A stretch of DNA of 44,503 nt, from IMG/VR virus record IMGVR_UViG_3300020051_000028, positions 1-44,503 of that record. One strand, 5' to 3'. Below the pieces are notes generated by a model. The model saw nothing but the letters and a program-made list of their open reading frames with translations, ran no database searches and was not told the DNA's origin. The DNA comes from a virus. A program made the translations under genes and the position numbers. Position 1 is the stretch's first letter. The number at the start of each line of letters is the position of its first letter. Below, piece by piece: positions 1-44,503 of this stretch.

Positions 1-10
1 AGTCTACCAT
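1..10 (-). CDS. Start of a gene running off the left edge (partial)
   Basis: On the minus strand an ATG at position 10 follows the stop of the next gene by 7 bases, in line with the tight spacing of this operon. Only three codons lie in the window, so nothing can be said about the product. No Shine-Dalgarno sequence is visible before it. Confidence 0.25.
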
Positions 11-17
11 GGTTTTT

Positions 18-464
18 TTAGATTGTCAATAGCTCTTTCATCCAATCGTCGATTTCGTTTCCAAAATCTTGGTATCCGAATTTCTTTGCCAATCTTTTGA
101 CTTCATCCACCAATTTCTTCCTATCATAAGATGAGATGCCTTTGGCATTTGACTCAATCGATTTGTAAGGAACTCCTCTCAAAAAGCCATAAGCTAATTG
201 TGCTGCTCTCGCAGCATTTCTTACTTCATAGGTTCTATGAGATCTTAGTTTCCAGAAATCAGAAGAATTTTTATCAAACTCCTGATAATCCCCCAACCAT
301 TTTCCATCCACAGAATAATATCCGTTGAAACGAATCTTCTGTTTGGATTTTATTTTGTTCTCTTCGAATCTTATAAATTTAGCTTCTTGAGCCAATTCCT
401 TTATTCTTACCTTCATTCCACGTAGGAATGCTCCATCTTTTGCGCCTGTTCTGGCAGACGCCAC
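18..464 (-). CDS. Hypothetical basic protein with an uncertain start
   Basis: I do not recognise this protein of about 148 residues. It is basic and helical-looking, with no membrane segment or known motif. The listed start is a GTG at 464. A better placed ATG at 479, five bases after a TAAATA box, is in the same frame but is separated from the body by an amber codon at 465-467 after four residues (MQNA). Another possible start is the internal ATG at 416. It is the last complete member of a minus-strand group of small late genes, directly after the vWA protein gene. Possible explanations are a GTG start, stop readthrough or a point mutation. Confidence 0.6.
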   Translation of the reverse strand: MASARTGAKDGAFLRGMKVRIKELAQEAKFIRFEENKIKSKQKIRFNGYYSVDGKWLGDYQEFDKNSSDFWKLRSHRTYEVRNAARAAQLAYGFLRGVPYKSIESNAKGISSYDRKKLVDEVKRLAKKFGYQDFGNEIDDWMKELLTI

Positions 465-483
465 CTATGCGTTTTGCATAAAA

Positions 484-1131
484 TTATTTAGTTTCATTTA
501 GAATCTTTTTATCTTCGTCTGAGAAAGAAACAGCAGCCATGTATTGTTCTGGTGTCACAGCACATCTCATTGTAGCCATTTTTCCCCCGACCAAACTAAA
601 ACTCTTTAGAGAATTTTTGGTATTATATACAGATGTATTGGCCGCGTTGAATCCCCAACTCTTAGCCTCATTTACAGAATTTAAATCGGCACCTAAGAAT
701 TGAAATTGCCATTTCCAAACATTGGTGTGTTCATCAATCAATTTCTTAATGGATTCCCTCGTGAATTCTTTTGAAGCGTTCTCCCATCCATCGGTCTGAA
801 CAAGCATGATTACCTTAGCTGGTCTTAAGGCTTCCGGCATTTTCGCCAATTTCTCTCCAACTGAAACAATGGTCTTACCAATCGCATCCAGTAGAGCGGT
901 TCCACCTCTCGGATTCACTTTCAGTTTTTCGTCAACCTTTTGAATATCTGTAAAATCCTCAACAAGGTCATATTCTGTATCAAAAGCTGCGACTGTAAAT
1001 GTGCATTGGCCGGGGACTGCTTTGTTTTCTTTCACGATTGATTCATATCCGCCAACAACGTCACTCCAACAAGAGGACATACTTCCGCTGCGATCAATCA
1101 CCATACTAATGTGTGTGTAGTCATTATTCAT
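484..1131 (-). CDS. von Willebrand factor A (vWA) domain protein
   Basis: This 215-residue protein is almost entirely one vWA domain. The metal-ion-dependent adhesion site is complete: DRSGS at residues 13-17 near the N-terminus, a Thr at 78 in GGTAL, and an Asp at 114 in QTDGWEN. Such domains bind a divalent metal and mediate protein-protein contact; the partner here is unknown. There is no signal peptide, so it should act in the cytoplasm or the virion. Its stop codon lies inside the TAAATA box that precedes the next gene. The 127-residue unknown gene lies just upstream with 7 bases between them, so the two are probably co-expressed. Confidence 0.85.
   Translation of the reverse strand: MNNDYTHISMVIDRSGSMSSCWSDVVGGYESIVKENKAVPGQCTFTVAAFDTEYDLVEDFTDIQKVDEKLKVNPRGGTALLDAIGKTIVSVGEKLAKMPEALRPAKVIMLVQTDGWENASKEFTRESIKKLIDEHTNVWKWQFQFLGADLNSVNEAKSWGFNAANTSVYNTKNSLKSFSLVGGKMATMRCAVTPEQYMAAVSFSDEDKKILNETK
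485..491 (-). promoter_or_regulatory. Late-promoter-like box CTAAATA
   Basis: Five bases before an ATG at 479, which opens a frame stopped by amber after four residues. The box contains the stop codon of the vWA gene. Confidence 0.55.
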
Positions 1132-1138
1132 ATCACCA

Positions 1139-1522
1139 TTACTTTAACAGATTTTTCTTTGGTGTCAACTCCCATTCCAAAACTTCTTCTAAGGAGGCAC
1201 CACCATTATACCATTGCGCAATGTAATCCATTGTTCCATCATCATTTTTGTGAATGATACAGAACCCCTCATAATCCAATTTCACATCTTCCAAAACTTC
1301 GTAAATATCCTCACCGATAAATTTATATTTATTGCACCCGATATCGTAACACGTCTCATTAAATGCTTCAACAAAATCATCAAAATCATTCAGATTTTTT
1401 TGATATTCCTCCACACAACCCAATTCCTCCACCAATTCTCCTATGATGGCATCCATTGTAGTATATCCGTTAATATGGTCGATTTTCTTCAATCGGCCCT
1501 TTCTGGTCTCCATTTCACTCAT
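1139..1522 (-). CDS. Hypothetical acidic protein
   Basis: This 127-residue acidic protein is not recognised. It has no visible catalytic motif, coiled coil or membrane segment. It lies directly upstream of the vWA gene and probably shares its transcript. Unlike its neighbours it has no TAAATA box before its ATG, so it may depend on another promoter or on readthrough from the gene at 1546-1932. A second in-frame ATG three codons in is an alternative start. Confidence 0.7.
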   Translation of the reverse strand: MSEMETRKGRLKKIDHINGYTTMDAIIGELVEELGCVEEYQKNLNDFDDFVEAFNETCYDIGCNKYKFIGEDIYEVLEDVKLDYEGFCIIHKNDDGTMDYIAQWYNGGASLEEVLEWELTPKKNLLK

Positions 1523-1545
1523 ACGATTGAGTGTATTCTAGTGTT

Positions 1546-1932
1546 TTAAGAAGTCAACCCCTCAATCCTTTGCAGAAATCTGCGCAAATAATGAAAAGCC
1601 CTTTCGCCTTTATGGATAGTTTCCATAGAATTATCCACTTTCGATTTCACAATCCATCCATTTTTTGTATCCTGAACATCAATTAAACCTTTTTTATACG
1701 CATCTTTAAGGGCTTGTCTGACAACCTTCTCATCACCATGACCCGAACCTTCATTGATCAATTCTTCCAAATAATTAAAAATATCATTACTTTGTTCGTA
1801 AATTAATTTAGAATAATCATTAAGAGCGAATTTATCTGAAACTATCGATTTTTCTAAAAGTTCTCTAGAAAACATTCCATCGTCCGGAGTTTCATACATC
1901 TCAGTGTAAATTTGTGACAAATCTTTTCTCAT
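1546..1932 (-). CDS. Hypothetical late protein with leader-like N-terminus
   Basis: An unrecognised protein of 128 residues. I place the start at the ATG at 1932 rather than an earlier one at 1965, because a TTAAATA box lies five bases before it and the longer form would overlap the upstream gene. The first residues (MRKDLSQIYTE) form a short amphipathic leader ending in a hydrophobic-x-Glu pattern, similar to several other small proteins here. The C-terminal half has a conserved-looking stretch (GWIVKSK, then AFHYLRRFLQRI) suggesting a small winged-helix or similar fold, but I cannot assign a family. Confidence 0.7.
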   Translation of the reverse strand: MRKDLSQIYTEMYETPDDGMFSRELLEKSIVSDKFALNDYSKLIYEQSNDIFNYLEELINEGSGHGDEKVVRQALKDAYKKGLIDVQDTKNGWIVKSKVDNSMETIHKGERAFHYLRRFLQRIEGLTS

Positions 1933-1936
1933 AAAA

Positions 1937-2278
1937 TTATTTAATTTGTTTTTTAAGTTTTCCAAGAACCATGACGGCGGTTCTGTCTGTAATTTTCGAA
2001 TTGTCTAGATCTTGTAAAAGTCGATCAATCATTTGAAAAACTCTTTTTTTATCAATAGCACCATTTTCCTCTTGTTCATAAGGATTTTGCCCACTTGCTT
2101 GTGATTGATTGAAAAGACTACCCTGTTCAATTCCTATTTTTGAACTAGCACTTGATAAGGTGTTTTTTGTATCTTGTGGTGCCTGTGTGCCGCCTTTCAA
2201 TGGTGGTCTATTCATAGCCATTCCTCCCCAAGATTCATTGAAAATATTCTCATAAGCATCAAATAATCCTTTGTCCAT
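1937..2278 (-). CDS. Hypothetical late protein, possible head-internal protein
   Basis: A 113-residue protein that I do not recognise. It has a leader-like N-terminus (MDKGLFDAYENIFNE), a low-complexity middle rich in Gln, Ser, Gly and Asn, and a basic helical C-terminus. A TTAAATA box lies five bases before the ATG. Its stop codon is part of the box that precedes the next gene. The leader resembles T4 capsid-targeting sequences removed by the prohead protease, so packaging in the head is possible; this is inference. Confidence 0.7.
   Translation of the reverse strand: MDKGLFDAYENIFNESWGGMAMNRPPLKGGTQAPQDTKNTLSSASSKIGIEQGSLFNQSQASGQNPYEQEENGAIDKKRVFQMIDRLLQDLDNSKITDRTAVMVLGKLKKQIK
1938..1944 (-). 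promoter_or_regulatory. Late-promoter-like box TTAAATA
   Basis: Five bases before the ATG at 1932 and overlapping the stop codon of the upstream gene. It decides the start choice for that gene. Confidence 0.6.
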
Positions 2279-2283
2279 AATAC

Positions 2284-2290
2284 TATTTAA
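2284..2290 (-). promoter_or_regulatory. Late-promoter-like box TTAAATA
   Basis: Five bases before the ATG at 2278, in the spacer between the divergent late genes and nrdJ. Confidence 0.65.
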
Positions 2291-2388
2291 TCACGTATTT
2301 ATCTCATCGGTATGAAAATATTTGACGGACAAATTGGGAATTTTGAACGATAAATAATCGAACGAACGATGTTGACTTTGGGGGGAGA

Positions 2389-4743
2389 ATGGGTTATTAT
2401 CAAAGCAAAGTTTACAAAAAATACGAACAAATTATGAGTCTACAAGCATTATCAGATTACACTATTATTAGCAGATACTCACGCTACAAAAAAGATAAAA
2501 AAAGAAGAGAAACTTGGTCAGAAATGACAGATCGGGTTTTTGAAATGCACTCGAAAAAATATGAAAAATATTTAGAGAATCCAGAATTGGTGGAATATTT
2601 TGAATTTGCCAAGGATTTTGTAAAGAAAAAAAGAGTGTTGGGATCTCAACGAGCTTTGCAATTCGGCGGAGAGCCTATTTTTAAACATGAGGCGAAGATG
2701 TATAACTGTTCATTTGGATACATTGACAGGGTCTCGGCGTTTTCTGAATGTATGTATCTTCTCCTTTGTGGATGCGGTGTTGGATTTTCTGTTCAGAAGA
2801 AACATGTGGATAAATTACCAAACATAAAAAGATATTTGGAAAGAGATGATAAAACCTATATAGTCCAAGACTCTATTGAAGGATGGGCTGATGCCGTAGG
2901 TGTCCTTGTGGATTCTTATTATCAAAGTTCTACAAAATTTGGAGAATACCACGGATCTAATGTAATTTTCGATTTTTCAAATATAAGACCAGAGGGGGCA
3001 TTAATAGCTGGTCAATTCAAAGCTCCGGGTCCAGAGGGTCTTAAAATTTCCCTAGAAAAAATTAGAAGCATTTTCATTTCGAGAGAAAATGCAGATGAGA
3101 TTGAATTTTATCTTCGACCAATTGATTGTTATGACATTATTATGCACGCTTCTGATGCGGTTTTGTCTGGTGGTGTTAGACGTTCTGCTACGATTTGTCT
3201 ATTCTCTAAAGATGATCCCGAAATGATGAATGCTAAAACCGGGGACTGGTTTATCAAAAACCCCCAACGTGGGAGATCGAATAATTCTGTTCTCTTATTA
3301 AAAGATGAGATAGGTAGAGAAGAATTTTCTAAAATCATGAAATCAACGAGGGAATTTGGAGAACCCGGATTCGTATTCTCAGATTCGGAAGATATCGGAT
3401 TTAATCCTTGTGTCGAAATTGGATTATATCCACAAACAGAAGACGGTAGATCGGGATGGCAGTTCTGCAATCTTACAGAAATCAATGGAAAATATTGTGA
3501 CAGTGAGGAGAAGTTTTATGAGGCATGTAAAGCATCCGCTATTTTAGGAACTCTTCAAGCTGGTTATACAAACTTCAAATACGTCTCTAATGAAACGAGG
3601 GAGATTACAGAAAGAGAAGCATTATTAGGATGCTCCGTTACAGGTGTGATGGACAATCCTGATATCCTATTATCGCCAGAAATCCAAAAACGTGGTGCTG
3701 AAATTGTCAAAGAAATAAACAAAATAGTTTCGAAACTCATAGGTATCAATCAAGCTGCCAGAACCACCGCTATTAAGCCTGCTGGGTCTACCAGTTGCGT
3801 TCTAGCGAGTTCTTCTGGTATTCACCCACACCACTTCAAGAAATATATTAGAAGAGTTCAGGCCAATCGTTCAGAATTCCCTCTTCAACATTTCCAAAAA
3901 ATAAATCCTTTGGCTGTTGAAAAATCTGTGTGGAGTGCAAATGGAACAGATTATGTAATTTCTTTCCTTTGCGAGGTTCCAAAAAACGCTATAACAAAAA
4001 ATAAAATGAGTGCGGTGGACCTTCTCGAAAAAGTTAAACTCACTCAACAAAACTGGGTGGAGTCAGGAACCAATGTTGAATTGTGTTCATTGCCATACAT
4101 TAGACACAATGTATCCAACACAATCACAGTGAAGGAGAGTGAATGGGAAGATGTTGAAAATTTCATTTATGATAATAGATTTTGGTTCGCTGGGATTTCT
4201 CTCCTTCCCGCTTCTGGAGATTTGGATTATCCACAAGCACCTTTTACATCCGTATTGGATGCTAAGGAACTAATTGAAGAATATGGTGATGGTGCAGTTA
4301 TGGCTAGTGGATTAATTGTGGATGGTCTTGCAGCTTTTAATAATAATTTGTGGTCCGCTTGTGATTCTTTAAATGGTATTGGAGAAATAGTTCTTCCGAT
4401 GGAAGAACCAATTGAACCGACAATACCTTCAAAAAACAAAACAAAGTCCGACCTAGAAAAGGTGTTGAACTATTATACGGATCTGGAATTGTATGAATCC
4501 AATTTTAAAAAATTAGAATGGTTGAGAAGATCAAAACAATTTGCGAATAGATATTTCGATGGAAATATTAGGAAAATGTGTCACTGTTTAAAACATGCAT
4601 ACACTTTCAAACAGTGGATAGATTTGAAAAGAGAATATGTCGAAATTGATTGGTCTGAAGCCATTGAAGAAGATGAAACATATATTAATGCCGACACTTT
4701 GGGCGCACAAGCTTGCGCAGGCGGGCAATGCCAACTTATATGA
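2389..4743 (+). CDS. nrdJ: Adenosylcobalamin-dependent (class II) ribonucleoside-triphosphate reductase
   Basis: The 784-residue enzyme reduces ribonucleotides to deoxyribonucleotides for phage DNA synthesis using a B12-derived radical. Visible signatures match the monomeric Lactobacillus-type family: NPCVEI with the radical Cys at 341 and Glu at 343, the active-site Cys pair candidates at 107 and 360, the block TTAIKPAGSTSCVLASSSGI, and a C-terminal redox pair CAGGQC at 776-781. The length is slightly above the 739 residues of the L. leichmannii enzyme, and the gene looks intact. It opens a plus-strand operon facing away from the left-hand late genes; its TGA overlaps the next ATG (ATGA). 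A G-rich stretch lies almost directly before the start, closer than a normal Shine-Dalgarno site. Confidence 0.95.
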   Translation: MGYYQSKVYKKYEQIMSLQALSDYTIISRYSRYKKDKKRRETWSEMTDRVFEMHSKKYEKYLENPELVEYFEFAKDFVKKKRVLGSQRALQFGGEPIFKHEAKMYNCSFGYIDRVSAFSECMYLLLCGCGVGFSVQKKHVDKLPNIKRYLERDDKTYIVQDSIEGWADAVGVLVDSYYQSSTKFGEYHGSNVIFDFSNIRPEGALIAGQFKAPGPEGLKISLEKIRSIFISRENADEIEFYLRPIDCYDIIMHASDAVLSGGVRRSATICLFSKDDPEMMNAKTGDWFIKNPQRGRSNNSVLLLKDEIGREEFSKIMKSTREFGEPGFVFSDSEDIGFNPCVEIGLYPQTEDGRSGWQFCNLTEINGKYCDSEEKFYEACKASAILGTLQAGYTNFKYVSNETREITEREALLGCSVTGVMDNPDILLSPEIQKRGAEIVKEINKIVSKLIGINQAARTTAIKPAGSTSCVLASSSGIHPHHFKKYIRRVQANRSEFPLQHFQKINPLAVEKSVWSANGTDYVISFLCEVPKNAITKNKMSAVDLLEKVKLTQQNWVESGTNVELCSLPYIRHNVSNTITVKESEWEDVENFIYDNRFWFAGISLLPASGDLDYPQAPFTSVLDAKELIEEYGDGAVMASGLIVDGLAAFNNNLWSACDSLNGIGEIVLPMEEPIEPTIPSKNKTKSDLEKVLNYYTDLELYESNFKKLEWLRRSKQFANRYFDGNIRKMCHCLKHAYTFKQWIDLKREYVEIDWSEAIEEDETYINADTLGAQACAGGQCQLI

Positions 4744-4937
4744 TCACACATTGCATATGTTATAATATTTCAATTAAAGACATAGTGGATAATAATATGT
4801 CTTTAGATAACATATGCAATAAGTGTAGGATGTGTAACCCTTATATAGAGGAATCTAAAAAAACAGGTATATCAAAATTCCCAATTGACTATTTTAAAAA
4901 TTATGTTAAACTTAAAAAAGATGAACTGGACAACTAG
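4740..4937 (+). CDS. Small Bfd-like [2Fe-2S] protein
   Basis: I start this at the ATG overlapping the nrdJ stop (ATGA), giving 65 residues. It has C5-x-C7 near the N-terminus and a C26-x2-C29-x2-C32 cluster. The CxC plus CxxC layout and length resemble bacterioferritin-associated ferredoxin (Bfd), which holds a [2Fe-2S] cluster, although the spacing between the two Cys pairs is shorter. The position directly after a class II ribonucleotide reductase suggests a redox role, perhaps electron supply to the reductase, but that is inference. A small zinc-binding domain is the main alternative. It ends with TAG and overlaps the protease gene by 17 bases. Confidence 0.6.
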   Translation: MITHCICYNISIKDIVDNNMSLDNICNKCRMCNPYIEESKKTGISKFPIDYFKNYVKLKKDELDN

Positions 4938-5574
4938 AAAACATCGCCTAGCTGATGACGAAGAAGATGAGAAGGATTCTAAGACCATCACAGGGTTTCC
5001 TTTATTCATAAATTCACAGGAACCACAACAACCTTCCTGCGGGATCAGGGTTGTTGAAAATAAATTGTTTTTTTATGGTGAAATAGATGAACAGTCGTGC
5101 TTGGAGTTGAATAGAATACTAATAGAATTAGACGCCAAATTACAAAATCTAAAAAACACGCTCGGGGATGAATATTCTCCAGTAATACATTTGCATATAA
5201 ATACCCCCGGTGGTGAAATATATGCGGCGTTTTCTACTGTCGACACTATTTTGAATCTAAAATCAGATGTCTATACATATGCAGATGGTTTGGTGGCATC
5301 GGCTGGAACATTGATTTCTTCAGTTGGTAAAAAAAGGTTTTGCGGCAAACATGCTCATATGCTTATACATCAACTATCCAGTGAAATATATGGAACCTTT
5401 CAAGATCTTCAAGCTGGTATGGATTCCTGCACCCAACTTATGAAAATTTTAAAAGATTTTTATAAGAAAAACACGAAGATACCGATGAAAAAATTGGATG
5501 AATTGATGACAAAGGACATTTATCTTACTTCAGAGGAATGTCTTAATTACAACATTGTAGATGAAATAAAATGA
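4921..5574 (+). CDS. clpP: ClpP-like serine protease subunit
   Basis: A 217-residue ClpP-family protein, counted from the ATG at 4921 that gives a short overlap with the gene before. The Ser-His-Asp triad is visible: Ser127 in GLVASAG, His150 in MLIHQ, and Asp199 in TKDIYLT. The first 40 residues are acidic and longer than in bacterial ClpP. ClpP forms barrel-shaped proteases that work with Clp ATPases; no Clp ATPase gene is in this window, so it may use the host unfoldase, or act as a virion maturation protease as some phage ClpP-like proteins do. It lies in the plus-strand operon after nrdJ and overlaps the next gene by ATGA. Confidence 0.9.
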   Translation: MNWTTRKHRLADDEEDEKDSKTITGFPLFINSQEPQQPSCGIRVVENKLFFYGEIDEQSCLELNRILIELDAKLQNLKNTLGDEYSPVIHLHINTPGGEIYAAFSTVDTILNLKSDVYTYADGLVASAGTLISSVGKKRFCGKHAHMLIHQLSSEIYGTFQDLQAGMDSCTQLMKILKDFYKKNTKIPMKKLDELMTKDIYLTSEECLNYNIVDEIK

Positions 5575-5744
5575 TAACCAAGGAATTAAGGGAATATTTG
5601 AAAGATGAAGGGTGGACTATCGAATGCGAAACTCCCTTGGAAGTTCATCACGAAGACGGCTCCTCTGCAACGGGCTTAGGGGCATCTATAGTTGTAGACT
5701 ATTATAGAAAGGAAATGGATTACATTTCTCGTTTCTTGGATTAA
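5571..5744 (+). CDS. 57-residue hypothetical protein
   Basis: A short open frame whose ATG overlaps the ClpP stop (ATGA), as for the other genes of this operon, and whose TAA shares the four bases TTAA with the stop of the convergent spike gene. The product begins MITKELREYLKDEGW and is acidic with a helix then mixed strands. I do not recognise it. Support comes from the coupling at its 5' end and the absence of any gap before the convergent gene. Confidence 0.6.
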   Translation: MITKELREYLKDEGWTIECETPLEVHHEDGSSATGLGASIVVDYYRKEMDYISRFLD

Positions 5745-7321
5745 TCACCCTGCGGGTCTTTATGTTCGTGGTTTTGTGCCAATGCTTGTGAAATATTGGT
5801 ATGATTATTAATTTGCTCGTTTTGAGCAAAATCGCGAACACCCTTATTCGATTTTGTCAATCTCATCGGAATACCATGATGGTGGTGACTATGTGGATAA
5901 CATTGTATAAGATTATCTGCGGAACTTGCGAAAACTGGATAAGATGCACCATCCAAACTCACATAACCAATCACCAAAGGTTGACCATCTGTGGCGAATT
6001 TTCCAAATAACACAGTGTCTTCCGTTTTGTGAACTTCTAGTGGGGCGGTTATATGTTGCACATACATCTCCCCCTCTACACTCAATCCACCCCCAACAAT
6101 GAGATTACCTTTCACACCTAAAGCACTTTCAACATATACTTGTCGATTTGTTCTCAATATGATTGATTTGATTGATTGCAATTCGACAAATGATTCTGAG
6201 GCAATTTGAACCCCGTGGGAAGCATTTAAATTGATTTGTTTGAAACCTCCTCGCATTGTAGCTCCCCCGATTTCGAAAGATCCGGTTGTTTTTAACTGCA
6301 CTCCACCCGACCCTACGACTCTGGAATATCTATTCGATACTATTTTATCATCATTACCACATGGGTATGACGATGAATTATCCACTTCCTCAATATGCGG
6401 AGCGTAGTCATGGTTTTTATAGGTTCCTGTATCAGATACCAATATCTCCAATGGTTGACTTCTCCCATGTTCATCTATTCGTATGCTCGGGTAATCATTG
6501 AAGACAGCACCGATTTGCTCAATTTTATGCCTTTTTGTGAATCCTATATCATCTCCACCATCCCCCATAGATTGTTCAATCGGTGATAATGATTCTTGTA
6601 TTTTTAAAATTTCATCAGATATATTTGTGGAATTTTTATTCCAATTACCCTGTTCAGTTGCAGCACTTACATTTGGACCAAATTCTAGAACTCCGGGAGC
6701 GGAAGATCCACCACTCCCAGCAGATTTTTGGATATCTGATACAGTAATTTCTCGTTCGTCGGCACCTGCCGTATTTCCACGATCAATAACTTTAGTGTAA
6801 TATAGAACATCATCCTGATCACTGCGTCTTATTTGAGATCCGCTATAACCATTAAAAGAATTCTCCACAGTAAAAACCTTGCTACCTATAACTGGGTTAT
6901 TTGCTCTAGAGCCTGTTGCTTTGGTTTGATTACCATTTGGGTATCCTTCACCACCCCGTTGTATTTTGAATTCAGAATTGGCTTTTGCCACAGGGGAGAA
7001 TATGTCTCTCCAAGATTTGAAGGCATCCAATTGACTTTGGGATAAAAATCCTTTCAGATGATAAAAATTCTCTCCAGTTCTTACTGTATGGTTTTTCGCG
7101 TATAATGCGGTTTTATCACCCCCCACAGTTTCAAACAAATCATGAACAATATTTGTCTGTTTATTGTTCGTCGCCAATTCGGAGGTTACGATATTGGTGA
7201 GATTGATATTACTACCCGATCTATGAGAAAGTTTAATTTTTTCATATTCTGTAGTATTATCTATATCTATAGATCCACCACGTTGATTTATAATCGCTCT
7301 GTTCCTATAAATTTTTGACAT
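5741..7321 (-). CDS. Baseplate central spike protein, beta-structured, with His-rich tip
   Basis: This 526-residue protein lies directly downstream of the OB-fold gp5-like gene. Its C-terminal third has regular short beta repeats (GVQIASES, FVELQSIKS, VYVESALGV, VGGGLSVEG), as expected for a trimeric beta-helix or beta-prism spike. Near the end is PHSHHHHGIP; clustered His in HxH arrangement bind iron in phage spike and fibre tips. The N-terminal half is Gly/Ser/Asn-rich and unassigned. I infer that it carries the spike function of the C-terminal part of T4 gp5, split into a separate gene. No lysozyme domain is seen. A TTAAATA box lies six bases before the ATG. Confidence 0.65.
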   Translation of the reverse strand: MSKIYRNRAIINQRGGSIDIDNTTEYEKIKLSHRSGSNINLTNIVTSELATNNKQTNIVHDLFETVGGDKTALYAKNHTVRTGENFYHLKGFLSQSQLDAFKSWRDIFSPVAKANSEFKIQRGGEGYPNGNQTKATGSRANNPVIGSKVFTVENSFNGYSGSQIRRSDQDDVLYYTKVIDRGNTAGADEREITVSDIQKSAGSGGSSAPGVLEFGPNVSAATEQGNWNKNSTNISDEILKIQESLSPIEQSMGDGGDDIGFTKRHKIEQIGAVFNDYPSIRIDEHGRSQPLEILVSDTGTYKNHDYAPHIEEVDNSSSYPCGNDDKIVSNRYSRVVGSGGVQLKTTGSFEIGGATMRGGFKQINLNASHGVQIASESFVELQSIKSIILRTNRQVYVESALGVKGNLIVGGGLSVEGEMYVQHITAPLEVHKTEDTVLFGKFATDGQPLVIGYVSLDGASYPVFASSADNLIQCYPHSHHHHGIPMRLTKSNKGVRDFAQNEQINNHTNISQALAQNHEHKDPQGD

Positions 7322-7327
7322 TTAAAA

Positions 7328-7334
7328 TATTTAA
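7328..7334 (-). promoter_or_regulatory. Late-promoter-like box TTAAATA
   Basis: Six bases before the spike gene ATG at 7321. Confidence 0.6.
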
Positions 7335-7338
7335 TGTG

Positions 7339-8085
7339 TTAATTATCAAAATCAATTGGGTAATCATAACCCATCTGTTCTTGATTGTCGGAATTGGTCA
7401 TAGGAAGCATTTCTCTTTGTGATTTTCCACAAATGCCGAAATATACAGGGAAATTTAAATCTCCTTCATAGTGAAACACCCAAACCTTTGAACCCACTTC
7501 GGGTATTCCAAAAAAACCTTTGGATTTATTGACGTGTTTGGATGGTGCATATGAAAACGCATATGGATTGCATTTGACACTATAATTTGTCAATGGATTC
7601 GAAAATGCATCCCCCAATCGTGTTCCCATATTTTCGTATAAAAATGCAGGAGAATATGATCCAATTTCCAATGTCGGTGGAATGTCATCATTCAATCGAA
7701 ATCCATCCTCATAATTTCCGTCTGTGATAGTTGCTATTTCACCATCTTTATAATACCTAAAATTCCCACTTTCTCCAAATATTGGAGAGCATTGTTCTGC
7801 CCAAGGGATATTTTTTGAGATTTCTTCAAAAATCTTAGTATCTACCCAATCACCATTGGTGTCTTTTTGATTCCATTCGGTGAATACATTATTACCAATC
7901 GAATTGAGATTGATATTGTCATAATCATCAAACCAAGAATCGAATGGTTGATTTGTCAATTCTGGTATATAAACCTTTACCCTATTAAGTTTAAGGGGAT
8001 CATTATTTTTCACAACGATCCCCTTGTAGGGCATATTATCCACCCTTTTATATTCTAAACCAGAGCCAGAGCCTCTTACAAACAT
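7339..8085 (-). CDS. 5: gp5-like baseplate hub protein, OB-fold domain
   Basis: A 248-residue homologue of the N-terminal OB-fold domain of T4 gp5, which sits at the centre of the baseplate under the tail tube. The typical elements are YKGIVVKNNDPLKLNRVKVY near the start and IPEVGSKVWVFHYEGDLNFP followed by VYFGICG near the end. T4 gp5 also has a lysozyme domain and a C-terminal beta-helix; here neither is present, so the lytic activity must lie elsewhere and the beta-helix is probably the following gene. A TTAAATA box lies seven bases before the ATG. Confidence 0.8.
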   Translation of the reverse strand: MFVRGSGSGLEYKRVDNMPYKGIVVKNNDPLKLNRVKVYIPELTNQPFDSWFDDYDNINLNSIGNNVFTEWNQKDTNGDWVDTKIFEEISKNIPWAEQCSPIFGESGNFRYYKDGEIATITDGNYEDGFRLNDDIPPTLEIGSYSPAFLYENMGTRLGDAFSNPLTNYSVKCNPYAFSYAPSKHVNKSKGFFGIPEVGSKVWVFHYEGDLNFPVYFGICGKSQREMLPMTNSDNQEQMGYDYPIDFDN

Positions 8086-8092
8086 GTAAGAT

Positions 8093-8099
8093 TATTTAA
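8093..8099 (-). promoter_or_regulatory. Late-promoter-like box TTAAATA
   Basis: Seven bases before the gp5-like ATG at 8085. Confidence 0.6.
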
Positions 8100-8102
8100 T
8101 AC

Positions 8103-8390
8103 TCATATCTGAATATTGTCAGTTATATCAATTACTTTAGAGATTATATCCGCAATACGAGTATTATAGCTGTGTAAAACGTCCGCATATCTTGAACCAA
8201 GGGTTGTCTCATCTGTATTCACAACATTACATTTTAATGATGTTGACGATATCGGAGACAATCTATTCTCCAAATTTAGAATATACTCACCTAGAGCATA
8301 TATTTTATCAGACAACATGTTTAGTTCACTCTCGATAATTGGTTGAGGGCTACCGGACGGTGCATTTTCATATTTCGTATTCATCAACAT
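8103..8390 (-). CDS. Hypothetical structural-region protein
   Basis: An unrecognised protein of 95 residues from the ATG at 8390. This start is chosen because GAGGTG lies seven bases before it; a longer reading frame from 8435 would run through the terminator hairpin at 8423-8450. The next ATG at 8384 is a possible alternative. The middle is helical (IIESELNMLSDKIYALGEYI), which could form a short coiled coil. Its position between the capsid genes and the spike genes suggests a minor structural or assembly protein. Confidence 0.65.
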   Translation of the reverse strand: MLMNTKYENAPSGSPQPIIESELNMLSDKIYALGEYILNLENRLSPISSTSLKCNVVNTDETTLGSRYADVLHSYNTRIADIISKVIDITDNIQI

Positions 8391-8422
8391 TATCTTACAC
8401 CTCATTTTACAAATGTCAACAA

Positions 8423-8450
8423 AAAAACCCTTCAAGTTTGAAGGGTTTTT
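8423..8450 (-). terminator. Rho-independent terminator after the 121-residue late gene
   Basis: The inverted repeat CCCTTCA / TGAAGGG with a 4-base loop is flanked by an A run on the left and a T run on the right, so it can end transcription in either direction. It lies just after the stop at 8466 of a minus-strand gene. Confidence 0.8.
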
Positions 8451-8465
8451 GATAGAAATGTAGGT

Positions 8466-8831
8466 TTAATATCCTAATAATCTTTTCCTACGTGTATCTG
8501 GAGTAGATACCATGTCGTCTGTCGAGAATGAAGAAAGTGGAGTTGTAGAATACGCTGTCGCCAATGTAAATGTTGTGTATGTTCCATTGATTTTCACTAG
8601 TGCTAATTTTTCACCTTCATAAGCTCTATCAATTACAAAAACCGAACCCGCAACATTGAATGTGGTGGTTGAACTTAATAGAGGTGTTTTAGAATTGAAC
8701 GCGATGCCAGAATCGTTTGTTGAAAGAGAAATGGTATTCACCCCACTAGCAGATAATGAAGTTCCAATAAGTTGTGGATTTCCTGTTTTTTGCGCAGATA
8801 ATAGGATGGTATTGAAAGAATAAATTGCCAT
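8466..8831 (-). CDS. Small beta-rich protein next to the capsid gene
   Basis: This 121-residue protein is rich in Ser and Thr and predicted beta-strands, with no Cys and no visible motif. It is its own transcription unit: a terminator separates it from the capsid gene, a CTAAATA box lies five bases before its ATG, and a second terminator follows its stop. Placement after gp23 and the isolated strong expression signals suggest an abundant virion protein such as a capsid decoration protein, or a tail-related protein. I do not recognise a family. Confidence 0.7.
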   Translation of the reverse strand: MAIYSFNTILLSAQKTGNPQLIGTSLSASGVNTISLSTNDSGIAFNSKTPLLSSTTTFNVAGSVFVIDRAYEGEKLALVKINGTYTTFTLATAYSTTPLSSFSTDDMVSTPDTRRKRLLGY

Positions 8832-8836
8832 ATTAG

Positions 8837-8843
8837 TATTTAG
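8837..8843 (-). promoter_or_regulatory. Late-promoter-like box CTAAATA
   Basis: Five bases before the ATG at 8831 and just after the gp23 terminator, so it must start a new transcript. This makes it one of the best supported boxes. Confidence 0.75.
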
Positions 8844-8865
8844 TCAAACTAATCATAAAAACGAA

Positions 8866-8897
8866 GAAACCCGAGGGTCTTCGGCACCTCGGGTTTC
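8866..8897 (-). terminator. Rho-independent terminator of the major capsid gene
   Basis: An 11-bp perfect stem GAAACCCGAGG / CCTCGGGTTTC encloses a 10-base loop containing a CTTCGG-type element. On the minus strand it is followed by a short T-rich tract. It lies 39 bases beyond the gp23 stop codon. Confidence 0.85.
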
Positions 8898-8935
8898 AAT
8901 TTGATTCTTTAGCTATTACCTAGCCACCGTATAAC

Positions 8936-10387
8936 TTACAGGTAAGTTGAAACAGTAGATGGGGTAAACGCAACACCAAGTCCCTTAACAACGATGATAT
9001 GGTAGTAAAGGTTAGCTCCGAAGATGTTATTCACGATACCATAGCGGGTCATTAGACCAACTCGTGGGGTGAAGTTAACAGGATCGATTGCTCTTTGAAC
9101 CATGATCGGGATATATGGACAGTAGATGATACCAGTATCGTAATACTCAGAACCCTTGTAACCCATTAAGCAGTATTCGACTGAATCAGTGCGAGCAGGA
9201 GAGTATCCATTGCTGCCATATAAGGTTTCATTTTGAGTTTCTGTGCGTGTGTCACGATAGACAGTGAAACGAGATCCTACTGTACCAACTTTAGCGATAC
9301 CAACACCAGCAGTTGAGACTGTGCCGTTGATTTCGAATACCTTGAAGTCGGGAAGCATTTCGAGGATGGAGCAAACGCGAGGAGTGCAGATAACAAAGTT
9401 AGCGGCACCTCTACGGTTACGAGCAGCCATACGACCAGCTTCGATTACAAGGCGTTGATAGAATGTGATATTACGTTCCGCAGTCCAACGACCATCGGCA
9501 CTTACTGGACTCCAAATGGAGATACCAGCACCATAACCAGCGTTAAACGCGGCTTGGATCATGCGCATCACAACTTCACGGTCGATCTCAGCCTGAATTT
9601 CATAAGACATAGCATTGGTAAGCTCGCCATCGATGTCGATGCCTTGCATATTCTTGATATCTTGTTCAAGTTCGATAGACCAACGAGTAGCAAGTCTACG
9701 TGTTCCGGCTTCGACTGAGGTTTTTTCAAACTTCATTTCGATTTGTGGAATACGACCAGTGTTCTCGTAGTTTTGTAGTAATTGCGCAACACCTGAATCT
9801 TGTAAACTGAATGCCCACTCAGCGTGACCACTTAAGGCACCAGAGCTAACACCAGTGAAACGAGTGTCAAGGAGTTGATAGCCAAGTTCTCCAGAAGGAA
9901 GACCAGTATTACCTGTGTATCCTAATCCGGGATTTGTACCACCAGTTCCAACACTTGTTTGTCCAACATGATCGGTTTCATTGAGGAAGGTTGATTGATA
10001 AGCATAACGCAGAGCGAAAGCAAGACCAACCGGACCACCCATCGGTTGAACACCGCAAATCTCGTTGGAGATAAGTTCAGGGAAAGTACGACGAATCATA
10101 GGAATGAGAATCTTAGGAAGGCGGGAGTCACCAGTCGCATAAGTATCACCTTTGACCAAACCTTGTGTGGCTTGGGCATTACCAGTGGCACCAAATAGAC
10201 CAGAAGAACTATTACCTTCTTCGATACACCATCTTTCTTGGTTTTCTAATAGCATCGCAGTTGTCTTGTAGACATGCTCGTTTTGAATGGCTGGGATAGA
10301 ATTACTTTCGTAATCTAGAACCTTAGCCCATTTTTTGACAAGCCCTTGAATTTTGCTTTCGTTACCAGTTTGTGGAATGTTATTCAT
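8936..10387 (-). CDS. 23: Major capsid protein gp23
   Basis: A 483-residue T4 gp23-type major capsid protein. Clear family blocks are PMIRRTFPELISNEICGVQP near residue 100, SIELEQDIKNMQGIDIDGEL, and DGRWTAERNITFYQRLVIEA followed by GRMAARNRRGAANFVICTP. The N-terminal prodomain ends in IEE at 55-57 followed by Gly, fitting the (I/L)-x-E rule of the T4 prohead protease gp21, so maturation by cleavage after Glu57 is likely. T4 gp23 has 521 residues and is cut after residue 65. The gene has a short hairpin in its 5' region and a strong terminator, consistent with high expression. Confidence 0.97.
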   Translation of the reverse strand: MNNIPQTGNESKIQGLVKKWAKVLDYESNSIPAIQNEHVYKTTAMLLENQERWCIEEGNSSSGLFGATGNAQATQGLVKGDTYATGDSRLPKILIPMIRRTFPELISNEICGVQPMGGPVGLAFALRYAYQSTFLNETDHVGQTSVGTGGTNPGLGYTGNTGLPSGELGYQLLDTRFTGVSSGALSGHAEWAFSLQDSGVAQLLQNYENTGRIPQIEMKFEKTSVEAGTRRLATRWSIELEQDIKNMQGIDIDGELTNAMSYEIQAEIDREVVMRMIQAAFNAGYGAGISIWSPVSADGRWTAERNITFYQRLVIEAGRMAARNRRGAANFVICTPRVCSILEMLPDFKVFEINGTVSTAGVGIAKVGTVGSRFTVYRDTRTETQNETLYGSNGYSPARTDSVEYCLMGYKGSEYYDTGIIYCPYIPIMVQRAIDPVNFTPRVGLMTRYGIVNNIFGANLYYHIIVVKGLGVAFTPSTVSTYL

Positions 10388-10411
10388 ATAATTTTCTTTC
10401 TATATTTGTTC

Positions 10412-10425
10412 AGGCTGTTAAGCCT
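10412..10425 (-). other. Short hairpin in the gp23 upstream region
   Basis: AGGCT-GTTA-AGCCT forms a perfect five-bp stem with a 4-base loop 25 bases before the gp23 start. There is no T run after it, so it is not a classical terminator. It could stabilise the mRNA 5' end or mark processing of the scaffold-capsid transcript. Confidence 0.5.
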
Positions 10426-10443
10426 CATAGTCGTTGTGAGATT

Positions 10444-11334
10444 TTATCGCTTGGTTCCCCAAGTTTTTGAAAGCTCATCGATATACATGTCACCATGGCT
10501 ATCGTCATTATTATTTAGTGATTCTTCTACAATTTTTTGTGTTGGAATCACATCGGGCTTGACAGACCGATTTTTGATTGCCTCTTCTTTGAGAGTTTCG
10601 AGTTTTTGTTTCTCTTGTCTTTCAAAAAGTCTGACAGTATAATCAAAGTTTTCTTTAATAAATTCAGGAGATTTGTCCTGTAAAGCTTTCCTAACGAAAG
10701 TCTTTTGAGATTCTGTAAGTTTGGAGGTTTTCTCTTCAAGTAAAGATTTAACTTCTAGTTTTCTATAATTTTCACTCAAAACATTCAACTTATTGGTAAG
10801 TTCAACATTTTCGTTTTCGAGTTTGGTCATTTTTGATTTCCCATCTAAAACAGCACCTTTGATAGAATCGTTCATGAGGGCGAGGTCCACTCCTAGAACA
10901 GAACGGATATTTTCCAACACATTGTAAGCGGATTTGTTTTTTACAGCTTGGGCCAAGTCTAAAGCGTCTACGCTTTCGGAAATATATTCATCGATAAATT
11001 GACCAATACTTTCAACCAATTGCTTTCTAAATACAACGGCGTTTTTACCAATATCGTTCTTAATCTTTCGCTCATAAAGCTTTACGATCTTGGCGAGTTT
11101 TGATGCGTTATTATTATTAACAGCTTCAACCACCTTTTTCATTTTCTCGGTTCGATCCTTATCCAAGGTATTGATTAAAGTTTTTAATTTTTCAGCATAT
11201 TGGTCGTCTTGCTGAATCAATGCAGACTCAACCGCCAATTCAACCTTTGCGTCAAATGCTTCTTGGATAGCTGATAAGGTTTCCTCGGTAAGAATACCTT
11301 GAACATCTTCAGAAAATAAATTTTTAAGACTCAT
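10444..11334 (-). CDS. 22: Prohead core scaffold protein gp22
   Basis: A 296-residue, highly charged, mostly helical protein directly upstream of gp23, matching the position and character of the T4 internal scaffold gp22. Long coiled-coil stretches are visible (for example MTKLENENVELTNKLNVLSE and the Lys/Glu-rich end). The N-terminus (MSLKNLFSEDVQGILTEE) contains hydrophobic-x-Glu sites that the prohead protease could cut when the core is degraded. A CTAAATA box lies five bases before its ATG and a second TATTTAT copy a few bases further out. Confidence 0.85.
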   Translation of the reverse strand: MSLKNLFSEDVQGILTEETLSAIQEAFDAKVELAVESALIQQDDQYAEKLKTLINTLDKDRTEKMKKVVEAVNNNNASKLAKIVKLYERKIKNDIGKNAVVFRKQLVESIGQFIDEYISESVDALDLAQAVKNKSAYNVLENIRSVLGVDLALMNDSIKGAVLDGKSKMTKLENENVELTNKLNVLSENYRKLEVKSLLEEKTSKLTESQKTFVRKALQDKSPEFIKENFDYTVRLFERQEKQKLETLKEEAIKNRSVKPDVIPTQKIVEESLNNNDDSHGDMYIDELSKTWGTKR

Positions 11335-11339
11335 AGTTA

Positions 11340-11346
11340 TATTTAG
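11340..11346 (-). promoter_or_regulatory. Late-promoter-like box CTAAATA
   Basis: Five bases before the gp22 ATG at 11334; a second copy (ATAAATA) is at 11350-11356. Confidence 0.65.
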
Positions 11347-11355
11347 TTATATTTA

Positions 11356-11799
11356 TTAAAATAATGGAGTTTTTAACTCAGATTTGATTTTTTCCGACAT
11401 TTTAGAATTAACTATAGTTTTCAGACATTCATCAGCCTTCGTATAATCCTTTAAGAACACTGCGTCTATAAAGGTTTGAATCAGGGCAGACTCCGTGAAT
11501 TTTTCCTTCCTCTCATAAGAACCCCTACCTTTTTTCGGTTTTTCCACCTTAGTTGGTGGTGCGAATTTTTTGCGTTCCTTTACCTTTGGTCCAGTCATAG
11601 TAATTTTTCCACTCTTTTGCATTTGTTTTGAAAGAGATTGTTCGTCTTCTTCACCCTCCTTTTTGAGAAATTTCTTTATCTCTTTTTTAGGCATGTCCTT
11701 TGCCACCTTTTTGGCTTTTCCAGAGACTTTCTCTTGTCCCTTTTTAGCGCCCATGACAGCACCAAAGAATTTCTTTTGTTTTTCAGTTTTAGATGGCAT
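11356..11799 (-). CDS. Small basic prohead core protein
   Basis: A 147-residue protein with a very Lys-rich first 95 residues beginning MPSKTEKQKKFFGAVMGAKK, the start typical of small phage proteins of the DUF3008-like type, then a helical C-terminal part (IQTFIDAVFLKDYTKADECL). The C-terminal part resembles small T4-like core proteins gp67/gp68, and the location between gp21 and gp22 is where those genes lie in T4. KFTES at the junction offers a prohead protease site. The exact T4 equivalent is uncertain. The box preceding it overlaps the gp21 stop codon. Confidence 0.6.
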   Translation of the reverse strand: MPSKTEKQKKFFGAVMGAKKGQEKVSGKAKKVAKDMPKKEIKKFLKKEGEEDEQSLSKQMQKSGKITMTGPKVKERKKFAPPTKVEKPKKGRGSYERKEKFTESALIQTFIDAVFLKDYTKADECLKTIVNSKMSEKIKSELKTPLF

Positions 11800-11804
11800 G
11801 ATAT

Positions 11805-11811
11805 TATTTAA
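11805..11811 (-). promoter_or_regulatory. Late-promoter-like box TTAAATA
   Basis: Five bases before the core protein ATG at 11799; the gp21 stop codon is inside the box. Confidence 0.65.
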
Positions 11812-12479
11812 CTCAAACTATTTATAAAACGTATTACTTGTTCTCTCAAATATACATCCGCATCCTTTCTAGGTATTTTAGCTATACCCTTATCAAATTT
11901 ATTATAAGATTCTTCGAATTTTCCGTTATCTCCTATGACAAATTCTCTAGATTCTAAAATACCATTGACAAATGCTGTGGGGAAACTTGGGTCTGCAACC
12001 ATATCCCAAGCTACAATATGAAGATTTCTTACGATGTTGTGATCTGTCGATTCCTCTAAAGTCCCGAGACTTCTAGTAGAAACACCAAGCGAAACCCCCT
12101 GATTTATAAGACCTCTGACCAAATTACCTATTGGAAGACCTTCACCAGATAAAATTTTGGATTTACCATACCAAGTCCCATTATCCTCAGTTAGTTGAGT
12201 CACCATATGACAAGCGCGTTCTGGATTAACCTCCGCTGTTTGTGAGTGATTTAATTCTCCCATGGATCTATTGGTTTTAACCATTTCGTTGATATATCTA
12301 TCAATATCTCGATCCAATTCCTCTTTTGGATAAACCCTTTTGTTTTTATTCTTTGCAATGCCCGTATATGGACCTTGAATATACAAAGAACTTCCAGTCC
12401 CTAATTTATTCTGTTCTTCAATGACTTCCATACCATCAAAGATATTTTGGTCGGGATACATCAATTTGAGTCTGATCAT
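11808..12479 (-). CDS. 21: Prohead maturation protease gp21
   Basis: A 223-residue protease of the T4 gp21/herpesvirus-like serine protease family that cuts capsid and scaffold proteins during head maturation. The catalytic candidates are visible: His78 in GELNH and Ser134 in GVSTRSLG, close to the T4 positions His85 and Ser140. It lies immediately upstream of the core, scaffold and capsid genes. The start has the best late box of the window, a full TATAAATA, seven bases before the ATG. The C-terminal extension after residue 170 is charged and less conserved-looking. Confidence 0.92.
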   Translation of the reverse strand: MIRLKLMYPDQNIFDGMEVIEEQNKLGTGSSLYIQGPYTGIAKNKNKRVYPKEELDRDIDRYINEMVKTNRSMGELNHSQTAEVNPERACHMVTQLTEDNGTWYGKSKILSGEGLPIGNLVRGLINQGVSLGVSTRSLGTLEESTDHNIVRNLHIVAWDMVADPSFPTAFVNGILESREFVIGDNGKFEESYNKFDKGIAKIPRKDADVYLREQVIRFINSLS

Positions 12480-12486
12480 ATATTAT

Positions 12487-12494
12487 TATTTATA
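12487..12494 (-). promoter_or_regulatory. Late promoter, full T4 consensus TATAAATA
   Basis: Exact match to the T4 late -10 consensus, seven bases before the gp21 ATG at 12479. Confidence 0.78.
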
Positions 12495-12497
12495 GTA

Positions 12498-12986
12498 TTA
12501 TGTTAAAAAATCTAATTTTACTGGGGTGAATCCATCTTTTTTGCTATGTGCCAGTAATAAAAACTCCATGTCATTATCTTCGCAGTATTTCATCGCATAT
12601 TTCCATTTGGCATTATTTGTAACCCATGTGCATTGCTCGATCAATAAAGCGGCCTTTTTCTTTTTTCCATTATTATCTGGTTTCTTGGTTTCTTTATAAT
12701 CTTTTAATTCTATAAGATATTTTTTGAGATTGCCGTTTTCTAAAATTTCAACATAATTATCAGTAAAATATAAACGATTTTTCTTTTTGATTGGGTCATA
12801 ATATTTGACCGTAACTCCCTCGCTAGACCACCGAACAACCTTTTCGTTAAAGTCCAACCACTTCATAAATTCCAGTTCTATACCCGATCTGTATATTGGA
12901 ACATCATATCCAATCAACTTCTCAGGATTTTTGGGGTGATAATATCCTTGATTATATTTCTTGTTTCTCTGTAACCCTAGACTCAT
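12498..12986 (-). CDS. 4: Head completion nuclease gp4
   Basis: A 162-residue protein of the T4 gp4 head-completion family, which has a TnsA-like nuclease fold and is needed to finish heads before tail joining. Typical elements are GYYHPKNPEKLIG, then IYRSGIELEFMKWLDFNEKV followed by RWSSE, and the active-site-like set Glu37, Asp76 and the pair Glu93-x-Lys95 in YLIELKDY. It follows the trypsin-like protease gene by one base and precedes gp21, so it is part of the head operon. Confidence 0.88.
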   Translation of the reverse strand: MSLGLQRNKKYNQGYYHPKNPEKLIGYDVPIYRSGIELEFMKWLDFNEKVVRWSSEGVTVKYYDPIKKKNRLYFTDNYVEILENGNLKKYLIELKDYKETKKPDNNGKKKKAALLIEQCTWVTNNAKWKYAMKYCEDNDMEFLLLAHSKKDGFTPVKLDFLT

Positions 12987-12987
12987 A

Positions 12988-13659
12988 TTATAAATTATTA
13001 ATTCTATTTTTTAGATCGTTGTATATAAACTCGTGACCATACCACGGACCTTCCCCCCACTGACCTCTAAATGTGTGTGTAAGAACTTTCCATTCTTTAT
13101 TTTCCCACACAAACCATGGCATTCCTGAATCACCAGCTATCAATAAATTTCCCCAACGCTTTTTACCACGAATATATGCGAATTTATCATCACATCTTAC
13201 TTGAGCAATGCTGTCTTTATCATCCTGATCTATAGTTAGTGCTTTGGTTGCATATACATCAGGATTTGTGCTTATATCATATCCTTTGATAGATTTGGGC
13301 AATGGTTTGTCTAATTTACATATAGCGATATCTCCACCGTCATAATAGTCAATACAATCAGTTTTACCATCCAATTTGAATGGTTCTTTATTAATCTCTA
13401 TAATAGTTCTTGTATATTTCTTCCCATTTTTATCTGTTACAAATATCTTATTATTTGGTTCAGATGTAGTTGGATTGGAATGTTTGCAAACAATAATTAT
13501 ATTCTTAGGTTCAACATTAACAACCCATCCTTTAATCCATCCATTTCCTTCAACTGGATGATCAGATTTTACAATTCCAGTTTTATCTAATGTTTTAGAA
13601 CTTGGTAATTCCTTCCACGGATTAACAAATGTTGATATAATTTTTTTAAACGGGTTCAT
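12988..13659 (-). CDS. Trypsin-like serine protease
   Basis: A 223-residue protein with the order of catalytic elements of chymotrypsin-fold proteases: His60 in IIIVCKHSN, Asp110 in GGDIAICKLDKPL, and Ser178 in AGDSGMPW. The domain fills residues 40-210 and there is no signal peptide or membrane segment. The His motif lacks the usual TAAHC form but is in the right place after hydrophobic strands. It overlaps the gene before by 14 bases and precedes gp4, so it belongs to the fibre/head operon. Possible roles are processing of the fibre proteins encoded upstream, or of host surface proteins; neither is shown. Confidence 0.75.
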   Translation of the reverse strand: MNPFKKIISTFVNPWKELPSSKTLDKTGIVKSDHPVEGNGWIKGWVVNVEPKNIIIVCKHSNPTTSEPNNKIFVTDKNGKKYTRTIIEINKEPFKLDGKTDCIDYYDGGDIAICKLDKPLPKSIKGYDISTNPDVYATKALTIDQDDKDSIAQVRCDDKFAYIRGKKRWGNLLIAGDSGMPWFVWENKEWKVLTHTFRGQWGEGPWYGHEFIYNDLKNRINNL

Positions 13660-14062
13660 TATCTTGCGGTGTTTCTATAACAGGTTCTTCGCTTGGTAGT
13701 TGTTCTTCAATAACGATAGGTTCAGGAGCAGGCGGATAAACCAAAGAAACTACACCATCTACAATAGTAAATTCTCTACCAAGAACTGAAATCGCTTTTA
13801 ATCCAGATGCATGAGTTCGATCTTGAATTTGGTTTAGGTTCACTGCGCTGAAATTGTGATCATCAAACAATTCCATCATTGTATTGGTGTCATATAAACG
13901 CTGCAAGACCGCAACCAAACGATCATCTGGTAATTTCCATAGAGCATCGTATGCCAAATTGAGAGTAAAGATCGCGGAATTAATGGCATTTGAGAACGTC
14001 GCTGCCGCGTCTTCGATTGCTTGAATGTCTTTTTCGGTTTGTGTTTTTGGGATTATGTTCAT
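13646..14062 (-). CDS. Hypothetical protein between fibre and protease genes
   Basis: A 138-residue protein with a helical first 90 residues and an acidic Pro/Glu-rich tail (PPAPEPIVIEEQLPSEEP). I do not recognise it. It lies 2 bases after a fibre-type gene and overlaps the trypsin-like protease by 14 bases, so its translation is tied to both. A fibre chaperone or attachment adaptor is possible from the position only. Confidence 0.65.
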   Translation of the reverse strand: MNIIPKTQTEKDIQAIEDAAATFSNAINSAIFTLNLAYDALWKLPDDRLVAVLQRLYDTNTMMELFDDHNFSAVNLNQIQDRTHASGLKAISVLGREFTIVDGVVSLVYPPAPEPIVIEEQLPSEEPVIETPQDNEPV

Positions 14063-14064
14063 TT

Positions 14065-15441
14065 TCAGATTATTGGGTTGATTGCTTGTCGTATAAATCT
14101 CACGTCACTAAATGATTCACTCCCGGTCCATACATTCGGCCAATTGTTGGTTAATTGAAACAAGAAGCAACAATCTTTGTTGTCCATTGTTGTCGGTGGA
14201 CTTGCCATTGTTGCGGATGCTCCTAATACAAAAGTAAATGGTTGTGTTGAATAACCAGTGTATGGCCAAAATCCAAGATACACCGATAAAGTTGTTCCTG
14301 TCCATACTACACAGACTTTTCTCTTTCTGTTTGCGGTATCTAAGAATCCCGATGGCAGGGCAATTGCTCCACTAGAAACTGAAGTCCCGCCCGCAGCATT
14401 GATTTGAGCTTCGATTGTGTTAAATTCATGGGAAATTTTAACAGCTAAACACTTATGACTAGCTGATAATGGAACTGTTGCTTGTGCTAATCCATATGTC
14501 CACCATTGATTAACAGGATATGCAGATCCCGTTGTTGTGTTTGTATCATACTCCCAAAACATTGTGAACGGGTCCGCGAATCTATTCGGCTCTCCTGATC
14601 CGTTCGGATAGTTCAATTGAAGTGAATTTAAAATAAATCCCTGTAAGTATCCTGTTAATGAACCAGCATTCCAAGAATAACTAGCAGTAATGATACTATT
14701 ATTTTGTGTCATCAAAGCGGTTGATGGCGTTTCGAATGTAGCGGTTATGCCTACATTTGACCACGTATAATTAATAGTAGATGCAAGATTTGTTTGCCTT
14801 GTTAAAATTGCATCGTATGTTGTGGCAGCTTGATTCGGTAATCTGTTTGCGGTTCCATTACCAACTATATTATTTGAAAATGTCTTAACGCCAGCAATTG
14901 TTTGATCGCCTGTGTTGTAAACTAAGTTTGATGCAGTGACATTACCTGATGCTGAGATATTTCCAACAACTGTTAATTTTTCGGATGGAGAATCGGTTCC
15001 AATACCTACATAATTATTCGTGCCTTGAATAGTAATCGTTGATATTTTATTAGCTCTTAAAATGACATTGCTTGTATTAGAGCCACCAGTTCCAAATGTC
15101 ATAGATCCACTTGCGATTGATATGTTATTACACCAAAGATATGGCGTATAAATCATTCCAGAATTGCCATATGCTGTTGGGTCCCAATATGCACCAGAAC
15201 CAGCACCACCACTACCATTTCTAAAAGATACTCTGCCAATTACATCTAAAGGAGATGCTGGCGTTGCAGTTCCAATCCCCACTCTATTATTCACACTATC
15301 AACATACAACGTATTTGTATCGACAGTCAGATTCCCCGACATCGACACATTTTTTGTAAAGTCAATAGTAGAACCAGCATTGATGTTTGTCAGTGCTGCT
15401 CCGCTTGCTAATACGTTTGCAGAAATTTTAGTTGTTGCCAT
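14065..15441 (-). CDS. Fibre-type structural protein
   Basis: A 458-residue Ser/Thr/Asn/Gly-rich protein. The first 190 residues hold repeats typical of trimeric fibre shafts, such as NRVGIGTATPASPLDVIG and NYVGIGTDSPSEKLTVVG followed by NISASGNVTASN. The C-terminal 260 residues form a beta-rich, Trp/Tyr-rich region that looks like a concanavalin-type head domain for receptor or glycan binding. Similar shaft wording occurs in the large neighbouring gene, so both probably make exposed fibres or whiskers. No N-terminal baseplate-attachment domain is recognisable. Two bases separate it from the gene before. Confidence 0.7.
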   Translation of the reverse strand: MATTKISANVLASGAALTNINAGSTIDFTKNVSMSGNLTVDTNTLYVDSVNNRVGIGTATPASPLDVIGRVSFRNGSGGAGSGAYWDPTAYGNSGMIYTPYLWCNNISIASGSMTFGTGGSNTSNVILRANKISTITIQGTNNYVGIGTDSPSEKLTVVGNISASGNVTASNLVYNTGDQTIAGVKTFSNNIVGNGTANRLPNQAATTYDAILTRQTNLASTINYTWSNVGITATFETPSTALMTQNNSIITASYSWNAGSLTGYLQGFILNSLQLNYPNGSGEPNRFADPFTMFWEYDTNTTTGSAYPVNQWWTYGLAQATVPLSASHKCLAVKISHEFNTIEAQINAAGGTSVSSGAIALPSGFLDTANRKRKVCVVWTGTTLSVYLGFWPYTGYSTQPFTFVLGASATMASPPTTMDNKDCCFLFQLTNNWPNVWTGSESFSDVRFIRQAINPII

Positions 15442-15443
15442 AA

Positions 15444-18400
15444 TTAATCTTTGCCTCCATAATTAAGTTCATAAAGATACATGTTTGTAGATCCTGTTGA
15501 TGCTACCAATGTTTTAGCCATTTGCCCAAGAATACCATAACCCATATGTGGAGCCGTTGATGTGTTTCCACTCGCTACATAGGTTACGCTTCCGAGCAAA
15601 ATGGTATCATTTAACCACACATTAAACACACCTCCTGTTTTATGAATTAGTATTCGTGCCAATTTCGTATTTAATGCATCCGTGTTAAGTAATACATTAG
15701 AAATATAATGCGAATTTCCACCACTGGTCCAAGTGCCATTGCCAGTTGATCCGTTTAATGAATATGTGTTATTGTCGATTCTGGTTACGGTCCAAATTCC
15801 ATTTGCAGCAGTGTTTCCAACACAACCATCAATTTCGATTTGATCATTTGTCACAAATCCATGAGAATTCTGAGTGATTACAATCGGAGAAGCATTGGTT
15901 GCCGCAGATATAGCAGCTCTGTAATATGGAAGTCCGAATCCGTGAAAAATTCTAATATCATAGTTTGTAGCAGAAGATCCACTAACAATATAAACTCCAA
16001 GACCGCCATAATTACGAATCATTCCTTCGGTATCAGCATTTCCTGCAAATAATTTAACAAGCTGATTAGTTCTAATCCCTGTGCTGTTAATAGCATATGT
16101 TAGATTGAAAACCCAATCAAACCACATTTCAGACATATCCCACTTAAATTGTGAATATCCGTTAGTAGTGGCAGTTCCTAATGGGCATAAAGATGCTTGC
16201 TGTTCATATGAATAACTCTTAGACCCTAATGTAGTGCCATTGTAACACTGTAAATGAGACGGATTTGATGATGATCCACCGCCACTTGCATGTGATGTTG
16301 ACCATGTTCCACCAACATTACATCTACGATTAATAATATATCCTCGTAATCCAGCATTTACTCTTGGCGTGAGAATAGAATCTAATGATGAATATGTTTG
16401 ACTCGGTGCGGTATTAATCCCACCGCTTAATGTTGTTGTATTCGCAACTGTTAAGTTTTGTATAAGTAAACTATTATCTAATTTAGCAGATGTCACACTA
16501 CCATCCGCAGGAATCATCTGAGAAACCTGCAATGAATTTGTAGGAGAGATAACTACAGCTTTTGAACCACTTGGAAGCGGGCTTGTGAATGTTATGCTTC
16601 CACTCAACACAGTATAATCAACCACGGGTTCTTGTAATGCGCCGTCAATTGCTACAATTAAAGCAGATGGATTGACCAATGTATTTGCTCCACTGATAGC
16701 GAAAGTAGAAAGAACACCGTTACCAGTTAATGTGGTTCTTACTGGATCTACAACAGTTGCTACTTGATTTCCATTTGAATAAATTGGTCCAGTTGCACTG
16801 ATAGTTCCTTGAACAGTAGCATTTCCTTGAACATTAAATCCAGAAAGTTCATATTGCTTAATATCAATAACTGTGATATTGGCAGATAACGCATTAATAA
16901 CGTTTGCTGATAATGAATCAACTATCAAATCTCTAGTATTGCACCAAACATTAGATGAGGCATTGTATGATAATATATCATTAGCACTTAAATTTGTGAT
17001 TTTTACATCATGAAGTTCATTGAGATGATATCCATGCTCTGCTCTTACAAAGAAAATGCGAGTGTTGCCACTCTTAGCAAGAACCATAACAATTGGCATT
17101 TTCTTATCAGGTGCAGTCGGAGGAACTGACGTAAAACGTCCTCGATCTACAGCACTAACATATAAAACAGTTCCAATTTCCCATCCTTGGTTATATGGTA
17201 GTGAATATTCCGGGTCGTCAGATGCTCTTGTGAATTCAACGGAAACATCACGAACCTTACCAAAAGTAGTGATGAATCCATATTCATTTATTGTTAATTC
17301 TTGAGTAGCAACCCCAAGCATATACATTTCATCGGGTCCAGATGCATTCGCTCTATATGCTGAAACTGTTATATTACCAGATCCACTACCAGCAGCACCA
17401 GAAGCATACACCACTTGTCCGTTACGGATAGTTTCGGATGCTTTTACCTGAACCAGTGTTTCTTGTCCTACCTGTAAAGTTACTTCGTCGTTAACACCAA
17501 TGTTTAGAGTTGATTCAGCACTATTCCACGCTAATTGACCTTCGCCAACTGTAACGCCCGCAGCAGTATCAAATTGAATAGAATCAACAGTGGTTATATC
17601 TCCTGTGATAGCCAGATCGCCTGTGATTGTTCCACCAGATAAAGGAAGATAATCACCGGATGGAATTGATAACCCGAGATATTGGGAAGCTGAAATGGAA
17701 CCTACAACCGTAAGATTTCCATTCATAGTTCCACCATCAGCAAATTGTTGAGCTACGGAACCACCACCGGAATATACGGCAATATATTTACGAAGTCTTG
17801 TGACTTCATTATCAACTCTCGCTGTGATCCTTTTATCAACGTCTTTTAAAAGGTCATCAGAATTGATTTTTTGTGGTTTACCTTTCGATTCCACAATATA
17901 CTCAATCGGTTTCTCGTTTTTGAGTTTTCTAAGTTCTTCTATGAGATTATTCCGAGATTCCTGAACCAATCCAATGATATACTTTCGAGTTTCTTCGGTG
18001 ATATTGAAAGTCTTTTCCTCCAACATCTGAAGCTTTTCATTATAGTAATTGGTTATATTTTCTTCAGCTTTTTGAATTTTGGATTCAATATCTTCCGATA
18101 ATGCAATTGTAAGATCGTCAACCTTCTTATCGACATTACCGACTCTTGATAATGATTTGTTAACACCTTTATTGATTCTGTCGTTTAACTCAATATTACC
18201 ATCTCGGATTGCGTCCATCTCTCGATTAATACCTTCCAGTAATGTTTTATCAGCCTTTATATCCAATTTGGATTCTAGATTTTTTTCTATGGTATCTACC
18301 TTTTCCACTATCTCCGTGGCGATATTTTTTAACTCATCATCGATTTTAGGATTGATCGCGGAATACATTTCCTTAACCATTTCCCTGAGTTTGGAGTCAA

Positions 18401-19109
18401 AATCTTTATTCGAATTCTCGAAATTGGCGACCAACGATTCACCCAAAGATACTGCAAGGTCTTGTATCTTATTGTCTATTGTGGTCTGAATTTCATAAAA
18501 TCTCGAATCATTTACATCCACCAATTCATTCTTGATTTTTTGAGAAATCTTAACAAATTCCTCCACCATTTCGTAACGAGCATTATGGAGAGTTTCCTCT
18601 AAAAGCTTTTGCTTATGTTTTGATTCAGCTTGGAGTTCCTTTTGTTTTTGGATTTTTAACTTTTGGACTTCCTTTTTAGCGTTGAGTTTTGCTTTTTCGA
18701 TTTGTTCTAGGATCTCTTTTTTATTATCGATTATATCGATTATTGGAGATTCTTCCTTGGATTCAAATATAGGTTGTAAATTTACCTCTTCGATAGGCGT
18801 GTATTCAACATCTTTGATTATTTCGAAGTTTTCAGCCACATTTTCCATGATATTATTCTCATTGAATAATATTTCTGGTTTACCCTTAGTTAAAACAAAG
18901 GGGTAGAATGACCTTTTACCCTCAATAACTACAGGAACAGATACCACAGGATTTCCATTATGTTCGGAAATCTTTTCTACTGGATACTTGGTCTTGTTTA
19001 TCTCTACCTCATAGACATTGAAGAAAATTTCATTAAAATTTTCAACTTGAAGAATGTTAAGAGGAGAGTCAGTTAAGGTGGGCTTCACCTTTTCGCTAAA
19101 CAATCTCAT
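15444..19109 (-). CDS. Large fibre protein with long coiled-coil stalk
   Basis: A 1221-residue protein, the largest here. Residues 1-120 form an unrecognised head starting MRLFSEKVKPTL. Residues 120-430 are a long Lys/Glu-rich coiled coil. Then come fibre-shaft repeats (GNLTVVGSISASQYLG, LPLSGGTITGDLAITGDI) and, near residues 1080-1150, a beta domain with ATNASPIVITQNSHGF and GNGTWTSGG, common in phage fibres. The C-terminal part looks like a lectin-type beta domain. It is probably a long fibre or head fibre used in host contact. A CTAAATA box and an adjacent AGGAG lie just before the ATG, opening an operon that runs through gp4. Confidence 0.75.
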   Translation of the reverse strand: MRLFSEKVKPTLTDSPLNILQVENFNEIFFNVYEVEINKTKYPVEKISEHNGNPVVSVPVVIEGKRSFYPFVLTKGKPEILFNENNIMENVAENFEIIKDVEYTPIEEVNLQPIFESKEESPIIDIIDNKKEILEQIEKAKLNAKKEVQKLKIQKQKELQAESKHKQKLLEETLHNARYEMVEEFVKISQKIKNELVDVNDSRFYEIQTTIDNKIQDLAVSLGESLVANFENSNKDFDSKLREMVKEMYSAINPKIDDELKNIATEIVEKVDTIEKNLESKLDIKADKTLLEGINREMDAIRDGNIELNDRINKGVNKSLSRVGNVDKKVDDLTIALSEDIESKIQKAEENITNYYNEKLQMLEEKTFNITEETRKYIIGLVQESRNNLIEELRKLKNEKPIEYIVESKGKPQKINSDDLLKDVDKRITARVDNEVTRLRKYIAVYSGGGSVAQQFADGGTMNGNLTVVGSISASQYLGLSIPSGDYLPLSGGTITGDLAITGDITTVDSIQFDTAAGVTVGEGQLAWNSAESTLNIGVNDEVTLQVGQETLVQVKASETIRNGQVVYASGAAGSGSGNITVSAYRANASGPDEMYMLGVATQELTINEYGFITTFGKVRDVSVEFTRASDDPEYSLPYNQGWEIGTVLYVSAVDRGRFTSVPPTAPDKKMPIVMVLAKSGNTRIFFVRAEHGYHLNELHDVKITNLSANDILSYNASSNVWCNTRDLIVDSLSANVINALSANITVIDIKQYELSGFNVQGNATVQGTISATGPIYSNGNQVATVVDPVRTTLTGNGVLSTFAISGANTLVNPSALIVAIDGALQEPVVDYTVLSGSITFTSPLPSGSKAVVISPTNSLQVSQMIPADGSVTSAKLDNSLLIQNLTVANTTTLSGGINTAPSQTYSSLDSILTPRVNAGLRGYIINRRCNVGGTWSTSHASGGGSSSNPSHLQCYNGTTLGSKSYSYEQQASLCPLGTATTNGYSQFKWDMSEMWFDWVFNLTYAINSTGIRTNQLVKLFAGNADTEGMIRNYGGLGVYIVSGSSATNYDIRIFHGFGLPYYRAAISAATNASPIVITQNSHGFVTNDQIEIDGCVGNTAANGIWTVTRIDNNTYSLNGSTGNGTWTSGGNSHYISNVLLNTDALNTKLARILIHKTGGVFNVWLNDTILLGSVTYVASGNTSTAPHMGYGILGQMAKTLVASTGSTNMYLYELNYGGKD

Positions 19110-19115
19110 CTCCTA

Positions 19116-19122
19116 TATTTAG
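19116..19122 (-). promoter_or_regulatory. Late-promoter-like box CTAAATA
   Basis: Six bases before the large fibre ATG at 19109, with AGGAG filling part of the gap. Confidence 0.65.
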
Positions 19123-19144
19123 TTATAGGAATTATATTGTCAAC

Positions 19145-20284
19145 TCACCCACAAAACATGCTAATAGGTTCTACACCAAATCCACCTTCGATTAAGAACG
19201 TTTCCAATCTTTCTTTTTCCGCTACACCTTCAGATAATATAGTATCACCATTAAGTTGACCACCACCCAGAAGAGTAACTCCGGTTATGTGGGTCAATAT
19301 CCGACCCCACATAATTTTACATAATGCGACCGCATAATCCAAAACCCATTTTTCTTTCACTATATCTTTTAGGGGTCTTTCCACATAACATTCCAAAACA
19401 CCATAAAATCTATTGTTTTTTGGTTGTGGCATAAGTCTCATATATTGGGTTCTTGGGTCAAATTGAATATCACGCTTAATGGCCAAAAGTTTTTCACGAG
19501 TATCTTGCCAATCCTTAACAGTATGCCATGAGAGAAGATCGAAACCAAAATTTCCCATCGCATATGAGTAATATGTTTGCTGCGCCATGGTTTGTTCCAT
19601 AGAAAATAATGTATTAACGCCACTGGAACTTCCCTCAATAAAATCTATAACATCAATAACTTTACGATATTCCATAACATCATAATCAAACATGTTATTA
19701 TATTTTACAACATTATCAACTTCTTCACACTGAATCGTGAATGCTTTTTTCGGAGAAATTGTAAATAAACTACTTAATTGTGGATCAAATGCCGTCAGTT
19801 GCGCATAGGTGGATTCTTCCATTACCTGCATTGCTGGTAATCCTGTGGAAGGAACTGCTGAACTTAAAGCAGAACTGGTCACAAAATATGAACTAGGTAT
19901 AGCAGATGTTAAAATATACAAAGTTTCCCTCAAATCTATATTATAATCAGGGTTCGATTTCTTGGGTTCGCTCAATTTTTCAGATAGAGAAAACCCAGTA
20001 TTCGCTACTGTAAATAAATGATCCAACCTAATGCCTTTATTTGGTTCATATAAGTTACTGTCAAATATTATATATTCTTTAGTATACCCCGCATATTGTG
20101 TGAAAAATTCACATGACATACTTATAGCGTCATGTAATTGATCGGGGTGCAATTCGACATTTATCATGGGATGTCCCAACATCCTCAGAATTCTAGCCCC
20201 TAGGGATTGAAAGCATTCAATTTTCGAGGATAAATTTGTACTCATGAATGCTGATATTGGGGTCACTGTGCAAAGTTCACTCAT
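19145..20284 (-). CDS. 13: Neck protein gp13
   Basis: A 379-residue homologue of T4 gp13, which helps form the neck that joins head and tail. The ends match the family best: ILRMLGHPMINVELHPDQ followed by LHDAI near residue 40, and at the C-terminus KWVLDYAVALCKIMWGRILT then GVTLLGGGQLNGDTILSEG and a run of charged helix before the final FCG. The middle (about 100-240) is longer than in T4 gp13 (309 residues). It lies between portal and fibre genes. A TTAAATA box lies six bases before the ATG, back-to-back with a box for the plus-strand gene. Confidence 0.8.
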   Translation of the reverse strand: MSELCTVTPISAFMSTNLSSKIECFQSLGARILRMLGHPMINVELHPDQLHDAISMSCEFFTQYAGYTKEYIIFDSNLYEPNKGIRLDHLFTVANTGFSLSEKLSEPKKSNPDYNIDLRETLYILTSAIPSSYFVTSSALSSAVPSTGLPAMQVMEESTYAQLTAFDPQLSSLFTISPKKAFTIQCEEVDNVVKYNNMFDYDVMEYRKVIDVIDFIEGSSSGVNTLFSMEQTMAQQTYYSYAMGNFGFDLLSWHTVKDWQDTREKLLAIKRDIQFDPRTQYMRLMPQPKNNRFYGVLECYVERPLKDIVKEKWVLDYAVALCKIMWGRILTHITGVTLLGGGQLNGDTILSEGVAEKERLETFLIEGGFGVEPISMFCG

Positions 20285-20290
20285 ATCATA

Positions 20291-20297
20291 TATTTAA
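20291..20297 (-). promoter_or_regulatory. Late-promoter-like box TTAAATA
   Basis: Six bases before the gp13 ATG at 20284, next to an opposite-strand box for the orphan plus-strand gene. Confidence 0.65.
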
Positions 20298-20299
20298 TA

Positions 20300-20306
20300 A
20301 TAAATA
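20300..20306 (+). promoter_or_regulatory. Late-promoter-like box ATAAATA
   Basis: Five bases (AAGGT) before the ATG at 20312 of the isolated plus-strand gene, which has no other promoter source on its strand nearby. Confidence 0.72.
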
Positions 20307-20311
20307 AAGGT

Positions 20312-20644
20312 ATGGCACTCACCGACAATAATGGAAGTCAATATTATGCAATTTCTTGTGGAATTCCATCCACAACAACAAATCTAAGTGCTAATAATTT
20401 TACGGGTTATTATAGAAATTCGGCGAATGAATATATTTTATGGGGGCAATCTACCCAATATCCAACTGTCACAAGTAACAATGGAACCCAATATTATTTC
20501 TTAAAATGTGCTGTCCCAAGCACTACAAACGCATTAACTTCCAATAATTATACTGGTTATTATTATAACTCAGCATTCAACTGTGTGAGTTTTTGTGACG
20601 CTGTTACCTATTACTCACCATCTGGATTAGAATGGAATGGTTAA
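20312..20644 (+). CDS. Plus-strand tandem-repeat protein inside the virion block
   Basis: A 110-residue protein made of two similar units of about 46 residues: NNGSQYYAISCGIPST with NNFTGYYRNSANEY, then NNGTQYYFLKCAVPST with NNYTGYYYNSAFNC. Each unit has a Cys at the same place and aromatic YY pairs, suggesting small beta-repeats as in fibre tips or lectins. It is the only plus-strand gene in about 20 kb of minus-strand genes. It has its own AATAAATA box five bases before the ATG with AAGGT adjacent, and its stop shares TTAA with the portal stop. No known family is recognised. Confidence 0.75.
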   Translation: MALTDNNGSQYYAISCGIPSTTTNLSANNFTGYYRNSANEYILWGQSTQYPTVTSNNGTQYYFLKCAVPSTTNALTSNNYTGYYYNSAFNCVSFCDAVTYYSPSGLEWNG

Positions 20645-22458
20645 ACTTGGGGTTCTTCTGGAACCATGGGTGCTTCTGGAGCATTACCAGCGTTCGGGGG
20701 AACCATAGATGGTTCTTCCCCTCCAATAGCCGCTTCACCACCGCCAAATGAAGGTGGGAGACCACCTCCCCCAGCAGGAACGGCACCCATATCACCACCC
20801 TCTGGCATCGCCCCTGCTTGTGCCTGTTGTAACAATAGATTTTTGTAATCTGGACCCATTTGCGTTATCATATTCAATTCCCACAATTGGGCAGCTTCTA
20901 GACGCATGAATTCTGTATTTGCCAATATTTCCTTATCACTCCACCCCAGAGCCTTTTTCATTGCAATTGCGGTCGAAATCTTTTGTGTTCCCACCATGTT
21001 GCTGAAGGAATTGATCTTCAATTCCATCTTTTGACTATTTCTAAGTTCGTAAAAATTCGATGGAGGATTGAATATAACATTCAAATTCTGTTCTGTGAGA
21101 TCATACTCCTCGAACATTTTACGCAATTTTAAGTGTGTTATAAAACCCCTTTTCAGACCAGATGCGAATTTTTGTTGTTGTCGCATAATCATGCGAGCAA
21201 ATTTCAATTCTTCTCTTAAAATATCCGTTCCGTCTCTGAAGGAATCGTCTGGATCTAATCTGGATGTGGGAGTTTTTAGAGACCTGTAGAGTTTTTTGAT
21301 GAAGAAATATAATCCTTCCATCTGATCATCCCCCGGCGCACCACCAATTGTCTCGACAGTTGTTGGATCTTGTCCAGCCTTTTTCGCAAACCAATATGAA
21401 TCCAAAGTTGATTGTGGACTATATTTTTTAACAATATCCCCCTGATCGGCATCGAAGGTTTTGGTTGACCAATACTGCGCTTGTAATTTTCTTAAGTATG
21501 CCTCTGCTTGTGGAACTGGCAAACGACCTACATCGACGTTAAAAACAAATCTCAATGGAGCGTGGACCATTCTATGGATAACTATAGCGTCTTCCATCAT
21601 CGAGAGTTGACGGTATGCTCGTCTCGCATTCTCTATGAATGGAACAATAAATTCTTTGGTTTCGTTATATGATGAATTGTTTACATATACAACTTGATTT
21701 TCCTCGTATGGAATCGGTTCATACTTTTCAACCTTTCTCGGATCATTTTTATCAAAAATTGGCTTTTGATACAAATACCCCTTCACGAGCATGTTTTGTA
21801 TATTTGAGTATACGGGGTCGATCAAATCCGCAGGAATATTTATAACTCCCAAAACCCCCTCATTCACATAATCCTCATGAATTATAAGTTCAAAATACAA
21901 TTCACCTTCAATTAAAAATTGTCTGTAATATTGCCATCCATTGTTGTGAAGATCGAAATGTTCAATGAATTTATCCCATTCCTTTAAAATTTTATCCTTT
22001 TTATCAGACTCCAATTCAGCATTTTTAAATTTTAATTTTACAATGTTGTCATCTTCATCTGGATTAATCGTTTCGTCACAAATCTCATCCAATGCATCGG
22101 CAATTTCAGAAAATGCCGCCATTGTTCTATAATCCCTCAATCGACCCGGTTTATCCTCCGATGCCGACGCATACATTATGTTGGAGAAGCTTTTATCCTG
22201 CTCAATGGAAGAAAACGCGGTATTGTTGTAATCATTACTAAGCGTTACCGAATGCTTCGAGAGAGCTTCCGGTCGACGCATTCCAACATGTTGGAAATAT
22301 TTATATTTGGGATTTTTTGAATCCTCAGAGTCTAAAATATTGTAATTGTAGGGCAGTCTATTTTTCAGATATGAGGTCATCGACCTGTCATAAGTAGACG
22401 ATTTTCCATCTCTAGAAATATTAGTCCGATTATTCGGATTATTTATCATACCTGCCAT
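20641..22458 (-). CDS. 20: Portal protein gp20
   Basis: A 605-residue T4 gp20-type portal protein, the dodecameric ring through which DNA enters the head. Family-typical stretches are WDKFIEHFDLHNNGWQYYRQ, MMEDAIVIHRMVHAPLRFVF followed by NVDVGRLP, and MEGLYFFIKKLYRSLKTPTS followed by RLDPD. The C-terminal 60 residues form a Gly/Pro/Ala-rich tail (about 545-605) that T4 gp20 lacks in this form. A TTAAATA box lies five bases before the ATG. The stop is shared in the tetramer TTAA with the convergent plus-strand gene. Confidence 0.95.
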   Translation of the reverse strand: MAGMINNPNNRTNISRDGKSSTYDRSMTSYLKNRLPYNYNILDSEDSKNPKYKYFQHVGMRRPEALSKHSVTLSNDYNNTAFSSIEQDKSFSNIMYASASEDKPGRLRDYRTMAAFSEIADALDEICDETINPDEDDNIVKLKFKNAELESDKKDKILKEWDKFIEHFDLHNNGWQYYRQFLIEGELYFELIIHEDYVNEGVLGVINIPADLIDPVYSNIQNMLVKGYLYQKPIFDKNDPRKVEKYEPIPYEENQVVYVNNSSYNETKEFIVPFIENARRAYRQLSMMEDAIVIHRMVHAPLRFVFNVDVGRLPVPQAEAYLRKLQAQYWSTKTFDADQGDIVKKYSPQSTLDSYWFAKKAGQDPTTVETIGGAPGDDQMEGLYFFIKKLYRSLKTPTSRLDPDDSFRDGTDILREELKFARMIMRQQQKFASGLKRGFITHLKLRKMFEEYDLTEQNLNVIFNPPSNFYELRNSQKMELKINSFSNMVGTQKISTAIAMKKALGWSDKEILANTEFMRLEAAQLWELNMITQMGPDYKNLLLQQAQAGAMPEGGDMGAVPAGGGGLPPSFGGGEAAIGGEEPSMVPPNAGNAPEAPMVPEEPQV

Positions 22459-22463
22459 AACGT

Positions 22464-22470
22464 TATTTAA
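22464..22470 (-). promoter_or_regulatory. Late-promoter-like box TTAAATA
   Basis: Five bases before the portal ATG at 22458. Confidence 0.62.
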
Positions 22471-22480
22471 TTACATTTCA

Positions 22481-23551
22481 TTAAATAACAAGAATATTAT
22501 GGTTACTGCTCACCCAACCCGCACTATTTGATGTGACTAAGGTAAAATTACCTGAGCTTAAAAAGTTGGTTGATAGTGTCACGACCGAAATATTATCATT
22601 AACTACTTCCACAGCTTCTGATGGTAATTTATATGCTGATATTTTTGGATATTTTGCAGTGTCGATCTCCACAAATTCCAAATTTTGTCCAATATCAGTT
22701 CCACTCAAATACCAGTAATTATTGAAATTGAATCTTTTTCCATAAAGGGTTAAAACATTTTCCGATGAAGATTCTATATTTATATTACTGTAATATGGTC
22801 TACCGTTTACAAATTCGTTTGTTATTTCTGGGAATGCTGATATATTAATAGTATCCAGACTATAATCGCTCAAATTGGATGCATACGTGAATTCTTCGCC
22901 TGTTGAAACGGGGACAAAATTACTCTTGATTGTGTATATGGGCGCTTCCGGAGTTTCCATAGATGGAAAAATCCATCCTTTTATGGTGAATGATGTATTT
23001 GCAATGACCCTATGCTTCTCAGATTTGTCGACATCAATTGGTTCCTCGTAATCTATAGAACCTGACCAAGATACCTCAGATCTCAGTTCGTCAATGAAAT
23101 CCATACCAAATTCTTCTGGGATTTTCCAAGAAATTATAAAATATGGATTGCACCACGGTATGAAATTTGAAACAATTTGATCAATATCCTCCTTATAATT
23201 TGCAATTATCGAAACATCAACATCGCAGGATACTGGAACAGGTAATGGTATTTTGGACACATTTTTATCATTAATATGTGGCCTATACATATTTTGATCT
23301 TTGTATTGTATCCTGTTTGAATCACGTTTCAAATTCTTCCTATTTATGGAAATAGCCGGAAGTGTAATATTTTTAGCGGGATTTACTATATCAAATAAAG
23401 CTCTCTGCTTAGAACCGTTTATATAACGGACGGCTATTTTTTCCTTCGCGACTCCAGATTTATCGAATCTGTAAACAAAACAGTTATCAAATGCCGCGAC
23501 AAATTGCGTCATTATAGAATATTGTTCTCTGAAGTAGGAATATTTTTCCAT
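22481..23551 (-). CDS. 15: Tail sheath stabiliser gp15
   Basis: A 356-residue protein whose first 230 residues follow the T4 gp15 pattern: YFREQYSIMTQFVAAFDN at the start, LPAISINRKNLKRDSNR, then VPVSCDVDVSIIANYKEDID leading to QIVSNFIPWCNPYF, and a final NTSFTIKGWIFPS. gp15 caps the contractile sheath and joins tail to head. T4 gp15 has 272 residues; the extra C-terminal part here (about 230-356) looks like an immunoglobulin-like or similar beta domain (VLTLYGKRFNFNNYWYLSG). A TAAATA box adjoins the upstream TGA. Confidence 0.82.
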   Translation of the reverse strand: MEKYSYFREQYSIMTQFVAAFDNCFVYRFDKSGVAKEKIAVRYINGSKQRALFDIVNPAKNITLPAISINRKNLKRDSNRIQYKDQNMYRPHINDKNVSKIPLPVPVSCDVDVSIIANYKEDIDQIVSNFIPWCNPYFIISWKIPEEFGMDFIDELRSEVSWSGSIDYEEPIDVDKSEKHRVIANTSFTIKGWIFPSMETPEAPIYTIKSNFVPVSTGEEFTYASNLSDYSLDTINISAFPEITNEFVNGRPYYSNINIESSSENVLTLYGKRFNFNNYWYLSGTDIGQNLEFVEIDTAKYPKISAYKLPSEAVEVVNDNISVVTLSTNFLSSGNFTLVTSNSAGWVSSNHNILVI

Positions 23552-23557
23552 TTAGAA

Positions 23558-23564
23558 TATTTAT
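23558..23564 (-). promoter_or_regulatory. Late-promoter-like box ATAAATA
   Basis: Six bases before the gp15 ATG at 23551, adjoining the stop of the helicase gene. Confidence 0.62.
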
Positions 23565-25177
23565 CATTGAAAACGGTCAATGAAAAACTTCGGCAATTTC
23601 TTTTTGTTTCTGTGAACAGCATCGAAAATACTACCGTCCAAAATATATGTTATACATTCGTCATCCAAAGATCTTAGGCATCTGCCACAAGATTGTATTA
23701 GAGTTTTAAGCATTTGATTGGAATACCAATCCTTATCAATTTTCATCAATTTTTCGACACGTATCTCTTTTGTCGGCAACCAAGGGGCTTTCAAGAGAAT
23801 TTGAAACTTACCCAGATCTCCCTTCAAATCGACACCATATGTCATACTTGGACTCACTAGAACAGTGGGATCTTTACTCCTCTCATGTATATCCAAAAGT
23901 TCCTCATTTCGAACGCCCACCTCCCTACATAACAATCTGTCGGATTTTACATTATTACGTATATAATCAGTAATAAATTGGGTGTGGGTGTGGATGATAC
24001 CTTTTTCATTTTTATGCTCATTCAACAATTCCTCCACTTGCTTCGCCAATTTAGGAAGCATGTCGTTCATATTTTTAAAATTCAGTTTTTGAGAAGCTAA
24101 GATGTATATCGGACCCTTTTCAGAATCGAATGCCGAGTCGACTTCAATATATTCGTAATCGGTAATGCCTAGGCTTTTGCAAAAGTTTGGAGGATCGATG
24201 ATTGTTGCCGACATGATCACGACTTTATCCGCATGATCAAATAAAAATTTCGACAATTTATCCACTTTGAGTGGTATGAATCTTATTTTTTTGTCAATCT
24301 TCTCAATCAGATATTCTGAATCGTAATATGTTCCGATCAAAATTTGTAAACTGGATTGTAAATTGAGCAGTTTAGAGTATTCCCCCTTCTTTTTCGAAAA
24401 TTCCATCGGATCATGTCCACCGTCTTTGAAATATAATTTATAATTCTCCACATTATCAGACACATTACTCAAAAGATTCGACAACCATCCCAAAACTTTC
24501 GTGGGAGTTTCTTGGACTGGGAAAGATGATACACTTGTCTTTGTTTTGACTAAGAACGGAATATCAACCTCACATGTGAACTGTGAAACCAATTGCTCTT
24601 CTAATTCAGAACCTTCGTCACAAATTATAATTTCTCTCTTCTTCAAATGTTCCGGTAATGAAAAAAACATGCTGTAGTTCAGTGCGGAGAACTTACTCAA
24701 TAACATTCGATTTCTTTGATTGTAGTATGGGCATTTGTTGGCTTTCCAACAATCATTTTTCATACCCTTCACGTATATACAAGGGGCCACATCCACAGTC
24801 ATCTCCTCATCAACTTTACATTGATGATTCCCTTGTCCCTTCAAAATACCTGTATAGTCAAATGTATTTTTATATTGATCCTGTAAGGCTTTTGTGATCG
24901 TTAAAACATAACATCCGAAGCTATCCTCGGGCATCAATGCATATCCCTCTTCACCAAAGACACTATAATCATTGACACAATCTTCAAACTCTTTTGGAAT
25001 ATCCCTAGTGGAATTTGCTAAAGTGGGGGATATAAATGATTTACCCGATCCGGTGGGTGCATTTATAATGACAAACTTCTTACCATTGTCGAAGGCTTTT
25101 TGTGTCTTGTTGAGGATGATTTCTTGTGATTTGTTTGGGGTGTAGCCTTCGGGGAAATTGAGAATCAATCTGTTCAT
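23564..25177 (-). CDS. XPD/DinG-type superfamily 2 helicase with Fe-S cysteines
   Basis: A 537-residue helicase. Walker A is APTGSGKS at 40-47, Walker B is CDEGS at 186-190, motif III includes MSATIIDP, and motif VI is QSCGRCLR at 495-502. Between motifs I and II are four Cys at 120, 133, 143 and 149, the arrangement of the 4Fe-4S domain of XPD and DinG helicases. These unwind DNA 5' to 3' and resolve structured DNA. The DEGS variant of the DEAH box is unusual but still has the acidic pair. It lies upstream of gp15 and may act in replication or recombination. Confidence 0.85.
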   Translation of the reverse strand: MNRLILNFPEGYTPNKSQEIILNKTQKAFDNGKKFVIINAPTGSGKSFISPTLANSTRDIPKEFEDCVNDYSVFGEEGYALMPEDSFGCYVLTITKALQDQYKNTFDYTGILKGQGNHQCKVDEEMTVDVAPCIYVKGMKNDCWKANKCPYYNQRNRMLLSKFSALNYSMFFSLPEHLKKREIIICDEGSELEEQLVSQFTCEVDIPFLVKTKTSVSSFPVQETPTKVLGWLSNLLSNVSDNVENYKLYFKDGGHDPMEFSKKKGEYSKLLNLQSSLQILIGTYYDSEYLIEKIDKKIRFIPLKVDKLSKFLFDHADKVVIMSATIIDPPNFCKSLGITDYEYIEVDSAFDSEKGPIYILASQKLNFKNMNDMLPKLAKQVEELLNEHKNEKGIIHTHTQFITDYIRNNVKSDRLLCREVGVRNEELLDIHERSKDPTVLVSPSMTYGVDLKGDLGKFQILLKAPWLPTKEIRVEKLMKIDKDWYSNQMLKTLIQSCGRCLRSLDDECITYILDGSIFDAVHRNKKKLPKFFIDRFQ

Positions 25178-25207
25178 GCTCAGAGTCTACTCCACGATTC
25201 CCAAAAA

Positions 25208-25543
25208 TCAAGTCGATAGAGTGACGACATACAAATAATTGTCGTGCAATTTCGATGACTCATTTTTATCCATTAATTTCATTTTCCAATAAATCTCTTC
25301 ACTTCTCGGACAAAATGCCGACAACGTATAATCAAATAAATATCCATTTTCCCCTTTAATAACCTTAAAGGGGTAGGGTAAATCATATTCGATCAGCTTT
25401 CCATCATTCTCTAATTTGAATCTAATAAAAAATTGTTTACTATTATAGACCTTAACTTTCCCTCTCTTAATACTTCGCCCATCAATTTGGAAATCAATAT
25501 TTTTAAGTATTAGATCTTTCAAATTCTCTTCCAGTTTAAACAT
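25208..25543 (-). CDS. Hypothetical protein
   Basis: An unrecognised 111-residue protein with alternating charged and aromatic strands that suggest a small beta fold. There are 30 bases between its stop and the helicase start. Only a weak TTAATTATT sequence lies before its ATG, not a full late box, so it may be read from upstream. Confidence 0.6.
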   Translation of the reverse strand: MFKLEENLKDLILKNIDFQIDGRSIKRGKVKVYNSKQFFIRFKLENDGKLIEYDLPYPFKVIKGENGYLFDYTLSAFCPRSEEIYWKMKLMDKNESSKLHDNYLYVVTLST

Positions 25544-25572
25544 ACAATAATTAAGTCGATCAATTCAAAAAA

Positions 25573-26118
25573 TCAAGAGATGCTATCCATAAATGTTTGT
25601 TTTTGTCCGTTGGACATTTTTAGTAAAACATTGTTGTAATATTTCCAGAAGGTATCGTCACCCGGAATGGTTTGTCGCAAATAACAACTATCCATTGAGA
25701 CATTTCTATAATCCTGCATAAAAATATCCCACACGACAACAATGTTGTGTTTAACCTCGTCGATCCTACGTGGTGTTCTGGGTAAGTGGAAATTCAGAGA
25801 TCTTATACCGTTCTCTGAATTTAGAACGTTCATCGAATTTGAACAAAGCATTCTACGAATTTCAGGTCTTCCGGGCGCTCTCTCGGGTCTACGTCTAACG
25901 AATACGACCTCACATACATTGTTGACTAGCAGATTTTTTAGTTCACTTCGATGGATTTGTCTATCACTTTGTCGTATTTCGGATTGATAGTTCTCTTCCT
26001 CCTTGTAACCTTCAATCTCTTGCCACCCCTTTAAAAATCGCCCCCAAGCGTCTCTAAGATTCCCCTTAGAGTCTTGCCAGATCTTTTCGTATCTTGCTTT
26101 ACTTGAGGGTTTCGCCAT
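25573..26118 (-). CDS. Small beta-barrel phage protein, DUF2693/WYL_2-like
   Basis: A 181-residue protein. After a basic N-terminus (KPSSKARYEKIW) the middle reads LLVNNVCEVVFVRRRPERA, then MLCSNSMNVLNSENGIRSLN, then NIVVVWDIFMQDYRNVSMDS. This order of elements resembles small SH3-like phage proteins of the DUF2693 (WYL_2) family, where a VVxWDxxxxxxR-type strand closes the barrel. The function of that family is not established. A TTAAATA box lies five bases before the ATG, so expression with the late genes is likely. Confidence 0.55.
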   Translation of the reverse strand: MAKPSSKARYEKIWQDSKGNLRDAWGRFLKGWQEIEGYKEEENYQSEIRQSDRQIHRSELKNLLVNNVCEVVFVRRRPERAPGRPEIRRMLCSNSMNVLNSENGIRSLNFHLPRTPRRIDEVKHNIVVVWDIFMQDYRNVSMDSCYLRQTIPGDDTFWKYYNNVLLKMSNGQKQTFMDSIS

Positions 26119-26122
26119 TCAA

Positions 26123-26554
26123 TTATTTAACCTTACAAATACCGAAGATTCTTTGCTCATTCAGGAACAATCCGTTTTTAATTTTCCCATATTCCTCAAC
26201 CTCTAGATTGCTGATAGGAATTCCCATATTATTCGGGAATACCACGATATCATCTTTTTTAACCCATCGGACTTGAGGACCAGCTAATATGACCTTTCCT
26301 TTTCTCCAAGCATTATGTATTTGATTGACGGGTATGGCGATCCCACCGCGCAAGATATAATCGCCAGCGACATCATCCAAGACTAAATCTGCATATTCAA
26401 TCAAAATAATATCGTCGAGTAATTGGGAAAAAATATAATCATCTAATCCAAAATCAGATGGTAAGGATCTGTCAGATAAATCGATATGAGATTTTTGCAC
26501 GGGTGCCATGTCAATGGACATAGTCGGTTGTTCGATATGAATTGCTCTTTCCAT
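26123..26554 (-). CDS. GroES/gp31-like co-chaperonin candidate
   Basis: A 143-residue protein whose C-terminal 95 residues follow the GroES order: a first strand with YADLVLDD, a mobile-loop-like part with GDYILRGGIAIPVN, then GKVILAGPQVRWVKKDDIVV leading to FPNNMG, and a final strand ending FGICKVK. T4 gp31 replaces host GroES to fold gp23, and the phage does encode gp23. The N-terminal 45 residues are extra and acidic. The match is by pattern only. A TTAAATA box lies seven bases before the ATG, as for other late genes. Confidence 0.55.
   Translation of the reverse strand: MERAIHIEQPTMSIDMAPVQKSHIDLSDRSLPSDFGLDDYIFSQLLDDIILIEYADLVLDDVAGDYILRGGIAIPVNQIHNAWRKGKVILAGPQVRWVKKDDIVVFPNNMGIPISNLEVEEYGKIKNGLFLNEQRIFGICKVK
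26124..26130 (-). promoter_or_regulatory. Late-promoter-like box TTAAATA
   Basis: Five bases before the ATG at 26118. Confidence 0.6.
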
Positions 26555-26561
26555 AGGTTAA

Positions 26562-26568
26562 TATTTAA
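26562..26568 (-). promoter_or_regulatory. Late-promoter-like box TTAAATA
   Basis: Seven bases before the GroES-like ATG at 26554. Confidence 0.6.
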
Positions 26569-26571
26569 GAG

Positions 26572-26922
26572 TCATTTTAAATTTGTCAACATATTCTCAT
26601 ACATTTCAATTTCTCTTTTTGAGAGAAATTCTGGAATTTTTTCAGACTCATCCTCGTCAACTTTTGGGGATTTTTTGATATACTCAATCTTTTTTCTTTT
26701 AAGTTTCGGTATAACCGCTTGTAAAAAATTAAATTGATCCTCTTTAGTATCGAAAACATTTCCGTATATGTTTATGGTATCATTTATATGATTGCAAAAA
26801 CTACCAGAGTCATAATAAGAAAAAGCCTTTATAGTGAGGTATGGATTGAACTCCTCCAACAAATCAGAATTCAATTTCGGTTCGGATTTGTCATACAACA
26901 AATAATTTATGGTATTGAACAT
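26572..26922 (-). CDS. Clamp-loader small subunit (gp62-like) candidate
   Basis: A 116-residue protein with the elements NPYLTIKAFSYYDSG, then INDTINIYGNVFD, then FNFLQAVIPKLKRKKIEYIK. The order matches a small phage family related to T4 gp62, the small subunit of the complex that loads the sliding clamp gp45. It is shorter than T4 gp62 (187 residues) and the large subunit gp44 is not in this window. Its ATG overlaps the stop of the first glycosyltransferase gene (TAATG), so it is translated as the tail of that cassette. Confidence 0.5.
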   Translation of the reverse strand: MFNTINYLLYDKSEPKLNSDLLEEFNPYLTIKAFSYYDSGSFCNHINDTINIYGNVFDTKEDQFNFLQAVIPKLKRKKIEYIKKSPKVDEDESEKIPEFLSKREIEMYENMLTNLK

Positions 26923-27686
26923 TATAATAGATGTGTTATGTCGATTTTGGCGTCCCCGACATGTTTTATTGTAATATCCTCACCGTCTTTGTCAAATCGA
27001 TTTTTTAAAAATCTGATTTTATTATATTCTTCAAAATCGGGCCGAATCCAATATTTTTTACCCACCAGATTCATTGATTCTAATTGTTTGTATGCGAGTT
27101 CTTCGAAAGAATATATTTGTTGTGGTTTGCAGCTTAAGTGATAATTCACTCCACCAAATCCATATACAAAATCCCTGCATTGTTCACAGTGGGTTGTCTT
27201 CACCCCCGACATTCTATCATGCAATTCAACATCCTCATATACATAATTGTCAGTGTAACCACCCACACGCCTCCACTCACTTTGCTTAAATGACATCGAA
27301 TTATGTGGTGGAGCATCTGTTTTTGTAAATGTATCGCCATATATAATATAAGACGTGCTATTTCTGTATGCGTTAACATCACCATCCTCATAATGCCTTA
27401 AATGATTTGTGATCCTATCCGGCATAAAAACATCGTCATCATCCAAAGGCATGATAATATCATATTCGCCTATAGAGATCCCCATATTTCTTTTATGTGG
27501 TAATTTTATTCGATTGTTGCAATTCAGAATTGTCACATCTTTTCTATCACAACAAAGTTCAATATTTTTATCGTCATTTACAATAACTAAATGTTTATCG
27601 TCGTAAGTTTGTTCAGTGAATGATGATAACATTCTCGACAAATAAGGAACCCTCCCGTAGGTTGCGCATACAAATAAAACTTTCAT
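26922..27686 (-). CDS. Glycosyltransferase family 2
   Basis: A 254-residue GT-A-fold glycosyltransferase. It begins KVLFVCATYGRVPYLSRML and has the nucleotide-sugar and metal-binding motif LDDDDVF near residue 90 followed by an acidic YEDVELHDRM that could include the catalytic base. It lacks a membrane segment and should be cytoplasmic. TAATG overlaps couple it to the methyltransferase before it and the gp62-like gene after it. Sugar and acceptor are unknown. Confidence 0.85.
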   Translation of the reverse strand: MKVLFVCATYGRVPYLSRMLSSFTEQTYDDKHLVIVNDDKNIELCCDRKDVTILNCNNRIKLPHKRNMGISIGEYDIIMPLDDDDVFMPDRITNHLRHYEDGDVNAYRNSTSYIIYGDTFTKTDAPPHNSMSFKQSEWRRVGGYTDNYVYEDVELHDRMSGVKTTHCEQCRDFVYGFGGVNYHLSCKPQQIYSFEELAYKQLESMNLVGKKYWIRPDFEEYNKIRFLKNRFDKDGEDITIKHVGDAKIDITHLL

Positions 27687-28282
27687 TAATTTATGTATAT
27701 GTCTTGAAATTCTTTAACGGATATAAGATTCAAAGCATCTTCTCGATTTTTATTTAAAAATTCATAATCATAAACATCCAAACCTTTAGGAACTTTTAAT
27801 AAATCCTGACGCCCGAATTTTATTATACCACATCCCTCGTCTGTATTGACCGTATGTATTTGAAGATCCTCTCTTTCCATACGCAATTTCACAATAGCCT
27901 TCCACACATCCCCATGCCACGCATCAGAGGCGCGTTCCCTTCTTTGAGTAATCTCTTCTATTGGATTACAGTCGTGGACAACAATTACTCCACCGTCGTT
28001 TAAATTAGCTAAAGAATTTAAGATATCTCTATAAACTTGTTCGAATATGTGCAGTCCGTCTACAAATATTATATCGTAATTTTGACATATGTGCATTTCA
28101 AAAAAATCGTCCGATGTCATTTTGTATGTTGTATCCACATTGGGATCGACACCGTGTTTGAGTGGAATATTGATCCCAATCCAATTATATCCGGGTTGAG
28201 ATGGTGTATTTACCCCTATTTCCAAATAACTTTGGTATGTATTTTTTTTAATTAGTGAATTTATAATTTCTGTTCTGGTCAT
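27686..28282 (-). CDS. SAM-dependent methyltransferase, Methyltransf_24-like
   Basis: A 198-residue protein with SYLEIGVNTPSQPGY as SAM-binding motif I, then IIFVDGLHIFEQVYRDILNS and GGVIVVHDCNP, the pattern of class I methyltransferases that modify sugars or cell-surface compounds. In this cassette it probably methylates a glycan made by the neighbouring glycosyltransferases. Its ATG overlaps the previous stop by ATGA. Confidence 0.8.
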   Translation of the reverse strand: MTRTEIINSLIKKNTYQSYLEIGVNTPSQPGYNWIGINIPLKHGVDPNVDTTYKMTSDDFFEMHICQNYDIIFVDGLHIFEQVYRDILNSLANLNDGGVIVVHDCNPIEEITQRRERASDAWHGDVWKAIVKLRMEREDLQIHTVNTDEGCGIIKFGRQDLLKVPKGLDVYDYEFLNKNREDALNLISVKEFQDIYIN

Positions 28283-29076
28283 ATCATTAGTTTTCTTTTT
28301 TTTAAATCTTCTTTATTTTTTAATATATAATCAGGTAATCCGCTTTCATCCAATCGAGAACCATGTTTTCTTAGGTTCATATAATCTTTATGATATACGG
28401 GATGTTGGAAATCTTCGATTTTTTTATCAGATCCACCCAAAGCATTGAAATGCCATCCACCATTTTCCCAAAAAATATAATGATTATTCATCTTACGTTG
28501 GGTTCTTAAGTGATTTAGGCAATTTTCTCTGATTTTTTTATATCTACATACAATAGGACCAGTGAAAAATGTCCAATTTTCATTTGTTCTAACATTTAAA
28601 TACTCAATATAACAATTGTCTATCTTTGGTTTATAAACATCCTCATAATTTATAGATTTTATATCGTCTATATAATCATAGTTCCATATTTCGTCAATGT
28701 CCGATACGATACAAATATCATCATCACTTAATTTTTTTAAAGCGTGTGTAATATGTTCTTTTTGATAAAATTCTATCAGCCAACATATATGTTCTCTAGT
28801 AACATTATCACTATTCAGTGCCATGTTTATCAACATTTGATCACATGATTTATCTTCAAATGATTTGGGTGAGTCTGTGATCTTATGGTGTAATATCTTA
28901 TGGTGAAATTCTTTGAAGCGTGAGGAATTTTTTTCGTAGTGAAAGGGTTTATCCGATCCACTAAACGTCTTATCAGCCTCCACTAGGACGAACTTATCAA
29001 CATAAGGATCAAGAATATTCAATCTTAATTCCAACATATCGATCTCATTATTAAAACTAAATATATCGTATATCAT
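28279..29076 (-). CDS. Glycosyltransferase family 17-like
   Basis: The ATG at 29076 (overlap ATGA) is preferred to a TTG two codons earlier, giving 265 residues. The start MIYDIFSFNNEIDMLELRLN followed by ILDPYVDKFVLVEA and TFSGSDKP, and the DDICIVSDIDEIW element, are typical of GT17, the family of beta-1,4-N-acetylglucosaminyltransferases. Bacterial and phage members act on unknown glycans. The C-terminal part retains GGWHFNALGG, also conserved in the family. Confidence 0.82.
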   Translation of the reverse strand: MIYDIFSFNNEIDMLELRLNILDPYVDKFVLVEADKTFSGSDKPFHYEKNSSRFKEFHHKILHHKITDSPKSFEDKSCDQMLINMALNSDNVTREHICWLIEFYQKEHITHALKKLSDDDICIVSDIDEIWNYDYIDDIKSINYEDVYKPKIDNCYIEYLNVRTNENWTFFTGPIVCRYKKIRENCLNHLRTQRKMNNHYIFWENGGWHFNALGGSDKKIEDFQHPVYHKDYMNLRKHGSRLDESGLPDYILKNKEDLKKRKLMI

Positions 29077-29966
29077 ACCCAAAAATCAACATCTTTCTTT
29101 TTATATTCTTCAAACTCATCAATACACTGCTCGTATGTGAAAATGTTCCCCGCTCTGTCGATATAATTATGATTTCTAAATATATTATAACCACATGCCC
29201 AGTATCCATCCGAAATATTATATCTCCCCCAATACTTCGGAGCTATTATATATCTAATATTGTCACCCAATAATGTGGCAAAATATGGGAAGCTTGAATT
29301 TGATAAAATTAAGTAATAAGCATTTTTAATTATTGTAAAATCCTTTCCAATATTAAAATGCTTGACCTCGAAATTGGGGAATTGGTGAGTCGCTCTTTCT
29401 ACATCATCGGTGATAACCACAAATCTTAAACCGGGATTGATCTCGGTCATCTTAGAAATCGCATATTCCCAATATTCAGATTTTAAATGAAAATCTGCAA
29501 CACTGGCATATTCACCGCCTCTATAATTAATTATACATGTGTTTGGATCAGAATATTCGAAACAATCCATCCCATCTTTAATTCTCAACCATTCTCTGAT
29601 CTCACGTTTCCTATGTATAATTTGATTTTCAGATTGCAATATTCCATCGATCTTCGTATTGTCCATTATGGCGAATAATTTAGGATCATCTATTGTTACA
29701 TTAGAACCGTTTGGTAAAATGTTCCATCTTTCCCTAAAATAATTATATATCCCGTTTGGTAAAGACGTTGGTGGTCCACCTTCTGGACCAGACCCACCAA
29801 TGACTTCTTTACCAAAATCCAAGTCCATAAAATCCAAGCATTTGAATTTTTGAGGATTCATTATACCAAAATCAAACCCCTTATCCAAAGCTAAGACTCG
29901 TGTTGTCACATAACACGCCAATTGATTCCCCAATCCTTGACCATTATAAATCTCTGTAACTATCAT
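29073..29966 (-). CDS. Fucosyltransferase-like glycosyltransferase (GT11-related)
   Basis: A 297-residue protein with GQGLGNQLACYV at the start, the GDP-sugar-binding type motif of GT11 enzymes, and later VVITDD and ILSNSSFPYFATLLG, which correspond to conserved parts of the family. The HxRRGD motif is replaced by INYRGGEYA, so the donor specificity may differ. It overlaps the gene before by 23 bases and the gene after by 4. Confidence 0.7.
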   Translation of the reverse strand: MIVTEIYNGQGLGNQLACYVTTRVLALDKGFDFGIMNPQKFKCLDFMDLDFGKEVIGGSGPEGGPPTSLPNGIYNYFRERWNILPNGSNVTIDDPKLFAIMDNTKIDGILQSENQIIHRKREIREWLRIKDGMDCFEYSDPNTCIINYRGGEYASVADFHLKSEYWEYAISKMTEINPGLRFVVITDDVERATHQFPNFEVKHFNIGKDFTIIKNAYYLILSNSSFPYFATLLGDNIRYIIAPKYWGRYNISDGYWACGYNIFRNHNYIDRAGNIFTYEQCIDEFEEYKKKDVDFWV

Positions 29967-30654
29967 ATTTTTCTTTTATGTAATTGGTTTCCTTCTCTAT
30001 TAAAGAATGGTTGATTAATGTATTACTTATTTGTCCAGACCATACTGTATTGACAGAAATCGGACCAGAGTCAACGACATGGGGATGTCCATATTTCAGA
30101 TGTAATCTGTGATAGAATTCGCAATCCATCAACCATATCAGATTTTCATCAAAATAATTGTTATCATTTTTAAACACAACACATGTGGGTGGTCCGATTG
30201 TATTTACGCCTTCGAGTATTTGTGAATTGTATGCTGGGGTTCTAGAATTGTAATAAGTTTTCGATCCCTCATTATAATGTATATATGGATGAATTAACCA
30301 ATCATGCTTCAAATTCTCCAAAATTATAGAAATATCTTCTGTTGTATATAATCTATCGTCTTGAAAAATAGGTTTAATATAATCCCCTTTTGCTTCTGAA
30401 ATAGCATTGTTTATATTTGCTGATGATGAACCTCTTTTCTCACGATTCCTCAAATATGTTACATTTCTTCCACTATTATAAACGACACCCAACATGTAAT
30501 CAGATATCTTGTCGTTTTCAGAATGATCGCTGACAATTACTTCAAAATCATCTTTATCACATTCTTGCAAATAGACTGTTTTGAACAATCTATCTAAAAA
30601 ATATACCCCCCTCCCCCCCATCTCATAACATGGAACAACTATGGACAATTTCAT
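29944..30654 (-). CDS. Glycosyltransferase family 2
   Basis: A 236-residue GT2 protein from the ATG at 30654 that overlaps the preceding TGA (a TTG three codons upstream is rejected). It begins MKLSIVVPCYEMGG and has FEVIVSDHSEND and YIKPIFQDDRLY, the nucleotide-sugar-binding acidic motifs. No membrane helix follows. A catalytic base candidate is in WLMDCEFYHRL. Donor and acceptor are unknown. Confidence 0.82.
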   Translation of the reverse strand: MKLSIVVPCYEMGGRGVYFLDRLFKTVYLQECDKDDFEVIVSDHSENDKISDYMLGVVYNSGRNVTYLRNREKRGSSSANINNAISEAKGDYIKPIFQDDRLYTTEDISIILENLKHDWLIHPYIHYNEGSKTYYNSRTPAYNSQILEGVNTIGPPTCVVFKNDNNYFDENLIWLMDCEFYHRLHLKYGHPHVVDSGPISVNTVWSGQISNTLINHSLIEKETNYIKEKYDSYRDL

Positions 30655-31472
30655 ATTTCCCAACCTTTCATATACTCCAATAATTGTTCTTTATCAGAAC
30701 ATCCGCACACAAAGTCAGAATGTTTCCTGTTATTTTCGTAGTATTTGTGCTTTTCCCTCACAGTATTGTCGTGTGGTAAATGCCACGCTATGGCAGATTC
30801 GTCCATAACTCGTGTGATTACATAACCCAATTTCTGAAATCTGGATAGAATTTCATCATCTTCGTATCCCCATCCCCTGAAATTTGTATTGTATCCTTTA
30901 CATAATACAAAAGATTCCTTTTTAAACATCACCATGCCCCCTTTACTTTGTGGATGCGCGACCAAGAATCTCTCGGTTTCAAAATACGGTTTTGGTTTTA
31001 GTGTATTGATGAATCCTTCAAATTCGAAAAGATTTTTTTCAACTAAAAAGGTGTTCATAACATCCTGTTTCACATGCACAAACATTCCATTATATGGGTA
31101 AACGATTCCTATATTGTTATCTTCTTCGAACAATTGCTTCGCTTTTAAAATATACTTTGGATTTATTATAACATCAGTATCACCCGCTATAATGTATTCA
31201 GCGTTGAGATATTTTGATGCTTCGTTGAATGCCTTGGTTCTCCAATAGACATCGTTATTTTCCATGAATAATCCCTTTACCCCGTATTGTGAACAGAGTG
31301 ATTTTATCTTTTTATCTAAAAAAATGTCATCATTCACAACGATTATTTCCAATCCTGTCGAAACTTCTCGATAGTATTCGAGAACCGTTTTCAGATTACG
31401 AAAACGATCATCGACATCTCTTCTGAAATGTATCATTAGTCCAATATTGGACAGATCTGCAATATCATACAT
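30651..31472 (-). CDS. Glycosyltransferase family 2 with galactosyltransferase-like C-terminus
   Basis: A 273-residue GT-A enzyme. LEIIVVNDD and YIIAGDTDVIINP give the donor-binding acidic residues. The C-terminal part GYNTNFRGWGYEDDEILSRF is the acceptor-binding element seen in beta-1,4-galactosyltransferase-like enzymes (Glyco_transf_7C type), which supports this as an active transferase. It overlaps the gene before by 8 bases and the gene after by 4. Confidence 0.85.
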   Translation of the reverse strand: MYDIADLSNIGLMIHFRRDVDDRFRNLKTVLEYYREVSTGLEIIVVNDDIFLDKKIKSLCSQYGVKGLFMENNDVYWRTKAFNEASKYLNAEYIIAGDTDVIINPKYILKAKQLFEEDNNIGIVYPYNGMFVHVKQDVMNTFLVEKNLFEFEGFINTLKPKPYFETERFLVAHPQSKGGMVMFKKESFVLCKGYNTNFRGWGYEDDEILSRFQKLGYVITRVMDESAIAWHLPHDNTVREKHKYYENNRKHSDFVCGCSDKEQLLEYMKGWEI

Positions 31473-32220
31473 ACAGTTTTGTCATATCCTTTCTATAAAT
31501 ATCCTCATGATCTCTTCCATCCAAAAACCATTTCGATGGAACTATTATTTGCTCTTTCCTTTTTCCCAAAAAAGACCCCCACCATGAAAATGTGCTGTTG
31601 CTGCAAACCACATTATCATGCATACCGATTAATATCAAGTCATTTAATTCAGAACGAGTCTTTATTAAATTGAAGTCCTTGTCCTTGAATTCTTCCAACA
31701 CATAATTAGGGGAATCAGTAAACACATTAATTTGATACCCCTCAAACATTTCAAAACATTTGTTGAAATAATTTGTATCGCATATGTGATGTATGTCTTT
31801 ATAATACAAATAATCTCCTCTTCTTATATGAAATGCCACGTTCTTTTCTTTAATGAAAGACGTGTCAACCTTCGCTAAGGTCAATTTTTTCTTAAACTCG
31901 TCTTGATAATCTTCAAAATATTTTATAGACTGAAAATAACCATTCAGACAAAGGGAATATCGCTCCATTTTTAATCTTCCAATTTCTGAGAAATTGAATT
32001 TTGGTTCCTGATATAAGATAACACTTCTCGGATAATCATTCGAGAATTTGAAATTTTTAAATATGGTATCCTTGTATTCGTATCCATTTCTGCCTTGTCC
32101 ACCCACCCAAGTTGAAGAGTCTATATAGAATTCGGTATCATATTTTTTTGAATATGAATAGCCAGCAGCAACTTGAAAAAGTTGATTACCCAATCCCCCG
32201 ACTAATTTAACAAATGTCAT
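31465..32220 (-). CDS. Alpha-1,2-fucosyltransferase (GT11)
   Basis: A 251-residue GT11 enzyme with all main family motifs: KLVGGLGNQLFQVAAGYSYS near the start, VAFHIRRGDYL in the middle, and VVCSNSTFSWWGSFLG before the end. GT11 enzymes transfer L-fucose from GDP-fucose to galactose-type acceptors. This is the clearest specificity clue in the cassette and suggests fucose in the final glycan. No GDP-fucose synthesis gene is visible here, so the donor would come from the host. ATGA couples it to the previous gene. Confidence 0.88.
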   Translation of the reverse strand: MTFVKLVGGLGNQLFQVAAGYSYSKKYDTEFYIDSSTWVGGQGRNGYEYKDTIFKNFKFSNDYPRSVILYQEPKFNFSEIGRLKMERYSLCLNGYFQSIKYFEDYQDEFKKKLTLAKVDTSFIKEKNVAFHIRRGDYLYYKDIHHICDTNYFNKCFEMFEGYQINVFTDSPNYVLEEFKDKDFNLIKTRSELNDLILIGMHDNVVCSNSTFSWWGSFLGKRKEQIIVPSKWFLDGRDHEDIYRKDMTKLYV

Positions 32221-33020
32221 GGCTTAATAGATTTCAAAAATTGAAAAATCTCCTCTTCGCTTTTATCTGGAACTCTATCATTCCCAAAAGGCATAACGCC
32301 AAATTTTTCTTTAAAATATTTCATCGATTCTTCAATATTATTCCTCCACTCCACCATTTTCTCGGGTGTTTTTATGGTGGATGATTCCTCTGAACAAGCC
32401 TGTTCCTCAATGTAATCACACGAATTGGCCAAATCCGCCCACCACCAATATGGGGTGGAATATCCCATCAATGACAATTCATAACTATGTGAAACGTGAT
32501 CAAACGCATTTTTAAACTTCTCATCAATCAATCCACAGTCCTCTAAAGATTTACGAGAATAATAACAAAAAGCTCCAACACAATGTTGGTTTAGAGCAAT
32601 GGAAACATCATCAGAATATTTCACAACTAATCTCGGAAATGGTTTTCCTTTTGAAATTCCATTCTTATTGGCAGGACCATGGTATCCGAACATCATATGC
32701 TGAATTCCTGTGACCTTCGATGCATTGATATACGCTTCGAAAATTTGATCATTTTTAATCAACATATCATCCTCAATTAAAAATATATGATCACAATCCA
32801 AATCCAAAAGATGTCTTAGAGCTTTATTTTTGGATTTGGCGACTCCTAAATTAGTCTCATTATTTTTGAAGTAATCTGGCCATCCGGGACAATCTTTAGG
32901 ATTGCCATCATTGACGATGACCAATTTACAATCATGTCTACCCTTTATGGATGCAAGCAATTTAGCCAGCATCTCTGGCCGATTGCATGTAACGATCCCT
33001 ATCCCTATCTTATCACTCAT
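32217..33020 (-). CDS. Glycosyltransferase family 2
   Basis: A 267-residue GT2 protein beginning GIGIVTCNRPEMLAKLLASI with LVIVNDG and IFLIEDDMLI as donor-binding motifs. It is the first gene of the sugar cassette. Its ATG overlaps a TGA at 33017-33019 that ends not the kinase zero frame but the -1 frame extension, which is one reason to believe that the extension is translated. Confidence 0.85.
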   Translation of the reverse strand: MSDKIGIGIVTCNRPEMLAKLLASIKGRHDCKLVIVNDGNPKDCPGWPDYFKNNETNLGVAKSKNKALRHLLDLDCDHIFLIEDDMLIKNDQIFEAYINASKVTGIQHMMFGYHGPANKNGISKGKPFPRLVVKYSDDVSIALNQHCVGAFCYYSRKSLEDCGLIDEKFKNAFDHVSHSYELSLMGYSTPYWWWADLANSCDYIEEQACSEESSTIKTPEKMVEWRNNIEESMKYFKEKFGVMPFGNDRVPDKSEEEIFQFLKSIKP

Positions 33021-33214
33021 CTCTGCGCTCTTATTTGGTTCATTAAATTGGTAATTTGTGCGTCTTTCCCAATTTCGTTCTTCTGTTCCTTGAGCATTTG
33101 TTCCAGAAGATCAACATTACTCGGGTCTAATATTGAATCTGTTGTTTCGATCAAATCACCCTTGTAATCAATAAATTCTCCAATAAACCATATTTTATCA
33201 TCCACAGATTTCCC
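33017..33214 (-). CDS. C-terminal extension of the P-loop kinase, in the -1 frame
   Basis: This frame continues the kinase smoothly if the ribosome slips back one base at 33208-33214: the joined text reads VMGNSVDDKIWFIGEFIDYK and goes on through DSILDPSNVDLLEQ to an end at 33017, giving a total of about 243 residues. The frame has no ATG before its last quarter, so it is unlikely to be a separate gene. Its stop overlaps the next start (ATGA), the rule in this operon, whereas the zero-frame stop at 33151 would leave a gap of about 130 bases. Confidence 0.6.
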   Translation of the reverse strand, partial: GKSVDDKIWFIGEFIDYKGDLIETTDSILDPSNVDLLEQMLKEQKNEIGKDAQITNLMNQIRAQR

Positions 33215-33747
33215 ATCACTTGAATGATAGCAGGGCAATCGTCTTTCGGAAAGAAAATATCGGATTCTAAATTTTCGCAATATTGGTGGTATAGATCCCC
33301 GAAAATCTGATCAGTTTCTTTAATAAAATCCAGATCAGTATCTCGCATTCCGTCATCAACGATTTTGATATCTGGGTCATAACGAAGCATGAAGATAATA
33401 TCCAAATCTTTTAAAGACTCTCTCACTAGGCTGATGGAAGCTGCACATACCTCATCAGAAATCAAATTTTTACTATTTGCATATAAAGTATATGCGAGAT
33501 TATCTAGTGGACACCTATCAAAAACTACTTTACTTTTTTCTGAATATTTTTCTTGTTCTTTCATCATCCAATCCAAAATAAGAAGTTGTGTTTCCTCAGA
33601 TGTATTTGAGGAATGTGATAAATTCGATTCCGTAATAACGTCACGGTATGTTTTCCCCGGTGTTAAAAACATTGGCCATTTTTTTAAAAATGTCTGAACT
33701 AATGTAGACTTCCCGGAATTGGTTGGACCAGATATACTAATTCGCAT
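33151..33747 (-). CDS. P-loop kinase/ATPase, zero-frame product
   Basis: A 198-residue zero-frame product with Walker A GPTNSGKST at 7-15, a likely Walker B/lid region with VVFDRCPLDNLAY, and IIFMLRYDP, resembling the AAA_28-type phage kinases of unknown substrate. After residue 180 the zero frame becomes low-quality (LWMIKYGLLENLL) and stops, while the -1 frame gives the more natural continuation. The active-site region is complete in the zero frame. It is the first gene of the long minus-strand operon leading into the sugar cassette and is divergent from phoH. Confidence 0.8.
   Translation of the reverse strand: MRISISGPTNSGKSTLVQTFLKKWPMFLTPGKTYRDVITESNLSHSSNTSEETQLLILDWMMKEQEKYSEKSKVVFDRCPLDNLAYTLYANSKNLISDEVCAASISLVRESLKDLDIIFMLRYDPDIKIVDDGMRDTDLDFIKETDQIFGDLYHQYCENLESDIFFPKDDCPAIIQVMGNLWMIKYGLLENLLITRVI
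33208..33214 (-). other. Candidate -1 frameshift slippery heptamer G GGA AAT
   Basis: Read in the kinase frame the bases are ATG GGA AAT, so the heptamer fits X XXY YYZ exactly. It differs only in the last base from G GGA AAG, the lambda gpG-gpGT frameshift site. No obvious strong downstream hairpin or upstream Shine-Dalgarno stimulator is seen. Confidence 0.55.
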
Positions 33748-33806
33748 ATCATTAACTTAACATATTTTCGAGGTTTGTCAATCATTTGATTCTTAAATTT
33801 TTTCTA

Positions 33807-33813
33807 TTAAATA
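33807..33813 (+). promoter_or_regulatory. Late-promoter-like box TTAAATA
   Basis: Seven bases before the phoH ATG at 33821, in the spacer between divergent genes. Confidence 0.65.
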
Positions 33814-33820
33814 GTATTAG

Positions 33821-34558
33821 ATGGCAACTAAAAAAGCACCTCGCAAGAGGAAGGAGTCGGATATAACAAACGAATTTGAATCAGCTTATAAGAAGAGCTT
33901 CGAATGCTCTAATATAACTCTGAAGAAAATGTTCCCAATAACAGACAATCAAACAGCCTTTTACTATTTGTCCCAAAATGAAAAAACGAACATGATTTTC
34001 TTAAACGGACCTGCTGGATCTGCTAAAAGTTATCTGGCAATATATACAGGACTGGAGCTTTTGAGGGATAGAAAAATAGATCGAATCATATATATTCGTT
34101 CAGTAGTTGAAAGCTCATCCAGATCAATCGGTGCTTTACCCGGTGAATTGGAAGATAAATTCCTACCATACGCCGCAGTTTGCTTGGAAAAGGCTGGGGA
34201 GATAGTTGATAAACCAACACTCAACGCCCTTCTAGAACAAGAGTATATCAAAGCAATACCCGTTAACTTTGTCAGAGGATTGACCTTCAACAATGCTTTG
34301 GTAGTAGTTGATGAGGCACAAAACTTAAACAAATCAGAATTGGTGACAATTCTTACGAGATTTGGTAGACATAGCAAATATATTATCTCTGGCGATTTGA
34401 ATCAGAGCGATATCAAGGATTCAGGCTTTAAGGATATTTTTACTAAATTCGATACCGAGTTTTCTAGAAAAAACAATATTCATTGTGTGAATTTTGATAC
34501 ATCCGATATTGTCAGATCACAAATCTTGAAGCATATCACGCAAGTTCTCGGAGTTTGA
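33821..34558 (+). CDS. phoH: PhoH-like ATPase
   Basis: A 245-residue PhoH-family P-loop ATPase. Walker A is GPAGSAKS at 63-70, Walker B is VVVDEAQN around 161-168, and IIYIRSVVES and YIISGDLNQSD are further family elements. PhoH-like proteins are widespread in marine phages; their role is not settled, with links to phosphate stress and RNA metabolism. The gene stands alone on the plus strand between two minus-strand blocks. It has a TTAAATA box seven bases before the ATG and a strong two-way terminator after its stop. Confidence 0.92.
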   Translation: MATKKAPRKRKESDITNEFESAYKKSFECSNITLKKMFPITDNQTAFYYLSQNEKTNMIFLNGPAGSAKSYLAIYTGLELLRDRKIDRIIYIRSVVESSSRSIGALPGELEDKFLPYAAVCLEKAGEIVDKPTLNALLEQEYIKAIPVNFVRGLTFNNALVVVDEAQNLNKSELVTILTRFGRHSKYIISGDLNQSDIKDSGFKDIFTKFDTEFSRKNNIHCVNFDTSDIVRSQILKHITQVLGV

Positions 34559-34562
34559 CACA

Positions 34563-34594
34563 AAAACACCCCTCATTAATTTGAGGGGTGTTTT
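34563..34594 (+). terminator. Bidirectional terminator between phoH and the convergent gene
   Basis: A 13-bp perfect stem AAAACACCCCTCA / TGAGGGGTGTTTT with a TTAATT loop, having A and T runs on both sides. It can end both phoH on the plus strand and the minus-strand transcript that stops at 34611. Confidence 0.88.
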
Positions 34595-34610
34595 ATCAGA
34601 ACATCGACAG

Positions 34611-35357
34611 TTAAACGATGTCATCATTCAACCCAGACATGGCTAGGTCTATTCTTAATTCCGAACTATGTTTACTGGGGTCTAGCTTAAATTTATTGAT
34701 TCGATCCTTATCGAATTGTATAGATGCTTCGACATAATTTGATAAAGTTTTTCCGTTTTTCTTCATATAAGATTTTACGTAATTATGTTTTTCTGGGTTG
34801 AATTTTGATAATTTGTCCAATCTAAAATTCAAATCGCTAACTTCAAAAAATGAGCCATCCTTTTTATTATTAAAAAGAGATTTGATTTTGTTTTTTACTA
34901 TGTGCTTAACAATGCTCCAATCATCGGTTTTTTTCTCACGCATCTCATCGTATTTCATACCAATATAAGCATCCTCTAGTGAAACAGAATCTTTAACACC
35001 TTCGACCATATCCTCCTGACGATTTTTTAGCCATTGGTCAATATCGAATGGTTTCATCGGTCTATTTTCAAAATCATAAACCATGTTCATCAACTTATAA
35101 TAAATTGATTTCTCTTCGGGCGCTTGTGTAGAGTAATTGTAATTTAAAATCACATCATCCGATAAGTATGGAGATCTCTCGATTTTATCGAAATCCACCA
35201 CATAATTACTAGCTCCAGTATATTCTTCTATTATATCCGAGAATCTTTCACATATTTCTTTGCGTGTTATACTATCTCGCTCCCCAGCCTTTATAACAAT
35301 CGAAATCGGAAAATGAACTGGTCCATAGGTCCATTTAGTTTTTTTATCTTCGTTCAT
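34611..35357 (-). CDS. Hypothetical charged protein
   Basis: An unrecognised protein of 248 residues from the ATG at 35357, which lies just after the preceding stop; a longer form from 35396 would overlap that gene. It has a beta-type N-terminal half (GPVHFPISIVIKAGERDS) and a helical, Lys/Asp-rich C-terminal half. No catalytic motif is visible. It ends before the two-way terminator and is therefore the last gene of its operon. Confidence 0.65.
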   Translation of the reverse strand: MNEDKKTKWTYGPVHFPISIVIKAGERDSITRKEICERFSDIIEEYTGASNYVVDFDKIERSPYLSDDVILNYNYSTQAPEEKSIYYKLMNMVYDFENRPMKPFDIDQWLKNRQEDMVEGVKDSVSLEDAYIGMKYDEMREKKTDDWSIVKHIVKNKIKSLFNNKKDGSFFEVSDLNFRLDKLSKFNPEKHNYVKSYMKKNGKTLSNYVEASIQFDKDRINKFKLDPSKHSSELRIDLAMSGLNDDIV

Positions 35358-35361
35358 ATTT

Positions 35362-35595
35362 TTATAACCATCTTTTACAAGTAAAACTCGAACCATTCAG
35401 GTCTGTCGTGGATTCTTCAAGATTGATGAGTCCGTGAATTTTTACATGGTTTTCGTAAATCTCAGCTAATGCTTTTCCATCTCTGGTATTGAGAATGCCC
35501 TCTAAGAAACTCAGAGAAACGTTGCAATCACCGCTATTCAACACTGGTCTACCGTTGACCATGTTCACCGTATCGGGTTCTTTATAATGATTCAT
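35362..35595 (-). CDS. Small hypothetical protein
   Basis: A 77-residue protein not recognised. It has a GTAAATA box eight bases before the ATG, the longest spacing of the set, and the box lies in the last codons of the ATPase gene before it. The gene is followed after four bases by the next start. Confidence 0.6.
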   Translation of the reverse strand: MNHYKEPDTVNMVNGRPVLNSGDCNVSLSFLEGILNTRDGKALAEIYENHVKIHGLINLEESTTDLNGSSFTCKRWL

Positions 35596-35598
35596 AAC

Positions 35599-36378
35599 TT
35601 AATTATTTACACAATTTTTAAAAATATCTAGACATTTTGAGGAGTAACCTTCTTCAATATCAAATATTTTCATATCTTTTTGGAACAAAACGAATGGGGA
35701 ATGTGTTGCAATGATTATTTGGTATTCCTCGGTCAAATCATTCAAAAGGTTGAATAATTCCAATTGTTTCGGGAGAGATAATGCTCTTTCCGGTTCATCT
35801 AAAATTAATGTGGGTTTTCCGTCCCTCGGTAATGTTCGTATATAGTCAGACTCCGCTCGTTGCGTTGGATGTTCTGAAACATATACCGTCAAATCCGGTG
35901 GATTCTTTGCCATATTGAGAAGCTTGTTAAGCTTGATCATTCGATATTGTCCGGATGATGGTTTATCCATCAGATATTGAAATTGTTCTGTTTCGGTTGT
36001 CATACCATCTTCAGAAAGAATTTCATTATGTGTGAACCATGCCCACTGATCGATCTTTGTATCCCCATCATTATAAAAAGATGCAACACCGTCCCATTCA
36101 ACCACACAGTCACTAGATGACGGGGAATATGCTCTATACACCCAAGGGAAGTGTGCCTGACATTGTGCGCCTAGGGCCAACTCCGAGCTAATTCTCGACC
36201 ATCCCCCTTTTTCAATGCCACAATATGCTTTGATCATTTTCAACACACAACTTTTACCAACACCATTTGGACCGAATAGACAATTTACCTTATCGGATTC
36301 GAAATCGAATTTAATTCCGGGATAGAAACCGGGCATCTCTGTGAGAAATCCGTTTAGAATTTTAATACTTTTAACCAT
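35599..36378 (-). CDS. ABC/RecF-type ATPase (AAA_21)
   Basis: A 259-residue ATPase with Walker A GPNGVGKS at 36-43, a signature-like SSGQYRMIKLN, Walker B TLILDEPERALS and the H-loop ATHSPFVLF. This is the layout of stand-alone ABC-type ATPases related to RecF, OLD and SMC heads, with no long coiled-coil arm. Such proteins sense DNA ends or act in defence and anti-defence; no partner nuclease domain is present in the protein or its neighbours. The start follows an imperfect CTAAACA sequence. Confidence 0.85.
   Translation of the reverse strand: MVKSIKILNGFLTEMPGFYPGIKFDFESDKVNCLFGPNGVGKSCVLKMIKAYCGIEKGGWSRISSELALGAQCQAHFPWVYRAYSPSSSDCVVEWDGVASFYNDGDTKIDQWAWFTHNEILSEDGMTTETEQFQYLMDKPSSGQYRMIKLNKLLNMAKNPPDLTVYVSEHPTQRAESDYIRTLPRDGKPTLILDEPERALSLPKQLELFNLLNDLTEEYQIIIATHSPFVLFQKDMKIFDIEEGYSSKCLDIFKNCVNN
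35604..35610 (-). promoter_or_regulatory. Late-promoter-like box GTAAATA
   Basis: Eight bases before the ATG at 35595, inside the last codons of the ATPase gene. Weaker first base and longest spacing of the set. Confidence 0.45.
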
Positions 36379-36381
36379 GAC

Positions 36382-36639
36382 TTATTGTTTAGTTGACCAT
36401 GATGTTCCCTCAAACCAAGATAATCCAGAACTTTTAGGATTTTCCAATGGAACTGGTTTTGGAGATGTGTCAGGAATTACCCTGTTTTGTTCTTGCAGTT
36501 CGACCACACCCTCAATAGCCTTTTCTTCTGTGGGGGCTATTACAACTCTTTCACTATCGGTTGCTACGTATTGTCCCCCAAATTTCTTAACCTCAATTTT
36601 AAAATTTTCATCCTCAGATGATTGAATATCGTATTTCAT
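36382..36639 (-). CDS. Small hypothetical protein
   Basis: An 85-residue protein from the ATG at 36639; an upstream in-frame TTG at 36675 is less likely. It begins MKYDIQSSEDENFKIEVKKF and looks like a small beta domain followed by a Pro-rich tail. It ends three bases before the ATPase gene, so the two are probably translated together. Not recognised. Confidence 0.6.
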   Translation of the reverse strand: MKYDIQSSEDENFKIEVKKFGGQYVATDSERVVIAPTEEKAIEGVVELQEQNRVIPDTSPKPVPLENPKSSGLSWFEGTSWSTKQ

Positions 36640-36675
36640 ACGATTAAATCGTCGCACAACAAAGCAATTTGTCAA

Positions 36676-37179
36676 TCACTTTTTAACAACTTTATTTTTA
36701 TATTTTCCTTTTAAAGGAACATTCAATTTGGATGTATCTTGCGCAGATGTATTAACAATCTTGAATTGATTGTCTTTATTGAAAATGAAGCTAATGTTTC
36801 TCTTCGGATCACCATAGGGTTTTCCGTTTGCATTGTGTCCTATAATTCTAGATCCGACAACAACATTATTTTTACCCGATTTTGTTATTCCCTTTCTTTG
36901 ATCCATAACATAACCAGCGTCTAATAAAATATCGCTATATGCTTTTAAAAGTCCTCCAGACCCCACATCATAACCTTGTCTAAGGGAGTCTCCAATATCC
37001 CTCATACCTCTTTCCAATCCATGTAAAGGTTTTGTCACTTCGGGAGCGACGTAATCTAAAGCCTTTGCACCACCTTTAATCGCGGCACCAACCAATCCAC
37101 CAGCAACTCTTGCTGGTGCAGCAATATTTCTCCAAAATCCTTCGTCTAATATTTCGGTTTGTGATAATTTACGCGACAT
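36676..37179 (-). CDS. Hypothetical late protein, possible head-internal protein
   Basis: A 167-residue protein with a leader-like start (MSRKLSQTEILDE followed by Gly, an L-x-E site), an Ala/Gly-rich helix (ARVAGGLVGAAIKGGAKALD) and a basic beta-type C-terminus. The helix could contact membranes or pack in the capsid. The ATG lies inside the end of the endonuclease gene before it (11-base overlap); a TTAAATA box sits 27 bases upstream inside that gene. The function is unknown. Confidence 0.65.
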   Translation of the reverse strand: MSRKLSQTEILDEGFWRNIAAPARVAGGLVGAAIKGGAKALDYVAPEVTKPLHGLERGMRDIGDSLRQGYDVGSGGLLKAYSDILLDAGYVMDQRKGITKSGKNNVVVGSRIIGHNANGKPYGDPKRNISFIFNKDNQFKIVNTSAQDTSKLNVPLKGKYKNKVVKK

Positions 37180-37927
37180 TTACTTCGATCCCTTTCTCAG
37201 CTACATTATTTAACCCAACATCTACTGGAGTAATGATTGATAATTTCCTTCTAAGTCTAGCTACCCTCAATTTTTCTCTGGTTTCATCGGAATGTTTAAA
37301 CCCTAGAGCGTTGCTATTCCCCTTCCTAGACATACTCATTTTAGCCTTGGCTTCTTCTGATAGTTTTGTTCCCAATCTAATTTGTTTGAGTTTTTCTCTA
37401 GATTCAATAGACATTTTTTTACCCAAATTAAGTTGTCTCATTTTTTCCTTATGTTCTTCGCTGTGAGGTTTTCCGTATTTACCTAGTCTGGATTGTCTTA
37501 TTTTTTCCTTTGTTTCTTCTGAATGTTTTCGACCGATTTGCCCCAAACTTATATTTCTTTTAGTTTTCTCAGAACTTTTGACTCCAGTTCTATCATTAGA
37601 GGATTTGCATATGTTGTAACCGTTTTTAGGATTTGCAGAGTCGAATAATTCTATATAATACTTCTCCTTTTCTAAAAGAATTTCATTATCCTTCAATTTA
37701 TTGAAATCTTTCATAATTTCTAATATTTCAATATTGAAAGAATTCCATCCATGTTTTATTATAGCATTTTCGAAATAATAACGACCATTAGATTTTTTTT
37801 CACAACTTTTATGACAACTTAATCTGTAATAGATATTCACCGATTTACCTATATAAATTTTTCCATTATTGATGCAAGTCAATTTATATACACCAGCTTC
37901 TTTGGGATATTTTATATTATTTTTCAT
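37169..37927 (-). CDS. GIY-YIG homing endonuclease with NUMOD3 repeats
   Basis: A 252-residue free-standing homing endonuclease. The GIY-YIG domain has GVYKL at 12-16 and KIYIGKS at 23-29, with Arg35 and an NGYN element later. Residues 115-235 hold five DNA-binding NUMOD3-like repeats, each with a (H/M/L)SxExxxKxxxxxxG pattern, for example GRKHSEETKEKIRQSRLGK. It fits in the operon without gaps: its ATG overlaps the previous TGA and its 3' end overlaps the next start by 11 bases. Its last codons cover a late box, suggesting insertion between a promoter and its gene. Confidence 0.92.
   Translation of the reverse strand: MKNNIKYPKEAGVYKLTCINNGKIYIGKSVNIYYRLSCHKSCEKKSNGRYYFENAIIKHGWNSFNIEILEIMKDFNKLKDNEILLEKEKYYIELFDSANPKNGYNICKSSNDRTGVKSSEKTKRNISLGQIGRKHSEETKEKIRQSRLGKYGKPHSEEHKEKMRQLNLGKKMSIESREKLKQIRLGTKLSEEAKAKMSMSRKGNSNALGFKHSDETREKLRVARLRRKLSIITPVDVGLNNVAEKGIEVNVA
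37207..37213 (-). promoter_or_regulatory. Late-promoter-like box TTAAATA inside the endonuclease gene
   Basis: Lies in the last codons of the GIY-YIG gene, 27 bases before the ATG at 37179, further away than the usual 5-8. Confidence 0.45.
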
Positions 37928-38364
37928 ATATCCACTTCCAAGTTTTTCCCGGCTACATCCACTAATGAAACATCTATTAGTGCATCTAAATGTTGGTGAA
38001 TGAAATTCTTACCAATGAGAATTTTGTGACTATTTTCGGATCGATTTCCGATTGAAAATGGAACATCTTTAAATATCTTATTCCCAAATTTCACATCAAA
38101 TAAAACCACAGGTCTTTCCTCTTTGTTACCAGCACCCAAATTAATAGTAATGGTGTCAACCAATTCCTTTTCGACATTCATACCACCTTCTGTGGTGAAC
38201 CTGACCAACTTTCCATCGGATTGAATGTCCTCACCATGTAAAACATTAAAGGCACCATTACCAGAATCCAATTTAGCTTTGATTGGTCCAATACCATTCA
38301 AAGTGATGATCTCCTCAAGACCAACCACCAATTTTTCCACGAAAAATTGTTTAAATGTTACCAT
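37924..38364 (-). CDS. Retropepsin-like aspartic protease (RimB/zinc-protease-like)
   Basis: A 146-residue protein. IKAKLDSGNGAFNVLHGEDI resembles the D(S/T)G active-site region of single-domain retropepsins, and ERPVVLFDVKFGNKIF plus GNRSENSHKILIGKNFI matches the second half of the ATP-dependent zinc protease/RimB family (RSxxxxxxLIGxxF). Such enzymes work as dimers. The first ten residues, MVTFKQFFVE, closely resemble the T4 capsid-targeting leader MKTYQEFIAE, so it may be packaged in the head and clipped by gp21. TAATG couples it to the gene before. Confidence 0.7.
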   Translation of the reverse strand: MVTFKQFFVEKLVVGLEEIITLNGIGPIKAKLDSGNGAFNVLHGEDIQSDGKLVRFTTEGGMNVEKELVDTITINLGAGNKEERPVVLFDVKFGNKIFKDVPFSIGNRSENSHKILIGKNFIHQHLDALIDVSLVDVAGKNLEVDI

Positions 38365-38783
38365 TAAAATGTGAATTCTTCTTCCTCTGGTCCGTCGTTG
38401 GCGAAATCCGCAATGTCATCCAATTCATTCCAAACATCTGAAATATAATCTTCAGCCTTGATAATCTTAGCAACCATCCAAGTTTCTAGAGATTGACCCT
38501 GACAATGACTTAAAAGAATATCAGCGCGTTTTATGATCTTACGTAAAGCCTTTTCAATAATCTCATTATCTAAATCATCATCTTCGACTATGTCCTCACC
38601 AAGACCATCATCCACGATCTCGGGTTCTACTTGCATAGGAGGTTCTAGAGAAATAATCGCCTCCGCATCCTCATCTTGAAAAACATTATCCTGATTATAT
38701 TCATCGGCATATGCTTGCTCATTAGGATTGGAATAATTTTCCCAAATTACATTATTCTCATCTCTTTTAAATTTCTTACCCAT
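38364..38783 (-). CDS. Acidic hypothetical protein with small helical domain
   Basis: A 139-residue, strongly acidic protein. The C-terminal part (ALRKIIKRADILLSH, then WMVAKIIKAEDYISDVWNEL) resembles a short helical motif that recurs in small structural proteins of T4-like marine phages, where the usual text is WxxAKxxKAxDYxxxV. The function is not known. A CTAAATA box lies five bases before the ATG. Confidence 0.65.
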   Translation of the reverse strand: MGKKFKRDENNVIWENYSNPNEQAYADEYNQDNVFQDEDAEAIISLEPPMQVEPEIVDDGLGEDIVEDDDLDNEIIEKALRKIIKRADILLSHCQGQSLETWMVAKIIKAEDYISDVWNELDDIADFANDGPEEEEFTF

Positions 38784-38788
38784 TATAA

Positions 38789-38795
38789 TATTTAG
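38789..38795 (-). promoter_or_regulatory. Late-promoter-like box CTAAATA
   Basis: Five bases before the ATG at 38783. Confidence 0.6.
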
Positions 38796-39148
38796 TTAAT
38801 CTTATTAAGTTGCTTTTTCAAATCTCCTTCTGATGTGGATGAAGATATGATACCCAATAAAGTAGGGAGAATTTCCTCCCTAGCATTTGTATATTTTTTC
38901 ATCTGCATCTGTGATTGGAGATTTAACAATGTATTTGCTTGTTCTGGAGATGGCTCGAATAATGCAGCGTCGATCATATCAGAAATGTATTTGTCTTCTC
39001 CAGCCGATGACATCGGCATGGTTTCTTGAGGTGCTGGAGCAGTTGCATCTTGCACATCTTGAGGCTGCTGAGACATGTCAGGCATTTCTCCATCTTCTTT
39101 GATGATTTTAAGAAAACCGTCAATTAGTTTTAATGTTTTAGAATCCAT
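38792..39148 (-). CDS. Hypothetical protein, possible head-internal protein
   Basis: A 118-residue protein with a leader-like N-terminus ending IIKE before Asp at residue 18, a Gln/Pro-rich linker, and a helical C-terminus (ALFEPSPEQANTLLNLQ). Not recognised. It lies between other small late genes but has no TAAATA box of its own; it begins one base from the stop of the gene before. Confidence 0.65.
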   Translation of the reverse strand: MDSKTLKLIDGFLKIIKEDGEMPDMSQQPQDVQDATAPAPQETMPMSSAGEDKYISDMIDAALFEPSPEQANTLLNLQSQMQMKKYTNAREEILPTLLGIISSSTSEGDLKKQLNKIN

Positions 39149-39149
39149 A

Positions 39150-39593
39150 TTAATAGGTTGTTTGTATTGGTCCGGGTCTATTAGCGTTTTTTAATGCATC
39201 TTCCAACGCTTTAGTCCCCTTTTCATAAGTTTGGACTGCTTTCCCAGCTAAATTTTGTCGTTTTCTCATTGCCTGTTTAGCCTTTTGTGCAGATGTCCCT
39301 AATCCTCTGGCAGCTAATCCTTTAAGACCAGATGCCGCTGTCGATCCCAATTTTTCGACTTCTTGATCGACCTGATAAGTTCCAGTCCCAGCATTTATAC
39401 TTTCAGCCTCTTCCTCATTGTTCGATACAGTCAATGCAATTGTTTTGGAACCTGTGTCGATGTAAATCATATCAGTATCCCTAATAACAGAAACCGGGAC
39501 ACCTTTAGATTTTAAGAAATCTATAAGTTCCCATTTCGGATCTCCACTATTTTCGGGGTTAAACTCTTCTAAAAGATTGAGAAAACGACTCAT
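39150..39593 (-). CDS. Hypothetical late protein, possible head-internal protein
   Basis: A 147-residue protein starting MSRFLNLLEE, a possible L-x-E leader site, then a beta-type part (VSVIRDTDMIYIDTGSKTIA) and a basic Ala/Lys-rich helical C-terminus that could bind DNA. Not assigned to a named family. The box before it (TTAAATA, five bases from the ATG) contains the stop codon of the upstream gene. Confidence 0.68.
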   Translation of the reverse strand: MSRFLNLLEEFNPENSGDPKWELIDFLKSKGVPVSVIRDTDMIYIDTGSKTIALTVSNNEEEAESINAGTGTYQVDQEVEKLGSTAASGLKGLAARGLGTSAQKAKQAMRKRQNLAGKAVQTYEKGTKALEDALKNANRPGPIQTTY

Positions 39594-39598
39594 ATGTA

Positions 39599-39605
39599 TA
39601 TTTAA
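39599..39605 (-). promoter_or_regulatory. Late-promoter-like box TTAAATA
   Basis: Five bases before the ATG at 39593; the stop of the upstream gene is inside the box. Confidence 0.6.
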
Positions 39606-40141
39606 TACATCAGGGTCATCTTATTTGCCACCTGATCGAAATGATCCTTTATATCTTTTAGTCCCGTTTTTTCCAAATATTTCTTAATATGTTTGAAAGT
39701 CTTTGGTTTGGTATCTTTTTCAAAAAAAACTTTCAGTTTTGGAATTATTTCCCCATCAAATCTTTCAAATCTTTCAATTACTTCTGAAAAATCCATAACA
39801 TCCTCCATTATTTTGAATCCAAATATGGATTTTAATTTTCTCAACAGAGAATTTCGAAACGGGTCTTTTGTTAAAAAATTACTATAAAAACATAATTTAT
39901 AATTCGAATCCTGCCTAATGATATGGTCACATACTGTTTTTATGAAAGCATGTGAATATATTACTTTATTATATTTTTTGGAAAAGTCGAAGGTTGCATC
40001 AATAAACATATCCTTCAGAATTTGAGCAAAGAATATATTGGTATGTTTAAAGATTAAGTCAATATCAGTAAAAATTATACGATCATCATGTAAAATGAGC
40101 TTAGTGTAATTCTCCTCTGTTATAGTTTCGTAATCGTTCAT
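39602..40141 (-). CDS. Hypothetical protein
   Basis: A 179-residue protein from the ATG at 40141, which overlaps the TGA of the 64-residue gene before it (ATGA). The same frame stays open further upstream to a TTG at 40279, but that part overlaps the 64-residue gene in another frame. The product is helical with several Phe/Tyr-rich stretches and an internal YSHAFIKTVCDHIIRQDSN; I do not recognise it. The end overlaps the box of the next gene. Confidence 0.6.
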   Translation of the reverse strand: MNDYETITEENYTKLILHDDRIIFTDIDLIFKHTNIFFAQILKDMFIDATFDFSKKYNKVIYSHAFIKTVCDHIIRQDSNYKLCFYSNFLTKDPFRNSLLRKLKSIFGFKIMEDVMDFSEVIERFERFDGEIIPKLKVFFEKDTKPKTFKHIKKYLEKTGLKDIKDHFDQVANKMTLMY

Positions 40142-40332
40142 ATCTCTATAAGATTCATATAAAATATTTGACCAGTTGGACCATCCATAGGTCTTACAGT
40201 TATTAATTCTTTGCTTAAATCTGGGAAATTTTTCCAAACATTGCCTATACGAATCCATCTGTTTTTTACTATAGACCAACCCAATTGCCTATGTATTTGT
40301 CTTTTTGCCCTGTTTTTATAATGTTTATTCAT
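40138..40332 (-). CDS. 64-residue protein carrying a gp23-like signature
   Basis: The start overlaps the preceding endonuclease stop (TAATG) and the stop overlaps the next start (ATGA), so it fits the operon on both sides. After a basic start (HYKNRAKRQIHRQLGWS) it reads NFPDLSKELITVRP then MDGPTGQIFYM. This resembles the conserved gp23 block, present in the capsid protein of this phage as TFPELISNEICGVQPMGGPV followed by GLAFAL. It could be a small separate protein, or a remnant of a second capsid-type gene. The function is unknown. Confidence 0.55.
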   Translation of the reverse strand: MNKHYKNRAKRQIHRQLGWSIVKNRWIRIGNVWKNFPDLSKELITVRPMDGPTGQIFYMNLIEI

Positions 40333-40772
40333 TATAAATTCAGCATATCAGGCGTTCTTTTGATGTCAACATAATCTTTTGGAAATTTACCCAATCTGGC
40401 ATTTACAATAGAATTGTAAAATTTCTCATCAAACAAAACACCACATTTAATTTGCCAATCAAGTTCCGCGTATTTCATATGAAATTTAGAATTACACAAT
40501 TCTACTACTTCTCTTGTAAAGTAATTTATTCCATATTTTTGAATATCTTCTAATAATTGTTTAGAACTTCCCCAATAATTTTGCAAATCATTATCCCTCC
40601 ATACAATTTTGTCCCTTTTTCTACTTTTATTAGCTTTTAATCTAGTTTTTTTGAGTATTTGTTTTATACCTATATAATATTTTTTAACACTGTCTGGATG
40701 ATTATTTCTAATTAAGTAAACAATTCCCATATAATCAGTAATATTCTCAGGCAATCCTATCCAATCACTCAC
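40332..40772 (-). CDS. GIY-YIG endonuclease (Seg-like)
   Basis: A 146-residue GIY-YIG protein with GIVYLI at 16-21 and KYYIGIK at 31-37, followed by LQNYWGSSKQLLEDIQKYGI and FTREVVELC, the layout of small phage endonucleases related to Seg proteins. No separate DNA-binding domain follows, so it may bind through its C-terminal helix. The start is a GTG, five bases after an ATAAATA box. The gene sits between two genes that carry parts of the capsid signature. Confidence 0.85.
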   Translation of the reverse strand: MSDWIGLPENITDYMGIVYLIRNNHPDSVKKYYIGIKQILKKTRLKANKSRKRDKIVWRDNDLQNYWGSSKQLLEDIQKYGINYFTREVVELCNSKFHMKYAELDWQIKCGVLFDEKFYNSIVNARLGKFPKDYVDIKRTPDMLNL

Positions 40773-40777
40773 AATTT

Positions 40778-40784
40778 TATTTAT
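40778..40784 (-). promoter_or_regulatory. Late-promoter-like box ATAAATA
   Basis: Five bases before the GTG start at 40772 of the Seg-like endonuclease; supports the GTG start. Confidence 0.6.
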
Positions 40785-40855
40785 TAAACTGTCAAATGGA
40801 AATTATTTTCAACTTTTTTCAATTTACCCCCTTGACATTTTAAAATAGTAAATTA

Positions 40856-40879
40856 GGTAGGGGTGGTGGGCGGGCTTGG
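40856..40879 (+). other. G-rich tract with quadruplex potential
   Basis: The core GGGGTGGTGGGCGGG at 40860-40874, with GG on either side, is a rare G-rich block in an AT-rich genome. It has at least four G runs of two or more, so a two-layer quadruplex is possible. Confidence 0.5.
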
Positions 40880-40910
40880 TACAAGATATAATTAATAATA
40901 AATCATAATC

Positions 40911-40930
40911 TATTATTATTAATAATAATA
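40911..40930. repeat. 20-bp perfect AT palindrome flanked by direct repeats
   Basis: TATTATTATT followed by its exact reverse complement. It is bordered by AATCATAATC on the left (40901-40910) and AATCTTAATC on the right (40931-40940), which match in nine of ten bases. Confidence 0.8.
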
Positions 40931-40944
40931 AATCTTAATCAATG

Positions 40945-40993
40945 TACAATAATAAAGATTTACAGTGTTCGTCGCGAAGCGACTATTATTGTA
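40945..40993. repeat. Nested inverted repeat with GC hairpin
   Basis: Outer arms TACAATAATA (40945-40954) and TATTATTGTA (40984-40993) enclose a hairpin GTCGC-GAA-GCGAC at 40971-40983 placed next to the right arm. The base-rich hairpin is not followed by a T run, so a terminator is less likely than a protein- or replication-linked structure. Confidence 0.7.
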
Positions 40994-41020
40994 ATTATAG
41001 TGAACCCAAAAATCAAAAAG

Positions 41021-41275
41021 TCAAGAAACTTTTTTCGATTTTTTCTTCTTTTTCTTCACCAAACCTTTTCTGGATAAAATATCACCTCCGAAAATCGATT
41101 TAGGGATTCTTTGATCCCCGGTGGCATAGTTATCCCCATTGGGTTCCCCTAGATCCTCTACAGAAGCTTGGGGGCTACCAAACAACCCCCCTGCACTTGC
41201 ACTCATGTCTTCACAAATCTGATCGTAAAGATCCGCAAGTTTTTTCTCTTCAATGGTTGACAATCGCAGACTCAT
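41021..41275 (-). CDS. Small protein sharing an N-terminal gp23 signature
   Basis: An 84-residue protein. Its middle, GGLFGSPQASVEDL then GDNYATGDQRIPK, parallels the capsid protein text SGLFGATGNAQATQ then GDTYATGDSRLPK over about 38 residues. It ends in a Lys-rich tail (KKKKKKSKK). The first 20 residues end in QICE before Asp, fitting an I-x-E prohead protease site. A TTAAATA box lies seven bases before the ATG. It may be a small head protein using a shared capsid motif, or part of a displaced capsid gene. Confidence 0.65.
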   Translation of the reverse strand: MSLRLSTIEEKKLADLYDQICEDMSASAGGLFGSPQASVEDLGEPNGDNYATGDQRIPKSIFGGDILSRKGLVKKKKKKSKKVS

Positions 41276-41282
41276 ATAGTAT

Positions 41283-41289
41283 TATTTAA
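41283..41289 (-). promoter_or_regulatory. Late-promoter-like box TTAAATA
   Basis: Seven bases before the ATG at 41275, in the 18-base gap to the divergent YopX gene. Confidence 0.6.
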
Positions 41290-41293
41290 TGAT

Positions 41294-41761
41294 ATGAGTT
41301 CTAGGGAATTTAAATTTAGAATTTGGGATAATGATTCCTGTAAAATGTACTTTGTTCCAAAAATTCAATTTGGATTTTTGGGTAATGGTGATCCGGAGGA
41401 TGGACACCCTGTTTTCTATGGTATTAGGGGGCATTCATTCACCGATCAGGGTGGTCATGTTTTCAGAAAAGATAATATGACTATCCAACAATATACTGGA
41501 TTAAAGGACAAAAACGGTAGAGAAATTTATGAGGGCGATTTAGTAAAATGTTACCCGTTGGAAATATACCATCTTGGGGTGGATGAATCCCAATATATGT
41601 ATTATTTAAAAGAGGGGTTCAAATTAGTGATTTGGGAAGATTCGAAATTTTGTTTAAAAGATTCTAACGAAAATAATGTTTCTGCTATGCGATTTTATTT
41701 GGACGGTAATTGCAAAGTAATTGGGAATATATTTGAAACCCCAGAACTATTAAATCCATGA
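41294..41761 (+). CDS. YopX-family protein
   Basis: A 155-residue YopX-like protein. The family marks are visible: FKFRIWDNDSCKMYF at the start, IQQYTGLKDKNGREIYEGDL followed by VKCYP in the middle, and CKVIGNIFETPELL at the end. YopX proteins are common in phages and have no settled function; the fold is beta-rich. It opens the plus-strand operon on the right and is divergent from the 84-residue gene with only 18 bases between. ATGA couples it to the next gene. Confidence 0.9.
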   Translation: MSSREFKFRIWDNDSCKMYFVPKIQFGFLGNGDPEDGHPVFYGIRGHSFTDQGGHVFRKDNMTIQQYTGLKDKNGREIYEGDLVKCYPLEIYHLGVDESQYMYYLKEGFKLVIWEDSKFCLKDSNENNVSAMRFYLDGNCKVIGNIFETPELLNP

Positions 41762-42168
41762 AAGATTACGAAGCGGAATACGAACGTCTTAAAAAAGATA
41801 CAGCCGAATGGTGTTCAATCAATCTAATGAACATTGGCGACAGAACTAAACAAGCGGTGGGTAGAAAGCAATGGGTAGTTGCAAGACTTTTTGATATGAA
41901 AAGGGATTTGATGAAACTTCAAAAGGAAAAGAACAAATTGAAGAAATCAATAACCGATAAATTGATCGAAAAGGCACCAGTCAATCTCGATAAATCAACA
42001 CTGGCAGCAATTGATAATTCCCCCCAATTAGAGCAAATCAATGAGCAGATTAAGGATTGTGAATTCTTAATAGCTTATTTGGAAGCCAGTGTGAAAATGT
42101 ATAATTATATCGCACAAGATATTAAAAATTTGATTGATGCTCATAAGTTACAAAGCGAAGATTATTAA
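41758..42168 (+). CDS. uvsY: UvsY-like recombination mediator
   Basis: A 136-residue helical protein. It matches T4 UvsY (137 residues) in length, in a start with YERLKKDTAEWCSINLMNI, in a basic central helix (DLMKLQKEKNKLKKSITDKL), and in a C-terminal helix with DCEFLIAYLEASVKMYNYIA. T4 UvsY loads the recombinase UvsX on single-stranded DNA. The presence of UvsW three genes downstream fits, because uvsY and uvsW are neighbours in T4. The identification rests on this pattern and context, so it is moderate. Confidence 0.55.
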   Translation: MKDYEAEYERLKKDTAEWCSINLMNIGDRTKQAVGRKQWVVARLFDMKRDLMKLQKEKNKLKKSITDKLIEKAPVNLDKSTLAAIDNSPQLEQINEQIKDCEFLIAYLEASVKMYNYIAQDIKNLIDAHKLQSEDY

Positions 42169-42170
42169 TT

Positions 42171-42614
42171 ATGATAGAAGAAAATAGTAAATTACCAGAA
42201 TCGTTTGATGCGAGAGATTGGGCGGAAGAATTTGTGAGAATCGCAAAGCAAAATCCACACATTCCACAAGACGAGGAATGTATAATCGGATGGTTTGCCA
42301 ATGCTTTAATGAGAGGATTTGACGAACACGGTTCCAGAATAGCAAAAGAAGAGAAATGGGTTTATATATTGTCAAATTTTCAAACAGGAGGTGTCATCGC
42401 AGCATATTCAGAACAGCCAACTATTGATCAATGTAATAGAGATTACTCATTAAGTCTCGGAAAAGATTTGAAATGGACTATTCCAAATTGGTTGCCGGAA
42501 TCAGGACAAGGTGCAGATTGGAATTGTTGTTTAGAAAAATGGAAGATCGATTCGGTGAATAGGATTCGCGAAGAAATAAGTTTCAGTTCATTAAAATACG
42601 AAAAGATAGATTGA
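42171..42614 (+). CDS. Hypothetical protein with phage helical N-terminal domain
   Basis: A 147-residue protein. The N-terminal half has DARDWAEEFVRIAKQNPHIP then GWFANALMRGFDEH, a pattern often seen in small phage proteins of unknown function. The C-terminal half is Trp-rich and mixed alpha/beta. It lies two bases after the UvsY-like gene. The biochemical role is unknown. Confidence 0.7.
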   Translation: MIEENSKLPESFDARDWAEEFVRIAKQNPHIPQDEECIIGWFANALMRGFDEHGSRIAKEEKWVYILSNFQTGGVIAAYSEQPTIDQCNRDYSLSLGKDLKWTIPNWLPESGQGADWNCCLEKWKIDSVNRIREEISFSSLKYEKID

Positions 42615-42616
42615 TT

Positions 42617-43018
42617 ATGGAATTTAAAACTAAAGAAGAATACGAAAGACGTATTAATAATTCTTATATCGATTATTCGCCGAATGGGGAGTTTTCTGGA
42701 TACTCTAGACCGGAGAGACATTTCATATATCCGAAATACGATGTCTTTGATAAAAACATCTCTCAGGATTTGAATATGGAAAGGTTTGTGCATGATCTAT
42801 TTTCTAGATCTATATGTTCAGCTATTTTTGCACAAGGGGAACAAAAGCCTGTGGAATACCTAAACAGTGAAGAAAAATTGGGTGTTTGTGTTGGAGCAGG
42901 GATTCCTATGAAGTGGGAAAATGGAAAATTTACAACTCTTTATGATGTTGGGATTTTATTGATCGATGGCGAATACAAAGTTTTCTACAAAATCCCCAAA
43001 TCAATTCACACATACTAA
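42617..43018 (+). CDS. Hypothetical protein
   Basis: A 133-residue protein from the ATG at 42617; a TTG two codons earlier overlaps the previous stop and is less likely. It has an acidic, Tyr-rich first half and a beta-type second half (TLYDVGILLIDGEYKVFYKI). Not recognised. Its TAA is directly followed by the ATG of uvsW. Confidence 0.65.
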   Translation: MEFKTKEEYERRINNSYIDYSPNGEFSGYSRPERHFIYPKYDVFDKNISQDLNMERFVHDLFSRSICSAIFAQGEQKPVEYLNSEEKLGVCVGAGIPMKWENGKFTTLYDVGILLIDGEYKVFYKIPKSIHTY

Positions 43019-44440
43019 ATGGTTATATTGGATTATAATAAATCGTATAGAAGAGGTAAGATTAAATGTGATCCTAATACCTTCAATATGATACGTGAAA
43101 AATTCTCACAAAAGGTCGAGAATATAGAATTTGTTAGAAAAAAGGCTAACAATTATAGAATACCTGACACAACATATGCAATTCAAGAATCCGGAATGTT
43201 TGATTTTGGGCTTCATGAAGAACTTTTAGCCTTTCTCAAAGAGAATGATATCGCGTATGATACGACCAATGAGTTTCGTTTTAGATGGGATTGTGATTTT
43301 AATATCCCGGAGATATTTGATGGGTTGAATTATAAACATAGATATTATGGATTGGAGACTTTAGAATCTGCTCTGAAACAGGGTTACGGTACTGTATTAT
43401 GGGCTACAGGAGCGGGGAAATCCTTGTGTCAGGCATCTTTGATAGAGAACGTGTGGATCAATTCCGGAAAGAGATTCAAATGTCTTCTGATTGTTCCCGG
43501 ACTAAACTTAGTATCACAGCTATTGGAAAATTTTGAAGAGTATGGTGTAAATTTCACATATTCTGGTTGGACTGGTGGAGCAAAGGGAATGAAGCTTCAA
43601 AATACAGATGTTGTTATCTGCAACACAGAGAATTTCTGTAAAAAGTTTTCAGAAAATTTAAAATGGATAAAAAATGTTGATCTATTGTTGGTTGATGAAT
43701 GTCATAAGATAAATTTTTCTTCGAGTATATCCAAACTAATACACAAAATAAACACTCCACATAAATTTGGATTTACTGGAACTCTCCCAAAAGATAAAAT
43801 GGATTATTGGAAAGTAATTGGAACATTTGGTCCGATAATTTATGAGAAAAATAGTAAAGAATTGAGGGATGAGGGATTTTTGTCGAATGTCCAAATAAAA
43901 ATGTTGAAGATCAACCACACAAATCCCCCAACAATGGGATATCGTCAAGAATTACGTTATATCTACAAATCCCCTAAGAGACATATATTGGTGAGGAATT
44001 TGGTGAGGAAGCTCAATGGAAATGTATTGATAATAGTCAATCACACACAACACGGCTTGAATACTTTGGATTTAATGTCTTCTATAGGTGGAAGGGATTG
44101 TAATTTTATTAATGGTGATACCCCCGTTGAGGAGAGGATGGATATTATTAAAAGAATGGAGGATAATGATAATGTTGTTACGGTTGCGAACTCCACATGT
44201 TTCTCTACAGGTATAAATATCAAAAATCTTCCATATATCATATTTTTGGTCGGTGGTAAAAGTTTTATAAGAATAGTTCAATCTATAGGTAGGGGATTGA
44301 GATTGCACCCAAATAAAAAAATCTTGACATTGTTTGACATATATGATAATCTTAAGTGTTCGATGGATCATGCAGAGATTAGGAAAGATTTCTATGATTT
44401 GGAACAAATAGAATGGAAGGAAGTGGAAGTGTTTATATGA
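43019..44440 (+). CDS. uvsW: UvsW-type superfamily 2 helicase
   Basis: A 473-residue DNA/RNA helicase of the T4 UvsW family, which unwinds R-loops and recombination intermediates and switches origin- to recombination-driven replication. The motifs are ATGAGKS at 129-135, DECH at 227-230, FTGTLP at 252-257, VANSTCFSTGINIK for motif V and QSIGRGLR at 421-428 for motif VI. The N-terminal 110 residues form the UvsW-type accessory domain. Its length is close to T4 UvsW (503 residues). It is followed by ATGA overlap with the last, truncated gene. Confidence 0.93.
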   Translation: MVILDYNKSYRRGKIKCDPNTFNMIREKFSQKVENIEFVRKKANNYRIPDTTYAIQESGMFDFGLHEELLAFLKENDIAYDTTNEFRFRWDCDFNIPEIFDGLNYKHRYYGLETLESALKQGYGTVLWATGAGKSLCQASLIENVWINSGKRFKCLLIVPGLNLVSQLLENFEEYGVNFTYSGWTGGAKGMKLQNTDVVICNTENFCKKFSENLKWIKNVDLLLVDECHKINFSSSISKLIHKINTPHKFGFTGTLPKDKMDYWKVIGTFGPIIYEKNSKELRDEGFLSNVQIKMLKINHTNPPTMGYRQELRYIYKSPKRHILVRNLVRKLNGNVLIIVNHTQHGLNTLDLMSSIGGRDCNFINGDTPVEERMDIIKRMEDNDNVVTVANSTCFSTGINIKNLPYIIFLVGGKSFIRIVQSIGRGLRLHPNKKILTLFDIYDNLKCSMDHAEIRKDFYDLEQIEWKEVEVFI

Positions 44441-44503
44441 AAAACGATTATCAGAAGACAAGTACAATTGCGATTGTTGAGGAACCCATATATTGTGGAT
44501 ATT
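44437..44503 (+). CDS. Start of a gene cut by the right window edge (partial)
   Basis: An ATG overlaps the uvsW stop (ATGA) and the frame stays open to the end of the window, 22 codons, beginning MKNDYQKTSTIAIVEEPIY. The coupling is typical for this operon. Too short to assign. Confidence 0.55.
   Translation, partial: MKNDYQKTSTIAIVEEPIYCGY

Follow-up and report, generated by a model that had tools for sequence, protein, structure and literature searches.

Why should a T4-like phage with an intact major capsid gene also encode, around a homing endonuclease, two short genes that repeat successive parts of the same capsid protein? The original prediction raised this question for the window (the whole 44,503-base stretch, an IMG/VR virus record), and its observational part was borne out: BLASTP and profile searches place gp23 segments 55-95 and 94-127 in an 84-residue and a 64-residue protein, copied in register from Gp23 (PF07068, phrog_138) and lying in gp23 order with a Seg-like GIY-YIG endonuclease (PF19835) between them, and the intact gp23 had been located correctly as well (Table 1). 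In contrast to Gp23, neither small protein contains a full-length HK97-type shell domain; their gp23 segments span just about 25-41 residues and are accompanied by extra non-capsid parts. The gp23-like blocks share only 42-54% DNA identity with gp23 of the same genome or clade, which rules out recent copying, and a recent gp23 copy was rejected as their source. The AlphaFold model of gp23 is poor (pLDDT 53) and was set aside.

Table 1. Coordinates of the features in the window and carriers of gp23 segments in other genomes
Feature	Position	Strand	Evidence or orthologs
Intact gp23 major capsid gene	8936..10387	-	Pfam Gp23 286.6 bits; T4 gp23 structures matched
gp23 segment 94-127, counterpart of the 64-mer copy	10007..10108	-	gp23 profiles
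gp23 segment 55-95, counterpart of the 84-mer copy	10103..10225	-	clade gp23 profile
Conserved 179-residue gene without family match, ATGA overlap with 64-mer	39602..40141	-	orthologs
64-residue gene: N-terminal part basic, C-terminal half gp23-like	40138..40332	-	profiles; orthologs L004:6956-7168, L002:8519-8764, L145:3661-3873(-)
gp23-like block of 64-mer, residues 35-60 (T4 gp23 ~102-128)	40153..40230	-	gp23 profiles, stacking
SegE-like GIY-YIG homing endonuclease, GTG start	40332..40772	-	PF19835 69.3 bits (cut-off 25), E 4.7e-19
Late-promoter-like AATAAATA ahead of endonuclease/64-mer operon	40778..40785	-	
Hairpin GTCGC-nnn-GCGAC after 84-mer gene	40971..40983		alignment: relatives keep stem, loop altered
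84-residue gene with Lys-rich tail and gp23-like middle (55-95); MSASAGGLFG preceded by candidate prohead-protease site IxE|D	41021..41275	-	profile, alignment, orthologs
gp23-like segment of 84-mer (gp23 residues 55-95)	41093..41215	-	clade gp23 profile, E 2.8e-6
Late-promoter-like ATTAAATA, 15 bases ahead of 84-mer start	41283..41290	-	
Basic minis with gp23 block			IMG/VR pattern search
Tat-like 90/91-mers with gp23 block	L019, L023		IMG/VR pattern search
Membrane-type 135-mer with gp23 block	L020		IMG/VR pattern search
CTS-type 454/484-residue head protein with gp23 block	L018, L022		IMG/VR pattern search
60-mer after gene 43 with gp23 segment	G009		searches without Asn constraint
125-mer and 76-mer with gp23 segments	L145		searches without Asn constraint
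Small N-domain proteins with gp23 Gol-type tail, named 'major head protein'	L196:3199-3621, L197:2904-3329, L201:1501-1887 and kin		

In the 84-mer, GLFG followed by GDNYATGDQRIPK stands against GLFG followed by GDTYATGDSRLPK in gp23, the resemblance that had first drawn attention to this gene. It was recovered by BLASTP against the gp23 of a relative (2.8e-6) and by a clade gp23 profile, which among 511 small ORFs aligns with it over profile positions 55-95 at E 2.8e-6, whereas a general profile of 89 gp23 sequences misses the protein; the Pfam search gave no match for it, and since only clade-specific gp23 profiles detect it, the evidence is limited to the clade. Orthologs are present in L002, L004 and L017, with a distant one in L145, and the dN/dS of 0.05-0.21 against orthologs places the gene under purifying selection. 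Ahead of the presumed mature part, the family carries a cleavage motif of the (I/L)xE type (ICE|D, ILE|D and LVE|M in orthologs), a candidate IxE|D site shared with prohead-processed head proteins, gp23 itself having CIEE|G. We favour a late head protein that is probably cut at the candidate site, the new end of which would resemble the mature gp23 end; the 84-mer would then occupy the docking place of the gp23 N-arm and turn its Lys-rich tail to the DNA.

The 64-mer, or mini-gp23, takes up the next gp23 block, with KNFPDLSKELITVRPMDGPTGQIFYMN corresponding to RRTFPELISNEICGVQPMGGPVGLAFALR in gp23. Taken alone, its match to Pfam Gp23 is weak (14.9 bits against a cut-off of 24.4), while a profile of 89 gp23 sequences recognises it with E 8e-5 (Z=1000), or 9.5e-4 among 11,561 frames, and its syntenic ortholog in L004 exceeds the Pfam cut-off by itself (24.8 bits, E 1.2e-6), so that the second match of the original prediction is sustained too; the L002 ortholog reaches 8.3e-4. 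The mini orthologs are only 34-46% identical, with PM..P.G..F..N kept in all, and when three minis are combined in a profile, its top match is the distant ortholog of L145 (3.8e-10), the real gp23 genes coming next at about 1e-6. Because dS is saturated for the minis and yields no clean dN/dS ratio, the case for selection on the 64-mer rests on this conserved pattern. The AlphaFold model of the L004 mini scored low (64): a basic helix over residues 3-38 is confident, and the gp23 block is not confidently placed.

Each of the two genes has been kept at the locus in related uncultured phages, the synteny proposed as a check on the prediction. Among the IMG/VR relatives, L004 and the distant L145 retain the 84-mer, a SegE-like gene, the mini-gp23 gene and the 179-mer, and the segment order around the endonuclease is the same in the window and in both of them; the 179-mer is 75% identical in L004 and L002, with a dN/dS of 0.06. 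In L002, to which a stretch of L003 is identical, the flanking genes and the mini are present, with other endonucleases in opposite orientation between them; the intervening gene of the window fits the SegE-like GIY-YIG family (PF19835), varies among relatives and is taken here as a mobile neighbour with no part in the function. The mini was lost in L017 and G009, its presence thus differing between relatives. A breakpoint between L002 and L004 was put by BLAST upstream of the gp23-like block, but base-level alignment places it close to the mini gene's 3' end. In the window, the 64-mer is predicted to be coupled in translation to both of its neighbours: the endonuclease stop TAA overlaps the ATG of the 64-mer (TAATG) and the TGA of the 64-mer overlaps the ATG of the 179-mer (ATGA). 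TAAATA, which forms the T4 late-promoter core, lies shortly upstream of 16 of the 35 minus-strand gene starts (0.34 expected), including those of the 84-mer and of the endonuclease/64-mer operon, and both operons look late and stand among genes for CTS-like head proteins. The 64-mer and the 84-mer were thus shown to be two distinct small genes, both conserved, in which a gp23 segment is combined with non-capsid sequence, and locus conservation, purifying selection on the 84-mer and the late-promoter-like sites together argue for working small genes rather than debris.

Copies of gp23 segments are also found far from this locus. Among the 11,561 frames, forward gp23 profiles returned 13-18 fragment frames at E<=1 and reversed profiles none, so the profile scores are better than random, a point on which the original prediction could have failed. 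Across 64 large-protein families, partial copies in small ORFs number five for gp23 and two for the next family. The pattern PM..P.G..F.[LM]N, which has Asn at the gp23 Arg/Lys site, retrieved 11 IMG/VR stretches, all of them gp23-like ORFs other than gp23; nearly the same pattern gave two unrelated chance matches in bacterial genomes, and once Lys was accepted at the R128 site, nearly every match was a true gp23 gene. These searches, together with those run free of the Asn constraint, showed that T4-like phages have on several occasions attached the gp23 segment of the 64-mer (about T4 100-128) to unrelated small proteins. Other segments are copied in G006 (T4 247-299 and 284-326), and the ORF with a gp23 segment at the start of this genome is membrane-type. 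Over 15 residues, the G009 60-mer and the gp23 of that genome are identical while 10 of the 15 codons differ, which is suggestive of selection; as import from the gp23 of another phage would look alike, it was not counted. A PADLOC search gave weak scattered matches only. We found no description of such capsid-segment proteins in the openly licensed literature, and they apparently form an undescribed, recurrent class of small genes that reuse capsid segments.

Cultured phages carry a related family. Pfam Gp23 matches small genes in the Aeromonas phages Aeh1 (4.3e-8) and phiAS5 (1.6e-7), neither gene coding for a shell domain, and tblastn with Aeh1p187 gave 39 records from Aeromonas, Citrobacter, Cronobacter and Vibrio phages, of which some at the weak end are capsid genes themselves; with the consensus tail, tblastn listed mostly gp23 itself. 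Aeh1p187, phiAS5 ORF0311 and Merlin gp284 belong to phrog_12830, and phages PX29 and Moon also have such proteins. The family joins an N-domain (MSxPSxAxF..CFINCGW) to a tail, (K/R)xxxPxLIAxxIxGVQPM, that matches T4 gp23 100-117, has a tail dN/dS of 0.04-0.36 and lacks the tail in its KVP40 and S13 members. The name 'major head protein' given to it in RefSeq and phrog_12830 is evidently a naming error due to the gp23 tail. Its genes lie in a tRNA cluster in Aeh1, Ah1, avDM12, D479, S13 and Ci1, and in Merlin next to asiA and an anti-restriction gene (arn), either of which is an early-gene setting. Like the window 64-mer, these proteins are small with a gp23 block at the end; unlike them, the 64-mer has no MSxPSxAxFxKNG..CFINCGW domain, stands in a different genomic setting and gave no match to phrog_12830, its L004 ortholog matching weakly on the tail side (E 0.028).

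Which part of gp23 has been copied bears on what the copies may do. The copied tails, stacked on the gp23 profile, cover T4 residues of about 96-128 with a common core at 100-117, and we take the Gol peptide to lie at about T4 gp23 93-122. With this placement, the copied stretch (about 100-128) would correspond to the EF-Tu/Lit-activating Gol peptide, the core RxxxPxLIAxxIxGVQPM being the 100-117 part of it. Within our gp23 set, T4 108-127 shares first place in conservation among 20-residue windows, and 92-111 ranks near the top too. The Gol region, which is conserved more strongly than any other part of gp23, comprises 29 residues with a 20-residue core, binds domains II-III of EF-Tu, inhibits its GTPase and enables Lit to cleave it (PMC3014915). 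In contrast to T4 Gol, the copies, as putative EF-Tu binders, sit in free-standing small proteins in which the aromatic F109 is replaced. The F109 position is aromatic in 86 of 89 gp23s, a marine-weighted set, and in none of 19 copies; Aeh1 and phiAS5 have F here in gp23 and E/A in the small proteins. As the gp23 of the window clade has N instead of an aromatic residue at this position, the signature may reflect ancestry rather than selection. The contrast at R128 was left unused as selection-biased, because the gp23 set had been gathered with a pattern requiring Lys/Asn there.

On sequence evidence, we lean, by a modest degree, towards the small proteins being gp23 peptide mimics that bind the partner of the copied segment. 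The copied segment would bind whatever the same segment binds in gp23, and the non-capsid rest would set when and where; for the Gol-type block of the 64-mer and its kin, we think the partner more likely to be on the host side, either EF-Tu or a defence protein that senses capsids, whose site the mimic would fill while leaving activation incomplete. Capsid-sensing defences do exist (PMC9712102, PMC11312562). A more specific and tentative proposal, to which we give perhaps one chance in a few, is that T4-like phages widely encode free Gol copies with changes at F109/D110, which would serve as decoys by occupying EF-Tu or immune proteins that sense the capsid and leaving them untriggered; some phages would express them early, and others would have them fused to basic, membrane or exported partners; copies of other gp23 segments in G006 and G002 mean that a pure Gol account falls short. 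Within the mimic reading, host-side and capsid-assembly partners are close rivals, and the late-looking operons among CTS-like head-protein genes would suit an assembly role as well. That version, which we consider possible but clearly less probable than mimicry at large, has both proteins entering or regulating the head, with the copied segment docking on a neighbouring gp23, gp24 or portal in the manner of an N-arm: the late-promoter-like sites, neighbours with CTS-like starts, the IxE|D of the 84-mer family resembling gp23 CIEE|G and the block in a CTS-type 454/484-residue protein agree with it, but the cultured family lies in an early-gene setting (tRNA clusters or asiA/anti-restriction) and has no CTS-like starts, and other copies are membrane-type or Tat-like. 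Of the proposal that these are small head proteins reusing capsid motifs, the reuse is therefore upheld by the conserved own parts, the orthologs and the recurrence, whereas the head part has only indirect support, mainly for the 84-mer.

As regards origin, the 55-95 and 94-127 segments adjoin each other at roughly gp23 codon 95, on either side of the SegE-like gene, as would suit an insertion near that codon in an ancestor, and both may come from one gp23 piece split there by, or carried with, a homing endonuclease. A second GIY-YIG/NUMOD3 endonuclease of the window (37169-37927, minus strand) ends in DVGLNNVAEKGIEVNVA, the 3' end of the neighbouring gene in G009, where no endonuclease follows; the protease-like neighbour (37924-38364, minus strand) has had its 3' end replaced in the window, and G009, free of the insertion, shows the original form. 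As the C-terminus of this endonuclease carries the old 3' end of its neighbour (DVGLNNVAEKGIEVNV), in-frame capture of parts of target genes happens in these genomes. Such capture accounts for the origin of the segments, not for their retention. Consequently, the originally suggested splitting of a second capsid gene by an endonuclease survives as a possible origin. Readings without function fare worse, and that the two genes are functionless remnants of such a gene is quite improbable: the abutment in gp23 order and the captured 3' end would agree with this, against which stand the dN/dS of the 84-mer, the conserved non-capsid parts, copies elsewhere with no adjoining endonuclease and the failure of gp23 profiles to find gp23 130-483, the remainder of a second copy, at this locus. 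An intron-split gp23 is unsupported, the Rfam search having found no intron. We also regard it as unlikely that endonucleases cutting the conserved gp23 gene have picked up pieces of it time and again, mostly without selective effect, and that the ORFs are short-lived chimeras; endonuclease turnover, with a broken window-type SegE start in L002, the variable presence of the mini and the position of T4 segD next to gene 23 speak for it, but the cultured family retains its tail across wide divergence, the copies have residues in common that most gp23s lack, and gp23 pieces far outnumber pieces of other conserved genes. That short ORFs resemble gp23 by chance, to which the sub-threshold Pfam score of the 64-mer might point, is refuted by the empty reversed-profile searches and the L004 ortholog, and is hardly conceivable.

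The proteins of Aeh1, phiAS5, PX29, Merlin and Moon make the conservation of Gol, and what it may do with EF-Tu beyond Lit exclusion, testable outside the capsid, and as several defences sense capsid proteins, dispersed capsid-segment genes would be natural decoy candidates; at a minimum, the 'major head protein' records for these proteins need correction.

Several further observations were made along the way. The stretch L002:6495-8395 holds a degenerate start of the window-type SegE followed by two endonuclease genes in opposite orientation, a trace of endonuclease turnover. L159 (G006) has three small ORFs (1-396, 622-1029 and 18341-18697) with three different conserved gp23 segments, two of the three being membrane-type. 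A short ORF before uvsX in G002 (L168:1623-1904) ends in ETLGYELINTRFTGLST, which matches gp23 176-193. Finally, the 76-mer at L145:6757-6984 contains IPKILLPKVRREFPELIAIEI, after which comes a stretch similar to the gp23 propeptide (KWxxVL..AMLIE), an order that looks like a permutation of segments.
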